A stretch of 51,391 bases of DNA from a virus (IMGVR_UViG_3300020442_000908:1-51391), one strand, 5' to 3'. Positions 1-51,391 are shown, counted from the first letter of the stretch. Notes: generated by a model not told the origin, from the sequence alone. Program-made: numbers and translations.

Positions 1-669
1 TATCTTCAAAGCAATATACCTCACTTCAAGTGTTGGGTGAGGCGTGAATACACGCATAATCACGAAGCCTATCATGGGGAGTTTCTTCATGCGATGGCTG
101 TCGCGGTCACTACTCTGCCCAACAGATGTCTCAGCTTTCAAATGATATTTACTGGCATAGAAGCTGAAGGCGAAGAAAAGGACACCGTACATGGCGGGGC
201 TATGTGGGCAAGGATGCCGATTACAGCATTGGTGGCAGACGAACCCCTAGACGAGTGGCCTGAACCCATGGATGTCCATGACGCACAACCTTGGGACTGC
301 CCCTCTCATACACATGCTGTGTACACAATAGACAGGGCAACACCCTGTCCTTGGCTCGCAAAAGTTGGCGGTAACTTTTATCCAGCAAAATATATGTTTA
401 CTGTTGATTACACCGACAGTGAGATTGCGGACGACCCAGCACAACACAAGCAAAGCCATGTTATGCATCTGCTGGATGCGGGAGAATGGACAGGGAATAT
501 TATAGCTCTGCCGAACAACAGGGTCAGGGTAACGCATCCCGCATGGTTTGAGACGGGAGAGGGCGCACCAGATTTTAAGCCGTCGGCACATATACATTAC
601 AGCAAAAGTGATTTAGACTATACGCTAGATGTGAATAGGATTTTTGATAATCTTTACAACGAGGACTAG
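1..669 (+). CDS. Phage neck-region protein of unknown function, 5'-truncated by the window edge
   Basis: The reading frame is open from base 1. A GTG at 37 could be taken as a start, but twelve sense codons precede it with no stop and no good ribosome site, so the gene most likely begins outside the window. The visible part is 222 residues. It is rich in Trp, His and Pro and has no motif I recognise. It sits between the capsid region (right edge of the window, same strand) and the adaptor gene, two bases after its own stop, so a head-completion or neck role is inferred from position only. A GTT-N6-AAC palindrome at 364-375 lies inside codons for K-V-G-G-N and is probably coincidental. Confidence 0.85.
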   Translation, partial: YLQSNIPHFKCWVRREYTHNHEAYHGEFLHAMAVAVTTLPNRCLSFQMIFTGIEAEGEEKDTVHGGAMWARMPITALVADEPLDEWPEPMDVHDAQPWDCPSHTHAVYTIDRATPCPWLAKVGGNFYPAKYMFTVDYTDSEIADDPAQHKQSHVMHLLDAGEWTGNIIALPNNRVRVTHPAWFETGEGAPDFKPSAHIHYSKSDLDYTLDVNRIFDNLYNED

Positions 670-671
670 CG

Positions 672-1310
672 ATGGCGTACACGTTTACTACGCTTAAACA
701 AGCGATACAGGATTACACTGAAAACACGGAAACAACTTTTGTAAACAACCTGTCGCGTTTCATACAAAACGCTGAAGAGCGGTTGTACAGAACGGTGCAA
801 ATCCCAAGCTTGCGTAGAGTAGTGGACTCAACCTTGGTGAGCGGGCAAAGGTTTCTAAACAAGCCAGCAAACTTCCAATACATATATTCTATTGCGGTCA
901 AAGAATCAGATGGAGACTATGTGTTTCTTTTGGATAAAGACCCTAATTTTTTAAGAGAAGCCTACCCAAACCCTGCGACGACGGGGTTTCCATTGTATTA
1001 TTCAAATCACAGTGATGAGCATTTTATGCTGGCTCCAACACCCAACTCAACTTATGCGGTGCAGTTGCATTACGCACATGACCCAACATCAATCACAACG
1101 TCGAGTGACGGGACAAGCTGGCTCGGAACAAACGCAGAAGTCCCTCTTCTTTATGGCTCCTTGATAGAGGCCAACATATTTATGAAGGGTGACCCAGATG
1201 TTACGCAAATGTATGAAGCCAAATATCAAGAGGCTATCGGACTGCTTGTGCAACAAACAGAGGGCAGGCTTAAAAGAGATAGCTATAGAGACGGGGAGGT
1301 CAGGGTATAA
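672..1310 (+). CDS. Head-to-tail adaptor protein (SU10 / P22 gp4-like)
   Basis: 212 residues. The N-terminus is helical (LKQAIQDYTENTE, then FIQNAEERLYR), the middle is beta-rich, and a helical C-terminal section (LIEANIFMKGDPDVTQMYEAKYQEAI) is typical of the adaptor proteins that dock under the portal in short-tailed phages. Length and layout match the SU10-type adaptor family as I know it. The start follows the preceding stop by two bases and the stop overlaps the next start (TAATG at 1308-1312), so translation is probably coupled. It would form the ring joining portal to nozzle. Confidence 0.85.
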   Translation: MAYTFTTLKQAIQDYTENTETTFVNNLSRFIQNAEERLYRTVQIPSLRRVVDSTLVSGQRFLNKPANFQYIYSIAVKESDGDYVFLLDKDPNFLREAYPNPATTGFPLYYSNHSDEHFMLAPTPNSTYAVQLHYAHDPTSITTSSDGTSWLGTNAEVPLLYGSLIEANIFMKGDPDVTQMYEAKYQEAIGLLVQQTEGRLKRDSYRDGEVRV

Positions 1311-1609
1311 TGCTTGGTAATTCAATTTCTATGGAGCTTCCCAAAGAGCCTATCGTTACCGTGCATACAACAGTAGACAGGGGGCATAGCGCCGAAGAAG
1401 TCGCAGAGAGATGTTTGGATAAAATCATTCAGGTTAGTGATACTGCGCCCCCTGCTATAAGGGAGCAGGCGTATGCGTATAGAGATGTGTTGCGCCCACT
1501 TTTGATTTTTTATATGCGTGAGGCTATTAACAGCGACAGGACTACTATGTATAATATTCTTTGTAAGAACGGTCACAAGGATGTGGCTGAACACATTAGG
1601 AGGCTGTAA
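1310..1609 (+). CDS. Small neck-region hypothetical protein
   Basis: 99 residues, mostly alpha-helical by eye, charged, without membrane segments. Start and stop overlap both neighbours (TAATG on each side), so it is embedded in the structural operon between the adaptor and fibre-region genes. Small proteins of this kind commonly follow the adaptor in marine podoviruses. No function can be read from the sequence. Confidence 0.8.
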   Translation: MLGNSISMELPKEPIVTVHTTVDRGHSAEEVAERCLDKIIQVSDTAPPAIREQAYAYRDVLRPLLIFYMREAINSDRTTMYNILCKNGHKDVAEHIRRL

Positions 1610-2052
1610 TGGCTATTACCCAAGAAATGTGCAACTCCTTCAAAACTGAGTTGCTCAAAGGCGAGCATAACTTTACTGCGTCTAGTGGAAACACATTCAA
1701 GATTGCACTGTTCACAAGTTCTGCCACGCTTAACAAAAGCACAACTGCGTTTAGCACAACCAACGAAATCTCAAATACTGCCGGGAGTGCGTATAGCTCT
1801 GGTGGGGCAACTCTTACCAGTGTCACACCAGCCCTTAGTACGGATACTGCTGTATGTGATTTTAATGATGTAACATTTCAAAGCGCATCGTTTACCGCAA
1901 ATGGCGCTTTGATTTACAACACTTCAACAACTCCAGCAAACAAAGCTGTTGCTGTTTTAGCGTTTGGCTCTGACAAAACCGCATCAAATGGCGACTTTAC
2001 TATTCAGTTTCCAACTGCGGATGCAAGCACAGCTATCATCCGTATTGCATAA
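1609..2052 (+). CDS. Putative tail or fibre-associated structural protein
   Basis: 147 residues, Ser/Thr/Ala-rich with alternating hydrophobic residues, as in an all-beta virion protein. The N-terminus is a short amphipathic helix (ITQEMCNSFKTELLKG), followed by strands such as FKIALFTS and ALIYNTS. Proteins of this composition recur in tail-fibre clusters of marine phages, and it is followed directly by another fibre-associated gene. It is a structural protein by inference; the exact role is unknown. Confidence 0.8.
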   Translation: MAITQEMCNSFKTELLKGEHNFTASSGNTFKIALFTSSATLNKSTTAFSTTNEISNTAGSAYSSGGATLTSVTPALSTDTAVCDFNDVTFQSASFTANGALIYNTSTTPANKAVAVLAFGSDKTASNGDFTIQFPTADASTAIIRIA

Positions 2053-2061
2053 AGGTCTGCC

Positions 2062-2463
2062 ATGGCCTTTGTAATAAAAGATAGAGTCAAAGAAACTACA
2101 ACTACGACAGGCACGGGTACAATAACCCTTGCTGGCGCAGAAACTGGTTTCCAATCTTTTTCTGTTGTGGGTAACGCAAACACAACATTTTACTGCATTA
2201 CAGATGGAACTAATTTTGAGGTTGGCACTGGAACGTACACAGCATCTGGCACGACGTTGTCGCGGGACACAGTGCATGAGAGTTCAAACTCTGGCAACAA
2301 GGTAGATTGGGGGGCAGGCACTAAGGATGTGTTTGTTACACAGCCCGCAGAAAAGGCGGTTCACTCAACTGCAACAGGGACAAATTATTTCCAAGTAACG
2401 CAGACAACGCCGACAGATGGCTCTGGTTTCCCAGTGGGGTATATCTGGTTTGTAACGTCATAG
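2062..2463 (+). CDS. Fibre-associated structural protein
   Basis: 133 residues. The opening [20 protein letters not shown], followed by alternating TLAG, FQSFS and YTASG strands, is a recurrent pattern in tail-fibre neighbourhoods of marine phages. The AAAGG at 2052-2056 is a good ribosome site for this ATG. There are no catalytic motifs. It is probably a small beta-structured fibre or fibre-adaptor component acting with the two flanking Thr-rich proteins. Confidence 0.8.
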
Positions 2464-2472
2464 GAGAGAACT

Positions 2473-3381
2473 GTGGTTAGCCTCAAGGTTTGGAATGGTT
2501 CTGCTCTAAAAGACCCCGACATGATTATTGCGAAGGGCAGTACCGATACGCTGTTCGAGGTAAACTATGTTGTTGTAAACAATTCTTCACAGAACCCAGT
2601 AACTGTGTGGCAGGCTATATCACAAACAACACGGTCAACAACAACGACGTTTGATACAAGCCAATCGACAACAACTACGTTTGATACAAGTAACGCAACG
2701 ACAACCACGTTTTCAACGAGCAACTCAACAACGACCAGCTTCAATACGACAAGGTCTACAACGACTAGCTTCAATACTTCAAGGTCCACAACGACATCAT
2801 TCAATACGTCAAGGACAACAAGCAGAACTACACAGGGGTCGTATGGCCCGTATTATGCGGGTGGGTCGCCATTATATGGGTGGCTTTTGTATAATGTTTA
2901 CTGGAACGGGACAAGCATATACTCAGTTCCCAATACCGGCCCCACCATCCCTGTCCCCGGAAGCCATACTACGGGAGGGTATACATATGAATGGAGTACG
3001 TCAGTAGCCGTTCCTATAATATATGTAAGCTATTATGGAGTAAGAAGGCGAAACAATGCACAAAGCACAAGCTTCACAACCACATTTGGAACCAGTAGGT
3101 CTACAACAACCACGTTTGGAACCAGTGGGTCTACAACTACAACCTTCGGAACAAGCAAGTCTACCACAACTACGTTTAATACAAGTCAGTCCACCACGAC
3201 CACATTCAGCACAAGCAATTCAACGACGACAACTTTCTCAACAAACAACGCAACCGACACAACAATATTTGTAAGGCTGACAGGAACCCTCGGCGGAGCG
3301 ACAAGCACAGAGACAGAGGTGGCTAGTGCTGACGCAACCAACGTCAGATATTGGGACGGCGATAGCTGGGAGGAAGACTGA
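2473..3381 (+). CDS. Thr/Ser-repeat fibre protein
   Basis: 302 residues from a GTG start with AGGAG six bases upstream. Two blocks of a 10-residue repeat (S-T-T-T-T-F-x-T-S-x) occupy residues 55-114 and about 198-259. They flank a Gly/Tyr/Pro-rich section (residues 120-190) that could be a receptor-facing knob. Such regular Thr-rich decapeptides suit a beta-structured fibrous shaft. The stop overlaps the next start (TGATG). The DNA repeats could allow length change by slippage or recombination. Adhesin or side fibre is inferred from composition and position. Confidence 0.8.
   Translation: MVSLKVWNGSALKDPDMIIAKGSTDTLFEVNYVVVNNSSQNPVTVWQAISQTTRSTTTTFDTSQSTTTTFDTSNATTTTFSTSNSTTTSFNTTRSTTTSFNTSRSTTTSFNTSRTTSRTTQGSYGPYYAGGSPLYGWLLYNVYWNGTSIYSVPNTGPTIPVPGSHTTGGYTYEWSTSVAVPIIYVSYYGVRRRNNAQSTSFTTTFGTSRSTTTTFGTSGSTTTTFGTSKSTTTTFNTSQSTTTTFSTSNSTTTTFSTNNATDTTIFVRLTGTLGGATSTETEVASADATNVRYWDGDSWEED
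2635..2814 (+). repeat. Six imperfect 30-bp coding repeats, block 1
   Basis: Each 30-bp unit encodes one S-T-T-T-T/S-F-x-T-x-x decapeptide of the fibre protein (residues 55-114). Third codon positions vary between units, so the repeats are kept at protein level rather than recently amplified. Confidence 0.8.
3064..3249 (+). repeat. About six imperfect 30-bp coding repeats, block 2
   Basis: Second block of the same decapeptide repeat (residues about 198-259), with FGTS units first and FSTN/FSTS units last. It is separated from block 1 by a non-repetitive Gly/Tyr-rich segment. Confidence 0.75.
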
Positions 3382-3527
3382 TGGATGATGATGTTAAAGA
3401 GCAGATTGACAGAATAAATAAAAAGCTTGAGTCAACCCTCACAATTATACTTGAGCATTTCAAAGAGACAGATGAAAGAATCGAACAAATAAAAAAAGAT
3501 ATTGCAGAGATAAAAGGGGACAAATAG
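3381..3527 (+). CDS. 48-residue coiled-coil protein
   Basis: A short gene whose start overlaps the preceding stop (TGATG) and whose stop overlaps the next GTG (TAGTG). It is almost entirely charged heptads (IDRINKKLESTLTIIL, then IEQIKKDIAEIKGDK), which predicts one long parallel coiled coil. The tight coupling on both sides supports it as real. It may be a fibre-associated or trimerising element. Confidence 0.75.
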   Translation: MDDDVKEQIDRINKKLESTLTIILEHFKETDERIEQIKKDIAEIKGDK

Positions 3528-4399
3528 TGGCTATAGAGTTTATGGCAGACAATGAGGTACTGAACGACCCCGCCGCTCATTTTTTTAAATCAGGCAATGT
3601 TGTGAGAAACGACGTTAACAGCCGCCTGACACCCCTTAGAGATGCGCTACACTCTGCCTGCCCAAAGGGTGTGAAGATGGAGTACGACCTTTGGTATGAC
3701 TCTGGCAACGGCTCTATCAAAGGCTATCTTTACACAGACCTTATGTCTTCTTGCATTTTAATAAGAGCCGCAAATCAAAGATACACCAACAGCGTTATGG
3801 TCGAGGCTTCTCATCATCACATAACGCCGGAGGCTGATATGGTGTGGGACAAGATTGCAAGTCAATCAGATGACAAATATGCCCTGCTAGATGATGTGAA
3901 ACCAAAAGACTTTGTTGTATTTCTGCCCGGAACAAACATTGCGGCAGACATAGTTGATTGGAAAAAATTAAACAGAGCGGTGGAGCAGGGGGCATATGTA
4001 AAGCCTCATCCCATAAGCGCACCAGCGGTTATTGCAAAGCTTGTTAATGATTATGGCGAAGAGCGTGTCCTTCCTAAAAAAGCTTCTGGGCATTACTACC
4101 TAGAAAACGCATCAATCATAGGGTGCTGTACAAATTCAGAAATGGGACTGCTGGGTCTTATCAAGGAAAAGTCAGTGTATATTTTTGACCTTCCAGAAGA
4201 CAATCACATGAGAACCTACACATCTATCTATAGGGCTATAAAAGTTGGCGATAACTTTTCTGGAGAAAAACTTAAAAGAATTATCAGTGCGCCCTATAGC
4301 GGTTTTGTAAGTGTGTTTCATAGTGATTGGCATGGTCGTATCCTATCATATTTCAATCATTTAAAGGAGGTTCCTCATGTTGCCAGTATTAATACTTGA
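3527..4399 (+). CDS. Protein of unknown function with a glycosyltransferase-like (GT-B / capsule transferase) C-terminal half
   Basis: 290 residues from a GTG start with AAAGGGG seven bases upstream. The C-terminal half has two spaced features seen in capsule and Kdo-type GT-B transferases: a KPHP segment (about residues 154-157), and a later strand-Ser-Glu-small-helix stretch (IIGCCTNSEMGLLGLIKEKSVYIF, about 203-226), which in those enzymes contacts the sugar nucleotide. I see no clear donor-binding N-terminal Rossmann motif, and the protein sits among fibre genes. It may therefore be a fibre-glycosylating enzyme or only a fold relative. The role is uncertain; that the gene is coding is not in doubt. 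Confidence 0.8.
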   Translation: MAIEFMADNEVLNDPAAHFFKSGNVVRNDVNSRLTPLRDALHSACPKGVKMEYDLWYDSGNGSIKGYLYTDLMSSCILIRAANQRYTNSVMVEASHHHITPEADMVWDKIASQSDDKYALLDDVKPKDFVVFLPGTNIAADIVDWKKLNRAVEQGAYVKPHPISAPAVIAKLVNDYGEERVLPKKASGHYYLENASIIGCCTNSEMGLLGLIKEKSVYIFDLPEDNHMRTYTSIYRAIKVGDNFSGEKLKRIISAPYSGFVSVFHSDWHGRILSYFNHLKEVPHVASINT

Positions 4400-5093
4400 G
4401 GATAACTACCTTTATAAGATTACTGTAAACTCAGCAGAGGCGTGCGGGGTGGACTATACCTCTGCACGTTTCCATCGTGACCAACCTTACTTTCGTCAGG
4501 TGTTGCCGTTGTTAAAAGAGACAACTCTTGTGGTGAAGTCGGGAGTTGCCCTGAACATAAAAGAGAAAGACATCCCGCCAAAGGAAGCTTTTGACAAGTA
4601 CCCCATAAGCGTGAGCAAAAGATATGTCTATTCAGATAATCCGCGACTCGCTCCGATGTACTCAAACCTCAAGGACATGGGAAGCCACGCGGCTGTAGAC
4701 CTTTCTGTCACGATAATCAATCCATCTTTGTGGGATGACATACCAGAAACAGACAGCAATGTACTCAACAAAAAGAAAAGATTGCGTATACCCAGATACA
4801 TGAACCACAAAACAGACCCACTAAATGCGTCTGTGGTCTGTGGAAAAGATGCGCTAGTTTATGGTATGCTTGGTGAGAAAGCGGCTATATGGAACTACAT
4901 CCCAAATCTTTGGTCGGGAGAAGCAACTGTTAGCGAAAGCTATGCCTATTGCTTTGACAAGTTAGAACCGTTCTTAGATGGGCTTGAGGACGCTGATAAG
5001 GCGAGGATTCAAGGTCTTATAGATATTACTAACGAAAGAATATCTGGCTTTAGGAAAAAGCTTTTTGATATTGAAACGGAATATGACAAATGA
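4377..5093 (+). CDS. Hypothetical protein of the fibre cluster
   Basis: 238 residues. A strong AAAGGAGG ribosome site lies just upstream of the ATG, inside the end of the previous gene (23-nt overlap). It has a mixed alpha/beta composition, an N-terminal strand (LPVLILEDNYLYKITV) and a charged helical C-terminus (RIQGLIDITNERISGFRKKLFDIETEYDK). No catalytic motif was recognised. The overlap with the glycosyltransferase-like gene suggests the two are co-translated and may act together. Confidence 0.8.
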   Translation: MLPVLILEDNYLYKITVNSAEACGVDYTSARFHRDQPYFRQVLPLLKETTLVVKSGVALNIKEKDIPPKEAFDKYPISVSKRYVYSDNPRLAPMYSNLKDMGSHAAVDLSVTIINPSLWDDIPETDSNVLNKKKRLRIPRYMNHKTDPLNASVVCGKDALVYGMLGEKAAIWNYIPNLWSGEATVSESYAYCFDKLEPFLDGLEDADKARIQGLIDITNERISGFRKKLFDIETEYDK

Positions 5094-5968
5094 GCTTTAG
5101 TCAAAACGCATTTGCACAGGCTCCCTTTTCGGCAGAGGGTAATGTAAACGCAACTATCAGTGCATCTGGTATAGCGATTACATCGTCTGTCGGCTCAGAA
5201 ACTATAAGCGCAAGCGGCGCTTTCCCTATCACTGGAGTTTCCGCTACTCTGTCAGACGGCAATGTGGGCGTTGCATTGCCTGCCGCTCCCGCTATTTTTG
5301 GTATAGGCGCAACTGCATCAACAGGTAGTGTCTCGATTGTGTCTGTTAACAATCTTGTAATGACAGGCATAGGTATGACGCTGACTGTGTCAAATCAAGT
5401 CATATCAAGAGGAGATGCACTAGAGGGCGTTCTTGGGGTGGCGTCAACTGGCGGCTTGGGCGATGAGTCAGTAACTGCGACTGCTAATGTAGATATTACA
5501 GGCATTGGAATGACGGGCGGTATTGGCACTGTAGAAGCCGCCCAGACTGCAACGATTTTACCAGCGGGGATTTCTCTCACCTTCAGCGTAGGCACTGTAG
5601 ATGTGGCCGATGTTGTGATGGGGCCAACTGGTATTGAAATGACTGCGAGCTTGGGCAACGGCGAGGCAAGAATACCTATAACCTTGATACCCACAGGTAT
5701 AGGAATGACCGTGTCGCAGGGCGGCGAAGAAACAATATTTGGTGACTCAGACCTGACAATAGCGACAAGCGATGGCGGCACTTTAAGTATGACGGCGAGG
5801 GTTGGAACCCCCATAATAGGAGCGGCGATTACGTTTAGCGTTAGCGGTGTGAGCGCAACAAGCTCTGCTGGAAATATATTCTTCTGGGATGATTTGGCTA
5901 CAGGCAGTGACGGGGTGTGGTCTAGCCTGTCAACTGGAACTGATGTAACATGGGACAAAGTGGCATAG
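5090..5968 (+). CDS. Beta-repeat structural protein, probably fibre
   Basis: 292 residues, start overlapping the preceding stop (ATGA). It is built from about eight imperfect repeats of a G-I-G-M-T-x-S-x-G type strand-turn unit (for example TGIGMTLTVS, TGIGMTGGIG, PTGIEMTASLG, TGIGMTVSQG), consistent with a beta-solenoid or stacked fibre. It ends in a Trp/Asp-rich tip (FFWDDLATGSDGVWSS). It has almost no Cys or Lys. A virion fibre role is inferred from composition and neighbours. Confidence 0.82.
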   Translation: MSFSQNAFAQAPFSAEGNVNATISASGIAITSSVGSETISASGAFPITGVSATLSDGNVGVALPAAPAIFGIGATASTGSVSIVSVNNLVMTGIGMTLTVSNQVISRGDALEGVLGVASTGGLGDESVTATANVDITGIGMTGGIGTVEAAQTATILPAGISLTFSVGTVDVADVVMGPTGIEMTASLGNGEARIPITLIPTGIGMTVSQGGEETIFGDSDLTIATSDGGTLSMTARVGTPIIGAAITFSVSGVSATSSAGNIFFWDDLATGSDGVWSSLSTGTDVTWDKVA

Positions 5969-5976
5969 GTGATTAA

Positions 5977-7362
5977 ATGGCAAGCACATATTCAGACAAT
6001 TTGAGAATTGAGCTTATAGCAGACGGCGAGCAGGCGGGTAGTTGGGGCAGTACCACAAATACTAACTGGGGGATGATTGATGCGGCTGTCAGCAGTAAAG
6101 CAACAATAAACATTACAACAGACAAAACCTCTGGCTCTCCGCAGGATATAACTATTAGTCAGGGCGCGATAGGAACTGGTACTCGCGCTTTCATTGAGTT
6201 AACAGACAATGGAGATAAGGGTGCAACACAGCACTTTAGATTGACGCCAGAAAATAGAGAAAGACTCATTTATATTAAAAACAGCCTGACTACACAGGCG
6301 GCGAAAGTTTTTCAAACAACTAGTTTTGATGACACCAAAGATGTTGAAATCGCAAATGGTGAAACCTCTTTGGTATACTTTGATGGCGGGGGTGCGTCGT
6401 CAGCAACGGCAACAAAAATTCTTGACGCTCCGGTTGTTTCAACCATCACTACGAGCGGGCTTGCCACACTGGATAGTGCGGCGGTCACCAACAACCTTAC
6501 TGTGTCGGGTAATATCGTAGTAACGGGAACGGTTGATGGGGCGGATGTCGCTCAAATGAACAGCAAGTTAGCTGGCATAGAAGACAACGCAGATGTCAGT
6601 CCAAGCATCGCAACAACCTTTACTGGGATTAAGGGGTTGGATGGCACAGGCTCTGGATTAGATGCAGACCTACTGGATGGACAACACGGAAACTATTATC
6701 AGCAAGCTTCGACAGCAATCACGACATCTAACATAGGAAGTCAGTCTGTTGCTTCTGCGGCATCGGCTACAACTGCAAGTCAACTAGGCGGCGTTGCCGC
6801 CGCCAACTATCTCAGAAGCGATACGGCGGATGCTGTGAATGGTAATTTAACATTCTCCGCAGACCTATTGTTGAACGACGGTATTCAACTACTTCTTGGG
6901 AACAGTTCAGACGCACAGTTGTTTCACAATGGAACTAATCTTTTTTTAGACATCGACACTGGAGATTTCTTCATAAGAAGTGGAAGTACGACTAGATATT
7001 TATTCGATAGAAGCAACGGTAACTTTCATGCAGATGGAAACATTATTGCCGCTTCTACATCTGTAGGTTCGGACGAAAACCTCAAAGATAATATTCAAGA
7101 AATCAAAGAGCCTCTAGACATTCTATCGTACATCAAAGGTGTTAGTTTTGATTGGAAGCGCGACGGGTCTGCCTCTGCTGGTGTGATAGCGCAAGACGTT
7201 CTTGAGGCTGGGTTTGACTCTGCTGTTACAAAGCAAAAAAATATAGACACAGGAGATGAGTATTTGACGGTTGATTACAATCAAATCATTGGCCTGTTGG
7301 TTGCAAGTGTTAACGAGCTTGCAGAGGAAGTAAAAAAGTTGAAGGGTGAAGAAGCTGAATGA
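5977..7362 (+). CDS. Tail fibre/spike with C-terminal S74 intramolecular chaperone
   Basis: 461 residues. The N-terminus (SDNLRIELIADGEQAGSWG) is a common phage-fibre head domain. The middle is Ser/Thr/Ala-rich beta repeat, including a LDGTGSGLDADLLDGQHG segment typical of fibres. The last 100 residues are a peptidase S74 chaperone: S-D-E-N-L-K-D-N-I contains the Ser-Lys dyad (S365, K370), followed by the conserved helix-strand region and a C-terminal coiled coil (LLVASVNELAEEVKKLK). In this family the chaperone trimerises the fibre and cuts itself off just before the Ser. This is the likely main receptor-binding protein. Confidence 0.93.
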   Translation: MASTYSDNLRIELIADGEQAGSWGSTTNTNWGMIDAAVSSKATINITTDKTSGSPQDITISQGAIGTGTRAFIELTDNGDKGATQHFRLTPENRERLIYIKNSLTTQAAKVFQTTSFDDTKDVEIANGETSLVYFDGGGASSATATKILDAPVVSTITTSGLATLDSAAVTNNLTVSGNIVVTGTVDGADVAQMNSKLAGIEDNADVSPSIATTFTGIKGLDGTGSGLDADLLDGQHGNYYQQASTAITTSNIGSQSVASAASATTASQLGGVAAANYLRSDTADAVNGNLTFSADLLLNDGIQLLLGNSSDAQLFHNGTNLFLDIDTGDFFIRSGSTTRYLFDRSNGNFHADGNIIAASTSVGSDENLKDNIQEIKEPLDILSYIKGVSFDWKRDGSASAGVIAQDVLEAGFDSAVTKQKNIDTGDEYLTVDYNQIIGLLVASVNELAEEVKKLKGEEAE

Positions 7363-8219
7363 CCATCGTCAGTTCTGGGCAAATAACGATGAACGACATT
7401 GTTGCCGAGTTCGGTGGCAGTGGACAGCACGGCCTAACGGAATATTATAGGGGCGGAAGTTTTGTTTCAAACAATTCTCTAAACACCTCTATTCCAACAA
7501 GTGGACAAATATCGCTCACTGATTTTTATGGGGCGCAAGCATACACACTGCTTTCTGTGTTGGGGCATGAAACATGGAAAACAAATAGCACAAGCTCTAC
7601 AACATCAACGAAAACTGGAATATCGGTTCCTTCTGGAACGAAGTCTGTTGTTATAATGGGCGGTATCGGTACAAACAATGGCAGGCGGACGGTCCACACT
7701 GGGGCCACCTTTGGCGGCTCGTCGCTTACTGAGGTTGCATCCACAAATAATACTCCAGCCGAATATACATTTGACTCAGCAATATATGCGGGTAACACCA
7801 ACTTGACAGGAAGCCAGACGGCAACGATGACCTATAGCAACTCACAGCAAGTGTATGGGTCTGGTCATATTATTATTTTTTTAAACAAACCATTCAACAG
7901 TTTCGCGCCTTCTGTACAAAGTGGGATTGCCACAACATCAAGCTCTGCGAACAGAGTATTGCTTAGATATGGAGAAGGCTTACAGCTTGCAACAGGGACG
8001 GTTAGGAGTTTTACTAATCTTACAAATTTTACTGCCGCAACGAGCATAACGCTTAGTAGTGGTTCAGATTCGAGGCGTTCAGTGTATGGATTTAATGTGT
8101 CTCCCGGTACTTACAACGTGGCTGGAAGCTTAAACACTACTCTTAGCACCTTACAAAATGACTTTGGTGAGACATTTCAGGTCGCAACCTTTGCTCCCAC
8201 AAAATTTAATGAGCCATAG
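7359..8219 (+). CDS. Fibre protein with repeated SGQIS-M/L-x-D motif
   Basis: 286 residues. The start overlaps the S74 fibre stop (ATGA), so the two are co-translated. The N-terminus has two copies of a motif common in marine phage fibres: SGQITMNDIVAEFGG and SGQISLTDFYGA, joined by a LTEYYRGG turn. The rest is Ser/Thr-rich beta (residues 65-286). It is likely a distal or accessory fibre protein. Confidence 0.85.
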   Translation: MTIVSSGQITMNDIVAEFGGSGQHGLTEYYRGGSFVSNNSLNTSIPTSGQISLTDFYGAQAYTLLSVLGHETWKTNSTSSTTSTKTGISVPSGTKSVVIMGGIGTNNGRRTVHTGATFGGSSLTEVASTNNTPAEYTFDSAIYAGNTNLTGSQTATMTYSNSQQVYGSGHIIIFLNKPFNSFAPSVQSGIATTSSSANRVLLRYGEGLQLATGTVRSFTNLTNFTAATSITLSSGSDSRRSVYGFNVSPGTYNVAGSLNTTLSTLQNDFGETFQVATFAPTKFNEP

Positions 8220-8227
8220 AGGATAGC

Positions 8228-8620
8228 ATGGGTTCTGTTGTACATATTGATTGCTCCAAAGAAAAGGTAGAGTGGGAAGGAACCATTCAAAAAACATTGA
8301 TTAAAATTGATGTGACTGATGTGGGCGAGCTTACTGATGTGATTGCACAGGTAGAGTGGGAGATTGAGTTCATTCTCTGCGAGGGCGTTTCATCGTCAGG
8401 TTTCGTGACCACTGAGTTAGACTTAGACGATGTGGACCCAGAAGATTTTATGCCAATACGAGAAATGACGCAGGATAAAATTCTTAGCTTTTGCTTGGCA
8501 AAAGAGGGTGGCGACCAGTTTATTAAAAATCTTTTAGGGTTCCACGCAGAAAACCTTGCAAGAAAATATAAACAAAGAAGCTTTAGGAGGTTCGATATAA
8601 ATGAGCTTCCAAAGTTTTAA
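8228..8620 (+). CDS. Hypothetical acidic protein in fibre cluster
   Basis: 130 residues, acidic. An N-terminal beta section (VVHIDCSKEKVEWEG, then IAQVEWEIEFILCEG) is followed by an Asp-rich loop and a helical C-terminus. AGAGGA precedes the ATG. The end overlaps the next gene by 20 bases. No family was recognised with confidence; it could be a fibre-assembly factor. Confidence 0.78.
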   Translation: MGSVVHIDCSKEKVEWEGTIQKTLIKIDVTDVGELTDVIAQVEWEIEFILCEGVSSSGFVTTELDLDDVDPEDFMPIREMTQDKILSFCLAKEGGDQFIKNLLGFHAENLARKYKQRSFRRFDINELPKF

Positions 8621-9140
8621 CCCGTCTTATAAATGGAACCTAGACCGCAAAGAGCTTCCTGATTGGGGTTGCGTGGAAAGTTTTGCCGAGTGGTACTTTG
8701 CAAACAATATGCCTTGGCTACCGCCTGACGAAATTGTGGTTAGCTGTTCGGATGACGCAACGGCAATGACGATGTTTAGGCATCGGCAGTTTCAGGTCGA
8801 GCTATATATGATTCATCCTTATCCGTCTTTTAAAAGGCACGCACACCCCGGCATTGATGTAATAGAGTATCGAATGGACAGCAACGGGGTATGGTCGAGC
8901 GGCGTGTGTCTGTCTGGCAATTCACATGGCGCTGACTCAACCGCGCTTACAGATAATGTTGGGTGGCCTCTGTTGGCGATAGAAAAATGGCATGACGATA
9001 TAAAGCCATCCACGGTTGCCGCATATTGGAAAGGTAATGTTGTTGGTCCAAAGCACAAAAATCTAATATCCAATCATCACAGTAATCCGTATTTTTCTGG
9101 CAACTATGTTGACACCAGCAGGGAGGCTAACAATGGATAG
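8601..9140 (+). CDS. Hypothetical protein, possibly cupin-like
   Basis: 179 residues with a strong AGGAGG ribosome site inside the end of the previous gene. The segment YPSFKRHAHPGIDVIEYRM (about residues 74-92) has the HxH...E spacing of a cupin first motif, and SHGADSTALTDNVGWPLLAIEKW could be the second half of a small beta-barrel. The metal-ligand assignment is uncertain. It overlaps the methyltransferase gene by eight bases. A small-molecule or sugar-related role beside a methyltransferase would fit, but this is inference. Confidence 0.78.
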   Translation: MSFQSFNPSYKWNLDRKELPDWGCVESFAEWYFANNMPWLPPDEIVVSCSDDATAMTMFRHRQFQVELYMIHPYPSFKRHAHPGIDVIEYRMDSNGVWSSGVCLSGNSHGADSTALTDNVGWPLLAIEKWHDDIKPSTVAAYWKGNVVGPKHKNLISNHHSNPYFSGNYVDTSREANNG

Positions 9141-9804
9141 GGTTGTTGAGTCTGGATGGGGTGATGCAGAGGCGGAGATTACTGCCTACAAGAACAGCCC
9201 CTACATTCTTACAATGTTGCAAGGTTCGCTAAGAAGCGTAGCTGATATTTTTTCTGGTGGAATTACTGGAGAGGCGGTTGACTTGGGATGCGGGGATGGG
9301 CGAGCCATTGAGATATTTTGTAATGATTATCCAAATCTAAATTGGACGGGGCTTGATAGCTCAAGTCATGCAATTAGTGCCGCAAACACAAGAAAGCTTG
9401 CGAGTTCGTTTTCGAGCCAAATGTCTTTTGTTGAGACAGACTTTACAACAAATACGACTCAATATGATTTTTGCTTTAGTTCTAACGCTCTCCACCACAT
9501 AAACACGGGGGCAGATTTTTGGGGTGCTGTTAAGGATTCGACAAAAGGTGGCGGTAAAATATATGTAATAGATTTGGTAAGACCAGAAAATCAAAGCGAT
9601 ATAGATGACTTCATTACGACTATCAAGGCGCAAAATGTCTACACAGACGCACAGTTCTGGGCAGACGCCGAAGCATCCTTTAAATCATCCTTTACGTTGC
9701 CAGAGATTAATGCAGACCTGTCCTCCACAGGATTAAGCTTAAATGCTAGAATAGTAGATACATCATTAGGTATGTCGATTGTTGAAGTATATGGAACCAA
9801 ATAA
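9133..9804 (+). CDS. Class I SAM-dependent methyltransferase
   Basis: 223 residues from the ATG at 9133, chosen because GGGAGG lies six bases upstream; an ATG at 9106 lacks this. Motif I (AVDLGCGDGRAIEIF) is the canonical SAM-binding glycine loop. The acidic motif II follows (NWTGLDSSSHAI), then a post-II aspartate (FVETDF) and a motif IV region (FCFSSNALHHI). The substrate is unknown. No target-recognition domain for DNA is visible. The position between fibre genes and the tail stabilisation protein points to modification of fibre, glycan or a host factor rather than DNA. Confidence 0.88.
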   Translation: MDRVVESGWGDAEAEITAYKNSPYILTMLQGSLRSVADIFSGGITGEAVDLGCGDGRAIEIFCNDYPNLNWTGLDSSSHAISAANTRKLASSFSSQMSFVETDFTTNTTQYDFCFSSNALHHINTGADFWGAVKDSTKGGGKIYVIDLVRPENQSDIDDFITTIKAQNVYTDAQFWADAEASFKSSFTLPEINADLSSTGLSLNARIVDTSLGMSIVEVYGTK

Positions 9805-11687
9805 TGCCTTTACAAAAGTTACAGTTTAGACCGGGGGTAAACAGAGAAAGCACAGCCTACTCGAATGAGGGGGGATGGTTTGACTGTAACTTGGTTCGCT
9901 TTCGTTTGGGTGTGCCGGAAAAGATAGGTGGCTGGACAAAGCTTACCAGTAGCGCGGCAGACGGAACCATAAGAGGCTTGAGGCCGTGGGTTGACTTTGA
10001 GGGTGAGAAGTTTGTGGGCGTTGGCACGGCAAGCAAATATTATGTTTATAAAGGTGGCGACCTTAATAACATCACACCTGTCCGCAGAACGGCGACAGGG
10101 CTTTCTAATCCAATAGTAACAACCAATGGTAGCACCACAGTTACTATCAATGACACTGGTCATGGTGCGGTGCTGGGCGACTTTGTTACGTTGTCTGGGG
10201 CATCAGATACTGGCGGCGTCACTGCGGCAAACTTAAACAAAGAGCATCAGATAACTAGTATTACATCTGACAATGCATACACAATTACAGTAGCCTCTGC
10301 CGCAAGCAGTGGGGCGACGGGCGGCGGGACTGTTGGCGCTGTGTATCAAATCAATGTTGGCTTGGATACGCAAATTGTCGGTACTGGTTGGGGCGCATCT
10401 CCGTGGAATACAGGAGCATGGGGCGCAGAATATCTAGACTCTGACATTCTTTTGGGACTGCGTCTGGTTAGCCACGATATACTTAGAGAAGACCTGATAT
10501 TCAATATTCGTGATGAAGGTGTGTATTATTGGGATACATCTGCGAACAGAACCAGCAATGCGGCGGCTGTGCATTTGAACTCTATCTCTGGAGCAGATGG
10601 GTTTGCTCCGACAAATGCAAAGCAAATACTTGTTTCTGACATAGACAGACATGTCATTGCATTTGGTTGCACGCCTGTAGAGCAGACCTTGGGCGCGGGT
10701 GGTAATGGTGAAATCGACCCATTGCTCATCAGGTTCAGTGACGCCAATGATGCAACAACATGGCTACCAAATATTACAACAAACACTGCCGGAGATATTA
10801 AGCTGGGTAGTGGCAACGAGATTGTTGCGGCAGTTCACACAAGGCAAGAAACGCTTGTTTTTACTGACGCAAGCTTGTCCTCTATGCAATTTATTGGTCA
10901 ACCTCTGACATTTACAATCACACAAATATCAGGACAAACAACAATCATGGGGCCAAACTCTGCGGTTGCTGTTGATGGGCTTGTGTTCTGGATGGGCAAG
11001 GAAAACTTCTATGTCTATAGCGGCTCTGTTCAGAAGCTAGATTGTACGGTCAGGGCCAAAGTATTTAATGATTTTAATTTGAGTCAATCAGCCAAGGTAT
11101 TTGCTTCAGTCAATAGCACATATAACGAGGTCTGGTGGTTCTACCCATCTGGTAATTCCGCAAACAACGACAAGTATGTAGTTTACAATTATCAAGAACA
11201 GGTCTGGTATTTCGGGGATATGCCCAGAACAGCTTGGACTGACAGGGGTATCTATGACTATCCTCTGGCGGCAAGCACAGACGGATTTATATACGAGCAT
11301 GAACGTGCGCTAAACGATGGAAGCACTGAGCCGGAAACTGGGCTGAACTGTTTTATAGAAAGCAGTCAAATGGACATAGGCGACGGAGAGCAATTCACTT
11401 TTGTAAGTCGTGTAATACATGACGTTACGTTTGACGGCTCTGCAACACCAAATCCCAAAATGAACGTCGTGTTAAAAAGCAGAAACTTTCCCGGCGTCAA
11501 CTTTACAGAGACAAGCACAAGCGCCGTCACCAAGACAGCGACATTGCCAGTTGAGCAGTTTACGGAAAAGAGCGACGTAAGATTGCGGGGTAGGTCTTTT
11601 GTCTTGAGGTACGAAAGCAATGAAACAGGCGTTCAATGGAGGGCAGGCTCCCCAAGAGTTAGCGTAAGAACGGATGGCAAAAGATGA
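9804..11687 (+). CDS. Packaged DNA stabilisation / tail nozzle protein (P22 gp10-like)
   Basis: 627 residues, start overlapping the previous stop (TAATG). The N-terminus (FRPGVNRESTAYSNEGGWFDCNLVRFRLGVPEKIGGW) and the repeated beta-propeller-like core (IGQPLTFTITQISGQTTIMGPNSAVAVDGLVFWMG, VWWFYPS, YVVYNYQEQVWYFG) are characteristic of the gp10-type proteins that plug the neck after packaging in P22-like podoviruses. Length is in the usual range. This gene is one of the clearest signs of a short-tailed virion. Confidence 0.9.
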   Translation: MPLQKLQFRPGVNRESTAYSNEGGWFDCNLVRFRLGVPEKIGGWTKLTSSAADGTIRGLRPWVDFEGEKFVGVGTASKYYVYKGGDLNNITPVRRTATGLSNPIVTTNGSTTVTINDTGHGAVLGDFVTLSGASDTGGVTAANLNKEHQITSITSDNAYTITVASAASSGATGGGTVGAVYQINVGLDTQIVGTGWGASPWNTGAWGAEYLDSDILLGLRLVSHDILREDLIFNIRDEGVYYWDTSANRTSNAAAVHLNSISGADGFAPTNAKQILVSDIDRHVIAFGCTPVEQTLGAGGNGEIDPLLIRFSDANDATTWLPNITTNTAGDIKLGSGNEIVAAVHTRQETLVFTDASLSSMQFIGQPLTFTITQISGQTTIMGPNSAVAVDGLVFWMGKENFYVYSGSVQKLDCTVRAKVFNDFNLSQSAKVFASVNSTYNEVWWFYPSGNSANNDKYVVYNYQEQVWYFGDMPRTAWTDRGIYDYPLAASTDGFIYEHERALNDGSTEPETGLNCFIESSQMDIGDGEQFTFVSRVIHDVTFDGSATPNPKMNVVLKSRNFPGVNFTETSTSAVTKTATLPVEQFTEKSDVRLRGRSFVLRYESNETGVQWRAGSPRVSVRTDGKR

Positions 11688-11980
11688 CCAGACGAATATC
11701 CTTTCCCCTGTTTGGCAGTGCCGCAGACAAATACAATCAGTATCAAGAAATGCAACAACAGCAGTCATACAACCTGTTGTTGCGAGCGCTGAAGTCTGCT
11801 GGTGAGCAAAGAGCAACAAACATAGTTCTCACCAATTTGCAGGAAGGTGACGCTGGGTTGGAGCCGGGTGCGATATACACTATCGGAAACAGACTTTTTA
11901 TATCAAGGCTTAACATAGCCGCGCCCCTGAATGTTTCGGCGGCGACTAGCGTTGGGTCGGTCACAGTAACAATAAGTTAG
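11684..11980 (+). CDS. Small virion-region hypothetical protein
   Basis: 98 residues, ATGA overlap with the gp10-like gene. There is a helical Gln-rich N-terminal half (YNQYQEMQQQQSYNLLLRALKSA) and a beta C-terminal half (IYTIGNRLFISRLN). Probably a small neck or tail accessory protein. No family was recognised. Confidence 0.75.
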   Translation: MTRRISFPLFGSAADKYNQYQEMQQQQSYNLLLRALKSAGEQRATNIVLTNLQEGDAGLEPGAIYTIGNRLFISRLNIAAPLNVSAATSVGSVTVTIS

Positions 11981-11989
11981 AGGTAACTT
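11974..11989 (+). promoter_or_regulatory. GTT-N6-AAC palindrome overlapping a ribosome site
   Basis: AAGTTA-GAGG-TAACTT, perfect six-base arms. The GAGG spacer is the Shine-Dalgarno of the next gene (ATG at 11991), so an RNA hairpin here would put the ribosome site in the loop. The element also contains the preceding stop codon. Confidence 0.55.
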
Positions 11990-11990
11990 T

Positions 11991-12311
11991 ATGAAGAATA
12001 AAAAATTAGAGCAGGGCAGTAGATACGAAGCGCATGACCTAGATGGTGATGGCATAGTTACTGACGAAGAGATTGCCCGTGAAAAAGAAATGGTGGAGTT
12101 GGAACTGAGGGAGGAAAAGGCAGATGCACAACAGCGGATGGCGTGGGTCGCTATGGGAAGTATGCTCGTTTTTTCAACAGTCCTTTTTTTACCTGTGGTT
12201 CCTGACAGTCGTGTCAATGCTCTCGCTGATTTACTTGGCCTTTTCTATATTGCACAGGCTGGCGTTGTGGGTGCATACATGGGTGTATCGGCATGGATGA
12301 GCCGAAAGTAA
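11991..12311 (+). CDS. EF-hand membrane protein, candidate lysis-related (holin-like) protein
   Basis: 106 residues. Residues about 16-27 form a canonical calcium-binding EF-hand loop (DLDGDGIVTDEE), followed by a charged helix and two hydrophobic segments (WVAMGSMLVFSTVLFLPVV and LLGLFYIAQAGVVGAYMGV). Cytoplasmic EF-hand plus two membrane helices directly upstream of a 3TM holin and an amidase suggests a role in lysis timing or membrane depolarisation, by context only. Confidence 0.82.
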   Translation: MKNKKLEQGSRYEAHDLDGDGIVTDEEIAREKEMVELELREEKADAQQRMAWVAMGSMLVFSTVLFLPVVPDSRVNALADLLGLFYIAQAGVVGAYMGVSAWMSRK

Positions 12312-12430
12312 AGATATACAAGTATCAAGGTAGGCTTAATAAGCTAAGAGAGTACGAACAGGCTAGAAAGCAAAAGCGGAAAAGCAACAGTGTAAATTGG
12401 CAACTGTATAAAAGGAACAAGGGGTTTTGA
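12293..12430 (+). CDS. 45-residue basic protein
   Basis: A short frame overlapping the end of the EF-hand gene and ending one base before the holin ATG. The product is strongly basic (clusters such as ARKQKRKS and YKRNKGF) without a membrane segment. Tight packing between two lysis-region genes supports coding. Function is unknown; a positively charged partner or regulator of the holins is possible. Confidence 0.5.
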   Translation: MDEPKVKIYKYQGRLNKLREYEQARKQKRKSNSVNWQLYKRNKGF

Positions 12431-12431
12431 T

Positions 12432-12893
12432 ATGTTAAGTGTGATAGGTTCTCTCATAGGCTTTGCAAGCAGTACAGCCCCTGCCATAGCTGACCATTTC
12501 AAACAAAAGAGCAATCAAAGGTTTGAGCTAGAGCGTATGAAGTACGCCGCCGAACTACGCAAAGACGGCTATGACTTTGAACTCAAGGCGCACGAAGCGC
12601 AGGCATCAGACAAAGAGCATGAGCGCCTAATACAGCACGACATCAGCATCAACAAAGGCGAGGGTATCATATCTGCCCTGCAACGCTCAGTTCGTCCTGT
12701 AATTACATATTGTTTCTTTGGGTTGTTTTTGGCGATAGAAATTACTTTGTTGAGAGAAGCATTGAACAGCGGAATGGGTGTGGGAGAGTCACTGCAAATA
12801 CTATGGGACGAAGATACCAAAGCTATATTTGCCGCTATAATCAGTTTTTGGTTTGGCTCAAGAGCCATAGACAAGGCAAGGAGCATGAAATGA
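12432..12893 (+). CDS. Holin, GTA-type 3TM family
   Basis: 153 residues. An N-terminal hydrophobic segment (LSVIGSLIGFASSTAPAIA) is followed by a charged cytoplasmic helix rich in Lys/Glu/His, then the family hallmark R-S-V-R-P with a membrane helix (VITYCFFGLFLAIEITLL), and a last membrane helix (AIFAAIISFWFGSRAIDK). This matches the 3TM holins of gene transfer agents and marine phages. It is followed, with ATGA overlap, by the endolysin gene. It would permeabilise the inner membrane to release or activate the amidase. Confidence 0.88.
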   Translation: MLSVIGSLIGFASSTAPAIADHFKQKSNQRFELERMKYAAELRKDGYDFELKAHEAQASDKEHERLIQHDISINKGEGIISALQRSVRPVITYCFFGLFLAIEITLLREALNSGMGVGESLQILWDEDTKAIFAAIISFWFGSRAIDKARSMK

Positions 12894-13306
12894 GAGACAT
12901 AAGCGAGATAATTGTACACTGCACAGCCACCCCAAAAGGGCGAGATGTGGACACGAAAGAGATTAGGCGGTGGCATACCGAAGACAACGGGTGGTCAGAT
13001 ATAGGCTATCACTTTGTTGTGGAGCTTGATGGCGACATAGGAGTGGGCAGGCCGCAGGAGAAGTCAGGCGCACATTGCAAAGGCAAGAACTCTACGTCAA
13101 TCGGCGTGTGCTATGTCGGCGGTGTATCAGAGAATGGCACTGCTGAAGATACACGCACAGATGAGCAAAAAGCATCACTAGAAACTTTATTGGGCTTGTT
13201 GAAAAAAAGCTATCCAAGTGCGATAATATATGGACATAGGGACTTTTCTGACAAGGCTTGCCCGTCCTTTGATGCCAAGTCAGAGTATGCCCATATAGGA
13301 GATTGA
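12890..13306 (+). CDS. Endolysin: N-acetylmuramoyl-L-alanine amidase (T7 lysozyme-like)
   Basis: 138 residues from the ATG at 12890, which overlaps the holin stop (ATGA). The frame extends further upstream, but only inside the holin gene. Zinc ligands and catalytic residues align with T7 lysozyme: H10 (in IIVHCTAT), Y40, H116, K122 and C124, with the same six- and two-residue spacings as H122/K128/C130 in T7. It cuts the amide bond between MurNAc and L-Ala. No signal peptide is visible, so it depends on the holin. Whether it also binds an RNA polymerase, as in T7, cannot be told. Confidence 0.93.
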   Translation: MRDISEIIVHCTATPKGRDVDTKEIRRWHTEDNGWSDIGYHFVVELDGDIGVGRPQEKSGAHCKGKNSTSIGVCYVGGVSENGTAEDTRTDEQKASLETLLGLLKKSYPSAIIYGHRDFSDKACPSFDAKSEYAHIGD

Positions 13307-13307
13307 T

Positions 13308-14558
13308 ATGGTTCTTCCACTTATAGGTTCAATATTAGCGCCGACCCTTTTGGGCGGGACAGCTTTTGCAGGCGGGTTAGGTCTTCTTGGTACGGGCGCA
13401 GGACTTGCTGGCTTGGGCGCTGGTCTTGGTTCATTGGCACAGGGCGATGACCTTGAGACAGCACTAGGCACAGGTCTTACATCCGGCCTTACAGCAGGCG
13501 TAGCAGGCAAGCTTCTTGGTGGAGCAGGAGGAGCCAGCCCAACAGGACTGCCGGAAGGCGTAGCTTCTCAGCCTATTGGTGGCGCAGGCACAATGACCCC
13601 GATGGCAAGACCTATACAGGGGGGAGAACTAGCTGAACTTGTAAAGAGCGGAGCGGGGCCGACCAATGTAATTGGTATGCCGCTATCAGCAGAAACAATA
13701 ACATCAGAGGTAGCAAAAACAGGAGCCTCACTAACCCCAGAAGCACTTGGGGCTGTTAAGGGCAGTTCGGTTGCTTTAAGCAATGTGATGCCGGGTGTGG
13801 TTGGTGGCCTTTCGGCGCAAGCCATGCAACCGCTTGACCCAATAGAAACAAGCGATGACCGTATTACCTACAAACCGGGTCTGCCCCCTAAAGACAGGGG
13901 AACGCCAGTGGGCGGTGATTTGGAAACGGGCGTAGAGGCAGACTATGGATTTGAATTACCCAAAGCGCGAGAGGGTATGCTCAAGCTTGCAGAGGGCGGT
14001 GGTTTGAAAGCACTGCCGTCAGCCGAAGAAAATCCCGGCATCCGTAAATTGCCTGAAGGTGTCCGAAACAAAATGGGCTACATGCAGGAAGGTGGCATAA
14101 CCAGCATGATTGAAGGTGGCTCACCTGATACTGGCAAGAATGATAAAGAGATTATCACAGGCGCAGTCCGCGCTATCGCTGGCATGTCTGAAAGCCCCCA
14201 GCAAGACTTGGCTTTGTTTGTATCTAAGTTTGGCGAGGGCGCTTTAGAGGATTTGGTTGACAGGGTTAAGAGCGGTCAGTTCGGCGCAAACCTGATGGCT
14301 GGTGGCGAAGGGCTACAGCGCGGAGCGGGTGATGGAATGGACGACATGATACCCGCAAACATAGAAGGCGAGCAGGATGTTTTGTTATCTAATGATGAGT
14401 TTGTGGTTCCGGCTGATGTCGTCAGTGGAATAGGAAACGGCTCGTCAGATGCAGGCGCAAAGGCGCTATACGACATGATGGATAGGGTGAGAACTGCCAG
14501 AACGGGCATGACAGACCAGCCACCCGATGTGCCACAGGAGGAAATGTTGCCCGTATGA
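13308..14558 (+). CDS. Internal virion / ejected core protein
   Basis: 416 residues. The first 75 residues are Gly/Leu/Ala-rich and hydrophobic, like a membrane-inserting segment. The C-terminal 110 residues carry a block common in internal proteins of marine podoviruses: GDGMDDMIPANIEG, LLSNDEFVVPADVVSGIGNGSSDAGAKALYDMMDRVR. It is followed, with ATGA overlap, by a gp13-like gene and three more large virion proteins, as in the T7 internal-core operon. It probably enters the cell envelope during ejection. Confidence 0.82.
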   Translation: MVLPLIGSILAPTLLGGTAFAGGLGLLGTGAGLAGLGAGLGSLAQGDDLETALGTGLTSGLTAGVAGKLLGGAGGASPTGLPEGVASQPIGGAGTMTPMARPIQGGELAELVKSGAGPTNVIGMPLSAETITSEVAKTGASLTPEALGAVKGSSVALSNVMPGVVGGLSAQAMQPLDPIETSDDRITYKPGLPPKDRGTPVGGDLETGVEADYGFELPKAREGMLKLAEGGGLKALPSAEENPGIRKLPEGVRNKMGYMQEGGITSMIEGGSPDTGKNDKEIITGAVRAIAGMSESPQQDLALFVSKFGEGALEDLVDRVKSGQFGANLMAGGEGLQRGAGDGMDDMIPANIEGEQDVLLSNDEFVVPADVVSGIGNGSSDAGAKALYDMMDRVRTARTGMTDQPPDVPQEEMLPV

Positions 14559-15004
14559 TTATGACTGTTGTCCCACGGGACGCCCTTGAAGCAGTTTGGC
14601 CTGACGCAAGGGCATTGCTAGAAGATGCGGTAAAAACGCAAAGGCACTCGTATCACATCACAGATGTATACGAAGGCGTGATAAGCGGAATGTATGAGCT
14701 TTGGTTGGTATTGGATGATGACAAACCTGTAGCGGCTTTTACCACAAGAATAGTGAGGTTCCCGAATTGCAAGACACTGAGTGTAGATTGGGTCGGCGGG
14801 GGAAGAATGACAGAGTGGCTTTCTTTGTTACAGGAAACCATGACAGATTATGCAAAGGCCAATAACTGCAAATATCTTGAGGGATACGGCAGAAAAGGTT
14901 GGGGAAAAGCGTTAGAGAAGTTTGGATGGGAAGTAAATTACATAGCCTATAAATGTGAAGTCGGTGAGCCTTATGATGATAAACCAAAGCAAATACGAAT
15001 TTGA
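14555..15004 (+). CDS. GNAT-fold protein, T7 gp13-like internal virion protein
   Basis: 149 residues with a GNAT-like layout: central strands (ELWLVLDDDKPVAAFTTRIVRF, then KTLSVDWVGGGRMTEWL) and a helix-strand end (NCKYLEGYGRKGWGKALEKFGW). The acyl-CoA pyrophosphate loop is only partly kept (GRKGWGK). Short GNAT-like proteins at this operon position are known from T7 (gp13) and its relatives. Either a catalytic or a purely structural role is possible. Confidence 0.8.
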   Translation: MIMTVVPRDALEAVWPDARALLEDAVKTQRHSYHITDVYEGVISGMYELWLVLDDDKPVAAFTTRIVRFPNCKTLSVDWVGGGRMTEWLSLLQETMTDYAKANNCKYLEGYGRKGWGKALEKFGWEVNYIAYKCEVGEPYDDKPKQIRI

Positions 15005-16271
15005 CGACCTTCTCGGACTAGCCCGTGAGGTTGACGACCCGTGGCTTAACAAGAAGCTAAACGGTCATTTGTGCTACGGAAAGGGCGGTAGCCGTGCGCC
15101 GTCTGTGCAAAAATCAGAGGTGACGCAGACTAATCTGCCAGAATACCTAGAGCCATACATGATTAACTTGGCTAACAGAGCCGAGGCTGAGAGCAACAGA
15201 AAGTATGTAGCGTATGACCAACCAAGAATTGGTGGCTTGAGTGATGACACACTTATGGCAAACCAAGCTGTAAGAGATATGGCGGCGCTGGGTATGCCCG
15301 GAGTTGATGCGGCAAGCAATGTCACGGCAAACAATATTTCGTACATCCAAGACATCATGGATGGACCCGGAACACAGCCATTCCAGTTTGCCGGAGCGGG
15401 CGACTTCCAAGAGTTCAACTTCCGTGGCCCACAAGAGTTTTCTAGGTTCGATTTCCAAGACACGCAGAAGTTTACTGATGAAGGTGTGATGGATGACTAT
15501 ATGTCTCCATATATGCAGGCTGTTGTTGAGAGACAGAAAAAAGGTCTTATAGATGACTTCAACGAACAAAGCTTGAAACGTGAAGGCGACCTTGCCAAAC
15601 AAACAGGCGGGCTGGAAAGTTCCAGAGCTTTCTTGGTCAATCAAGCGGCTGAAAGTGACCTTCTTGATAGGCTGTCTGATGTAGAGGCTACTGGTCAAGA
15701 GAAGGCTTTTGAGATGGCTATGAACCAGTTTTCTCAAGACCGTAGTGTCCAGATGGAACAAGAGAGCAAGAGGTTTAACGAGCTTGCGTCCAGAGAAAAA
15801 GCACAGGCCGCAGAGTATGCCCGCGCTGGCGACCAAGCCGCCGCAGAAGCCGCAAGAGTGCAGGCCGCTAAGTATGAAGACCAAGCTAGAATACAGGCCG
15901 CTCAAGCCGCAGAGAACAGAGCCGCAGAGCAATTTGGTCTAGATGCCGCCGCCGCCGCAGGCACGCAAGCCGCACAACTAGCCAAGCTGAATGAAATGGC
16001 TCGCGCAGGAAACGTACAGGCTATTGAGGCACTGGGTACTGTCGGCAAACAACTGGACTTACGCGAGCAGGCGCAACTTGACCTAGCATACGAAGATTTC
16101 TTGCGGCAACAAGGCTATGGCAGGGACCAGCTTAATTTCTTGAGCGGTATACTGCGTGGTATGCCAGCACAGATGGGGCTGACAGAGCAACGTATGCTAC
16201 AAAATAACCCCCTTCAGCAAGCAATGGGCGCAGGGCTTGGGGCTGTTAGCTTAATGAGGGCGCTTGGATGA
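14973..16271 (+). CDS. Internal virion protein (T7 gp14/gp15-like position)
   Basis: 432 residues from the ATG at 14973, chosen because GGTGAG lies four bases upstream; a GTG at 14955 and an ATG at 14976 are alternatives. The N-terminal third is Phe/Gln-rich (FQFAGAGDFQEFNFRGPQEFSRFDFQDTQKF, an imperfect FQ-F repeat). The rest is long Ala/Gln/Glu helix likely forming coiled coil (residues 190-350). It overlaps the gp13-like gene by 32 bases. It is probably one of the ejected core proteins. Confidence 0.82.
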   Translation: MMINQSKYEFDDLLGLAREVDDPWLNKKLNGHLCYGKGGSRAPSVQKSEVTQTNLPEYLEPYMINLANRAEAESNRKYVAYDQPRIGGLSDDTLMANQAVRDMAALGMPGVDAASNVTANNISYIQDIMDGPGTQPFQFAGAGDFQEFNFRGPQEFSRFDFQDTQKFTDEGVMDDYMSPYMQAVVERQKKGLIDDFNEQSLKREGDLAKQTGGLESSRAFLVNQAAESDLLDRLSDVEATGQEKAFEMAMNQFSQDRSVQMEQESKRFNELASREKAQAAEYARAGDQAAAEAARVQAAKYEDQARIQAAQAAENRAAEQFGLDAAAAAGTQAAQLAKLNEMARAGNVQAIEALGTVGKQLDLREQAQLDLAYEDFLRQQGYGRDQLNFLSGILRGMPAQMGLTEQRMLQNNPLQQAMGAGLGAVSLMRALG

Positions 16272-17512
16272 ATATACTTCAGGTACAAGACGCTCTTAAA
16301 GACTTTTCTCAAGACCAGTTGGTCAAAGAAATGGAGAAACCAAGCGGGCAAGCGCCTCAGTTTTTGGTGCTGTCTGAGCTTAACCGCAGACAGCGCATGA
16401 AGCAGGACTTTGACGCAAGGCAAGCACAGCAACAGCCGACTGTCGCAGAGAAACTTGTAGCCGCCGCAGGCGCACCGCAGGGTGGCATTGGTGCTATGGC
16501 TCAGTCTATGGCTCCGCAAACAGACATGGCTATGAACACGGGCGTCTCTCAGATGGAAGAGCCGATGAGTGGTGAGGTCATGGCTATGCAGGGCGGCGGG
16601 ATGACTAGCCTTGAAGAAGAAGATGAGGGCTTCTTGAGCGGGGTCGGAAACTTTTTAGAGAACAGATACTTTGACGATGACGGGAGTCTTGATTATTCAC
16701 AAGCCGCTTTTGATGCTGGTCTTGCCGCTTTGTCATTTAGTCCAATAGGATTGGCAGGCAGGGGTGCTATCATGGGGGCGAGGGCGTTGCCCGGATTGCT
16801 CAGAGGGTCGGCTGTTCGTAGTGCGCCCGGAAGAATAGGAAGACTTTTCCAAAAAGGATTTACAAAACCAGTTCTGACAAAAGCGGGGAACCCCGTGAAG
16901 AGCGGCGCTAGGAAGTTTAGCCCCTTACGGACAGCGCAAACAGCAGGCGGCGCGGGTGTCGTGGCTGGTATACTTGGAGAAGATGGAGAGCCACTGCCAC
17001 CACAACCCGAAGGCAACGAAGGTCAGGGTCAGGGTCAAGGCGCAGGCGTAGTCACAGGCGGGGGCGAAAGACAAGAGACAATCCAAGACCGCATCATGGA
17101 CTTGATGGAGCAACGTCAGAAGAGCGCGGATATGGATAAGTACCTTGCACTAGCGCAGGCAGGCTTCACACTTATGCAACCGACAGAGGGCGGGTTTAGC
17201 GAAGCTCTCGGCAAGGCTGGTGTTGCTGGCATACAGGCATATCAAGATGCATCTGATAGATACCAAACAGGCTTGGCAGATGTTCTTGACACAGAGATAG
17301 CATTGCAAAAAGCAAATGCCTCATCCGATACAACTATTGACGAGATTAACGCTCTCACCAAATCGCTTGAAGAAGCAAACGCGGCGGCAATGATGGGTGG
17401 AGATGTGGGTGTTGACACAGGAACTATCGGGGCAATCCTCATGCAGAAAATCAGACGACTTGAAGGCAATGTAAGCCCGACAGTTGACGTTGGTAGTTTA
17501 GCGGCCCGGTAA
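16268..17512 (+). CDS. Internal virion protein with PSG-AP-FLVLSELNRR motif
   Basis: 414 residues, ATGA overlap with the previous gene. The start region (QDALKDFSQDQLVKEMEKPSGQAPQFLVLSELNRRQRMKQDF) is widespread in internal proteins of marine podoviruses. It then has a Met/Gln/Gly-rich section, an Ala/Gly hydrophobic stretch (FDAGLAALSFSPIGLAGRGAIMGA) that could insert in membrane, a QGQGQGQG linker near residue 255, and a helical C-terminus. It is probably packaged with the giant protein that follows five bases later. Confidence 0.83.
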   Translation: MNILQVQDALKDFSQDQLVKEMEKPSGQAPQFLVLSELNRRQRMKQDFDARQAQQQPTVAEKLVAAAGAPQGGIGAMAQSMAPQTDMAMNTGVSQMEEPMSGEVMAMQGGGMTSLEEEDEGFLSGVGNFLENRYFDDDGSLDYSQAAFDAGLAALSFSPIGLAGRGAIMGARALPGLLRGSAVRSAPGRIGRLFQKGFTKPVLTKAGNPVKSGARKFSPLRTAQTAGGAGVVAGILGEDGEPLPPQPEGNEGQGQGQGAGVVTGGGERQETIQDRIMDLMEQRQKSADMDKYLALAQAGFTLMQPTEGGFSEALGKAGVAGIQAYQDASDRYQTGLADVLDTEIALQKANASSDTTIDEINALTKSLEEANAAAMMGGDVGVDTGTIGAILMQKIRRLEGNVSPTVDVGSLAAR

Positions 17513-17516
17513 TGAA

Positions 17517-20500
17517 ATGGGTCAAATATTTAGAACTGGTAAAAGTGGACAGTTATACAAAGCCAACATCGCTGGAACCACACCTACTGCACAAGAATTA
17601 GAACAGTTTAACAAGCTTGTCGCCGCACAGGGCGACACCCTGCTTGGTAGTCAGGGGCCAGTAGACACAACCAATCCGCCGGGAACCGCCCTTGGCAGGG
17701 GCTTCAGCATGGGCATCGACCAAACACAAATGATGTTTGGCAGGGCGCTTCAATCTGTAGGTGAGAACCTTGGCTTCAGTGGGCTGGAAGAGTATGGCGA
17801 AGAGGTTGTTGCTCATAATGAAGCAGAGCTAGGCGAAACAGCGCAGTATGCAACAAGGCTGGAGGATGTAGACGGGCTGAGTTCCGGCCTGTCATTCTTT
17901 GGAGAAACACTTGGACAGGGTATAGCCACTCTGTTGCCAACAGCAGGGGCGGCTTTGGTCACAAGGGGTGCGTCCGTCAGGGCTGGGCTTACGCCTCAGA
18001 TGCTACAACGGACATCGTTTAGTGCTGGTGCGGCTGTAAACTACCCAATCCTCTTCGGTGAAAACCTTTTAGAGCAAGACCAAAGCGTGGAAGAGGGGAT
18101 ACTGCCCCACGTTAATGACGGTGCGGCGGCTCTATTTGCATTGCCAGCGACATTCTTGGACACATTGGGTGACCGCATAACATTGGGTCTTGGCGGCAAG
18201 ATTACCAAGCCACTGCTCACAAAGAAAACCTATCAATCCGTGACGGGTGGAGCGGCGGCTAGGTTCGGAGAGGGCGCTGTAAAAGGTATTATGGCAGAAG
18301 CCCCGACGGAGATAGGGCAAACAATCCTTACACGCATACAGGCTGGTAAGCCGATTGACAGTGAGGATGCTTACAGAGAATACCTAGAGGTCGGCATCGC
18401 GGCTGGTATCGTTGGTGGTACAATTCGCGGCACAGCAGACACATTGAAAGGCGACCAGAGAAAATCTGTTGCGATTGCCCAGCTAAATCAAGACCAAGCG
18501 GAAGAGGCAGAGAAAGCTGGCATAGGAATACAGCAACAAGAAGAGTACGACAAACTATCAAACAGGGCGACAAATCTCACGGAGATAGACGACCCACAGA
18601 TAGGTGTGCTTGAGCAAGAAGCTGTGCCATTTAACGAAGAAAACATACCCCCTGAAAGCAGGGCGGCAGTGTTGTCTGGTATCAATCAAGAAGTTGCAAC
18701 TAACTTTTCTCCAGTAAAGCTGGCTCATCTTAGCAAGGCAGAGCAGAAAAAAGTTCGGGATACGCGGAAGGCCCGTGGAGAAACGGTAATCGAAAAAGAT
18801 ATTGAGTTACCCGAAGTCCAAGAGATTCTGGGCAAGACAGCCGCTAATCGAATTGCACGCCAACAAAAACCTCTCACATTTAGAGGCACGATTGACGGAA
18901 CTCCAGAGATATTTTTTGACCGACCTGATGGGTTTCGTTGGTCACAATATGAAAAGGCTGTGCGTCTAGCTATTTCGCAGACCAGAAACAATAAAGGTGA
19001 GGCTGTAGAGAACGCCAATGTAAGTATTCAAGATATTATGAAGGTCAGTAAGACTAGTCGTGCTGGCGCTGTCGCTATCAGAAAGCGCATGATGTCTGAT
19101 GGCGTGATAGAGGAATACAAAAGAAACAAATACGTTGCGACTGCCGATGCAGAAACAAAAGCACAGCCTATTAGAGAGCTAGAGCAGAGGGTGTCAGAAC
19201 TACAAACATCCATAGAAGCGGCTGACAGACAGATACAAAAAGAAGAGAAGAAGATTGTTAAGCTTCAGGAGAAGAAGCCAGAGCAATACAAGAAGGCAAT
19301 AGCAGAGATAGAAGATGCCCGCTCCCGTGTGGCTGAGAGCCAAATAGAACTAGACAGGCTTGCTAAAATAATCAAAACGCAGAGGACTGCCCGCAAATCT
19401 GCAAGGTCAAAGCAGGGGCCACAGCTAAACACTGAGGCTCAAAACAGGGCAAGAACCAAGCGCGATGAAGCAATCAAAGCTACTACTAAATTTGAGAACG
19501 CTCGGCAGGATGTTGAAACAGCAGTTAAGAAAAGAATAAAAGAAGTTGGCATAGACCAAGACTTGGGTGCTGTAGAGATAGTAGCAAAGATAAACGGACC
19601 GGAAGGCACGCTGGCACAGGGTACATATAATCCAAGCGAAAAAGTAATCACAATAGCTACTGCCCTGCACGGATTGGATGCAGACCCCCAAGAGTTTGAG
19701 GCGGGCGTCATGGGCATAGCCAATCACGAAACTCTGCACGCATTGTATGACTTAGGATTATTCACAGAGAAAGAGTGGGCGACCCTTACCAAAGCCGCAA
19801 AAAGCAGGAAGTTTGTCAAGGTAAACAGGGACGGCTCCACTGATGTGCGAGAGTACACGTTTTATGAACGTGCAAAAGCCATGTATGGCGATAGAACAGA
19901 CGAAGCAACAGTAGTTGAAGAGGCTATTGCTGAGATGTTCCGCTTGTATGCGGGCGGCGACATGAAGGTGGTAGGCACAACCAAGTCACTGTTCGACAGA
20001 ATAATAGACTTCTTCAAGGCTGTTATGAATGGTTTTGAAGACGCTGGCTTTACAAGTCCCGACGAGATATTTGAATCAATTAACACAGGCGAAATAGCCA
20101 GCACAGAGAATAGGGCGCGAGTTGCTCGCGAGGGTGCGGCACTGCCGTCTACACAGGAAGTCAAAGACAGTGTAAATGATGTGGCTCTTGATATTGTACA
20201 GCGTGCGCTCACAGAAGAAGAGTTGGACGAGGCTGTCACTACAGACATCGCAATACAAGACGCACGAACTCAAGTCTCAAACATCAAGTACAGCTTTGTG
20301 CCTGTTGAATATTACACCGGACCGCGCTCAGAAAAACTGCAATACATGCAGAGAATGTCCACTAGTGAGTTTGAGCTTGCGGATACATTCAAGCTTCTGT
20401 TCGACCTGTCAGAAACAGAAAACAAGGGAAGAACCTTTGACTCACTAAAGCAGGGAGCCGCTGACTTCTTAACCATGGCGCAGGCGCAAACGCGGAACCC

Positions 20501-23500
20501 AGTGTATTCACCTGAGTATTCATCCAAAGAGGCTGACGGCGAGCTTGCTAATCTTGATTATCTAGCATTTCTTTTGAGCGCATCATACGAGCAATCAGAG
20601 GGCGTAGACCCTCGCTCTGTGGCGTTCAGCCGAAGCGCCCCAGCCTTTGAAGGACAGCAAATCACTGGGCAAGACTTGCGAGATATACGGCGTGAGGTCT
20701 ACGGCATCACCCAAGAACAGCTTGCCAAAAGAGGCAAGGAAAAGAACGTCAGGTCTGGCGTCACCACCTTGTATCGCATTGGTGAGTTGCGTGGAGGCGA
20801 GGCGCTATCCTTTACAACTGACCCGTCAATATTCAATGACGCCGAAAAAGTAAAGTTTCTGCCGTGGCTTGAGGGCAGAGCAAGGCTCCTTGAAACCTAT
20901 CTTGTTGAAAACGAAAACGTCCTAGTTCACATGGACGCTCTAATCAGAGGAAGCAACTCAGAACATGAGGCCGTTGTCATATCTGATGATGTTCGGCAAC
21001 GAGACAGCAAGAGTTCTGAGGCTAAACTTCAAAACAAAAAAGACAGGATTGTTGACGCAATACGAGCGTCCCGCCCCATACCGTATGACGGCTTTGGCTT
21101 GACCAGTGCTGGAATGTTTGACCCAACAGGCGTAATTAAATACTCCTATCTGCCGACTGTTCCGCACTTAGAGAACCCACAACAGCTAGGGGCATTGAGA
21201 AGAAGCCTCAACTTCTTATTCAAGGATGGCATTGGCAATGCCTTCTGGTACGAGCAGAGCGCCAAAGCGATACTGAAAGCAACGGCGTACAACAAGGCCG
21301 AGGCTCGCAAGCTCGCTGGATTGATTGCCAAGACATCACAGCAAACAGAGGTAGACGAAAACTTCATGCTGGCTGTAAGGGCATACTATCAGCACAGGGC
21401 AGGACAGCCTATGCGGGGTATCAGGTTTGCCAGCGCAGACCAGCTACAAGAAATACTAGACGGGGCAGAGCCAAGAGGTCTGAAGATAAATCCATTCTTC
21501 AAGAACCTGATGAAATACATCGACCCTGAAAACTTTGGAGACACGAAGGACGTAACGATTGACCTGTGGATGCAAAGAGCATTTGGGTATGACAAGACAG
21601 GCTCACCAACCAAGGCGCAGATTGCCTTTATCAGTGGCGAGATACAGCGAATTGCTGACGCAAATGGCATGGAGCCAGAACAAGTGCAGGCGGCTATCTG
21701 GGTAGCGTACAAGTCAAGACAAGAAGGCACAGAAAAAGTTGGCGATAACTATCCTGCTCAAGATTACGCCGATGCGATGAAGAAAAACCTAGCTCAGATA
21801 AGCACGGAAACCATACCTAGCTTTGATAGCGGTCATATGAATGAAGCGTTTGACGCTGACCCTGCTGTGTTGTCTCAGTTCCATGTCGATATGAGCAAGG
21901 TGTTCCTTGACAACGAGGGCTTTGATTCAGTCGCAGAAATGTTCGGCATAGTCACACCAGACAATTTTGTAGCTCCGGGGTTCTTTGAAGGCAGAACATC
22001 GCCCGGCACACAAACTGAGGTTGCCGCGCCCAGCAGAGCAAAAGAAAATGACAAGGACTTTGCTCTTGACCAAAGGTCAATAGACAACCTAAACGCATAC
22101 GCCGCCGTCATGGGTATCGTTCTCAAACAGGATGGCGTTGGATGGCACAGGCCATTCTTCCAAACATCCATAAACAAGGGCGACAGAAACAGCGTACTGA
22201 TTGATATAGGCAGGACGCTTACACCCGATGAGCAGATAGTGTTTGCAGAGGAAATGCAGGCAGAGTTTGGACACGGAGAGTTTGGGGGTGTTGCCTCAAG
22301 AGAAGGTTTAAGAATTATTCATTGGCCTTATAAGTACAGCAAAGAAGCTGTTGATGAAAACGACAACAGTATAGTTTTAGATTTAAAACTAAAAAGACAA
22401 GAAAACATTGCGTTTCAAAACGGTGTAGCAAATGCTGTGCAACGGGCTGGCGATAGGCTGGGGCTAGAAGAAGCAGAGCTTACGAACTTTTATTCAGAAA
22501 CGGGATACCTATTCAATAATTGGAAGGAGAATTTAAATGGTGAAAATTATCTTCAGGGAATCGAACAAGGACGACCCGATTTATTCGAGCGGGCCAGTGT
22601 TCTCATCGCAGAACTCCAGAACCGTGCAAGAGAAGTCGAGCAAACCTACGCCGACAACTACGGATGGACAATCAACGAGCAACTCAATGACATCTACAGA
22701 ACAGAGCGAAAACTAGAGGAGCCTGCTACCAAAGTTGTAGAGGACGCGGAGCAATTTCTTGAGGAAATGCCCGCACGCGACTTACCTGATGACGGCGACA
22801 TCAAGCACAGCATACTCAAAACAGAGTTTGAGTTGATACCCGACAGCGAAGGCTCTCCAATATTCGGTAGGTTCTTTGACAGGGATGGCGTTGCCAAGAT
22901 AATAGCGCTGACAAATGGCAGGCACATAACCAATGGTGAGGAAAGAGGGACAAACCATGGACTTGCACATATAAAGGGCGGCGGCAAGGACGCGGCATAT
23001 GCAAAATCAAGCAAGTATGTTGATGCGCGAGATGCAATGAGCGCGATGATGAAAAGGCTTGATGCTCAAATAGGCAGGCCGATATTGATACCTGTGCTTC
23101 AGGATGGGGATGAGCGCAGAATAAATGACATCAAGCTCAAGAAAACAAACGGCGTTATACAGGTCACACAAAGAGTACGGGCGGAAAGCCCGGTGTATCC
23201 CACCGAGTCCTTCACTACCGAACTATTTTGGTTTGGCAACAATGGAATGAACGAGGGCAAGGTGATGCGGGTCATCATGCGCCGCGCATTTATCAACGAA
23301 ATAAACGCCATGGTTAGGTCTAGCCCAAACCTAACCGTAGAAAACCCAGAGGTCTTGGCAAGCAGGATTAACTTCATCACCACGACCATGCCCATATCCT
23401 ACAATCAGGCAAGGAACACACTCGCTAAAGCTATCGGCACTCAGGACATGATAGATGAGGCGATAGAAACTGGGAACATAGAGAACAGATTTAAGAAAGG

Positions 23501-26477
23501 CGATAAGTACAGCTTAGTGCCAACGCACCCCACCGTCGCCGTAAACCCAAAGGCGAACACGCAAGTGGACAACGCCAAGGGCGTGTATCTGTACGGTAAA
23601 ACATCTGACTTCATGTCCAAGGTTCTTGGCGTGCCAGTAAAAGCCCTTGCGTCTACAGGACTATTGGGGGATGTCAACGCCAAAGAAGTTACAGATAACT
23701 TAATTACAAAACTACAAGATGCCTTCCTGCCAGTGGGACAGTTCATAGACGAGATACGCAAGGCAGGCTTTGAGGTTCCAGACGCCTTCGATACCTATCT
23801 GATGGAGGAGCAGTACCACAACAAAACGGGGTACATGCTTGGCAGAGCGGAAGAGATTTTATTCACCCCGGTGCTAAATAAAATTAAGCAGTTGCCCGTA
23901 AATCCAAACTTATTGGCTTCTCTTGAGAGAGTGCAAGGAGCAGAGGGCAAGGGTTTCTTTGCAAGCATGATGGCAATAGGCAAAAACAGACAGCTTGCCC
24001 TAGCAGAAACCTATCTGTTTGCCATGCACGCAAAGGAAAGAAACGCATATATACGTCAAATTGACCCGCGCAATGACAGTGGTTCGGGTATGACAGACGC
24101 AGAAGCAGACGCGATACTGAGCATTATAAATTCCAACCCTGCCGCTCGTATCCAGTTGCAGGCAATATCATCTGATGTTCAGGACATTGTGGAGGCCACA
24201 AGACAGATGAACATTGCTACGGGTCTGGAGCCAGATAGACAGCAAGAGCTTACATATGAAGGCACGCAAACAAGAGTGGCCTACCCGCAGTACAGCAATT
24301 ATGTGCCGCTCAAGGGCTTCTTGGAAGTTGACCCAGACAAAACAGAGGCAGAGATTGCAGAGATACGCAGAAAGTCTGCCAACAAATACGGCGCAAGAGG
24401 GGCAGAATATATAGCCGCGTTGGGTCGTGGTAGCTACCCAGACAATCTGGTGGCATCCCTGTTTAATCAGCACCAAAGAGCCATAGACAGAGGACAAAGA
24501 AATTTGGTGGGGCAAAGCTTCCTGAAGCTCATAGACAGCACAGATGAAAACGGTGTTGAAAGGCCGCAGGAATACAGAGACATAGTTGAAGGCGTCGCCA
24601 ATGTAGGGGCAAAAAGAAAAACCAAAAAAGTCCTAGATAAGAATGGCTATGTCCGTACAATCAGCGGCATCTCCAGAGATGACCCCAGCATTATGACCGT
24701 CAAGGTCGGCGGGGAAGAGGTGCAAATCAATGTCACTGACCCACGCATAGCGAAGGCGCTGAAGGGCGCAACTGGCTTGGGTCCAGACAACTCCAACTTC
24801 TTGGTCAAGGCGATGACCACGGTCAACAGGTTCTTGTCTAGCATCAACACCAGCTATAACCCTGAGTTCTTTGTCACTAACTTCTTGCGCGATATTTCCA
24901 CTGGCTTGACAAACATCAACGCCAACGAGATAGAGGGCATAACCACAGATGTACTCAAGTCCATGCCCTCTGTGCTGAAAAACTTGCGCGGCATTATAAG
25001 GAAGGGCGAAACAAACGAGCTTTCTCAAACTTACACAGAGTTCTTGGAAGATGGTGGTCAGAGCGCACTAAACATGATTGACAGCCTAGAGCAACAGCTA
25101 GGCAAGATGGATGAGATATTAGGTGCGTCCGATGACCCGAAGCTGGTGGGTCAGTTCAAGAAGGGCGTCAAAAGACTAACCGACACCCCGCTTGCCAAGA
25201 TGGTTGAAAACTATAACAGCGTTATAGAAAACGCCATCCGTGTTGCAACCTATCAAGCATTACGCAACAGAGGGTTTACAAGAGAGAGAGCAGGGCAAGC
25301 CGCAAGAAATGTTACAGTCAACTTTTCTAAAGGTGGCGAGCAAAAGGTTCTGATGAACTCGCTATATCTTTTCTACAACGCATCTATCCAAGGTAGCTTT
25401 GCGCTGATGACTGCCGCAACAAGAAGTAAAAAAGTTCGGGCTATATGGATGAGCGCCGTCGTTGCCGGGTTCCTCCAAGACCAGATGCTATCCATGATGT
25501 CTGAAGAAGATGAAGACGGGCAGAAGGTGGTAGATAAGATACCAGACTATGTGCTGGAGCATAACTTTGTTATCAAACTTGGTGGTCTGGGCGGCAGAGA
25601 GTACCTGAGTATACCACTGCCATACGGCCTCAACTTTGCTGTAAACATGGGGCGTAGCCTCTCAAGAAGAGGGCGGGGTGGATATACAAATGGCGAGTTT
25701 ACCAACTCGTTCTTTGGCACATTCGTGGATGCGGTCAATCCGATTGGTGGCACAGAAAGCCTAGCAAACTTTGTGGCTCCGACTGTCGCTGACCCGTTTA
25801 TAGACATTATCGAAAACGAAGACTTCTCAAACAAGCCCATCTACAAAGAGGGTTCGCCCTTTGGATTACAAAAGCCAGACAGCCAGCTTTACTGGTCAAC
25901 CACATCACCGATATTTAAATCAACTGCTGAGTTCCTGAACAGTGCGACGGGCGGCTCGCCAGCTAAATCTGGTCTGATTGATTGGTCGCCAGATGCAATG
26001 GAATACTGGTACGGCTTCTTAACGGGTGGCGTCGGACGGTTCGTCGAAAGGTCTGGAAGGTTTGCTCTTAATGTTGTGGATGACCCTGCCTCCCTGTTCA
26101 GTGAAGAGGGGCTAAGACAGATACCGTTCACCCGTAAGATAATCGGCTCCGTCAGTTCGCGAGAAGACACGGCTAGGTTCATAGCGGGGCGCGACCAAAT
26201 ACTTACTGTCGAGGCAGACCTGAAGGACGCTATTGCCCGTGGAGACAGGGGGCGCATACAAAGCATACGCTCTCAGTATGAAAGAGAGTTATCCCTTCTT
26301 GGTCGAATGAAGGCAACCAACAATGCGAGAAACAGATTGATAAGAAAGAAGGCAGAGATAGCCAAGAACCCCCGCATACCTGAAGCCACTAAACAAAAGA
26401 TGCTCGACAAGATAGATGAACAACTGCAACGTGCAACACAGCGCGGTAACATGGTCGTGTCAGAATTGTACAGGTAA
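17517..26477 (+). CDS. Giant multidomain (polyvalent) internal virion protein
   Basis: 2986 residues, about twice the size of T7 gp16 and in the same operon position. Visible parts: an Ala/Gly-rich amphipathic N-terminus (about 120-310); a winged-helix-like segment resembling the FtsK gamma domain (about 473-541); a coiled coil (about 553-630); a zincin motif HETLH (737-741) with a downstream EEAIAE (801-806) for the third ligand; an ADP-ribosyltransferase-like R-S-E set (R1087, S1098-F-T1100, E1149-H-E1151); a helix-rich segment with VTIDLW (D1349), loosely like helix-hairpin-helix glycosylases (about 1233-1405); and a C-terminal LPD38-like region starting near 2430 (SINTSYNPEFFVTNFLRDIS). 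It is likely ejected into the host to act on envelope and host proteins. Domain functions are inferred from motifs. Confidence 0.92.
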   Translation: MGQIFRTGKSGQLYKANIAGTTPTAQELEQFNKLVAAQGDTLLGSQGPVDTTNPPGTALGRGFSMGIDQTQMMFGRALQSVGENLGFSGLEEYGEEVVAHNEAELGETAQYATRLEDVDGLSSGLSFFGETLGQGIATLLPTAGAALVTRGASVRAGLTPQMLQRTSFSAGAAVNYPILFGENLLEQDQSVEEGILPHVNDGAAALFALPATFLDTLGDRITLGLGGKITKPLLTKKTYQSVTGGAAARFGEGAVKGIMAEAPTEIGQTILTRIQAGKPIDSEDAYREYLEVGIAAGIVGGTIRGTADTLKGDQRKSVAIAQLNQDQAEEAEKAGIGIQQQEEYDKLSNRATNLTEIDDPQIGVLEQEAVPFNEENIPPESRAAVLSGINQEVATNFSPVKLAHLSKAEQKKVRDTRKARGETVIEKDIELPEVQEILGKTAANRIARQQKPLTFRGTIDGTPEIFFDRPDGFRWSQYEKAVRLAISQTRNNKGEAVENANVSIQDIMKVSKTSRAGAVAIRKRMMSDGVIEEYKRNKYVATADAETKAQPIRELEQRVSELQTSIEAADRQIQKEEKKIVKLQEKKPEQYKKAIAEIEDARSRVAESQIELDRLAKIIKTQRTARKSARSKQGPQLNTEAQNRARTKRDEAIKATTKFENARQDVETAVKKRIKEVGIDQDLGAVEIVAKINGPEGTLAQGTYNPSEKVITIATALHGLDADPQEFEAGVMGIANHETLHALYDLGLFTEKEWATLTKAAKSRKFVKVNRDGSTDVREYTFYERAKAMYGDRTDEATVVEEAIAEMFRLYAGGDMKVVGTTKSLFDRIIDFFKAVMNGFEDAGFTSPDEIFESINTGEIASTENRARVAREGAALPSTQEVKDSVNDVALDIVQRALTEEELDEAVTTDIAIQDARTQVSNIKYSFVPVEYYTGPRSEKLQYMQRMSTSEFELADTFKLLFDLSETENKGRTFDSLKQGAADFLTMAQAQTRNPVYSPEYSSKEADGELANLDYLAFLLSASYEQSEGVDPRSVAFSRSAPAFEGQQITGQDLRDIRREVYGITQEQLAKRGKEKNVRSGVTTLYRIGELRGGEALSFTTDPSIFNDAEKVKFLPWLEGRARLLETYLVENENVLVHMDALIRGSNSEHEAVVISDDVRQRDSKSSEAKLQNKKDRIVDAIRASRPIPYDGFGLTSAGMFDPTGVIKYSYLPTVPHLENPQQLGALRRSLNFLFKDGIGNAFWYEQSAKAILKATAYNKAEARKLAGLIAKTSQQTEVDENFMLAVRAYYQHRAGQPMRGIRFASADQLQEILDGAEPRGLKINPFFKNLMKYIDPENFGDTKDVTIDLWMQRAFGYDKTGSPTKAQIAFISGEIQRIADANGMEPEQVQAAIWVAYKSRQEGTEKVGDNYPAQDYADAMKKNLAQISTETIPSFDSGHMNEAFDADPAVLSQFHVDMSKVFLDNEGFDSVAEMFGIVTPDNFVAPGFFEGRTSPGTQTEVAAPSRAKENDKDFALDQRSIDNLNAYAAVMGIVLKQDGVGWHRPFFQTSINKGDRNSVLIDIGRTLTPDEQIVFAEEMQAEFGHGEFGGVASREGLRIIHWPYKYSKEAVDENDNSIVLDLKLKRQENIAFQNGVANAVQRAGDRLGLEEAELTNFYSETGYLFNNWKENLNGENYLQGIEQGRPDLFERASVLIAELQNRAREVEQTYADNYGWTINEQLNDIYRTERKLEEPATKVVEDAEQFLEEMPARDLPDDGDIKHSILKTEFELIPDSEGSPIFGRFFDRDGVAKIIALTNGRHITNGEERGTNHGLAHIKGGGKDAAYAKSSKYVDARDAMSAMMKRLDAQIGRPILIPVLQDGDERRINDIKLKKTNGVIQVTQRVRAESPVYPTESFTTELFWFGNNGMNEGKVMRVIMRRAFINEINAMVRSSPNLTVENPEVLASRINFITTTMPISYNQARNTLAKAIGTQDMIDEAIETGNIENRFKKGDKYSLVPTHPTVAVNPKANTQVDNAKGVYLYGKTSDFMSKVLGVPVKALASTGLLGDVNAKEVTDNLITKLQDAFLPVGQFIDEIRKAGFEVPDAFDTYLMEEQYHNKTGYMLGRAEEILFTPVLNKIKQLPVNPNLLASLERVQGAEGKGFFASMMAIGKNRQLALAETYLFAMHAKERNAYIRQIDPRNDSGSGMTDAEADAILSIINSNPAARIQLQAISSDVQDIVEATRQMNIATGLEPDRQQELTYEGTQTRVAYPQYSNYVPLKGFLEVDPDKTEAEIAEIRRKSANKYGARGAEYIAALGRGSYPDNLVASLFNQHQRAIDRGQRNLVGQSFLKLIDSTDENGVERPQEYRDIVEGVANVGAKRKTKKVLDKNGYVRTISGISRDDPSIMTVKVGGEEVQINVTDPRIAKALKGATGLGPDNSNFLVKAMTTVNRFLSSINTSYNPEFFVTNFLRDISTGLTNINANEIEGITTDVLKSMPSVLKNLRGIIRKGETNELSQTYTEFLEDGGQSALNMIDSLEQQLGKMDEILGASDDPKLVGQFKKGVKRLTDTPLAKMVENYNSVIENAIRVATYQALRNRGFTRERAGQAARNVTVNFSKGGEQKVLMNSLYLFYNASIQGSFALMTAATRSKKVRAIWMSAVVAGFLQDQMLSMMSEEDEDGQKVVDKIPDYVLEHNFVIKLGGLGGREYLSIPLPYGLNFAVNMGRSLSRRGRGGYTNGEFTNSFFGTFVDAVNPIGGTESLANFVAPTVADPFIDIIENEDFSNKPIYKEGSPFGLQKPDSQLYWSTTSPIFKSTAEFLNSATGGSPAKSGLIDWSPDAMEYWYGFLTGGVGRFVERSGRFALNVVDDPASLFSEEGLRQIPFTRKIIGSVSSREDTARFIAGRDQILTVEADLKDAIARGDRGRIQSIRSQYERELSLLGRMKATNNARNRLIRKKAEIAKNPRIPEATKQKMLDKIDEQLQRATQRGNMVVSELYR

Positions 26478-26480
26478 GGA

Positions 26481-27929
26481 CTACTTCTCGCCCTTTTTCA
26501 ATTTGAGTTTGTAGTCTTTGTGTACTTCGCCCAGAGTTTTGTCGCCTCGTTCATGCGGCTCAATCCACACACGATAACCAGTTTTTTTGTACACTCTCCA
26601 GTGACCCCTGACCTTGTGCCATTTGCGTGGTGTGCCATCACCAAACTGATGCTCGTCCATTTCTTTGCCGCGAGGCTTGGGCAGTTCTATCTCTAGCGTT
26701 CTTGTCTCTATGGTAGCTTGACGGAAAGACTTGCTTCTGTTTCTTCTGGTTGGCTTGGTAGCAGGCTTTTTGAATATCCAATTATAATTAAAATCAGATA
26801 ACGCCCAAGCAAGTATTCTCAAGTCATCTTCGTAATGACCAAAACTAGCACGGCAAAGGTCTATTACTCTTTTGTTATCAACTGCGTGTGTCTTTGTGTT
26901 GAAGTGCGCTCCGTACAAAAGACTGTGCGCTAAATCCATAGCGTAGCTATCTGTGATAGAAACCCTGCGGCTCATGTTGTTAACTATGTGTGGTTGCTCT
27001 TTGTTGCATAGTTGCTCTGCCCACTTCTCGCCAAAGCTGAGTAAAGGGGCATAAACATCAGCCGCATCAAGGCCGGACACCCCTGTGCCATCCCACATGG
27101 GGGCGAGGTCTTTTCTCTGCTGTAGTGAGTGTGCATAGAGGGCTGACGTATAATTTGTCGGAATTGGGCTATCGCTAACAAGAATTGATAAATCAGATAT
27201 GTAATAACAACCACCCCCATCATGCGGAAGCTTGTCCATTTTGAAGTCAATACCAGCATCCTCAAACAGTTTGTCTGGATTGTCGTGCGCCTTAGAAAAT
27301 TTAATATATTTAGTTATTACAATTATGTTATCGCTAACTTTATCAAGAGCGTATTCGCGTGTCTCTTTTCTTGTGAGTTTATCACGGGACTTGCCGTGTA
27401 CCTTTTCTAACGCCGCAATCTCCTCGTCGTTAGTGCTGTGCTGGCTTTTTTGATAAGCGCCGCCACGCTGTATGTGCCATGCTATTTGCTCGTAATACCC
27501 ATCGCCCCCGCCTTCTATTGTAAATTGATGCGGGTTTTTCTCAGTCTCAATCCACATATTGTCAAAGGGTGGAATGGCATTGTTGAATATATCAAAAATC
27601 TTTTCATTGCTTGCTTCAAAACTCTTGTCAGCAATCATTTTTTGTAAGTCACTTGTGATTACAAAGCGGTCTGCCCTCATAAGATTTCTGGAAATGCCTC
27701 TCAGCTTTTCTCTGACGCCTCTGTTTTTGTAATTAGCCCAGAGGTGTTTATGATTGGCAGACAGGACAGACATAAAGTTATCGAACAACGTCTCCCCTTT
27801 TAAGTCCCGAAGTCTGTGAAAGTTTCTGAGTTGCGGGAAGGCATACTTGCCGTTCCTCATATTCTTTTCACTGCCAAAATCACTTGTCATTCGATACTCT
27901 GTTTGCTGGCTTTTGTTGTTTACCGACAT
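26481..27929 (-). CDS. Hypothetical protein with C-terminal RGHWR...PHERG motif
   Basis: 482 residues, last gene of the leftward recombination operon, ending three bases from the convergent giant virion gene with no visible terminator between them. The first 400 residues are unrecognised mixed alpha/beta with an aromatic N-terminal third. The C-terminus RKWHKVRGHWRVYKKTGYRVWIEPHERG...LGEVHKDYKL is a small basic motif found at the ends of various phage and prophage proteins. Nucleic-acid binding is possible. The ATG follows the upstream stop by two bases, so co-translation is likely. Confidence 0.82.
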   Translation of the reverse strand: MSVNNKSQQTEYRMTSDFGSEKNMRNGKYAFPQLRNFHRLRDLKGETLFDNFMSVLSANHKHLWANYKNRGVREKLRGISRNLMRADRFVITSDLQKMIADKSFEASNEKIFDIFNNAIPPFDNMWIETEKNPHQFTIEGGGDGYYEQIAWHIQRGGAYQKSQHSTNDEEIAALEKVHGKSRDKLTRKETREYALDKVSDNIIVITKYIKFSKAHDNPDKLFEDAGIDFKMDKLPHDGGGCYYISDLSILVSDSPIPTNYTSALYAHSLQQRKDLAPMWDGTGVSGLDAADVYAPLLSFGEKWAEQLCNKEQPHIVNNMSRRVSITDSYAMDLAHSLLYGAHFNTKTHAVDNKRVIDLCRASFGHYEDDLRILAWALSDFNYNWIFKKPATKPTRRNRSKSFRQATIETRTLEIELPKPRGKEMDEHQFGDGTPRKWHKVRGHWRVYKKTGYRVWIEPHERGDKTLGEVHKDYKLKLKKGEK

Positions 27930-27931
27930 GC

Positions 27932-28324
27932 CTAAACCTCTATATCGTCCATGCTTTTGAACATGCTTCTAGGTATAATCGCGCAAGGCTCAACCTCTAA
28001 AAAGGCGTCGTCCTTTTTCTGCCCGCCGACCACATACGAAAACTGTTGTGTCAAATCTACCCATGTTATTTCGTCAGGCCACTGCATAAACATAACGCAA
28101 GGCTTGCCCGTTAACATCTGAAGTATCGTTGCGTTCTTTGTGATGTGCAAAGGTATATAAGCAGAAAACAAATCACCGCACTGCCTCACCTCAACGAAGC
28201 TGACTATCTCACCCTTCTTCACAGCCGCAAAGCTTACGCCGTACTTGTCAGACATGTTGTGAAAAGTTACATCAAACTTTTGTTCTATGGTGTGTATTAC
28301 ATCACCCGACGGTTCTTGACCCAC
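27932..28324 (-). CDS. Hypothetical protein, possible PD-(D/E)XK fold
   Basis: 130 residues from a GTG with AGGAG eight bases upstream, inside the end of the HTH gene. The order DKYGVSFAAVKKGEIVSFVEVRQ...YIPLHITKNATILQMLTGKPCVMFMQW recalls a minimal restriction-endonuclease fold, but the E-x-K is E-V-R, so activity is doubtful. The sequence KFDVTF near the N-terminus is encoded by a GTT-N6-AAC palindrome (28266-28277). If that element is regulatory, the real start may be the ATG at 28255. Confidence 0.75.
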   Translation of the reverse strand: MGQEPSGDVIHTIEQKFDVTFHNMSDKYGVSFAAVKKGEIVSFVEVRQCGDLFSAYIPLHITKNATILQMLTGKPCVMFMQWPDEITWVDLTQQFSYVVGGQKKDDAFLEVEPCAIIPRSMFKSMDDIEV

Positions 28325-28524
28325 TTCACCAACTCCTCTCTCTCAAAACGATAGTTCTTGCGACCTCGCACACCGCCCTTTACGTTCAGCGCAAACGGGG
28401 CAGGGAATGTTTCGTCAGTCTTCATAAGGTTGTAGATTGTCTTTCTGGACAAGCCCAGCATTTCCACCGCCTCATAAAGAGTTAGAAACTCCTTCGGCGT
28501 TTCCGTTACTTTGTCTTCAGCCAT
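28297..28524 (-). CDS. AlpA/excisionase-type helix-turn-helix regulator
   Basis: 75 residues. FLTLYEAVEMLGLSRKTIYNLMKTDETFPAPFAL...RKNYRFEREELVKWVKNRR is the MerR-superfamily winged helix of AlpA/HTH_17 proteins: helix-turn-helix at residues 15-32, then a wing and a helix with the usual W-V-K-N-R end. No integrase is present, so a transcription regulator is more likely than an excisionase. It is the only clear small DNA-binding regulator in the window and so a candidate reader of the repeated palindromes. Start and stop overlap its neighbours. Confidence 0.85.
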   Translation of the reverse strand: MAEDKVTETPKEFLTLYEAVEMLGLSRKTIYNLMKTDETFPAPFALNVKGGVRGRKNYRFEREELVKWVKNRRVM

Positions 28525-28925
28525 GATTGAAATTCCTCTCTAAGCTTAACAAACGCAACCCTTGCGTCAGCGTTGTTATCAAATTCAGTTCGAGACTGTA
28601 TGCCTAATTTAGTTCGCAATATATCTGTGGCGGCATCTTCCGACTCGGCCCCAAGGAAAACTTGGAAGTCTGTATCGCGACACAGCGCACCCGCGCTCGC
28701 CTTCAACTTCTTAATCTCTTCGAGTTCTGGGGCGTGTTTAGGTGTCTCGTCATCCGCTAGTGCAACCAACGCTACGCCATATCGCTGGCCTACAAAGTCG
28801 GTGTGTAACTTAGGTGGACACTCCTGCGGATGCACAGCAAGGCGCAGTATTATTCCGTCCTTGTTTTGCGTCATCCCAATCTTTACTGCCTCAAACGACA
28901 GCGCGGCCTCTCTGTATTCACTCAT
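28506..28925 (-). CDS. Hypothetical phage protein of the recombination operon
   Basis: 139 residues, good TGAGGAATA ribosome site before the ATG. N-terminal beta strands (AALSFEAVKIGMTQNKDGIILRLAVHPQECPPKLHTDFVGQRYGVALVAL) look like a small OB- or SH3-type barrel; the C-terminal half is helical. The R-L-A-V-H-P...C-P...G-Q-R-Y pattern is common in phage genomes without an assigned function. Possible roles include a nuclease cofactor or single-strand binding factor. Confidence 0.8.
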   Translation of the reverse strand: MSEYREAALSFEAVKIGMTQNKDGIILRLAVHPQECPPKLHTDFVGQRYGVALVALADDETPKHAPELEEIKKLKASAGALCRDTDFQVFLGAESEDAATDILRTKLGIQSRTEFDNNADARVAFVKLREEFQSWLKTK

Positions 28926-28931
28926 TATTCC

Positions 28932-29336
28932 TCACAAATCTGGTACAAATCTACGCACATATTGGTTGCATACATCGTGGACGTTTCGGTTTACATCCTG
29001 CATCGTCTTGACCTGACCGCCATGCGTGTACCACATATAAACTACGGGCAGTTCCCCAACATTTATTATCTCGTCAGCCTCGGTGTCGTGTTCGGCAATA
29101 AACAAAAGAACATTTTTGCCAGCCTCAAACAGTGCCTCACCGATATGTTGCAACAGCAACCGCTGTCCCGTGGGGACATCAACGCCAGCAAGCTTTAGTT
29201 CTCCGAATACGAACACTCGTCCACCTATCTCGTAAGCCAAATCAATATCACTTGGCGTGTGCTTGCCGATAAAAAGTTGCCTAAAACTTTTAAGCTGACC
29301 CATCCTCTCCTTGTACTTAATAATCTCTTCAGTCAT
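28932..29336 (-). CDS. Small PD-(D/E)XK nuclease-like protein
   Basis: 134 residues from the ATG at 29336, which overlaps the HNH gene stop by eight bases. The core SDIDLAYEIGGRVFVFGELKLAG...GQRLLLQHIGEAL holds an acidic residue followed by E-x-K (G-E-L-K), the signature of the PD-(D/E)XK fold, then a helix with conserved Gln as in VRR/RecB-like nucleases. It probably cleaves or processes DNA in replication or recombination together with the neighbouring HNH and RecB-like genes. Confidence 0.8.
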   Translation of the reverse strand: MTEEIIKYKERMGQLKSFRQLFIGKHTPSDIDLAYEIGGRVFVFGELKLAGVDVPTGQRLLLQHIGEALFEAGKNVLLFIAEHDTEADEIINVGELPVVYMWYTHGGQVKTMQDVNRNVHDVCNQYVRRFVPDL

Positions 29337-29622
29337 TAAAACTATCCCAGCTACGCTTCGCCCATTCAATCGGGTCTACGCCCTGTAATGCCCACCACTG
29401 TGTCTCCTTGCCATGTGCATGAAGTTCCATGTGGTGTTTGTGGCACAGGGGTACACACCAGTTATCTCCTACCTTCATCGCCATTGCTTTTGGTTCAGCA
29501 AAAGTAACATGGTGTGCCTCTCCCCCCGCCCCGCAGACCAAGCAGGGTTGACCCCGCAAGGTCTTTAGGTAGCGTTCACTCCTTACCCTAGAAGGGTTTT
29601 TTGGATTGCTCTTCAAAGACAT
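29329..29622 (-). CDS. HNH-type endonuclease (DUF968-like)
   Basis: 97 residues. C-L-V-C at 27-30, E-A-H-H at 35-38, then PLC-H-K-H-H-M-E-L-H: two CxxC/CxxH zinc half-sites around an HNH core, as in the DUF968/YbcO nucleases of lambdoid phages. Such proteins cleave branched or damaged DNA in recombination. It overlaps both neighbouring genes, indicating a compact operon. Confidence 0.87.
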   Translation of the reverse strand: MSLKSNPKNPSRVRSERYLKTLRGQPCLVCGAGGEAHHVTFAEPKAMAMKVGDNWCVPLCHKHHMELHAHGKETQWWALQGVDPIEWAKRSWDSFND

Positions 29623-29851
29623 TGCCCAACAAACTTAGATAAAGAGTTCCCTTCTTGGACGTTCTCTTCCAACCAACCATATGAAACTTCGCCCCGTCAA
29701 CGGCGGGGTTCTGTATCTGCCTGTGCAAGTCTTCAACCACTTCTCTCGACAGTTCAAAGTCACCTTGGTAGTGAGGCGACTTCTCGCTCTTGCGTTTGTT
29801 TTCAGCCACTGTAAACAGTGCGCCGCTTGGTGGGTATTTGGTTTCGCTCAT
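29588..29851 (-). CDS. Small hypothetical protein (YPPSGALF family)
   Basis: 87 residues. The opening TKYPPSGALFTVAENKRKSEKSPHYQGDFELSREVVEDL...HMVGWKRTSKKGTLYLSL is a recurrent small protein of phage recombination or replication operons. It reads as a short beta-barrel with Lys-rich loops. It starts with ATGA overlap with the annealing-protein stop, so the two are probably made in fixed ratio. A single-strand DNA binding role is possible but unproven. Confidence 0.8.
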   Translation of the reverse strand: MSETKYPPSGALFTVAENKRKSEKSPHYQGDFELSREVVEDLHRQIQNPAVDGAKFHMVGWKRTSKKGTLYLSLLGNVFEEQSKKPF

Positions 29852-30600
29852 TTGCTTTCTCCTTCTAAAGCTTGTTGTATTCTCAATCGTTGTCGTTTGC
29901 CCATTTCACAAAACTCGTCCCATCGGTCAGAGTTTTCAAGAACCTTTATGGCCTCTTTGTTCATTGCTAAAAAATCGTCAAGGTGTTTATCAGTGTCGCA
30001 TGTGGGCATGAACACCTTGAAGGCTTCAAGCACCAAGTCCTCAAGCCGCCCGTCGTCTTCGACGGTGACTTCTGTCTCAACGCCATCGGGATTAATTACT
30101 TTTGTCTTTGCTTCCTTGGCTGGCTTGGGTTCTTTCTTCGTCGGCTTCTCTTTAAGGGCAGTCTCTTTGCGACTAACCGCTTCCATTTCATTTGCTGAAG
30201 CGTACTCACCACCAGCTAAACCAATGGATGCCAATGCCCTTCCGATTGCGCCTGTCTCTGCGTTCTCAAGCGCAGATGTTTTGTTGACGTTAGTCGAGCC
30301 ACGCAGTTCCTCTGCGTGACCAGAGCCGACAATCATCCCGTCCTTTTCCAAGTCCCTGATGACCGCCTTCATCCTGACAAACGTGTCGTCGCAATATTCG
30401 ATAGAGGTTTCTATCCCGTATCGGTGTCCGAAAAACATGCGGAAAATTTCCACGCGGTCTTTCACCATCGTGTATTTTTTACCGCCTCGCATTTCAACAC
30501 CGTGGATTTCATGTATTTCTTGAAGCTTCTCCACCGCCTTATTCAAGGCGGGGTCTTCTGCCCAGATAACACCGTCATCCTTCTGTTTTTTGTTAGCCAT
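29848..30600 (-). CDS. Probable single-strand annealing recombinase (Rad52-like superfamily)
   Basis: 250 residues from the ATG at 30600, chosen because GGAG precedes it and the upstream gene ends two bases before; an in-frame ATG at 30684 lies inside that gene. The core KYTMVKDRVEIFRMFFGHRYGIETSIEY, MIVGSGHAEE and ALENAETGAIGRALASIGLAGGEYASANEME resembles phage Rad52/Erf-type annealing proteins, where the A-E-T-x-A-x-G-R-A-L helix is conserved. A Lys/Pro/Glu linker (about 145-165) leads to a helical C-terminus. With the adjacent RecB-like exonuclease it would form a two-component recombinase. Confidence 0.75.
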   Translation of the reverse strand: MANKKQKDDGVIWAEDPALNKAVEKLQEIHEIHGVEMRGGKKYTMVKDRVEIFRMFFGHRYGIETSIEYCDDTFVRMKAVIRDLEKDGMIVGSGHAEELRGSTNVNKTSALENAETGAIGRALASIGLAGGEYASANEMEAVSRKETALKEKPTKKEPKPAKEAKTKVINPDGVETEVTVEDDGRLEDLVLEAFKVFMPTCDTDKHLDDFLAMNKEAIKVLENSDRWDEFCEMGKRQRLRIQQALEGESK

Positions 30601-30601
30601 T

Positions 30602-31480
30602 TTACGCTCCCATGCGTTTGCAAATGTCAGCGACATTGCAGTAGTTCCCCTCGCACCTCGTCCGTGCGCCCTGTCTAGTTTCAATGCTCAAACCAGAGGG
30701 GTCAGGCTGGTCTGAGATATAGTGTTCTGCTTTTTCCCGTGAGTTCAGCACACGCAATGCCCTCTTCTGTTTATTCTTTTTGACAGCAAAGGTGTCGGGC
30801 TTCTCCCACATTTCCTCACTGCTACATGGCGGCAGTTCTTGCTGGGTGTCCCACGCCTGTTGCGCTTCTTGGTGCAAGGTCATGCGTTCATTGAGATACT
30901 GTACCCGTGTCTCATAATCCCACAGCGGGATGTCTACCATGGCGACAGGGGCTTGTGGATATGACGGGTCAGTCTCCGCTTTCTTGCGTTGCCAATCCCT
31001 AAGTATCGCGCATATCTGTAGCTTGTTTACTTTGCTGGGGCATTGGTTCTCAATGAGGTGTGCATAGCAATTAAGCTGTCGCTCCCAATCTTCTTTGCCC
31101 AAGATAACCGACCACGCACTTGTAACCTTGTAGTCAATCACATCAACCTTCGCGCCACCCTGTACATAGTGATGCTGGTAGTCAACCGCGCCCGACAATA
31201 CCCAGCCCTTGATGACCATGTTCAATCGCTCTTCTTTGATAACACCGTCAGTCTGATTAGAGGTTTCCAATATGTGGTGGACTGCCGTGCCGAACAAAGA
31301 CCAGACACGGTCTACCGCATCCATTTCAATCTCGTCTGCTCCAATGCTATTCAGCAATCGCACACGGGGGCTGTCGATAAGCTGTGTCACGCTTATGTCA
31401 GCAGACCCTCGCGAGTATTTATCGTTGCGGATAAAATCCAGAAATGGCTCTGGTAGATTATGTTTGTTGGTAAGTTTCAT
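30602..31480 (-). CDS. RecB/Cas4-like exonuclease, PD-(D/E)XK with probable Fe-S cluster
   Basis: 292 residues. N-terminal G-T-A-V-H-H-I-L-E, then GAVDY, VIDYKVTSA (D-x-K) and ERQLNCYAHLI give motifs I-III and the QxxxY box of RecB-family nucleases. A Cys at about 222 (PPCSSEEMW) and the C-terminal C-x4-YC-x5-C (CEGNYCNVADIC) could bind an iron-sulphur cluster, as in Cas4/AddB. It is predicted to resect DNA ends for the annealing protein encoded next. Confidence 0.87.
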   Translation of the reverse strand: MKLTNKHNLPEPFLDFIRNDKYSRGSADISVTQLIDSPRVRLLNSIGADEIEMDAVDRVWSLFGTAVHHILETSNQTDGVIKEERLNMVIKGWVLSGAVDYQHHYVQGGAKVDVIDYKVTSAWSVILGKEDWERQLNCYAHLIENQCPSKVNKLQICAILRDWQRKKAETDPSYPQAPVAMVDIPLWDYETRVQYLNERMTLHQEAQQAWDTQQELPPCSSEEMWEKPDTFAVKKNKQKRALRVLNSREKAEHYISDQPDPSGLSIETRQGARTRCEGNYCNVADICKRMGA

Positions 31481-31629
31481 TCACCCATCTCGTCTATCAG
31501 TGGGTCATCCATCACACGATTGAGATAGTCTTTGACACTACCTTCTTTGTCCAAGTCTATGATGTGTGTGACCCCATCAATCTTTACAAACTTGATTGTG
31601 CTTTCTTCTTTTTCGTCTTTGTCTACCAT
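31477..31629 (-). CDS. 50-residue acidic hypothetical protein
   Basis: Short gene between the first operon gene and the exonuclease. It starts next to the upstream stop and ends with an ATGA overlap with the exonuclease start. The product is Asp/Glu-rich (VDKDEKEESTIKFVKIDGVTHIIDLDKEGSVKDYL), one small beta hairpin plus a helix. The operon packing supports coding. It could be an inhibitor or cofactor of a neighbour. Confidence 0.7.
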   Translation of the reverse strand: MVDKDEKEESTIKFVKIDGVTHIIDLDKEGSVKDYLNRVMDDPLIDEMGE

Positions 31630-31917
31630 TTAAATCCCCTTCACCTGTTTATCTATGCCCTTCTTCCAGTACGTTTCACCAGCAACCTTGTCTGGCTTTA
31701 TCTCAAGAATTTTATTTCCGTGGGTTAGCATGTGAGAAACCAACATCCATTCTTCACTTTCTTTTGCGCTGTCTAGGATTGTTTCCCATATCTCTAAGCC
31801 CAAATCGGTGTTGCCTTCTTGGGCTTCGCTCTCAGCCAAGGTGACCATGGCATGTCGGACACTGCTGTCCTGCGCTCTCATGCACCAGCCTGATACGTTT
31901 GATTTCCATTTTTTCAT
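31630..31917 (-). CDS. Hypothetical helical protein, first gene of leftward recombination operon
   Basis: 95 residues from the ATG at 31917 (AAAGGAG seven bases upstream; an ATG at 31938 lacks a ribosome site). It is all-helical, Glu/Lys/Trp-rich (SSVRHAMVTLAESEAQEGNTDLGLEIWETILDSAKESEEW). No family was recognised. It lies about 17 bases behind the predicted transcription start of the promoter at 31942-31969, so it is likely among the earliest expressed genes. Confidence 0.75.
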   Translation of the reverse strand: MKKWKSNVSGWCMRAQDSSVRHAMVTLAESEAQEGNTDLGLEIWETILDSAKESEEWMLVSHMLTHGNKILEIKPDKVAGETYWKKGIDKQVKGI

Positions 31918-31920
31918 AGC

Positions 31921-31949
31921 TTGCTCCTTTGAATACAAGAATATATAAT
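31921..31949 (+). promoter_or_regulatory. Sigma70-like promoter for rightward RusA/primase unit
   Basis: TTGCTC (31921-31926), 17-bp spacer, perfect TATAAT (31944-31949), reading toward the RusA-like gene at 31981. The -10 regions of the two divergent promoters overlap, so they should compete for polymerase. Confidence 0.5.
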
Positions 31950-31969
31950 TATGTATATCTAAGTGTCAA
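31942..31969 (-). promoter_or_regulatory. Sigma70-like promoter for leftward recombination operon
   Basis: On the minus strand TTGACA (31969-31964), 16-bp spacer, TATATA (31947-31942); an alternative TATATT with 18-bp spacer overlaps. It lies just upstream of the first leftward gene and overlaps a rightward promoter. Confidence 0.6.
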
Positions 31970-31980
31970 TAGGGGTAACA

Positions 31981-32373
31981 ATGAATAAAAAGTTTGATGT
32001 AACTTTCACGGTGTTTGGAGAGCCTGCCAGCAAATCAAACAGCAGAAGGCTAGTTACAATAAAAGGTAGACCAGCGTTCATCAAATCGGATAAAGCTATT
32101 AAGTATCTAAAATTATTTGGGGAGCAGTGTCCTGATTTAGATGTCAAATATGAGGAGGATGTTCGTGTGGACATAGTGATTTACTATGCAAGCCGACGCC
32201 CAGACCTTGATGAAAGCGTCATTTTAGACGCCATGCAAGGAAAGGTTTACGCCAATGACAGGCAAGTCAAAGAAAAGCATATATGGTGGGGGCTGGATAG
32301 AAGCAACCCCAGAGCAGTTATCAGAGTGCAGGCTGTGGAGGGCAGTGATTGCCCAGAGTATTTACGACCTTAA
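31981..32373 (+). CDS. RusA-like Holliday junction resolvase
   Basis: 130 residues from the ATG at 31981 (AGGGG six bases upstream; a GTG at 31963 is an inferior alternative). F-T-V-F-G-E-P-A-S-K-S-N-S-R-R is the RusA N-terminal strand and basic loop. The acidic active-site region is YYASRRPDLDESVILDAMQGKVYANDRQVKE, with two Asp in P-D-L-D and a third in N-D-R-Q-V. It resolves four-way junctions before packaging. Codons 2-9 contain a GTT-N6-AAC palindrome. Confidence 0.88.
   Translation: MNKKFDVTFTVFGEPASKSNSRRLVTIKGRPAFIKSDKAIKYLKLFGEQCPDLDVKYEEDVRVDIVIYYASRRPDLDESVILDAMQGKVYANDRQVKEKHIWWGLDRSNPRAVIRVQAVEGSDCPEYLRP
31987..32007 (+). promoter_or_regulatory. GTT-N6-AAC element inside the RusA-like start region
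   Basis: The core AAAGTTTGATGTAACTTT (GTT 31992-31994, AAC 32001-32003) is almost the same as the intergenic copy at 48477-48500 and matches, on the minus strand, a copy inside the gene at 27932-28324. It also encodes K-F-D-V-T-F. Confidence 0.45.
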
Positions 32374-32530
32374 TAAACCTGACCCCAAGAAGCGGGACGA
32401 GGTGGTCAACTGGATGGAAAGCAAAGACTTCGACTTGGTTTGTTCTCTCGCATTGGTCGAACCAGATAACGTAAGAAGAAAATTAGAAGAACATAAAAAT
32501 AACTTGACTGCCCTAGAAGATATTTATTAG
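32255..32530 (+). CDS. Small helical phage protein overlapping the RusA-like gene
   Basis: 91 residues if started at the ATG at 32255, which overlaps the resolvase gene by 119 bases. The recognisable part begins later (CRLWRAVIAQSIYDLNKP...VVNWMESKDFDLVCSLALVEPDNVRRKLEE), a small helical domain common in phage replication regions with the D-F-x-x-V-C-x-L-A pattern. A later start (for example the GTG at about 32345) would cut the first helix, so the longer form is preferred, but the start is uncertain. Confidence 0.7.
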   Translation: MTGKSKKSIYGGGWIEATPEQLSECRLWRAVIAQSIYDLNKPDPKKRDEVVNWMESKDFDLVCSLALVEPDNVRRKLEEHKNNLTALEDIY

Positions 32531-32686
32531 TAATTATAATTATACTTATAAGAACAATTATACTTATTAGCTAATAACATTATAAGAATAAAGCTTTATA
32601 CGAATAAGTTACCTCAAACTTTTCTTTTTTTGACCCCCGCTCCAAATCAAAATACATTGGTCATGTTGAGCATGGGAGCGTTTAAC
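32531..32686 (+). other. AT-rich gap with palindrome before the primase gene
   Basis: About 100 bases made almost only of A/T with short direct repeats (AATTATACTTAT occurs twice), then the GTT-N6-AAC copy at 32606-32621 followed by a T-run. The frame of the primase extends back to 32630, but a good ribosome site is seen only for 32687. A promoter or replication-origin role is possible; no definite -35/-10 pair stands out. Confidence 0.5.
32606..32621 (+). promoter_or_regulatory. GTT-N6-AAC palindrome upstream of primase-helicase
   Basis: AAGTT-ACCTCA-AACTT with perfect five-base arms, followed by TTTCTTTTTTT. It lies 65 bases before the primase start. Confidence 0.45.
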
Positions 32687-34468
32687 ATGGATGAAATTGA
32701 ATTTGAAATGGGTTCTGAGCAAGAGCCTGTCATGCAAGCGGTAAGAGGCTTGCGGGTTGGACAACACAGAATTGTATGTCCGCATTGCAGTAATCAGAGA
32801 AAGAAAAACAAAGACAGGTCAATGTCCGTTGAGATACTGGACAATGATGTCAAGTACAAGTGTTGGCACTGCGGCGTTGACGGGGGCTTCACTGTTGAGA
32901 AGCGTGTCAGGCCAGCGCCATTTGAGCCAGCAAAATCCAAAGCACCTGAGTTATTATTGAAGCCTCTTGATGATGCGGCGATTGAATGGCTTGGTATTCG
33001 CAAGATAAGCAAGGAAACAGCAGAGAAGTTTGGGGTTCAGGCTATACGGCACTTCCTTCCGGGGGCCGGAGCGACCCAAGACTGCCTCGCTTTTCCAAAC
33101 TTTTCTGATAAGTTTGCAACTGCCTACAAGATAAGAAGCATCGAAAGCAAAAACTTTGCATGTTCGGGCAGTCCTAAAAACTTTTTTGGTATGCGTGAGT
33201 TCGAGGGCGACACCATTGTAATTTGCGAGGGCGAAATGGATTGCCTCGCATTTGCTGAAGCAGGGATACAGGCAGTGTCAATTCCGAATGGCGCGGTCAA
33301 CAAGGTGGTTGATGGCAAGGTAGACCCAACTGATGACAAGAAGTTTCAGTATCTATGGGACAACAAAGAAACCATCGAAGAGCTTGAGCGAATTATCATA
33401 GCGTGTGATGCAGACCCAGCGGGTGAAGCAACCGCCGAAGAATTATCTAGGCGGCTTGGCAAAGACAAAGTCTTTATCGTCAGCTATCCCGAAGGATGTA
33501 AAGACGCGAATGATGTCCTGTGTGAACACGGGATTGACGGGGTCGTCGGGCTGGTTGATGGCGCAAAGCCGCTCCCAATATCTGGCTTGTATGACCCCGA
33601 CCACTTTTACCAGCACGTTGACGAGATATATGCACACGGGCTTGGGCAGGGCGAGACAACTGGGTACAAGAACGTAGACGAATTATACACTATTCGAGAG
33701 GGGCAACTGTCCGTTGTCACTGGCATACCATCGTCGGGCAAGTCAGAGTTCATCGACCAGATTATGGTTAACTTAGCTGAGAACAGGGATTGGAAGTTTG
33801 CAATCTGCTCGTTTGAAAATGAGCCAAGCCTGCACATATCCAAGCTTGCAAGCAAGTATCTCCGCAAGCCATTTTTTGATGGCAACACACCGCGCATGAC
33901 GCACGACGAATTGAATGACGCTAAAGAATTTATCTCCAGTAACTTCTGTTTTGTGTATCAAGCGGACGGTTCGTTATGCACAATCGACCACATTATCTCG
34001 CGCATCAAGGCGGCTGTCCTGCGATATGGTATTCGTGGCGCAGTGATTGACCCGTACAACTACATAGAGCGTGACAAGTCTATGTCAGAGACAGATTGGG
34101 TAAGCGAAATGCTGACAAAGCTACGGGTGTTTGCTCAAGCACATGACGTACACATTTGGTTTGTTGCACATCCAGCCAAGATGAAACGTCTTGCAGATGG
34201 AACGATACCCGTGCCGACAGGACATGACATATCGGGCAGTGCGGCTTTCTACGCCAAGGCAGATGTCGGGCTGACTGTTCACCGCTCTGACCCAGAGACA
34301 GATATATCCGAGGTGATAGTGTGGAAGTGTCGCTTCTCTTGGGTGGGGAAGCAGGGTCGGACTGACTTACGATACGATAAGACTACGTCAACCTACTCTG
34401 AAAAAACATACGACAAATTCTTGTCGCAATCGGAAGACAGAAGTTACAACAGTAACTATCCGTTTTAA
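32687..34468 (+). CDS. Primase-helicase (T7 gp4-like)
   Basis: 593 residues from the ATG at 32687 (GGGAG eight bases upstream; earlier in-frame TTG 32630, ATG 32663 and ATG 32672 are weaker). N-terminal zinc site C31-P-H-C34 and C59-W-H-C62. TOPRIM: CEGEMDCLAF (E181) and ACDADPAG (D241, D243). DnaB-type helicase: Walker A GIPSSGKS (346-353), a Walker B-like GAVIDPYN, then a C-terminal GHDISGSAAFYAKADVGLTVHR motif. It makes primers and unwinds the fork. No phage DNA polymerase was found beside it, so it may load a host polymerase. Confidence 0.95.
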   Translation: MDEIEFEMGSEQEPVMQAVRGLRVGQHRIVCPHCSNQRKKNKDRSMSVEILDNDVKYKCWHCGVDGGFTVEKRVRPAPFEPAKSKAPELLLKPLDDAAIEWLGIRKISKETAEKFGVQAIRHFLPGAGATQDCLAFPNFSDKFATAYKIRSIESKNFACSGSPKNFFGMREFEGDTIVICEGEMDCLAFAEAGIQAVSIPNGAVNKVVDGKVDPTDDKKFQYLWDNKETIEELERIIIACDADPAGEATAEELSRRLGKDKVFIVSYPEGCKDANDVLCEHGIDGVVGLVDGAKPLPISGLYDPDHFYQHVDEIYAHGLGQGETTGYKNVDELYTIREGQLSVVTGIPSSGKSEFIDQIMVNLAENRDWKFAICSFENEPSLHISKLASKYLRKPFFDGNTPRMTHDELNDAKEFISSNFCFVYQADGSLCTIDHIISRIKAAVLRYGIRGAVIDPYNYIERDKSMSETDWVSEMLTKLRVFAQAHDVHIWFVAHPAKMKRLADGTIPVPTGHDISGSAAFYAKADVGLTVHRSDPETDISEVIVWKCRFSWVGKQGRTDLRYDKTTSTYSEKTYDKFLSQSEDRSYNSNYPF

Positions 34469-34486
34469 AAGTTGTAGGTAACTTTT
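34467..34486 (+). promoter_or_regulatory. GTT-N6-AAC palindrome with ribosome site in its loop
   Basis: AAAAGTT-GTAGGT-AACTTTT, seven-base perfect arms, ending just before the oxygenase ATG at 34487. The AGG in the centre is the only Shine-Dalgarno candidate, so hairpin formation would sequester it in the loop. Confidence 0.6.
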
Positions 34487-35071
34487 ATGAACAGACCAGA
34501 ATACATGACGAACAGGGGGTTTTTGACACCAGAACAGTGTCAAGCAATCATCAATGATGCAAAGCAACACGCGGAAGGTGTTGCGGGTGGTATTTACGGC
34601 ACACCAGAAGACAAGCCGATTGACTGCGGGGACAACACCGATACAGTCTCTATTGATGAAAGCGTCAGGAAGTGCATCGTCTATCCAATGGATTGGTTTG
34701 TTCACGACGCAGTGTACGCCCACATCTGGAAGCATTTGCAACTAGCTAATCGGGCATGGAACCTAGACATCAGTCACTTCAGTGATGGACAAGTAATTGA
34801 GTACAATAAAGGCAATTATTTTAAGGCTCATGTAGACCAAGCATTTCCTATGAACACTCTCGCCTTGGAACGAAAACTATCTGTTACGATACAGCTAAAC
34901 AAGCGGGAAGAATTTGAAGGCGGCGACCTTACAATCAATGGCAAAAAAGCAGAAATGAATATAGGCGACATGATTATTTTCCCGTCCATACTCGTCCATG
35001 AGGTTGAAGAAGTCACAGGCGGCACACGATATGCTTTTGTCGGGTGGGTTGATGGCGCACCGTGGCGGTGA
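34487..35071 (+). CDS. 2-oxoglutarate/Fe(II)-dependent oxygenase (prolyl 4-hydroxylase-like)
   Basis: 194 residues. The iron triad is complete: H115-x-D117 (KAHVDQ) and H171 (LVHEVEEV), with R181 ten residues later as the 2-oxoglutarate anchor (GGTRYAFVGW). The jelly-roll strands VTIQLN, GGDLTI and GDMIIFPS are in the usual order. Substrate is unknown; phage members are proposed to hydroxylate protein or nucleic acid. It follows the primase-helicase gene, with a hairpin-forming palindrome covering its translation start. Confidence 0.92.
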   Translation: MNRPEYMTNRGFLTPEQCQAIINDAKQHAEGVAGGIYGTPEDKPIDCGDNTDTVSIDESVRKCIVYPMDWFVHDAVYAHIWKHLQLANRAWNLDISHFSDGQVIEYNKGNYFKAHVDQAFPMNTLALERKLSVTIQLNKREEFEGGDLTINGKKAEMNIGDMIIFPSILVHEVEEVTGGTRYAFVGWVDGAPWR

Positions 35072-35095
35072 AACTGGGAGGAAATACTGGTAAGC

Positions 35096-35221
35096 ATGGA
35101 TTGGGTGACAGCAGAACTTATTGAAGAGATAAACAACACCTCATGGGTGGATGGTATAGGCACGATTGTAGTTTTTCTTGTGGCCTATGCTGTGTTCCGT
35201 TGGATAAAAAAGAAAATCTAA
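35096..35221 (+). CDS. 41-residue single-span membrane protein
   Basis: Short acidic N-terminus (VTAELIEEINNTSW), one membrane helix (IGTIVVFLVAYAVFRW) and a Lys-rich end (IKKKI), so N-out/C-in by the positive-inside rule. GGGAGG lies about 15 bases before the ATG, long but possible; an in-frame CTG at 35087 is better spaced. It is the last gene of the rightward replication unit. Confidence 0.6.
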   Translation: MDWVTAELIEEINNTSWVDGIGTIVVFLVAYAVFRWIKKKI

Positions 35222-35236
35222 AAAGTTATATATAAC
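35221..35236. promoter_or_regulatory. GTT-N6-AAC palindrome beside terminator
   Basis: AAAAGTTATATATAAC; GTTATATATAAC is a perfect 12-base palindrome. It lies between the last base of the small membrane-protein gene and the leftward terminator at 35236-35267. Confidence 0.45.
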
Positions 35237-35267
35237 AAAAAAACCCCCACCAAATTAATGGCGGGGG
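35236..35267 (-). terminator. Rho-independent terminator ending the leftward MoxR/VWA module
   Basis: On the minus strand CCCCCGCC-ATTAATTT-GGTGGGGG (one mismatch) followed by seven T. It stops transcripts from the 35.4-41.2 kb module before they enter the replication unit. Confidence 0.8.
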
Positions 35268-35355
35268 CTTAGTTCGGGTGATATGTGGTGACTATGAAAG
35301 TCGCTGGCACACCACATACCTTGCGGCATCCCGATATGCCGTCAGGAACGCCAGC
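35268..35355 (-). ncRNA. Structured 3' region of the leftward module (candidate RNA element)
   Basis: Between the last leftward stop codon and the terminator. On the minus strand, GACGGCAT...ATGCCG-type arms around 35328-35347 form one hairpin. GGTATGTGGT pairs with ACCACATATC (10 bp, one G-U) around 35281-35320, enclosing a nested GACT-TTCAT-AGTC stem. It contains TATGTGGTGTGCC, which is complementary to the leader RNA at 41220-41232. It could be a 3' stability element or a trans-pairing site. Confidence 0.4.
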
Positions 35356-35553
35356 TTATTCATCCAACCGATACTCGGCTGATTGACTAGTCTGATAAAC
35401 CTGTTCCGCCTTCGGGTGGTTGCGCGATACAAAATTACACGCATCCGATAATCCGCTAGGGCTTTCTGCTTCTATTAAAAAACGTGTTCGCTCCCGTGCC
35501 TCAATCTTGGTAATGCTGTAGGTACGGTTTTTCTTTATGACATTTGCCATCAT
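35356..35553 (-). CDS. Hypothetical 65-residue protein, last gene of leftward module
   Basis: GGAGC precedes tandem ATG codons (35553 and 35550). The product is a small alpha/beta protein (YSITKIEARERTRFLIEAESPSGLSDACNFVSRNHPKAEQVYQTS), strand-strand-helix-strand, resembling phage proteins of unknown role. It overlaps the upstream gene by four bases. Confidence 0.72.
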   Translation of the reverse strand: MMANVIKKNRTYSITKIEARERTRFLIEAESPSGLSDACNFVSRNHPKAEQVYQTSQSAEYRLDE

Positions 35554-35753
35554 GTTCTTGCTCCATGAAAAATAGATATTACTTTGAAGTCCTTATTCAA
35601 CTTTGCGACAACTGTTCTGTCTTTGTTGATAAGGGATATGTCTTCGGTTGATGCGTCGATAGATAAATCAACTATGTTTCTTGCGGATAAGCCCTGCGAA
35701 TTGCAGAACCTAACATATTCAGACCTAGCTGTTTCAAAAAAACTGTCAGTCAT
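35550..35753 (-). CDS. Hypothetical 67-residue protein
   Basis: The start overlaps the upstream membrane-protein stop and the end overlaps the next gene, so the three are co-translated. An N-terminal helix (SFFETARSEYVRFCNSQG) is followed by short strands (EDISLINKDRTVVAKLNKDFKVISI). No family was recognised. Confidence 0.7.
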   Translation of the reverse strand: MTDSFFETARSEYVRFCNSQGLSARNIVDLSIDASTEDISLINKDRTVVAKLNKDFKVISIFHGART

Positions 35754-35913
35754 TCATCCACCTATCTAACTCTATAAACAATATTATCAGCCCGCCCGTT
35801 AGAAATATCAAGCCCGCGAGATACGGCATCCAATGGTCAACAGCCGCCCTCGAAAACATCCAGCCAAGCAACAGGCACATTGTTCCGAATACAATTCTCT
35901 CTAATCTAGTCAT
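35746..35913 (-). CDS. 55-residue two-span membrane protein
   Basis: AGGAG precedes the ATG at 35913. Two membrane helices (IVFGTMCLLLGWMF and LAGLIFLTGGLIILFIEL) with short Arg/Asp flanks form a hairpin with both ends probably cytoplasmic. It overlaps the next start by eight bases. It is directly downstream of a hairpin/palindrome cassette. A function such as superinfection exclusion or envelope modification is only a guess. Confidence 0.7.
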   Translation of the reverse strand: MTRLERIVFGTMCLLLGWMFSRAAVDHWMPYLAGLIFLTGGLIILFIELDRWMND

Positions 35914-35925
35914 ACTTCTCTCCTG

Positions 35926-35947
35926 AAAAAGTTATATGTAACAAAAA
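35926..35947. promoter_or_regulatory. GTT-N6-AAC palindrome in cassette
   Basis: The core GTTATATGTAAC (35931-35942) lies in A-rich flanks between the T-run of the terminator and the ribosome site of the 55-residue membrane-protein gene. Confidence 0.5.
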
Positions 35948-35968
35948 GGTAGGGGCTTGCGCCCCCAC
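35943..35968 (-). terminator. Hairpin terminator after the 309-residue gene
   Basis: Plus-strand arms GGGGC-TTGC-GCCCC (35952-35965) extended by GT/AC; on the minus strand it is followed by five T. It begins one base after the stop codon. Confidence 0.75.
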
Positions 35969-36898
35969 TTAGAAGCTGTCCATCAGCGTATCGACAACCG
36001 ACTTCTTGAGCCTGCGGTCAAGCAACTGGCTGGCAGTCTTCGCCCCAGTATCACCCTCACCGAAAGCCTTGGTCACTTTGCTGTGACCAGTGTGTGTAAC
36101 CAAATACCCGACCTTGTAATCAAGCTGGGTCTTGCTGACACCGACAACATGAGCCTTGTAGCAAGCGCGGTCAGCTTCATCGACATACGGATGGTCTACC
36201 TTCTTGGCATGGGTCACAAGGTAATCCTTGCCACCAACCCGCACATTGTGTAGGTCGTTGCGCTTTCTGTGAAGATAGTCCAACCCGACCTTGACGATAA
36301 AGCCAGAGGCTTGAACCTTGTCCTTGCGGGTCAGGTCAACTTGCTGGCAATAACCCTCGACCACATCGGTAACTTGGTAGTCATCAGCGCTGTGCCACCT
36401 TTTGCCAGTGATGATTGTCTCATTCTCTGGCGCATGGCAATCCAGATATGCGTTGTAATCTTTCTTGCCAAAGGCAAACAGGACACCTTCACCGATATAT
36501 TCGCTTTCTCTGGTGGTAACCCTGAAGCGGCTGAAGGCTTTGTTAAAATCCTTTTTAAACACGTTCTCATTTGACTTGAAGTAATCTTCGAGGGACATGC
36601 GTTGCGTCTTCTGAAACCTACCAGCAGTTTCGTCGGCCTGAATTTTCTCACGGGCAGATGTAATAATCTCTATGAGACTATTGAGGTACGAAAGCATACC
36701 GTCTGTGGTGTTGACGCCAAAGGTATCGTCAAGATTGTCGATATAATCTGAGACATCCACATCACTGTTGTATCTGGCAGACCTTATCCCGCGCTTTGCC
36801 AACTCACGCATTACACAGGTCGGGATGTTGTACCGTTTGCGTAGGCGTTGTATTTCCTCACGCAATTCAGTGCTGTAAAGCTTTTCATAAGTATCCAT
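35969..36898 (-). CDS. Hypothetical 309-residue protein
   Basis: Starts at the ATG at 36898 with AGGAGAAAA upstream. An N-terminal charged helical region (residues 1-110) precedes mixed strands with many Lys/Asp/His (GEGVLFAFGKKDYNAYLDCHAPENETIITGKRWHSADDYQV, then VGLDYLHRKRNDLHNVRVGGKDYLVTHAKKVDHPYVDEA). No motif was recognised. It has its own terminator and, upstream, a perfect palindrome, so it is expressed as a separate cassette within the MoxR/VWA module. Confidence 0.82.
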   Translation of the reverse strand: MDTYEKLYSTELREEIQRLRKRYNIPTCVMRELAKRGIRSARYNSDVDVSDYIDNLDDTFGVNTTDGMLSYLNSLIEIITSAREKIQADETAGRFQKTQRMSLEDYFKSNENVFKKDFNKAFSRFRVTTRESEYIGEGVLFAFGKKDYNAYLDCHAPENETIITGKRWHSADDYQVTDVVEGYCQQVDLTRKDKVQASGFIVKVGLDYLHRKRNDLHNVRVGGKDYLVTHAKKVDHPYVDEADRACYKAHVVGVSKTQLDYKVGYLVTHTGHSKVTKAFGEGDTGAKTASQLLDRRLKKSVVDTLMDSF

Positions 36899-36914
36899 AG
36901 TTTTCTCCTGATTG

Positions 36915-36934
36915 AAAAGTTAGATGTAACTTTT
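36915..36934. promoter_or_regulatory. Best copy of the GTT-N6-AAC palindrome
   Basis: AAAAGTTAGATGTAACTTTT has perfect eight-base arms around a four-base centre. It is placed just before the AATCAGGAG ribosome site of the 309-residue gene and after the terminator of the upstream gene. Confidence 0.6.
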
Positions 36935-36943
36935 GTTACACCT

Positions 36944-36966
36944 GAAAAGGTGGGGCAGTACCCCAC
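36944..36966 (-). terminator. Hairpin terminator after the 58-residue gene
   Basis: GTGGGG-CAGTA-CCCCAC (36950-36966), followed on the minus strand by CTTTT. Eight bases after the stop codon. Confidence 0.72.
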
Positions 36967-36974
36967 TAATTGTG

Positions 36975-37151
36975 TTATTCCTGTTTGATAAAATTGCACT
37001 CCCAATCTTTAGCCGCGTCCCAGCCGATTGCATCGCGCAGTAACTCAAAGGCTTCCTCAGTGGCCTCGTCTTCATCACTAGCCTCTACTTCATAGGCGTA
37101 AAAGGTTTCGCTGATTGGTTGCAAATGCACCGTGTATGTTTTCTTTTTCAT
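36975..37151 (-). CDS. 58-residue acidic hypothetical protein
   Basis: AGGAGCAAG precedes the ATG at 37151. An N-terminal strand (KKKTYTVHLQPISETFYAYEVEA) is followed by an acidic helix (EDEATEEAFELLRDAIGWDAAKDW) and a short strand, the strand-helix-strand shape of many small phage modulators. It has its own terminator on each side. It lies directly downstream of the VWA/metallopeptidase gene. Confidence 0.7.
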   Translation of the reverse strand: MKKKTYTVHLQPISETFYAYEVEASDEDEATEEAFELLRDAIGWDAAKDWECNFIKQE

Positions 37152-37175
37152 AATCTTGCTCCTAATTTGATTTGA

Positions 37176-37201
37176 AAAGGTAGGGGGCTTGCGCCCCCCA
37201 C
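37176..37201 (-). terminator. Hairpin terminator after the VWA/HExxH gene
   Basis: GGGGGC-TTGC-GCCCCC (37183-37198) extended by GT/AC; CTTTT follows on the minus strand. One base after the stop codon. Confidence 0.77.
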
Positions 37202-37202
37202 G

Positions 37203-38333
37203 TTAGTCCAGCTTGACGACCTCGCCAAAGGGAGCCTCGTCTGTGCCTGTGCTGACCCACAAGGTGGGGTAGCTAGGCGGTGCTGGAAAGTCATTGACGT
37301 ACAGGTCAGTGAAGTAGATAAAGCTATCAACATCCAGACCATGTTCATCAATGTAGTCGAATACAGGGGTGACCAGTGTGCCGCCCCTGCCTTTGATGTC
37401 GAGCGCATCAATGACCTCGCCCTGACCAAAGTGATGCACCTCGCGCACCCGTGTGTCGCAGACAATCACGGTCACGCTCTCTGGTGACAACTCTTCGGTC
37501 ACCGCATTGAGTTCGCTGACAAACTGTGTCAGTTCGCTCTGGCTCAGTGACGCACTGCTGTCAATGCCGACCACGATATGACCGCATCCGATACGGTCAA
37601 TGCTGGGCATAATCATACGCCCGTGGTGGAAGTGCTTGCGATTGACCCGCTGGTAAGTGACACCATCGGGCTGTTCGCCGCCAGCAAATCGGCGCAGTAC
37701 ATCGCACCAATCAACCTTGGGTTGCATCAACTCGTTGATGTGGTCAGCAAGTGCATCAGGCAAGTCACCGCCTGCCTCGCGTACCCTGTCAGCCGCCGCA
37801 ATGATGCGCTGAGAAATGTCAGCTTCCATCGCGTCAACCTGTTCCGCAGACAAAGGCGAACCATCGTCATTGGTAGGCTCAGTAACCTCACCCCATGGGC
37901 AAGGCTTCTTGACTGTGCCGCTATCGTCTTGCTCCTGCTTGAGCAAGTCATAGATGCGCTCTGCACTCATGCCGTTGTATTGCGGGTCATGCAGACCGCC
38001 ATCGGGCATCGTGCCGATACCAGCCTCAATCAATATGCCATTGATTGCGTAGTCTGTTGCGATATTCCAAAGCTTGGCATCGCGCTCACCCCGCCGTAGG
38101 TGGTGGCAGAAAGCAACGTGCAAAGCTTCGTGACAATTCACGAACAGCAATTCATCTTCGGTCAGCCCGTCAACGAATACACTGTCGAACAACACACACT
38201 TGCCATCGGTTGCCATCGTCTGGGTCTGCCCCGTGGATGACATGCTAGGCAAGCCCATCAACACCGCGCCGTAGAAAGGTGCGCGGATAAGAGCCTGTGT
38301 GCGGGAACGTGCAATTTTGAGTTCTGTGTCCAT
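37203..38333 (-). CDS. DUF2201-type metallopeptidase-like / VWA protein
   Basis: 376 residues. The N-terminal half has a zinc site H68-E-A-L-H72 with a following FCHHLRRGERDAKLWNIATDYAIN, the DUF2201 putative metallopeptidase signature. The C-terminal half is a von Willebrand factor A domain with an intact metal site D258-x-S260-x-S262 (VVGIDSSASLSQ), then a GTLVTPVFDYI threonine segment and FTDLY. In cellular genomes such proteins are paired with MoxR-type AAA+ ATPases, and one is encoded immediately upstream here. It probably acts as the client-binding or protease partner. Its target in the host is unknown. Confidence 0.9.
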   Translation of the reverse strand: MDTELKIARSRTQALIRAPFYGAVLMGLPSMSSTGQTQTMATDGKCVLFDSVFVDGLTEDELLFVNCHEALHVAFCHHLRRGERDAKLWNIATDYAINGILIEAGIGTMPDGGLHDPQYNGMSAERIYDLLKQEQDDSGTVKKPCPWGEVTEPTNDDGSPLSAEQVDAMEADISQRIIAAADRVREAGGDLPDALADHINELMQPKVDWCDVLRRFAGGEQPDGVTYQRVNRKHFHHGRMIMPSIDRIGCGHIVVGIDSSASLSQSELTQFVSELNAVTEELSPESVTVIVCDTRVREVHHFGQGEVIDALDIKGRGGTLVTPVFDYIDEHGLDVDSFIYFTDLYVNDFPAPPSYPTLWVSTGTDEAPFGEVVKLD

Positions 38334-38345
38334 AATCTTCTCCTG

Positions 38346-38366
38346 AAAAAGTTACATGAAACAAAA
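38346..38366. promoter_or_regulatory. GTT-N6-AAC element in cassette before VWA gene
   Basis: GTTACATGAAAC (38351-38362) in A-rich flanks, between the upstream terminator T-run and the AGGAGAAG ribosome site of the VWA gene. The centre is less symmetric than in the other copies. Confidence 0.45.
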
Positions 38367-38388
38367 AGGTGGGGTGGCGAACCCCCAC
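38364..38388 (-). terminator. Hairpin terminator after the MoxR gene
   Basis: GTGGGGT-GGCGA-ACCCC(C)AC (38369-38388), one bulged C; CTTTTTG follows on the minus strand. Four bases after the MoxR stop. Confidence 0.72.
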
Positions 38389-38392
38389 AATT

Positions 38393-39409
38393 TTAGTTGA
38401 GCAAGTCAACCCCGCCATTCAAAGCCCAATCACGAACCGCATTGGCCTGCTTCAAATCAGGGTCACGCTTGAGCGCATCCCTCATAACGAAAGCAACCAT
38501 TTCTTTTTGCGGTATCCTGTCAAGGTACGCACATAGCGGCGTAGCATTGTCAGGCTTCAGGCTGGCTGATATGCCAGCGCAAAGCGCATACAGGACATCA
38601 CTTTCTTCAGGCAGTCTAGTGCCATCAGGGTCAGCGATAATATCCTTGATTGCTGGGGCTTTTGTGGTGAGTTTTTTGTAGGCTAGGAAGTCCGCGCCCA
38701 CACCGTCACCAACTGTGCCAAAAAGCGCATGTTGAAAAGCACCTTCGGACAAGTCAAAGCCTAGCAATGTGCTGACCTTGTCCCAACTTCTGGGGCTGGG
38801 GCAAGCCTTCGCATCGCGGTCAAACTTGTGCAGATTGTCAGGCCGCGCCCGTAGGTAGCCAATGACAAGCGGGTCACGATTGTTAGCCGCAAAGTACCCG
38901 ACGACATCCTCTAGGTCGCTTTCGATTTGCAACCATGTCAGTCTGTCGCGTAGGTGTGTCGGCATGGTGTTCGTGCCAGACCTGTCCTTGGCTGGGTTAC
39001 CAGCACAGACGATTGCGACATTGTCAGGCAAGACATGACCGCCAAGGCTCCGCTCATTGATAATCTGGGCGGCGATATTCTGGTTCGTGACGGGAGCCTG
39101 TGGCAGTTCGTCAAAAAACAGGACATACTTTTTGGCTGGGTCAAAGTCAAACCAATCGGGTGTCAGGTGTATCATTGCGCTGTTGTCAGCGTTGGGGATA
39201 CGCCAGCCCGATACCTCAGTGAAGTCACGGTCTGTCAGACGCTGGTCAATGAAGACCGCATCCAATTCGTCCGCAACTTGTCGGACTGCGCTGGTCTTGC
39301 CGCCGCCTGCGCTACCTTCGAGGTAACAGGTGACGTACTGACCGCCGTGCGCTGACCACTGGTCGAGGCATGAAGCTTTGATGATATTGGTAGCTGTAGA
39401 TAGTCTCAT
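38393..39409 (-). CDS. MoxR-type AAA+ ATPase
   Basis: 338 residues from the ATG at 39409 (AGGAGAAAA upstream; the in-frame ATG at 39451 lies in the leader palindrome). Walker A GSAGGGKTS (32-40), Walker B VLFFDELPQ (96-104), sensor 1 IVCAGNPA, then T-H-L-R-D-R-L with candidate arginine finger. This layout matches the MoxR/RavA-like chaperone ATPases that remodel clients with a VWA partner, here the next gene. The two are separated by a terminator and a palindrome rather than simply coupled, so their ratio may be controlled. Confidence 0.9.
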   Translation of the reverse strand: MRLSTATNIIKASCLDQWSAHGGQYVTCYLEGSAGGGKTSAVRQVADELDAVFIDQRLTDRDFTEVSGWRIPNADNSAMIHLTPDWFDFDPAKKYVLFFDELPQAPVTNQNIAAQIINERSLGGHVLPDNVAIVCAGNPAKDRSGTNTMPTHLRDRLTWLQIESDLEDVVGYFAANNRDPLVIGYLRARPDNLHKFDRDAKACPSPRSWDKVSTLLGFDLSEGAFQHALFGTVGDGVGADFLAYKKLTTKAPAIKDIIADPDGTRLPEESDVLYALCAGISASLKPDNATPLCAYLDRIPQKEMVAFVMRDALKRDPDLKQANAVRDWALNGGVDLLN

Positions 39410-39425
39410 AATTTTCTCCTGATTG

Positions 39426-39453
39426 AAAAAGTTACATGCAACAATTTGCATGT
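39426..39453. promoter_or_regulatory. GTT-N6-AAC element extended into a second inverted repeat
   Basis: GTTACATGCAAC (39431-39442) overlaps ACATGCAA-CAAT-TTGCATGT (39434-39453), a perfect eight-base inverted repeat. It sits in the MoxR leader between terminator and ribosome site. Confidence 0.5.
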
Positions 39454-39454
39454 G

Positions 39455-39475
39455 AAAAGGCGGGGCAAGCCCCGC
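39455..39475 (-). terminator. Hairpin terminator after the 36-residue gene
   Basis: GCGGGGC-AA-GCCCCGC (39460-39475), CTTTT on the minus strand. Five bases after the stop codon. Confidence 0.75.
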
Positions 39476-39480
39476 AAGCG

Positions 39481-39591
39481 TTACTTGTTTTTGATTTGCT
39501 GGATAATCTCTTTACCAATCCCGATAATGAGATACCCAAGGAAAACCACTGGGAACAAATAACCCCAGATAAGTACGGTAAAATCTACCAT
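39481..39591 (-). CDS. 36-residue single-span membrane protein
   Basis: Reads VDFTVLIWGYLFPVVFLGYL then IIGIGKEIIQQIKNK: one long membrane helix followed by a basic tail, so the C-terminus is probably cytoplasmic. It starts three bases after the upstream gene stop, with only a weak ribosome site (CTAAGAA), so it probably depends on translation of that gene. It lies just upstream of the MoxR gene. Confidence 0.6.
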   Translation of the reverse strand: MVDFTVLIWGYLFPVVFLGYLIIGIGKEIIQQIKNK

Positions 39592-39594
39592 TTC

Positions 39595-39759
39595 TTAGTT
39601 CCTTCCATGCCAATACATACCAGCGCACCCGCCAAGTATTCCTGCCACACCAATCAACCCAGTGACTGTGTTGATAACTGGGTCACCATGTGGAATGACC
39701 AGCACGGTGAGCAGGCTGATAGCCAAGCCCATAGCCGTTGTAAATATGCTTACAAACAT
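39595..39759 (-). CDS. 54-residue two-span membrane protein
   Basis: The start at 39759 is chosen because AGGAGG lies six bases upstream; the ATG at 39765 is too close to it. Two membrane helices (VSIFTTAMGLAISLLTVLVIP and VINTVTGLIGVAGILGGCAGMYW) with a short H-G-D loop. It is followed three bases later by another membrane peptide gene. The pair resembles small phage envelope proteins, but no function can be assigned. Confidence 0.68.
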   Translation of the reverse strand: MFVSIFTTAMGLAISLLTVLVIPHGDPVINTVTGLIGVAGILGGCAGMYWHGRN

Positions 39760-39781
39760 TTTCATCCTCCTGATTTGATAG

Positions 39782-39804
39782 AAAAGGTGGGGCTTGCGCC
39801 CCAC
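39782..39804 (-). terminator. Hairpin terminator after the 96-residue gene
   Basis: Perfect GTGGGGC-TTGC-GCCCCAC (39787-39804), CTTTTC on the minus strand. Three bases after the stop codon. Confidence 0.78.
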
Positions 39805-39807
39805 AAG

Positions 39808-40098
39808 TTAGCCTGCCTGATATGCTAATTCAGCTTGAGTTATTTTTTGCTGTATCAATTCAGCAAGGGCTACTTCCTCTCGTACTAATTCAGCAAGAGC
39901 CTTTGCTTCTTTTAGTGTGTTGAATGTCCCAAGAACACCGCACTCGTTTGTGTGCTTTTCAACGGTCGGGTTCCTTTTGATGCAACATAAATTCCAGACA
40001 GTGTCTGAGCCGCTAAAATTTTGCTTCCACGAATCTACATAAAAAGCGCCGCACTCAGATGTGTAAACGCCTGTGTCTAGTTTTTTCCATTTTAACAT
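39808..40098 (-). CDS. Hypothetical 96-residue protein
   Basis: AGGAG precedes the ATG at 40098. An N-terminal beta half has Cys and Trp (YTSECGAFYVDSWKQNFSGSDTVWNLCCIKRN). A C-terminal amphipathic helix with a repeated A-E-L pattern (AKALAELVREEVALAELIQQKITQAELAY) looks like a coiled coil. No family was recognised. Confidence 0.75.
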   Translation of the reverse strand: MLKWKKLDTGVYTSECGAFYVDSWKQNFSGSDTVWNLCCIKRNPTVEKHTNECGVLGTFNTLKEAKALAELVREEVALAELIQQKITQAELAYQAG

Positions 40099-40116
40099 AA
40101 TAGTTCTCCTGATTGA

Positions 40117-40142
40117 TAAAAGGTGGGGTCGCTACCCCCCAC
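40117..40142 (-). terminator. Hairpin terminator after the 213-residue gene
   Basis: GTGGGGT-CGCT-ACCCC with an extended CCAC end (40123-40142), CTTTT on the minus strand. Two bases after the stop codon. Confidence 0.72.
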
Positions 40143-40144
40143 GA

Positions 40145-40786
40145 TTAAGCGGTAACCTTGGCGAACACTTCGTTCACTTCGGCGTTGTCAGCCACGGCCT
40201 TCTCAGCGGCCTTGGCTTCGCGCTCCGCGTCAGCAAGGCGAGCCTTACATTCGGCGGCAAACTTCTCAATGTCAGCGACTGATTTGAGAACAGCGGCTTC
40301 GGTGGATACCTTGCCAGTCTTAGTGAGCCGCCCGACAGCCTTGTCGAGAAGCTTGTCATAGGCTGACTTTGCACCGTCACCCGAAAAGAAAGCTTTAAGC
40401 TTGGCTTCACTGGTGACCTCATTGGCCTCGAAAAACTCAGCAACTTGGGTCACCGTTGCGTTGCTGTTCAGCGACAATTCGCGGATAAGGTCAACGCTGT
40501 GGCGGTAGAAGTATTTGGCCTGTGAAGCACTCACCCCAGCATTTTCCAACTGACGCTTTATCTCACCCGATACCGTGGTATCGAAAAGGTTTTTCGCGCC
40601 AGCTTTCTTGTTGCGTGGAAAGCTTTTCGGGTTTGCAATTTCAACAGCAATGGCCGCATAGCTTTCTAGGCGAGCCGTGTTGTTTTGCGCCGTGTTGTCT
40701 GCGTTTTTAGCTTTGCGGCGAGCAATCGCTTTCTCGCTAGTGACAACAGACTTAACGACATCTTGGTTCAAATTTACTTTTTCCAT
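40145..40786 (-). CDS. Hypothetical Ala/Lys-rich helical protein
   Basis: 213 residues from the ATG at 40786 (AGGAGATATATT upstream; an in-frame ATG at 40870 lies in the previous gene). It is almost entirely helical, rich in Ala, Lys, Glu and Ser, with a basic N-terminal third (KAIARRKAKNADNT) and a coiled-coil-like C-terminus (FAAECKARLADAEREAKAAEKAVADNAEVNEVF). It may be a nucleoid- or scaffold-like protein; no known family is recognised. Confidence 0.78.
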   Translation of the reverse strand: MEKVNLNQDVVKSVVTSEKAIARRKAKNADNTAQNNTARLESYAAIAVEIANPKSFPRNKKAGAKNLFDTTVSGEIKRQLENAGVSASQAKYFYRHSVDLIRELSLNSNATVTQVAEFFEANEVTSEAKLKAFFSGDGAKSAYDKLLDKAVGRLTKTGKVSTEAAVLKSVADIEKFAAECKARLADAEREAKAAEKAVADNAEVNEVFAKVTA

Positions 40787-40810
40787 AATATATCTCCTGA
40801 TTTGAATAGA

Positions 40811-40831
40811 AAAGGCGGGTGGCGAACCCGC
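40811..40831 (-). terminator. Hairpin terminator after the 107-residue gene
   Basis: GCGGGT-GGCGA-ACCCGC (40815-40831), CCTTTTC on the minus strand. Four bases after the stop codon. Confidence 0.73.
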
Positions 40832-40835
40832 AAAA

Positions 40836-41159
40836 TTACTCGCCTTCTGCTGAGTACCAATCGCGAGCATCTATCCAGACGCCTTGGTCACAGCCAGATG
40901 TTAGGCTGACCGCATATTGCACATGGTCACGCTGGACAATACGCAAGTTTTTGCCCAGTGCTTGGCAGATACCGTTGACCCGCTCGCGGGTTGTTACGGT
41001 AGGCCAGCCAGCCAGTGAAACCTCTAGGCCGTTGTCAGTCTTGCGAGCAATCTCGTTGCCGTGCAACCAGACAGAGCGTCCATCAGTTTCAGTGTTTTTG
41101 ATTTTCAAGCTCTCACCATTGGCGAAAGCGTTTGCGATTTTCTGTGTAATTTTTCTCAT
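40836..41159 (-). CDS. Hypothetical 107-residue protein, first gene of leftward module
   Basis: The start at 41159 is chosen for AGGAGACTACACT upstream; an ATG at 41201 lies in the leader terminator. Beta-rich N-terminal part (KIKNTETDGRSVWLHGNEIARK), then a helix with RERVNGICQALG, and strands (LRIVQRDHVQYAVSL). It is strongly reminiscent of small phage modulators near early promoters, but no family was recognised. It is placed just behind a transcription terminator, so its expression requires read-through or another promoter. Confidence 0.75.
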   Translation of the reverse strand: MRKITQKIANAFANGESLKIKNTETDGRSVWLHGNEIARKTDNGLEVSLAGWPTVTTRERVNGICQALGKNLRIVQRDHVQYAVSLTSGCDQGVWIDARDWYSAEGE

Positions 41160-41176
41160 AGTGTAGTCTCCTGAAA

Positions 41177-41389
41177 ATAAAAAGGTGGGGACAAGCCCCA
41201 CGTTTCAAAACAGAGAATTTATGTGGTGTGCCGCGAGTGACCCTCTCATGGTTTCAACGGGGTTCCTTAGTCCCGTGGGTTCTTAGCGGTTGGGTGGTTG
41301 GCTGTTTGTCAGCGTCCTAGGTTACCCTTGTTATGGTCGCTTTGTTTGCCGCTAGCGTGGCGGGGCAACAAGGTGTGTCCCTGTTGTTA
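41177..41389 (-). ncRNA. Candidate small RNA or attenuated leader of the leftward module
   Basis: On the minus strand a strong promoter (41395-41423) is followed by about 210 nt with no long reading frame, then a terminator at 41179-41201. Internal inverted repeats predict hairpins: a TTGTTGCC/GGCAAACAA arm pair around 41342-41372 and an ACGGG/CCCGT pair around 41255-41275. The only visible frame near its end is a 14-codon peptide beginning MRGSLAAHH, without a good ribosome site. It may be a free sRNA or a leader controlling read-through. Confidence 0.5.
41179..41201 (-). terminator. Terminator between leader and first gene of leftward module
   Basis: Perfect GTGGGG-ACAAG-CCCCAC (41185-41201) followed on the minus strand by CCTTTTT. 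There is no upstream gene for it to serve, so it must act on the leader transcript. Confidence 0.75.
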
Positions 41390-41394
41390 AGGTG

Positions 41395-41423
41395 AATATG
41401 GGGGCAATCGCTACACATGTCAA
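41395..41423 (-). promoter_or_regulatory. Sigma70-like promoter of leftward module
   Basis: Minus strand TTGACA (41423-41418), 17-bp spacer, CATATT (41400-41395). The consensus -35 with ideal spacing makes it one of the strongest promoter candidates in the window. Confidence 0.65.
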
Positions 41424-41451
41424 CCCATTATTTCCCATTTATTATGATTTT

Positions 41452-41463
41452 GTTGCATGTAAC
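41452..41463. promoter_or_regulatory. GTT-N6-AAC palindrome between divergent promoters
   Basis: GTTGCATGTAAC lies five bases upstream of the rightward -35 and about 29 bases upstream of the leftward -35. It is well placed for an operator or activator site controlling both directions. Confidence 0.55.
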
Positions 41464-41468
41464 TTTAT

Positions 41469-41496
41469 TTGACGTTTGCTTTCAATAAGTTATGGG
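41469..41496 (+). promoter_or_regulatory. Possible rightward promoter for the terminase/structural unit
   Basis: TTGACG (41469-41474), 16-bp spacer, TATGGG (41491-41496). The -10 is weak. It reads toward the small terminase gene at 41559. Confidence 0.35.
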
Positions 41497-41558
41497 TGTA
41501 TTTTTTTTGTAGGTCGCCGCCGAAAATCCAAGCGGTAGCGCAAACAAGCGGGGTTATT

Positions 41559-42038
41559 ATGACAGATAAGGACAAGGGTAAGGGTAAGCCCTACCTGAAG
41601 GTGGTAAGGGATACAGACAGGCTCACAGCCAAACAGGAAAGCTTTGCCCAGAAGGTAGCGGCAGGCTCCATTCTGTCGGATGCATACAGGGAAAGCTATG
41701 CGGCAGAAAACATGGCAGACAAGACGGTTTGGTCTGAGGCGTGCAGGCTTGCTCAGAACCCCAAGGTCGCCACAAGGATTAAAGCTATTCAGGCCGATAT
41801 GGAAGCCGACCATCGCACTAGAACGGCTAGACGGGAAGAATACGTTTTGAAACGGCTTCAGGAAGAGGCTGAAGGGGCTGAGACAGACGGGGCAAGAGTT
41901 CGCGCACTGGAATTACTGGGCAAGACGGTCGGCATATTTACCGACAGGGTCGAGGTCGAGCAGGACACAGACAAGACAGCGGAAGAATTAGAGGCAGACC
42001 TAGAGCGCAGATTATCAGCCTTGCTGGGCAGGGACTAA
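41559..42038 (+). CDS. Terminase small subunit
   Basis: 159 residues from the ATG at 41559, with GCGGGG upstream; the frame is open back to 41469 but without a start signal. The N-terminus is basic (TDKDKGKGK), then the small-terminase DNA-binding region LTAKQESFAQKVAAGSILSDAYRESY...VWSEACRLAQNPKVATRIKAI. The C-terminal part is an acidic helix (EQDTDKTAEELEADLERRLSALLG) for contact with the large subunit. It recognises viral DNA for packaging. Unusually, it is separated from the large terminase by about 1.1 kb with little coding content. Confidence 0.88.
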   Translation: MTDKDKGKGKPYLKVVRDTDRLTAKQESFAQKVAAGSILSDAYRESYAAENMADKTVWSEACRLAQNPKVATRIKAIQADMEADHRTRTARREEYVLKRLQEEAEGAETDGARVRALELLGKTVGIFTDRVEVEQDTDKTAEELEADLERRLSALLGRD

Positions 42039-42056
42039 AAGTTATAGGCAACTTAT
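42036..42056. promoter_or_regulatory. GTT-N6-AAC element after the small terminase gene
   Basis: GTTATAGGCAAC (42041-42052) in an AAAAGTT...AACTTA context, overlapping the terminase stop region. It is not directly before a gene on the plus strand. Confidence 0.4.
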
Positions 42057-42253
42057 TGACCCCACCCACACCCCACCCGCATGACTGTCGCGAGTCAATA
42101 GTCGGCTGTCGTACAAAGATTTACTCACTCAATTCCAACAGTTTTGAATAGACCCCCCACCCCTTTTGTTATTTGACAGCTAGGATAGCCCTCAAACGGA
42201 CATAGAAAGCCGCTGAGAAGCGTCTAGGAGTCCCAGCACCCCCTATAGTATTT
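42039..42253. other. Gap after the small terminase gene
   Basis: About 215 bases without a supported gene. It holds the GTT-N6-AAC copy at 42041-42052, C-rich runs (CCCACCC, CCCCCCACCCC) and a short inverted repeat TGACT-GTCGCG-AGTCA near 42084-42099. A packaging (pac/cos) site is conceivable next to the terminase gene, but nothing here proves it. Confidence 0.4.
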
Positions 42254-42487
42254 TTATTTAGACTGCTCTGTGGGTGCGAATTTGCCTTTTCTGTACCGTG
42301 GTGTCTCTTCTTGGAGAGTTCGGGGGCATTGTTCGTACCTATTGGTGTTCTGGACTATGATAGATTTGTCTTGGCAGATGTATTTACACTGCTTCACCAT
42401 ATGTTTATTGGTTGGCGTCCCAGCATTGACTATGCCCTGCATTGCAAGGTTACAAGTCATCCACACTGTGACGAGAATGTTGGGCAT
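42254..42487 (-). CDS. Possible small Cys-containing protein, antisense to the structural unit
   Basis: 77 residues. A moderately hydrophobic N-terminus (ILVTVWMTCNLAMQGIVNAG) is followed by a polar Cys-containing region (CKYICQDKSIIVQNTNRYEQCPRTLQEETPRYRKGKF), a layout like small exported phage proteins. It is the best coding candidate in this gap, but there is no convincing ribosome site and two plus-strand frames overlap it. It could be a real leftward orphan or a chance frame. Confidence 0.4.
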   Translation of the reverse strand: MPNILVTVWMTCNLAMQGIVNAGTPTNKHMVKQCKYICQDKSIIVQNTNRYEQCPRTLQEETPRYRKGKFAPTEQSK

Positions 42488-42511
42488 AATGACGGTTCCG
42501 GCGCTTAATTT

Positions 42512-42552
42512 CTAGATATGGTACTGCCTGAACCAGTATTATCTATATCTAG
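42512..42552. repeat. Inverted repeat CTAGATAT...ATATCTAG
   Basis: Perfect eight-base arms (42512-42519 and 42545-42552). The inner sequence can form a second stem, TGGTACT with AGTATTA, with G-U pairs. It is placed just upstream of the AT-rich stretch. Confidence 0.5.
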
Positions 42553-42628
42553 CTTATATATATTTATTAGTATAATATAATTATTAGTCTAAGTCTAATT
42601 ATTAGAAATAGTAATTATAAGGTTTAGG

Positions 42629-42684
42629 CGTGACGGCCCTCCCATGCGTCACGGGCGAGTGTGTGTTCCCTCCCATGCTCGCCC
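42629..42684 (+). promoter_or_regulatory. Two tandem hairpins with CCCTCCCATG loops
   Basis: Hairpin 1: CGTGACG (42629-42635) with CGTCACG (42647-42653). Hairpin 2: GGGCGAG (42653-42659) with CTCGCCC (42678-42684). Both loops contain CCCTCCCATG. As RNA these expose CCUCCC, complementary to a Shine-Dalgarno, about 20-60 nt before the AAAGGAG of the next gene. Confidence 0.6.
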
Positions 42685-42704
42685 TACACGGGAAAGGAGT
42701 AGAC

Positions 42705-42935
42705 ATGACAAACGTGATTAAGTTTCCTGAACGACCCACGATGGATGTCACTAGCGATGCCTCTGAAATGTTTGAGGACATCGCGCAAACAGACAATCTT
42801 TCACAAGCAGTTGTTCTAGGTTGGACGAAAGACGGTCAGTTATTTGTTGCGAGCAACATGACTGAGGGGCCAAGTATGCGTTGGCTCCTAGATGTGGCTC
42901 AAGTTTTTCTGGACGAGGACATTCTAACGCAATGA
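42705..42935 (+). CDS. Small phage protein (VIKFP...LLDVA family)
   Basis: 76 residues from the ATG at 42705 with AAAGGAG upstream; a GTG at 42630 falls in the hairpin region. The pattern NVIKFP...ASEMFEDIA...VVLGWTKDGQLFVASN...MRWLLDVAQVFL is common in phages: a small two-layer alpha/beta protein of unknown role. It ends with an ATGA overlap with the next gene. Confidence 0.8.
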   Translation: MTNVIKFPERPTMDVTSDASEMFEDIAQTDNLSQAVVLGWTKDGQLFVASNMTEGPSMRWLLDVAQVFLDEDILTQ

Positions 42936-43135
42936 AGGTTACTTGGGTTTTTGTTGTTTATGCGATTTCAGGCACTGTGCCACCTCAGAACATAAGCGTG
43001 CAGACCGCTGGGTTCTATGATAATGTTTTGGAGTGCGCTCGCGAGAGTGTCGCGTACAACAAGAAACCATATGGCAATCTTGTATCTGCCTGTATGCCGA
43101 TAGTGTCAGAAGACGATGCAACCACAAAAAATTAA
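42932..43135 (+). CDS. Small exported or membrane-anchored protein
   Basis: 67 residues. A hydrophobic N-terminus (KVTWVFVVYAISGTV) could be a signal or anchor, followed by a polar domain with two Cys (VLECARESVAYN and LVSACMPIV) that might form a disulfide. It overlaps its neighbours on both sides. Function is unknown; a periplasmic role is inferred from the N-terminus. Confidence 0.7.
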   Translation: MKVTWVFVVYAISGTVPPQNISVQTAGFYDNVLECARESVAYNKKPYGNLVSACMPIVSEDDATTKN

Positions 43136-44621
43136 AAATCTTATAAACAGGCTTCCCCCAGAGGAAAAGAAAGACCTGTTGAAAAAGCTTGAGCTTCTCA
43201 ACGAAAAGAAAACACAAGAAAAAGCAGAGCAAAGTTTTTTGGATTTTGTCCAATCAATGTGGCCTGCTTTCATTGAGGGCGAACATCACAAGATTATGGC
43301 TAACGCATTTGAGCGTGTCGCCAACGGCGAACTCAAACGGCTCATCATCAACATGCCACCCCGACACACCAAGTCAGAATTTGCATCCTATCTTTTCCCT
43401 GCATGGTTTCTCGGCAAGTATCCTGAAAAGAAAATCATCCAAACAGCACACACGGCAGAACTTGCTGTCGGCTTTGGTCGTAAGGTCAGGAACCTGATTA
43501 GCAATGACGACTATCAAAAAGTTTTCAAAGGTGTTGAGCTTTCATCCGACAGTAAAGCGGCTGGACGTTGGAACACAAACAAGGGCGGTGACTACTTTGC
43601 TATCGGTGTCGGCGGTGCAGTCACTGGTAAGGGTGCTGACGTTCTCGTTATTGACGACCCCCACTCCGAACAAGAGGCGGCAGTTGGTCAGTACAACACG
43701 GATGTCTATGACAAAGTTTACGAGTGGTACACCTCTGGTCCACGACAACGCCTACAACCCGGCGGCGCTATCATCATAGTGATGACACGCTGGTCAAAGC
43801 GCGACCTCACAGGACAGATAATCAAAAACTCAATCCAGAAAGAAGGCGCAGGCGAATGGGAAGTGATAGAGCTTCCAGCTATCCTTCCGTCAGGCAAAGC
43901 ATTGTGGCCCGGATTTTGGAAGCAGGAAGAATTAGAATCATTAAAAGCTGAACTACCAGTATCTAAATGGAACGCACAGTATCAGCAAAACCCGACATCC
44001 GAAGAGGGCGCTCTCATCAAACGCGAATGGTGGCAGGAATGGGACCAATCACAAATGCCAGAGTGCGAAGCAATTATCCAATCATGGGATACAGCTTTCC
44101 TGAAAACACAACGTGCTGACTATTCTGCGTGTACAACATGGGGGATATTCAACTGGCCTGACGAAGATGGGCAGACAATCCCGAACCTTATCCTGCTGGA
44201 TGCCTTCAAAGAGAAACTTGAGTTCCCAGATTTGAAGCGAGCGGCCTATGATAAATACTGGGAATGGGAGCCAGACCAGATGATTATCGAAGCGAAAGCC
44301 GCAGGCTCGCCTTTGATATTTGAATTAAGAGCTATGGGAATACCTGTCACGGAGTTTACACCGTCGCGAGGACAGGATAAGATAGCAAGAGTAAACGCCG
44401 TTACCGATTTGTTTGCAAGTGGTGTGGTCTGGTGTCCACCGACAAGATGGGCGGAAGAGGTTGTTGAAGAATGTGCTTCCTTCCCGTCAGGTGACCATGA
44501 CGATTTAGTTGACTCGACCACACAGGCACTATTGAGGTTTCGGCAGGGCGGATGGATTAGGTCAACGATGGATGAATGGGACGAGGAACCAGTGTATCGT
44601 AGACCAGTAAATTATTATTGA
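43116..44621 (+). CDS. Terminase large subunit (packaging ATPase/nuclease)
   Basis: 501 residues. A charged N-terminal helix precedes the ATPase: Walker A-like PPRHTKS (81-87), Walker B DVLVIDD (175-181), then VMTRWSKRDLTG as coupling motif. The RNase H-like nuclease carries D325 (QSWDTAF), E392 (IEAKAAG) and the acidic cluster GDHDDLVDS (459-467). It pumps DNA into the prohead and cuts the concatemer. The start overlaps the preceding gene by 20 bases, and the ribosome site is weak (AGAAG), suggesting coupling. Confidence 0.95.
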   Translation: MQPQKIKNLINRLPPEEKKDLLKKLELLNEKKTQEKAEQSFLDFVQSMWPAFIEGEHHKIMANAFERVANGELKRLIINMPPRHTKSEFASYLFPAWFLGKYPEKKIIQTAHTAELAVGFGRKVRNLISNDDYQKVFKGVELSSDSKAAGRWNTNKGGDYFAIGVGGAVTGKGADVLVIDDPHSEQEAAVGQYNTDVYDKVYEWYTSGPRQRLQPGGAIIIVMTRWSKRDLTGQIIKNSIQKEGAGEWEVIELPAILPSGKALWPGFWKQEELESLKAELPVSKWNAQYQQNPTSEEGALIKREWWQEWDQSQMPECEAIIQSWDTAFLKTQRADYSACTTWGIFNWPDEDGQTIPNLILLDAFKEKLEFPDLKRAAYDKYWEWEPDQMIIEAKAAGSPLIFELRAMGIPVTEFTPSRGQDKIARVNAVTDLFASGVVWCPPTRWAEEVVEECASFPSGDHDDLVDSTTQALLRFRQGGWIRSTMDEWDEEPVYRRPVNYY

Positions 44622-44630
44622 GGTGCAGTG

Positions 44631-45608
44631 ATGGGTAAAGGTGCGAATCAAAACATGGGTGCAGGAGGGGTGCAACAGGCGCAAATGAATTTAGTGCCGC
44701 CCTATCAGCCCCCATCAATGGGTGGCAAAGGTGGTATGCAACAGCAACCGCCGAACATGTCGAACTTTCAGCAACCGGACTTCAGCGCTCTTACAGGTTT
44801 GCTTCAAGCCATACCAGCGCAACAGCCGACACAGCAACCCGTAACCTCACCGCAACCCCTTACCGTTGCACAGCCCGGTGGCCCCGGCTATCAGCCCGGT
44901 AGCCCCGGCTATAGACCAACCATAGACAACACGGGACAATTTGCTGGGACAGCCCCCGATGGCTCCTTCAACCCACCCACCCGTGTAAATCCACAACCAG
45001 CAATCCCTGATTTTTTAAGGCCGTATGTTAATAAAGTGGCCGACAGGATGCCAAGACCTAGCCCCGGTGGGTTCATGCAACCAACGCGGCGACCAGACCC
45101 GTTTCAAAACTTTATGCAACGGCGTAATGATTTCATAAATTCAGACAATGACCTGAATACAATCAGATACCAACAGATGGTTCTTGAAGATAAGATGCGT
45201 AGACAGCAGGCCGCTCAACAGCCAGCCGCTCCTACAGACATGCCTGCCGAGGGCGCAGACCCAGCCACGGCAGACCCAGCCATGGCACAGCCACAGCCGC
45301 CCGCCTTTGATGAAGGCATGATGAACCAGATGGACATGCTGAATCAGCAGTACATGAATAGGCTTAATCAATCGCCTTTCGGTAGACCCATGGGTCGTTT
45401 TGGACCGTTTGGTCGCTTTCCGGGCATGGGCGGTAAAGGCGCACGCAGACCTCTGTTTGGTCGTTTCGGCCCCAGCATGGGTGGATTTGAAGGCGCTCGA
45501 CTACAGGGCGGTACAGGAACAGACATGCAAAGAGGCACAACAGCATCAAATAGACTTGGTCAGCTTTTTGGTTTGGGCATGGGCGGCATAAACCCGTTTT
45601 CCAGATAG
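44631..45608 (+). CDS. Disordered Pro/Gln/Gly/Met-rich protein between terminase and portal
   Basis: 325 residues from the ATG at 44631 (GAGG eight bases upstream; the GTG at 44628 is an alternative). Low complexity throughout: YQPGSPGYRP repeats, a QQ/PA/MA section around residues 190-230, and a Gly/Arg/Phe-rich end (FGRPMGRFGPFGRFPGMGGKG). Only residues 120-180 look structured. The R-F-G-P-F-G-R-F part resembles phase-separating segments. A packaging or portal-associated role is inferred from position alone. Confidence 0.82.
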   Translation: MGKGANQNMGAGGVQQAQMNLVPPYQPPSMGGKGGMQQQPPNMSNFQQPDFSALTGLLQAIPAQQPTQQPVTSPQPLTVAQPGGPGYQPGSPGYRPTIDNTGQFAGTAPDGSFNPPTRVNPQPAIPDFLRPYVNKVADRMPRPSPGGFMQPTRRPDPFQNFMQRRNDFINSDNDLNTIRYQQMVLEDKMRRQQAAQQPAAPTDMPAEGADPATADPAMAQPQPPAFDEGMMNQMDMLNQQYMNRLNQSPFGRPMGRFGPFGRFPGMGGKGARRPLFGRFGPSMGGFEGARLQGGTGTDMQRGTTASNRLGQLFGLGMGGINPFSR

Positions 45609-45617
45609 GAAATTGAT

Positions 45618-48128
45618 GTGGCTGTAGAAAAGAAAATGGAACCCTCTGATGTAGAGGTTATGAATGGTCAGGATGTTGAGATAGAAGTTATCAATCCTGA
45701 TGCAGTTTCTGTTGAGACTGACGACGGTGGCCTTCTCATTGACTTTTCAGGTGAGATTACGGAAGAGCTAATCGGGCCAAGTCACGACGCAAATCTAGCA
45801 GAGTTTTTAGATGAGGCAGACCTTCAGTCCATGGCGGCTGAACTCATTGGTGATTTTGACGGCGACAGGATGTCCAGAAAAGAATGGGCTAGAAGTTACG
45901 TCAAGGGTCTTGACCTTCTTGGGATGAAGATTGAAGAAAGAAGCCAGCCTTGGGCTGGGGCTTCCGGTGTCTTTCACCCCGTGCTGACAGAGTCAGTTGT
46001 AAGATTTCAGGCGCAGGCTATGGGCGAGTTATTTCCTGCGTCTGGACCAGTTCGCTCAAAGGTTGTTGGCAAACAAACAATAGAAAAGCTACAGCAAGCC
46101 AAGCGTGTCGAAAACGAAATGAATTATCTCCTGACAGAAGAGATGACGGAATATCGCGACGAGCTAGAGCAGATGCTGTTCAGGCTACCGCTTGCGGGTT
46201 CGGCATTTAAGAAATCTTACTATGACCCAATCAGAAAACGACCAGCGTCAATGTTTGTTCCGGCAGAAGACTTTGTTGTCTCCTACGGCGCTTCGGATTT
46301 GGCTACATGCCCACGATACACACACGTTATGAAGAAAACCTCCAACGAGGTTGCTGAACTTATTTACAATGGATTTTACAGGGAGGTCGAGCTACCAGAC
46401 CCAGAGCCAGACTATTCAGACATTCAAGAAAAGTACGATGAGCTTGATGGAGAGGCGGCAGTTATCGAAGACGACGACAGACATACCCTGTTGGAGATTC
46501 ACACAGACATGCTGATGCCACCCCCGTTCAATGAGCCGAATGGTTTGGCCTGTCCGTATGTCATAACGATAGACAAGTCTTCCAGAACTATCCTGTCTAT
46601 CAGAAAGAACTGGTATGAAAATGACTCCGAAAAAACCAAGCGATTACACTTCACCCACTACAGATACCTACCCGGACTCGGATTTTATGGAACCGGACTC
46701 ATACATCTCATCGGTGGCCTCGCGAAAAGCGCCACTAGTATACTCCGCCAGCTTATCGACGCGGGAACGCTCTCGAATCTTCCGGCTGGCCTCAAAGCTC
46801 GCGGACTTCGCATCAAGGGTGACGACTCGCCGCTGATGCCGGGGGAGTTCCGCGATGTAGATGTTCCGGGCGGAGCTATAAGAGATTCAATTACTTTCAT
46901 TCCATACAAAGAACCCTCAAGTGTTTTGTACCAACTGCTTGGTAATATTGTTGAAGAGGGTAGGCGCATAGGGTCTGTTGCCGATGTACAGGTTGGCGAT
47001 TTAAACAATCAAGCCCCTGTCGGCACGACCTTGGCGCTGATGGAACGCTCTATGAAAGTTATGTCTGGTGTGCAGGCAAGACTTCACGCTTCTCTCAAAG
47101 CAGAGCTTAGACTTATTGCGAAAATTGTCTTTGATTTTATGGGTCCGAAGTATTCCTACGAAACAGAGGAAGAGGCAAACCGGACAGAAGATTTTGATGG
47201 CAGAGTTGATGTTATTCCCGTTTCAGACCCTAATGCATCCACGATGTCTCAAAGGGTGATGCAGTATCAGGCCGCTCTACAGTTAGCCCAACAGTCGCCA
47301 CAGTTGTATGACATGGGCAAACTGCACAGACAGATGCTTGAGGTTCTTGGTATTTCAGATGCCAAGGAAATCATCAAGCTTCCTGATGAGGTGTCACCCG
47401 CTGACCCTGTTACTGAAAACATGCGTATCTTGCAACAAGAGCCAGTTAAGGTTTTCAAGTATCAAGACCACGAAGCGCACATCCAAGTGCATATGTCCTT
47501 TATGCAAGACCCCAAGATACAACAGCTTGTCGGGCAGTCTCCGTTTGCACAGGCAATACAGAACTCCATCACGGCACACATCACTGAGCATGTGGCTATG
47601 CTGTATCGTAATAAAATTGAGCAAGAGCTTGGCGTGGCTATGCCGGATGAAGATGCACCGCTTCCAGAAGATGTGGAGCTTGAGTTGTCTCGCGTGGCAA
47701 AAGAGGCCGCTCAATCACTGCTAGGTAAGAACCAAGCAGAGGTGCAACAACAGCAAGCCGCCGCGCAACAGGCTGACCCCTTGACTCAAATTCAGCAGGC
47801 TGAACTCAAGATAAAGCAGGAGGAGCTTCAGCACAAAATTACTATGGACATGGAGAAGCTAGAGCTAGACAAGCTTTCTAAAATGGCAAATGTCGAGGTA
47901 CAGCGCGAGCGACTTGATAGTGAAGAAGAGCGCGAGAGAGAAAGACTTGCGTCTCAAGAAAGAATTAAAACCGCAGAGGTCAGGGTTAAGGGCGCAGAGA
48001 TTGGTGCGAAGCTGACATCTGAGGAAGAAAAAAACAAAACAGCCACCAAAAAAATTAGAGCAGACCTTTTGAAAGAAGGGCTAAAAACTGGAAAGGGTCT
48101 AGCCGATGACGCGACCAACGGTGAATAG
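45618..48128 (+). CDS. Portal protein (P22/SU10-like)
   Basis: 836 residues from a GTG. The acidic N-terminus (1-60) is followed by the portal core: RSQPWAGASGVFHPVLTESVVRFQAQAMGELFPASGPVRS, KSYYDPIRKRPASMFVPAEDFVVSYGAS, HYRYLPGLGFYGTGLIHLIGGLAKSATSILRQLIDAG and IPYKEPSSVLYQLLGNIVEEGRR, as in the large portals of short-tailed phages. The C-terminal 130 residues are a long Glu/Gln/Lys coiled coil, consistent with a P22-type barrel. It is the DNA gateway and nucleates prohead assembly. Confidence 0.93.
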   Translation: MAVEKKMEPSDVEVMNGQDVEIEVINPDAVSVETDDGGLLIDFSGEITEELIGPSHDANLAEFLDEADLQSMAAELIGDFDGDRMSRKEWARSYVKGLDLLGMKIEERSQPWAGASGVFHPVLTESVVRFQAQAMGELFPASGPVRSKVVGKQTIEKLQQAKRVENEMNYLLTEEMTEYRDELEQMLFRLPLAGSAFKKSYYDPIRKRPASMFVPAEDFVVSYGASDLATCPRYTHVMKKTSNEVAELIYNGFYREVELPDPEPDYSDIQEKYDELDGEAAVIEDDDRHTLLEIHTDMLMPPPFNEPNGLACPYVITIDKSSRTILSIRKNWYENDSEKTKRLHFTHYRYLPGLGFYGTGLIHLIGGLAKSATSILRQLIDAGTLSNLPAGLKARGLRIKGDDSPLMPGEFRDVDVPGGAIRDSITFIPYKEPSSVLYQLLGNIVEEGRRIGSVADVQVGDLNNQAPVGTTLALMERSMKVMSGVQARLHASLKAELRLIAKIVFDFMGPKYSYETEEEANRTEDFDGRVDVIPVSDPNASTMSQRVMQYQAALQLAQQSPQLYDMGKLHRQMLEVLGISDAKEIIKLPDEVSPADPVTENMRILQQEPVKVFKYQDHEAHIQVHMSFMQDPKIQQLVGQSPFAQAIQNSITAHITEHVAMLYRNKIEQELGVAMPDEDAPLPEDVELELSRVAKEAAQSLLGKNQAEVQQQQAAAQQADPLTQIQQAELKIKQEELQHKITMDMEKLELDKLSKMANVEVQRERLDSEEERERERLASQERIKTAEVRVKGAEIGAKLTSEEEKNKTATKKIRADLLKEGLKTGKGLADDATNGE

Positions 48129-48276
48129 CTTGGACAAGCGTGTAACAGTTCTTGAAGAGGTTTATGAAGAGCGGTGGCTTGAGACAATCAATCGTATTAA
48201 AAGACTTGAAACTGTGCTTGTCGGCTCGGCAGGGGCAATCATTACATTGTTATTGGTGCAAATTTTAAATGTCTAG
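48106..48276 (+). CDS. 56-residue coiled-coil membrane protein
   Basis: Starts inside the end of the portal gene and overlaps the next gene by eight bases. A charged helix (SLDKRVTVLEEVYEERWLETINRIKRLE) is followed by one membrane helix (VLVGSAGAIITLLLVQILNV) at the C-terminus, the layout of XhlA-type haemolysin/holin-associated proteins. Its place in the head gene cluster is unusual for such a protein. Confidence 0.68.
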   Translation: MTRPTVNSLDKRVTVLEEVYEERWLETINRIKRLETVLVGSAGAIITLLLVQILNV

Positions 48277-48466
48277 CGGTCCTGACCCATATCTCGAACT
48301 CATTAGGGTGAAAGTGCGTGAGTACATGAACGAATGTGCTGACCACCTTGCGGGCGGCGGTGCAAAAGACTTTGAAGAGTATAAATTTATATGCGGCAAG
48401 GTTGAGGCATTGGCTCTTGTCGAAAGAGAAATCTTAGACCTCACACAAAAACTTGTAGACGACTAG
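48269..48466 (+). CDS. Small helical head-cluster protein
   Basis: 65 residues. LIRVKVREYMNECADHLAGGGAKDFEEYKFICGKVEALALVEREILDL is a two-helix pattern, with C-G-K-V-E-A-L-A-x-x-E-R-E-I-L-D-L, seen next to portal genes in marine podoviruses. It may be a short tail or head accessory factor. It is followed by a gap with a palindrome. Confidence 0.78.
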   Translation: MSSGPDPYLELIRVKVREYMNECADHLAGGGAKDFEEYKFICGKVEALALVEREILDLTQKLVDD

Positions 48467-48476
48467 TTGCAAAATC

Positions 48477-48500
48477 AAAAAGTTTGATATAACTTTTCAC
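48477..48500. promoter_or_regulatory. GTT-N6-AAC palindrome upstream of the co-chaperonin gene
   Basis: AAAAGTT-TGATAT-AACTTTT, seven-base perfect arms (GTT 48482-48484, AAC 48491-48493). A small CGAGG-ACAAT-CCTCG hairpin follows. With the upstream TTGCAA it could also hold a -10-like TATAAC, spacing 15. Confidence 0.5.
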
Positions 48501-48555
48501 TTACGAGGACAATCCTCGCAAGGACTGCGGGCCTTTCCCGTTGCAAGGTGAGAAG

Positions 48556-48942
48556 ATGTATTCTGCTGATATAAAAGATTTGGATTTGGAGCGGCTTAAA
48601 AAGTCCGAGACATTTCCGCACCCGACAGGGTATAAATTGTTAATCGCCATGCCGACCTTAGAAGAAAAAACTGAGGGCGGCGTTTTTATTCCTGAAAATT
48701 TAAAGCAAGCTGAAAGCACAGCCTCTGTTGTTGGCTGGGTAATACAGATGGGTGACTTGGCTTATCAAGACCAAGATAAGTTTCCAAACGGCCCGTATTG
48801 CAAAGAAGGTGATTGGGTAATATTCCGCTCCTATTCTGGCACAAGGTTCAAGATGGGAAGCGAAAACCAAGAGTTCCGCCTAATCAATGACGACACTGTC
48901 GAGGCAGTTGTCGCAGACCCAAGAGGAGTTAAACGAGTATGA
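48556..48942 (+). CDS. GroES-like co-chaperonin
   Basis: 128 residues from the ATG at 48556 (AAGGTGAG upstream; a TTG at 48541 is an alternative). The order PTGYKLLIAMP, EEKTEGGVFIPE, AESTASVVGWVIQMGD, CKEGDWVIFRSYSGTRFK, FRLINDDTVEAVVADP follows the GroES fold. The mobile loop is the EKTEGGVFIPE part, which docks to GroEL. No phage GroEL is present, so it would redirect host GroEL to fold capsid protein, as T4 gp31 does. It is placed between portal and scaffold. Confidence 0.87.
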   Translation: MYSADIKDLDLERLKKSETFPHPTGYKLLIAMPTLEEKTEGGVFIPENLKQAESTASVVGWVIQMGDLAYQDQDKFPNGPYCKEGDWVIFRSYSGTRFKMGSENQEFRLINDDTVEAVVADPRGVKRV

Positions 48943-49883
48943 GCGAGACAGCACAAGAAGATATTGTTGAAATCAACACAGAGCCACAGGTAGTATCCGC
49001 GTCAGAGGATGACATGGAGATTGAGGTTGTAGATGACCGCCCCATAGAAGACCGTGTGCCGCCCCGCGCTGAAGCAGAGCCTGCCCCCAGCGATGACGAA
49101 ACAGATGATGAGGCGGCTGATTATTCTGAGCGTGTACAAAAGCGTATTAAGAAATTAAAATACGATTATCACGAAGAGCGTCGTGCCAAAGAGTCGGCGG
49201 ACCGTGAGCGAGAAGAGGCCGTAGGCTTTGCACAAAGAGTTTTTCAGGAGAATCAAAATCTTAGAAACACTTTGGCGCAAGGCGAGGGTGTTCTCTTAGA
49301 GCAAACCAAAGGTCGCGCAGAGGCTGACGTTGCAAGAGCCAAAAAGGAATACAAGGATGCCTTTGAAAGCGGCGACCCAGACGCGATAACCGAAGCTCAA
49401 ATAAATTTGACCAATGCACAAGCCGCGCAGATACAGGCTAATCAATATGAGCCTGTGTATCAAAACATTCCTGCGCCGCAAGTGCCTCAGAAAAAAGTTC
49501 AGCCCCCTGTTAACAAACCGACTAGTTTGGATATAGAATGGGCAGAGAAGAACCCTTGGTTTAACCGTGACAGTGTTATGACGGGTTTTGCACTAGGAGT
49601 GCATGAAGACCTTGTTAAATCTGGCACGAATCCATTGGAGACACCTGAAAGGTATTATCAGCAGTTAGATGCTGAGTTGCTGAAAAGGTTTCCAGACAAG
49701 TTTGGTGGCGGTAGTACAGAGGAAGCACCCCGCACCCAAGCTGGCAACGTGGTAGCCCCCGCACAGCGGAGTGCAAATAAATCACGCAAGGTGCAACTAA
49801 CCTCTACACAAGTCGCTCTCGCCAAGCGAATAGGGATAACTCCCGAACAATATGCGGCGCAACTTTTGAAATTGGAGCAATGA
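48939..49883 (+). CDS. Scaffolding protein
   Basis: 314 residues, ATGA overlap with the co-chaperonin gene. The N-terminal 60 residues are very acidic. A central charged coiled coil (YSERVQKRIKKLKYDYHEERRAKESADREREEAVGFAQRVFQENQNLRN) precedes a Pro/Gln linker, and the basic C-terminus (KSRKVQLTSTQVALAKRIGITPEQYAAQLLKL) is typical of capsid-binding ends. It directs prohead assembly and is probably released or degraded before packaging. Confidence 0.88.
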   Translation: MSETAQEDIVEINTEPQVVSASEDDMEIEVVDDRPIEDRVPPRAEAEPAPSDDETDDEAADYSERVQKRIKKLKYDYHEERRAKESADREREEAVGFAQRVFQENQNLRNTLAQGEGVLLEQTKGRAEADVARAKKEYKDAFESGDPDAITEAQINLTNAQAAQIQANQYEPVYQNIPAPQVPQKKVQPPVNKPTSLDIEWAEKNPWFNRDSVMTGFALGVHEDLVKSGTNPLETPERYYQQLDAELLKRFPDKFGGGSTEEAPRTQAGNVVAPAQRSANKSRKVQLTSTQVALAKRIGITPEQYAAQLLKLEQ

Positions 49884-49884
49884 A

Positions 49885-50322
49885 ATGGCTGACAGAGAAT
49901 CACGCACAAATAAAACAAGAGAAAAGACAGAGCGGAAAACATCTTGGAAAAGACCTTCCGCACTACCCGACCCAGACCCACAGGCTGGTGTAGAGTATCG
50001 TTGGGTGCGAACAAGTACGCTTGGCGCATCAGACAACAAAAATGTCTCTTCTCGTTTTCGTGAAGGATGGGAGCCTGTTCTTGCATCTGAGCATCCTGAA
50101 ATGCATGTTATGCCCGATGTGGATAGCAAGTTTGAAGGAAATGTAGAGGTTGGTGGATTGTTACTTTGCAAAACAGCAACTGAAAATGTCGAAGCACGCA
50201 GAGATTATATGAACGACCAAAATGCGAGGGCAATGGAGGCCGTTGATAATAATTTCCTGAGAGAGTCAGACCCGCGTATGCCTGTGCTTCGCCCAGAAAA
50301 AACAACGCGCACTACTAGTTAG
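49885..50322 (+). CDS. Head-associated hypothetical protein
   Basis: 145 residues. A basic N-terminus (RESRTNKTREKTERKTSWKRP) is followed by YRWVRTSTLGASDNKNVSSRFREGWEPVLASEHPEM and a helical stretch around RRDYMNDQNARAMEAVDNNF. The same compact protein often lies between scaffold and capsid genes in marine podoviruses. It is likely a prohead-associated factor; the exact role is unknown. Confidence 0.82.
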   Translation: MADRESRTNKTREKTERKTSWKRPSALPDPDPQAGVEYRWVRTSTLGASDNKNVSSRFREGWEPVLASEHPEMHVMPDVDSKFEGNVEVGGLLLCKTATENVEARRDYMNDQNARAMEAVDNNFLRESDPRMPVLRPEKTTRTTS

Positions 50323-50369
50323 TTTGGTTTGAGGGAGCCATTGTTTAATTTTGGATTAGGAGAAAAAAG

Positions 50370-50972
50370 ATGAGCGCAACTGCTTCACCTTCTGGACTGC
50401 GTCCAATCGGACGACTAGACTCAGGTTCGCTTGAGGTTATGCGTCAGTATCCAATCGCTTCCGGCTACGGCACTGCTATCGCGGCGGGTGACATTGTTCA
50501 CCTCGTAGACGGTGGTACGGCTACAACGATTGAGAAACAGTCTGGCACTGGCGATGATTCGACAGAAATCGACATCGTTGGTATTTTTATGGGTGTGTCT
50601 TATACAGACCCAAATACAAACCAAAAAACATTCAGCACATTGTATCCTGCAAGCACAACAGCTTCAGATATTATGGCGTATGTTGTTGACGACCCGAATG
50701 TTCTGTTCACTATTCAGGCAGACGGTGCGCCAACAAATGTGAATGACATTTATGGTAAAAACACGCTGTTGGTTCAGACAGCCCCCGACACTTCTTTGAA
50801 AGTATCACGGGTTGCCTTGGACATTAGTGAACTCAGCACAGACGCCCAAAACCCCATCCGTGTAATTGATTACTTGGGTGGACATGAGGGCGACGAGAAA
50901 GGGACATCTTTCCCCGTTCTTGTTTGCAAGTTCAACTACCATCAGCATAGTTCAACTACTGGCTCGGCATAG
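50370..50972 (+). CDS. Head protein preceding the major capsid gene, possible decoration protein
   Basis: 200 residues with a strong AGGAG ribosome site. All-beta composition: GLRPIGRLDSGSLEVMRQYPIASGYGTAIAAGDIVHLVDGG, VDIVGIFMGVSYTDP-type strands and DDPNVLFTIQADG, then a His-rich end (FNYHQHSSTTGSA). A small beta-barrel capsid decoration protein just upstream of the capsid gene would fit. It appears as an independent, highly translated gene. Confidence 0.82.
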   Translation: MSATASPSGLRPIGRLDSGSLEVMRQYPIASGYGTAIAAGDIVHLVDGGTATTIEKQSGTGDDSTEIDIVGIFMGVSYTDPNTNQKTFSTLYPASTTASDIMAYVVDDPNVLFTIQADGAPTNVNDIYGKNTLLVQTAPDTSLKVSRVALDISELSTDAQNPIRVIDYLGGHEGDEKGTSFPVLVCKFNYHQHSSTTGSA

Positions 50973-50984
50973 GGAGATTAAGTT

Positions 50985-51391
50985 ATGGCTATTGCAAGAC
51001 CACAGTTACTTAAAGAACTTCTGCCGGGACTCAATGCTCTGTTCGGGCTTGAGTATGAAAAGTATGAAAACGAACACGCAGAGATTTATGAGACAGAATC
51101 ATCAGAGCGTAGCTTTGAAGAAGAAGTCAAACTCTCTGGGTTTGGAGCCGCTCCGGTAAAGCCTGAAGGTTCTTCGATTTCATTCGATTCAGCGCAGGAG
51201 TCGTTCACCGCCCGTTATAACCACGAAACCGTGGCAATGGGCTTTTCAATCACGGAAGAGGCGGTAGAGGACAATCTGTATGACAGCTTGTCTGCACGCT
51301 ACACCAAAGCATTGGCTCGCGCTATGGCATATACCAAGCAGACCAAAGCGGCGGCGTTGCTGAATACTGGCTTTGACACATTCCAATCTGG
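50985..51391 (+). CDS. Major capsid protein, 3'-truncated by the window edge
   Basis: Only the first 135 codons are present. AIARPQLLKELLPGLNALFGLEYEKYENEHAEIYETESSERSFEEEVKLSGFG and DSAQESFTARYNHETVAMGFSITEEAVEDNLYDSLSARYTKALARAMAYTKQTKAAALLNTGF match the N-arm, E-loop and spine-helix order of an HK97-fold capsid protein of the Mu gpT-like type. AGGGAG precedes the ATG. Context after scaffold and decoration genes supports the call. Confidence 0.88.
   Translation, partial: MAIARPQLLKELLPGLNALFGLEYEKYENEHAEIYETESSERSFEEEVKLSGFGAAPVKPEGSSISFDSAQESFTARYNHETVAMGFSITEEAVEDNLYDSLSARYTKALARAMAYTKQTKAAALLNTGFDTFQS

Follow-up and report, generated by a model that had tools for sequence, protein, structure and literature searches.

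An uncultured marine phage with an operon of hairpin-bounded genes, exchanged at a common seam and possibly resolved into single-gene messages

Phage genomes are mosaic, but the position of the joints, and the way in which a new gene can join an operon without disturbing its neighbours, are usually obscure. Some phage genes, the morons or gene-plus-terminator units, are gained as units with a terminator-like hairpin at their end, and the put RNA of HK022 places two hairpins at the extreme 5′ end of a transcript that passes terminator-like hairpins. In addition, single prophage genes have been described that are flanked by hammerhead ribozymes, believed to divide the transcript into messages of one gene each (Perreault et al. 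2011, PMC3088659), and Cluster K mycobacteriophages carry a repeated inverted-repeat element at many gene junctions, the start-associated sequences and their extended form (SAS/ESAS), that is conserved between phages with a subgroup-specific consensus (PMC3203893). Ribozyme-flanked phage genes, repeated junction elements and gene-terminator units are already known; our search of the open-access literature yielded no description of an operon with a hairpin seam for gene exchange at the boundary of each separate gene.

The locus described here lies in IMGVR_UViG_3300020442_000908:1-51391, the entire viral record of an uncultured marine phage, and we refer to this whole stretch of 51,391 nucleotides as the window. 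The window encodes a terminase (Terminase_6C), a portal protein and an ORF of 2986 amino acids. The same leftward operon was found in three viral contigs, L001, L002 and L003, where the ATPase gene E is 94-96% identical, and a fragment, L100, supplies a second copy of the L002-type operon start. L060 belongs to a more distant set of relatives. The features of the operon in the window are as follows.

41395..41423, minus: promoter-like site TTGACA-17-CATATT, driving the leftward operon; like arrangement in L001, L002, L003 and L060
41202..41390, minus: operon 5′ leader RNA; conserved blocks in L001, L002/L100 and L003, and in L060 at the 5′ end
41366..41386, minus: leader hairpin 1, CAACAGG-GACACA-CCTTGTTG type; stem wholly different among relatives, loop alike
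41338..41363, minus: leader hairpin 2, CCGC-CACGCTA-GCGG + AAACAAAGCG; block CGCTAGCGGYAAACAAAGCG common to five phages
41185..41201, minus: leader-closing hairpin, ahead of gene A; d = -13.6
40836..41159, minus: gene A, PF23790 Kyano_Gp96; located after B in L003
40815..40831, minus: hairpin after A
40145..40786, minus: gene B, conserved across the wider phage group; helical fold predicted
40123..40142, minus: hairpin after B; loop region GGTAGCG constant in all four genomes irrespective of the next gene
39808..40098, minus: gene C; not in L001-L003
39787..39804, minus: hairpin after C
39595..39759, minus: gene D1, small membrane-type protein
39481..39591, minus: possible gene D2, 36 aa
39460..39475, minus: hairpin after D2
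38393..39409, minus: gene E, ATPase (phrog_1297)
38369..38388, minus: hairpin after E; slot holds a T-run-less hairpin in six distant relatives
37203..38333, minus: gene F, DUF2201 putative metallopeptidase/VWA-like (PF13203, PF09967; phrog_1314)
37180..37201, minus: hairpin after F
36975..37151, minus: gene G; not in L001-L003, exact joint from gain or loss
36950..36966, minus: hairpin after G
35969..36898, minus: gene H, conserved within the close group
35949..35968, minus: hairpin after H; d = +4.7
35356..35913, minus: genes I, J and K, overlapping, hairpin-free between
35241..35270, minus: operon-end terminator, strong, T7 tail; d = +54.5
39431..39442, no strand assigned: palindrome GTTACATGCAAC in the leader of E; more copies at 38351, 36919, 35931, 35225 and, upstream of the promoter, 41452

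The array is confined to this one operon, in which nine GC hairpins on the minus strand, spanning 35949-41201, fill every junction of non-overlapping genes. The original prediction, made from the sequence alone, had listed nine leftward hairpins, and all were found, from 41201-41185 through 35968-35949. Eight lie close behind a stop codon, at 0-8 nt rather than the 1-8 first given, and the ninth (41201-41185) closes the 5′ leader, as had been proposed. Behind each come C and four or five T, then AT-rich sequence, (A)GGAG and ATG, which bears out the leader described behind every hairpin. Almost every array gene has a hairpin at its end and its own leader with a ribosome-binding site at its start (consensus, TCAGGAGA). 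The hairpins were rightly called GC-rich with T-runs, but the T-runs are short, and the description of the cassettes as near-identical was overstated: stems and loops vary, and one stem reads GCGGGT..ACCCGC.

In a survey of the whole window, limited to predicted genes of at least 40 aa (D2, with 36 aa, is under this limit), a GC hairpin was located within 12 nt of the stop codon in 7/8 array genes and 0/70 other genes, and among the eight array downstream regions, once shuffled, a mean of 0.08 had one. Together, the survey and the shuffles rule out a chance origin of the array hairpins. Outside the array the genes of the window abut or overlap, in agreement with the expectation that phage genes normally do so. 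The claim that nearly every gene or gene pair stands as a separate cassette does not extend to I, J and K, which overlap at the 3′ end of the operon with no hairpin between them. A separate strong terminator (35270-35241) closes the operon.

The four array genomes (the window, L001, L002 and L003) contain 34 hairpins in total and, with fragment L100, are the carriers of the array considered here. Nearly all junctions of non-overlapping genes in the relatives read hairpin, CCTTT or longer, AT-rich stretch, usually TCAGGAG, and ATG. Genes B, E, F, H and I form a core present in all four genomes, and J and K occur in the window, L002 and L003, the L001 contig stopping just past I. Non-core gene content varies among all four: gene A precedes B in the window and follows it in L003, and C and G are restricted to the window. 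Scans with the B, F and H proteins revealed no array relatives beyond L100. None of 50,697 phage records matched gene B, and HTVC027P, 023Pt_psg01, DSL-LC04 and CRP-7, as named phages, were accordingly uninformative. The predicted helical structure of gene B had no PDB match below E 0.7. A pattern search with the cassette consensus returned L092-L094, which have one or few terminator-like sites and no array, and a leader-block pattern search of viral contigs returned L107 and L108, whose matches are chance ones within a glycine-rich coding stretch.

Each of the 34 junctions was cut at the seam into a hairpin and a leader part, and the parts were compared between genomes with 5000 permutations, a test that is based on four lineages only. 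Hairpins behind a shared upstream gene but ahead of different downstream genes had an identity of 0.78 (0.69 permuted; 3/5000 as high), rising to 0.835 (0/5000) when the leader hairpin was left out, and those sharing only the downstream gene had 0.65, with no association. Leader identity, on the other hand, tracks the downstream gene (0.82 versus 0.59 permuted; 0/5000). Individual joints give the same picture. The F-H joint of L001 equals the window's F-G joint up to CCTTTTCA and from there on matches the window's G-H joint; likewise, the left side of the L001 B-D joint matches the window's B-C and its right side the window's C-D. At least two gene gains or losses were therefore joined exactly at the hairpin/CCTTTT seam. 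Comparison between genomes thus shows that a hairpin goes with its upstream gene, that a leader goes with its downstream gene, and that cassettes are exchanged at the seam. Since hairpins follow the upstream gene, leaders follow the downstream gene and the joints are exact, the moving unit is leader, gene, stop codon and hairpin. The unrelated genes C and L001 X2 share their final 26 nt, comprising gene end and hairpin, so exchange can extend slightly into a gene; homology of C and X2, considered on account of this common end, was unsupported by blastp, and the permutation test was repeated without assuming it. The proposal of a module built by cassette accretion is supported by these data, given that gene content and order differ in the four phages with joints at the seam, and the suggested comparison with related phages found genes gained or lost as hairpin-bounded units and hairpins conserved in three relatives.

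The stems themselves are preserved by paired changes. All 204 outer stem pairs counted in the 34 hairpins are of standard type, a share that drops to 54-62% in controls with shifted partners, although this count is biased upward by the stems having been chosen as hairpins. The both-arm switches are stronger evidence. Stem pair 2 is T-A 21 times, C-G 12 times and T-G once. In L002 the orthologous hairpins behind five genes (B, E, F, H and M) have exchanged T-A for C-G, with both arms altered and the gene-specific loops retained. Hairpins are also homogenised inside genomes, GCG in 8/9 hairpins of L002 and GTG in 8/8 of L003. A switch on both arms with the loops retained speaks against simple copying of one hairpin onto the rest and in favour of selection that acts on the stem, or else of a factor reading it.

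Whether these hairpins act as terminators was considered using the d'Aubenton Carafa score. On this scale, which is calibrated on E. coli, 31/34 hairpins score below the cut-off of zero (8/9 in the window), compared with d = +29 to +36 for three known E. coli/lambda terminators used as controls; the terminators that close the operons in these genomes reach d = +54 to +64. Among the features of an intrinsic terminator, the stable GC hairpin is present, and the U-tract is too weak for a positive score in these 31; the T-run is only 3 at 5/9 junctions of L002 and 5/8 of L003. The label "terminator" is thus a weak one for the array hairpins, and partial termination at them is possible. CTTT or longer does lie behind all 34 hairpins, which is equally expected of terminators and counts against the explanation that we favour below. 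In E. coli, a terminator placed 5 bp past a translated stop codon fell from ~90% to <10%, and uncoupling translation abolished this repression (PMC4824070), so there is no need to invoke a dedicated antiterminator. If such coupling holds in the host, hairpins 0-8 nt past stop codons would be masked during translation of the upstream gene. Stabilisation of upstream messages by features of terminators has also been measured (PMC11696848).

Distant relatives, found by their terminase, carry homologues of B, E and F in identical order. A core-motif scan identified hammerhead candidates whose cut site is GUC; they occur in L031, L040, L044/L045, L060, L061, L062 (two), L068, L069 and L070, whereas mononucleotide shuffles totalling 1.48 Mb, read on one strand, contained none. 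Three further matches with GTT or TTA, and one in L068 with GTA, are doubtful. Rfam Hammerhead_3 matches with an intact core were obtained in L060, L031, L040 and L068 (E 6e-6 to 1.3e-5) and in L044 (1e-3), all of them under the curated gathering score of 48.5. The type I candidates retain core and pairing and differ in their stems, and those searched (L061, L062 and L070) gave no hit to the Rfam ribozyme models up to E 5. The candidate ribozymes lie 18-39 nt upstream of an ATG wherever one was located, which is the slot of the window's hairpins. Moreover, in L031, L044/L045, L068 and L040 a hairpin stands a few nt past the stop codon and the predicted GUC cut a few nt past the hairpin, so that cleavage would leave the hairpin at the 3′ end of the upstream message. 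The E-F junction of six relatives (L031, L058, L061, L062, L069 and L070) has a hairpin without a T-run. Taken with the predicted cuts behind hairpins, this makes a hairpin that ends the upstream gene, and not a terminator, the feature common to much of the group. The idea of RNA processing at the hairpins is favoured by these data, indirectly, through the relatives' candidate hammerheads in the slot, some predicted to cut just behind the hairpin.

In the window, Rfam gave no match at the gathering threshold and nothing meaningful in the array up to E 5. No hammerhead (CUGANGA + GAAA core, three stems) was detected in the window's array, L001, L002, L003 or L100, the core scan having covered the window's array, L001, L002 and L003. 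The array resembles the prophage genes of Perreault et al. in placing RNA elements between the genes of an operon, in a slot that candidate ribozymes occupy in its relatives, but the hairpins and CCTTT(T) of the close group cannot self-cleave.

Together, these observations lead us to an explanation that we hold to be slightly more likely than not, namely that the array consists of exchangeable single-gene cassettes whose hairpins form or guard the 3′ ends of single-gene messages. Each cassette would comprise an AT-rich AGGAG leader, a gene or overlapping gene group, its stop codon and, 0-8 nt further on, a GC hairpin, and would end at the common CCTTT(T) seam. The hairpin may form and protect the 3′ end of the upstream gene's message, the end itself arising where polymerase partially terminates at the short U-run, where a nuclease cuts within the AU-rich spacer, or in both ways; after cleavage it would block 3′ exonucleases. 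The operon transcript would in this way be resolved into single-gene messages, each with its own leader, and a ribosome terminating a few nt upstream would mask the hairpin, such that most polymerases may read through without a dedicated antiterminator. With such a design a phage could have genes that share a transcript and yet stay independent and open to exchange. The joint is readable to a single base here, and what marks it is at the same time an element of the RNA; hairpins and ribozymes within one phage group would represent two solutions for separating genes within a transcript. As the relatives' candidate ribozymes occupy the same slot, the link between RNA processing and gene exchange is directly testable.

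An alternative that we consider unlikely treats the hairpins as intrinsic attenuators. Processive antitermination would have to override them, and the conserved two-hairpin leader element would act in cis, in the manner of the HK022 put RNA, or as a loading site for a phage factor. Directly after the promoter the leader has two hairpins, the first with a stem swapped wholesale among the window, L001 and L060, the second, with CGCTAGCGGYAAACAAAGCG, nearly invariant in five phages, and the leader closes with a hairpin in all four array genomes. Two 5′-end leader hairpins before terminator-like hairpins would resemble the layout of the put RNA. However, the two-hairpin fold is clear in the window, L001 and L060 and weak in L002 and L003, the whole leader folds no better than shuffles (z = -0.74), and L060 pairs the same 5′ element with a candidate hammerhead before gene B. 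Most of the hairpins are also poor terminators by score, many in L002 and L003 having three T only. Stepwise attenuation requiring antitermination, as first suggested, is weakened by the 31 hairpins under the cut-off and by the T-run-less E/F hairpins of six relatives.

A broader reading seems to us quite unlikely. It proposes that the universal hairpin/CCTTT seam makes each gene an independent unit of both RNA and recombination, and that this clade swapped intergenic self-cleaving ribozymes for hairpins whose evolution is coupled to that of a trans-acting factor and whose read-through is controlled by the conserved leader RNA. The trans-acting factor of this reading relates to the observation that nearly all stems of one phage shift jointly at pair 2.

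That the hairpins act on translation, preventing coupling or re-initiation between neighbours and keeping each ribosome-binding site free, is distinctly improbable. The leader hairpin of T7 gene 10 offers a likeness for such a role, since hairpin, AU-rich stretch and AGGAG resemble leaders of that type and nearly every gene has a strong AGGAG of its own, but the array hairpin tracks the upstream gene and not the leader, which is unexpected for a 5′ leader element. Least probable of all is that hairpins and palindromes are mainly recombination joints, or linkers, kept for promoting gene exchange with small RNA effect: joints falling exactly on the seam, gene content that varies in all four genomes and the within-genome homogenisation of the hairpins would fit, but the paired changes with gene-specific loops point to selection on an RNA stem rather than copying, strand and position directly past the stop codon are invariant, and a predicted self-cleaving RNA occupies the slot in relatives.

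Compared with morons, the array units likewise end in a terminator-like hairpin but have no identified promoter of their own; one operon promoter and one seam sequence are common to all. The SAS/ESAS elements are tied to the downstream gene start and scattered genome-wide (PMC3203893), whereas the hairpin tracks the upstream gene and is found in one operon only. Identity with SAS/ESAS was rejected, because it requires GGGATAGGAGCCC at the start site, while the array has the consensus TCAGGAGA, and the hairpin follows the upstream gene. An integron gene-cassette array, with a GTTRRRY core site per boundary, was also rejected on the seam sequence; the junctions read CCTTT(T) instead. The palindromes are present in part of the array leaders only. 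Finally, the promoter-like site (41423-41395) is divergent from a gene with an ATG near 41559 that is likely to encode the small terminase, as judged by this ATG and the position before the large terminase rather than by a family match.

Gene C of the hairpin array and gene X2 of the related contig L001 are unrelated, yet they finish in the same coding bases and stop codon, followed by a hairpin that matches over most of its length (39787-39830; L001:9005-9040). This sharing indicates that recombination has also occurred just inside gene ends.

The leaders, promoter region and 3' end of the operon contain further elements:

41203-41250, minus strand: putative leader peptide MRGSLAAHHINSLF, stopping 3 nt ahead of the first hairpin
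41202-41217, minus strand: CTCTG..TTGAAAC, preceding the first hairpin in the window and L001
41452-41463, 39431-39442, 38351-38362, 36919-36930, 35931-35942 and 35225-35236: palindrome GTTACATGTAAC (variants)
35290-35350, minus strand: conserved GCTGGC..GCCAGC, between gene K, last of the overlapping genes, and the terminator

Translation of the leader peptide could gate the first hairpin. The L001 leader encodes a 51-aa ORF with a good RBS and C-terminal SAHHIIL, stopping 9 nt ahead of its first hairpin, and similar frames appear in other leaders (VAHHIFP/VAHYIFSLN in L003/L002). The CTCTG..TTGAAAC sequence resembles the flanks of the type III hammerhead in the more distant relative L060 and may be the remnant of a lost ribozyme.

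In the window, L001, L002 and L003, variants of the palindrome precede the promoter and also lie within a number of the cassette leaders. A different palindrome, TTGTAC-N4-GTACAA, is found in the relatives L045, L047, L058, L062, L069 and L070, mostly in intergenic positions. These palindromes are possibly a clade-specific, stoperator-like operator. Beyond gene K, the GCTGGC..GCCAGC sequence is conserved across the window, L002 and L003, and possibly represents a structured 3' UTR or small RNA.

Two RNA elements were noted in relatives:

L031:17661-17713, L056:8978-9031, L069:17732-17784 and L076:19021-19067: Mu-gpT-DE RNA (RF03012)
L002:1150-1200 and L003:5700-5760, leaders: CCCGUAAAAACGGG hairpin, then UUGAAAC/UUGAGAC

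The gene that follows the Mu-gpT-DE RNA in these relatives is probably the capsid gene and lies downstream of the terminase region; the window gave no match to a consensus stretch of this RNA. Some CRISPR repeats have a 3' part similar to the CCCGUAAAAACGGG hairpin with its UUGAAAC/UUGAGAC, a likeness that is probably coincidental.
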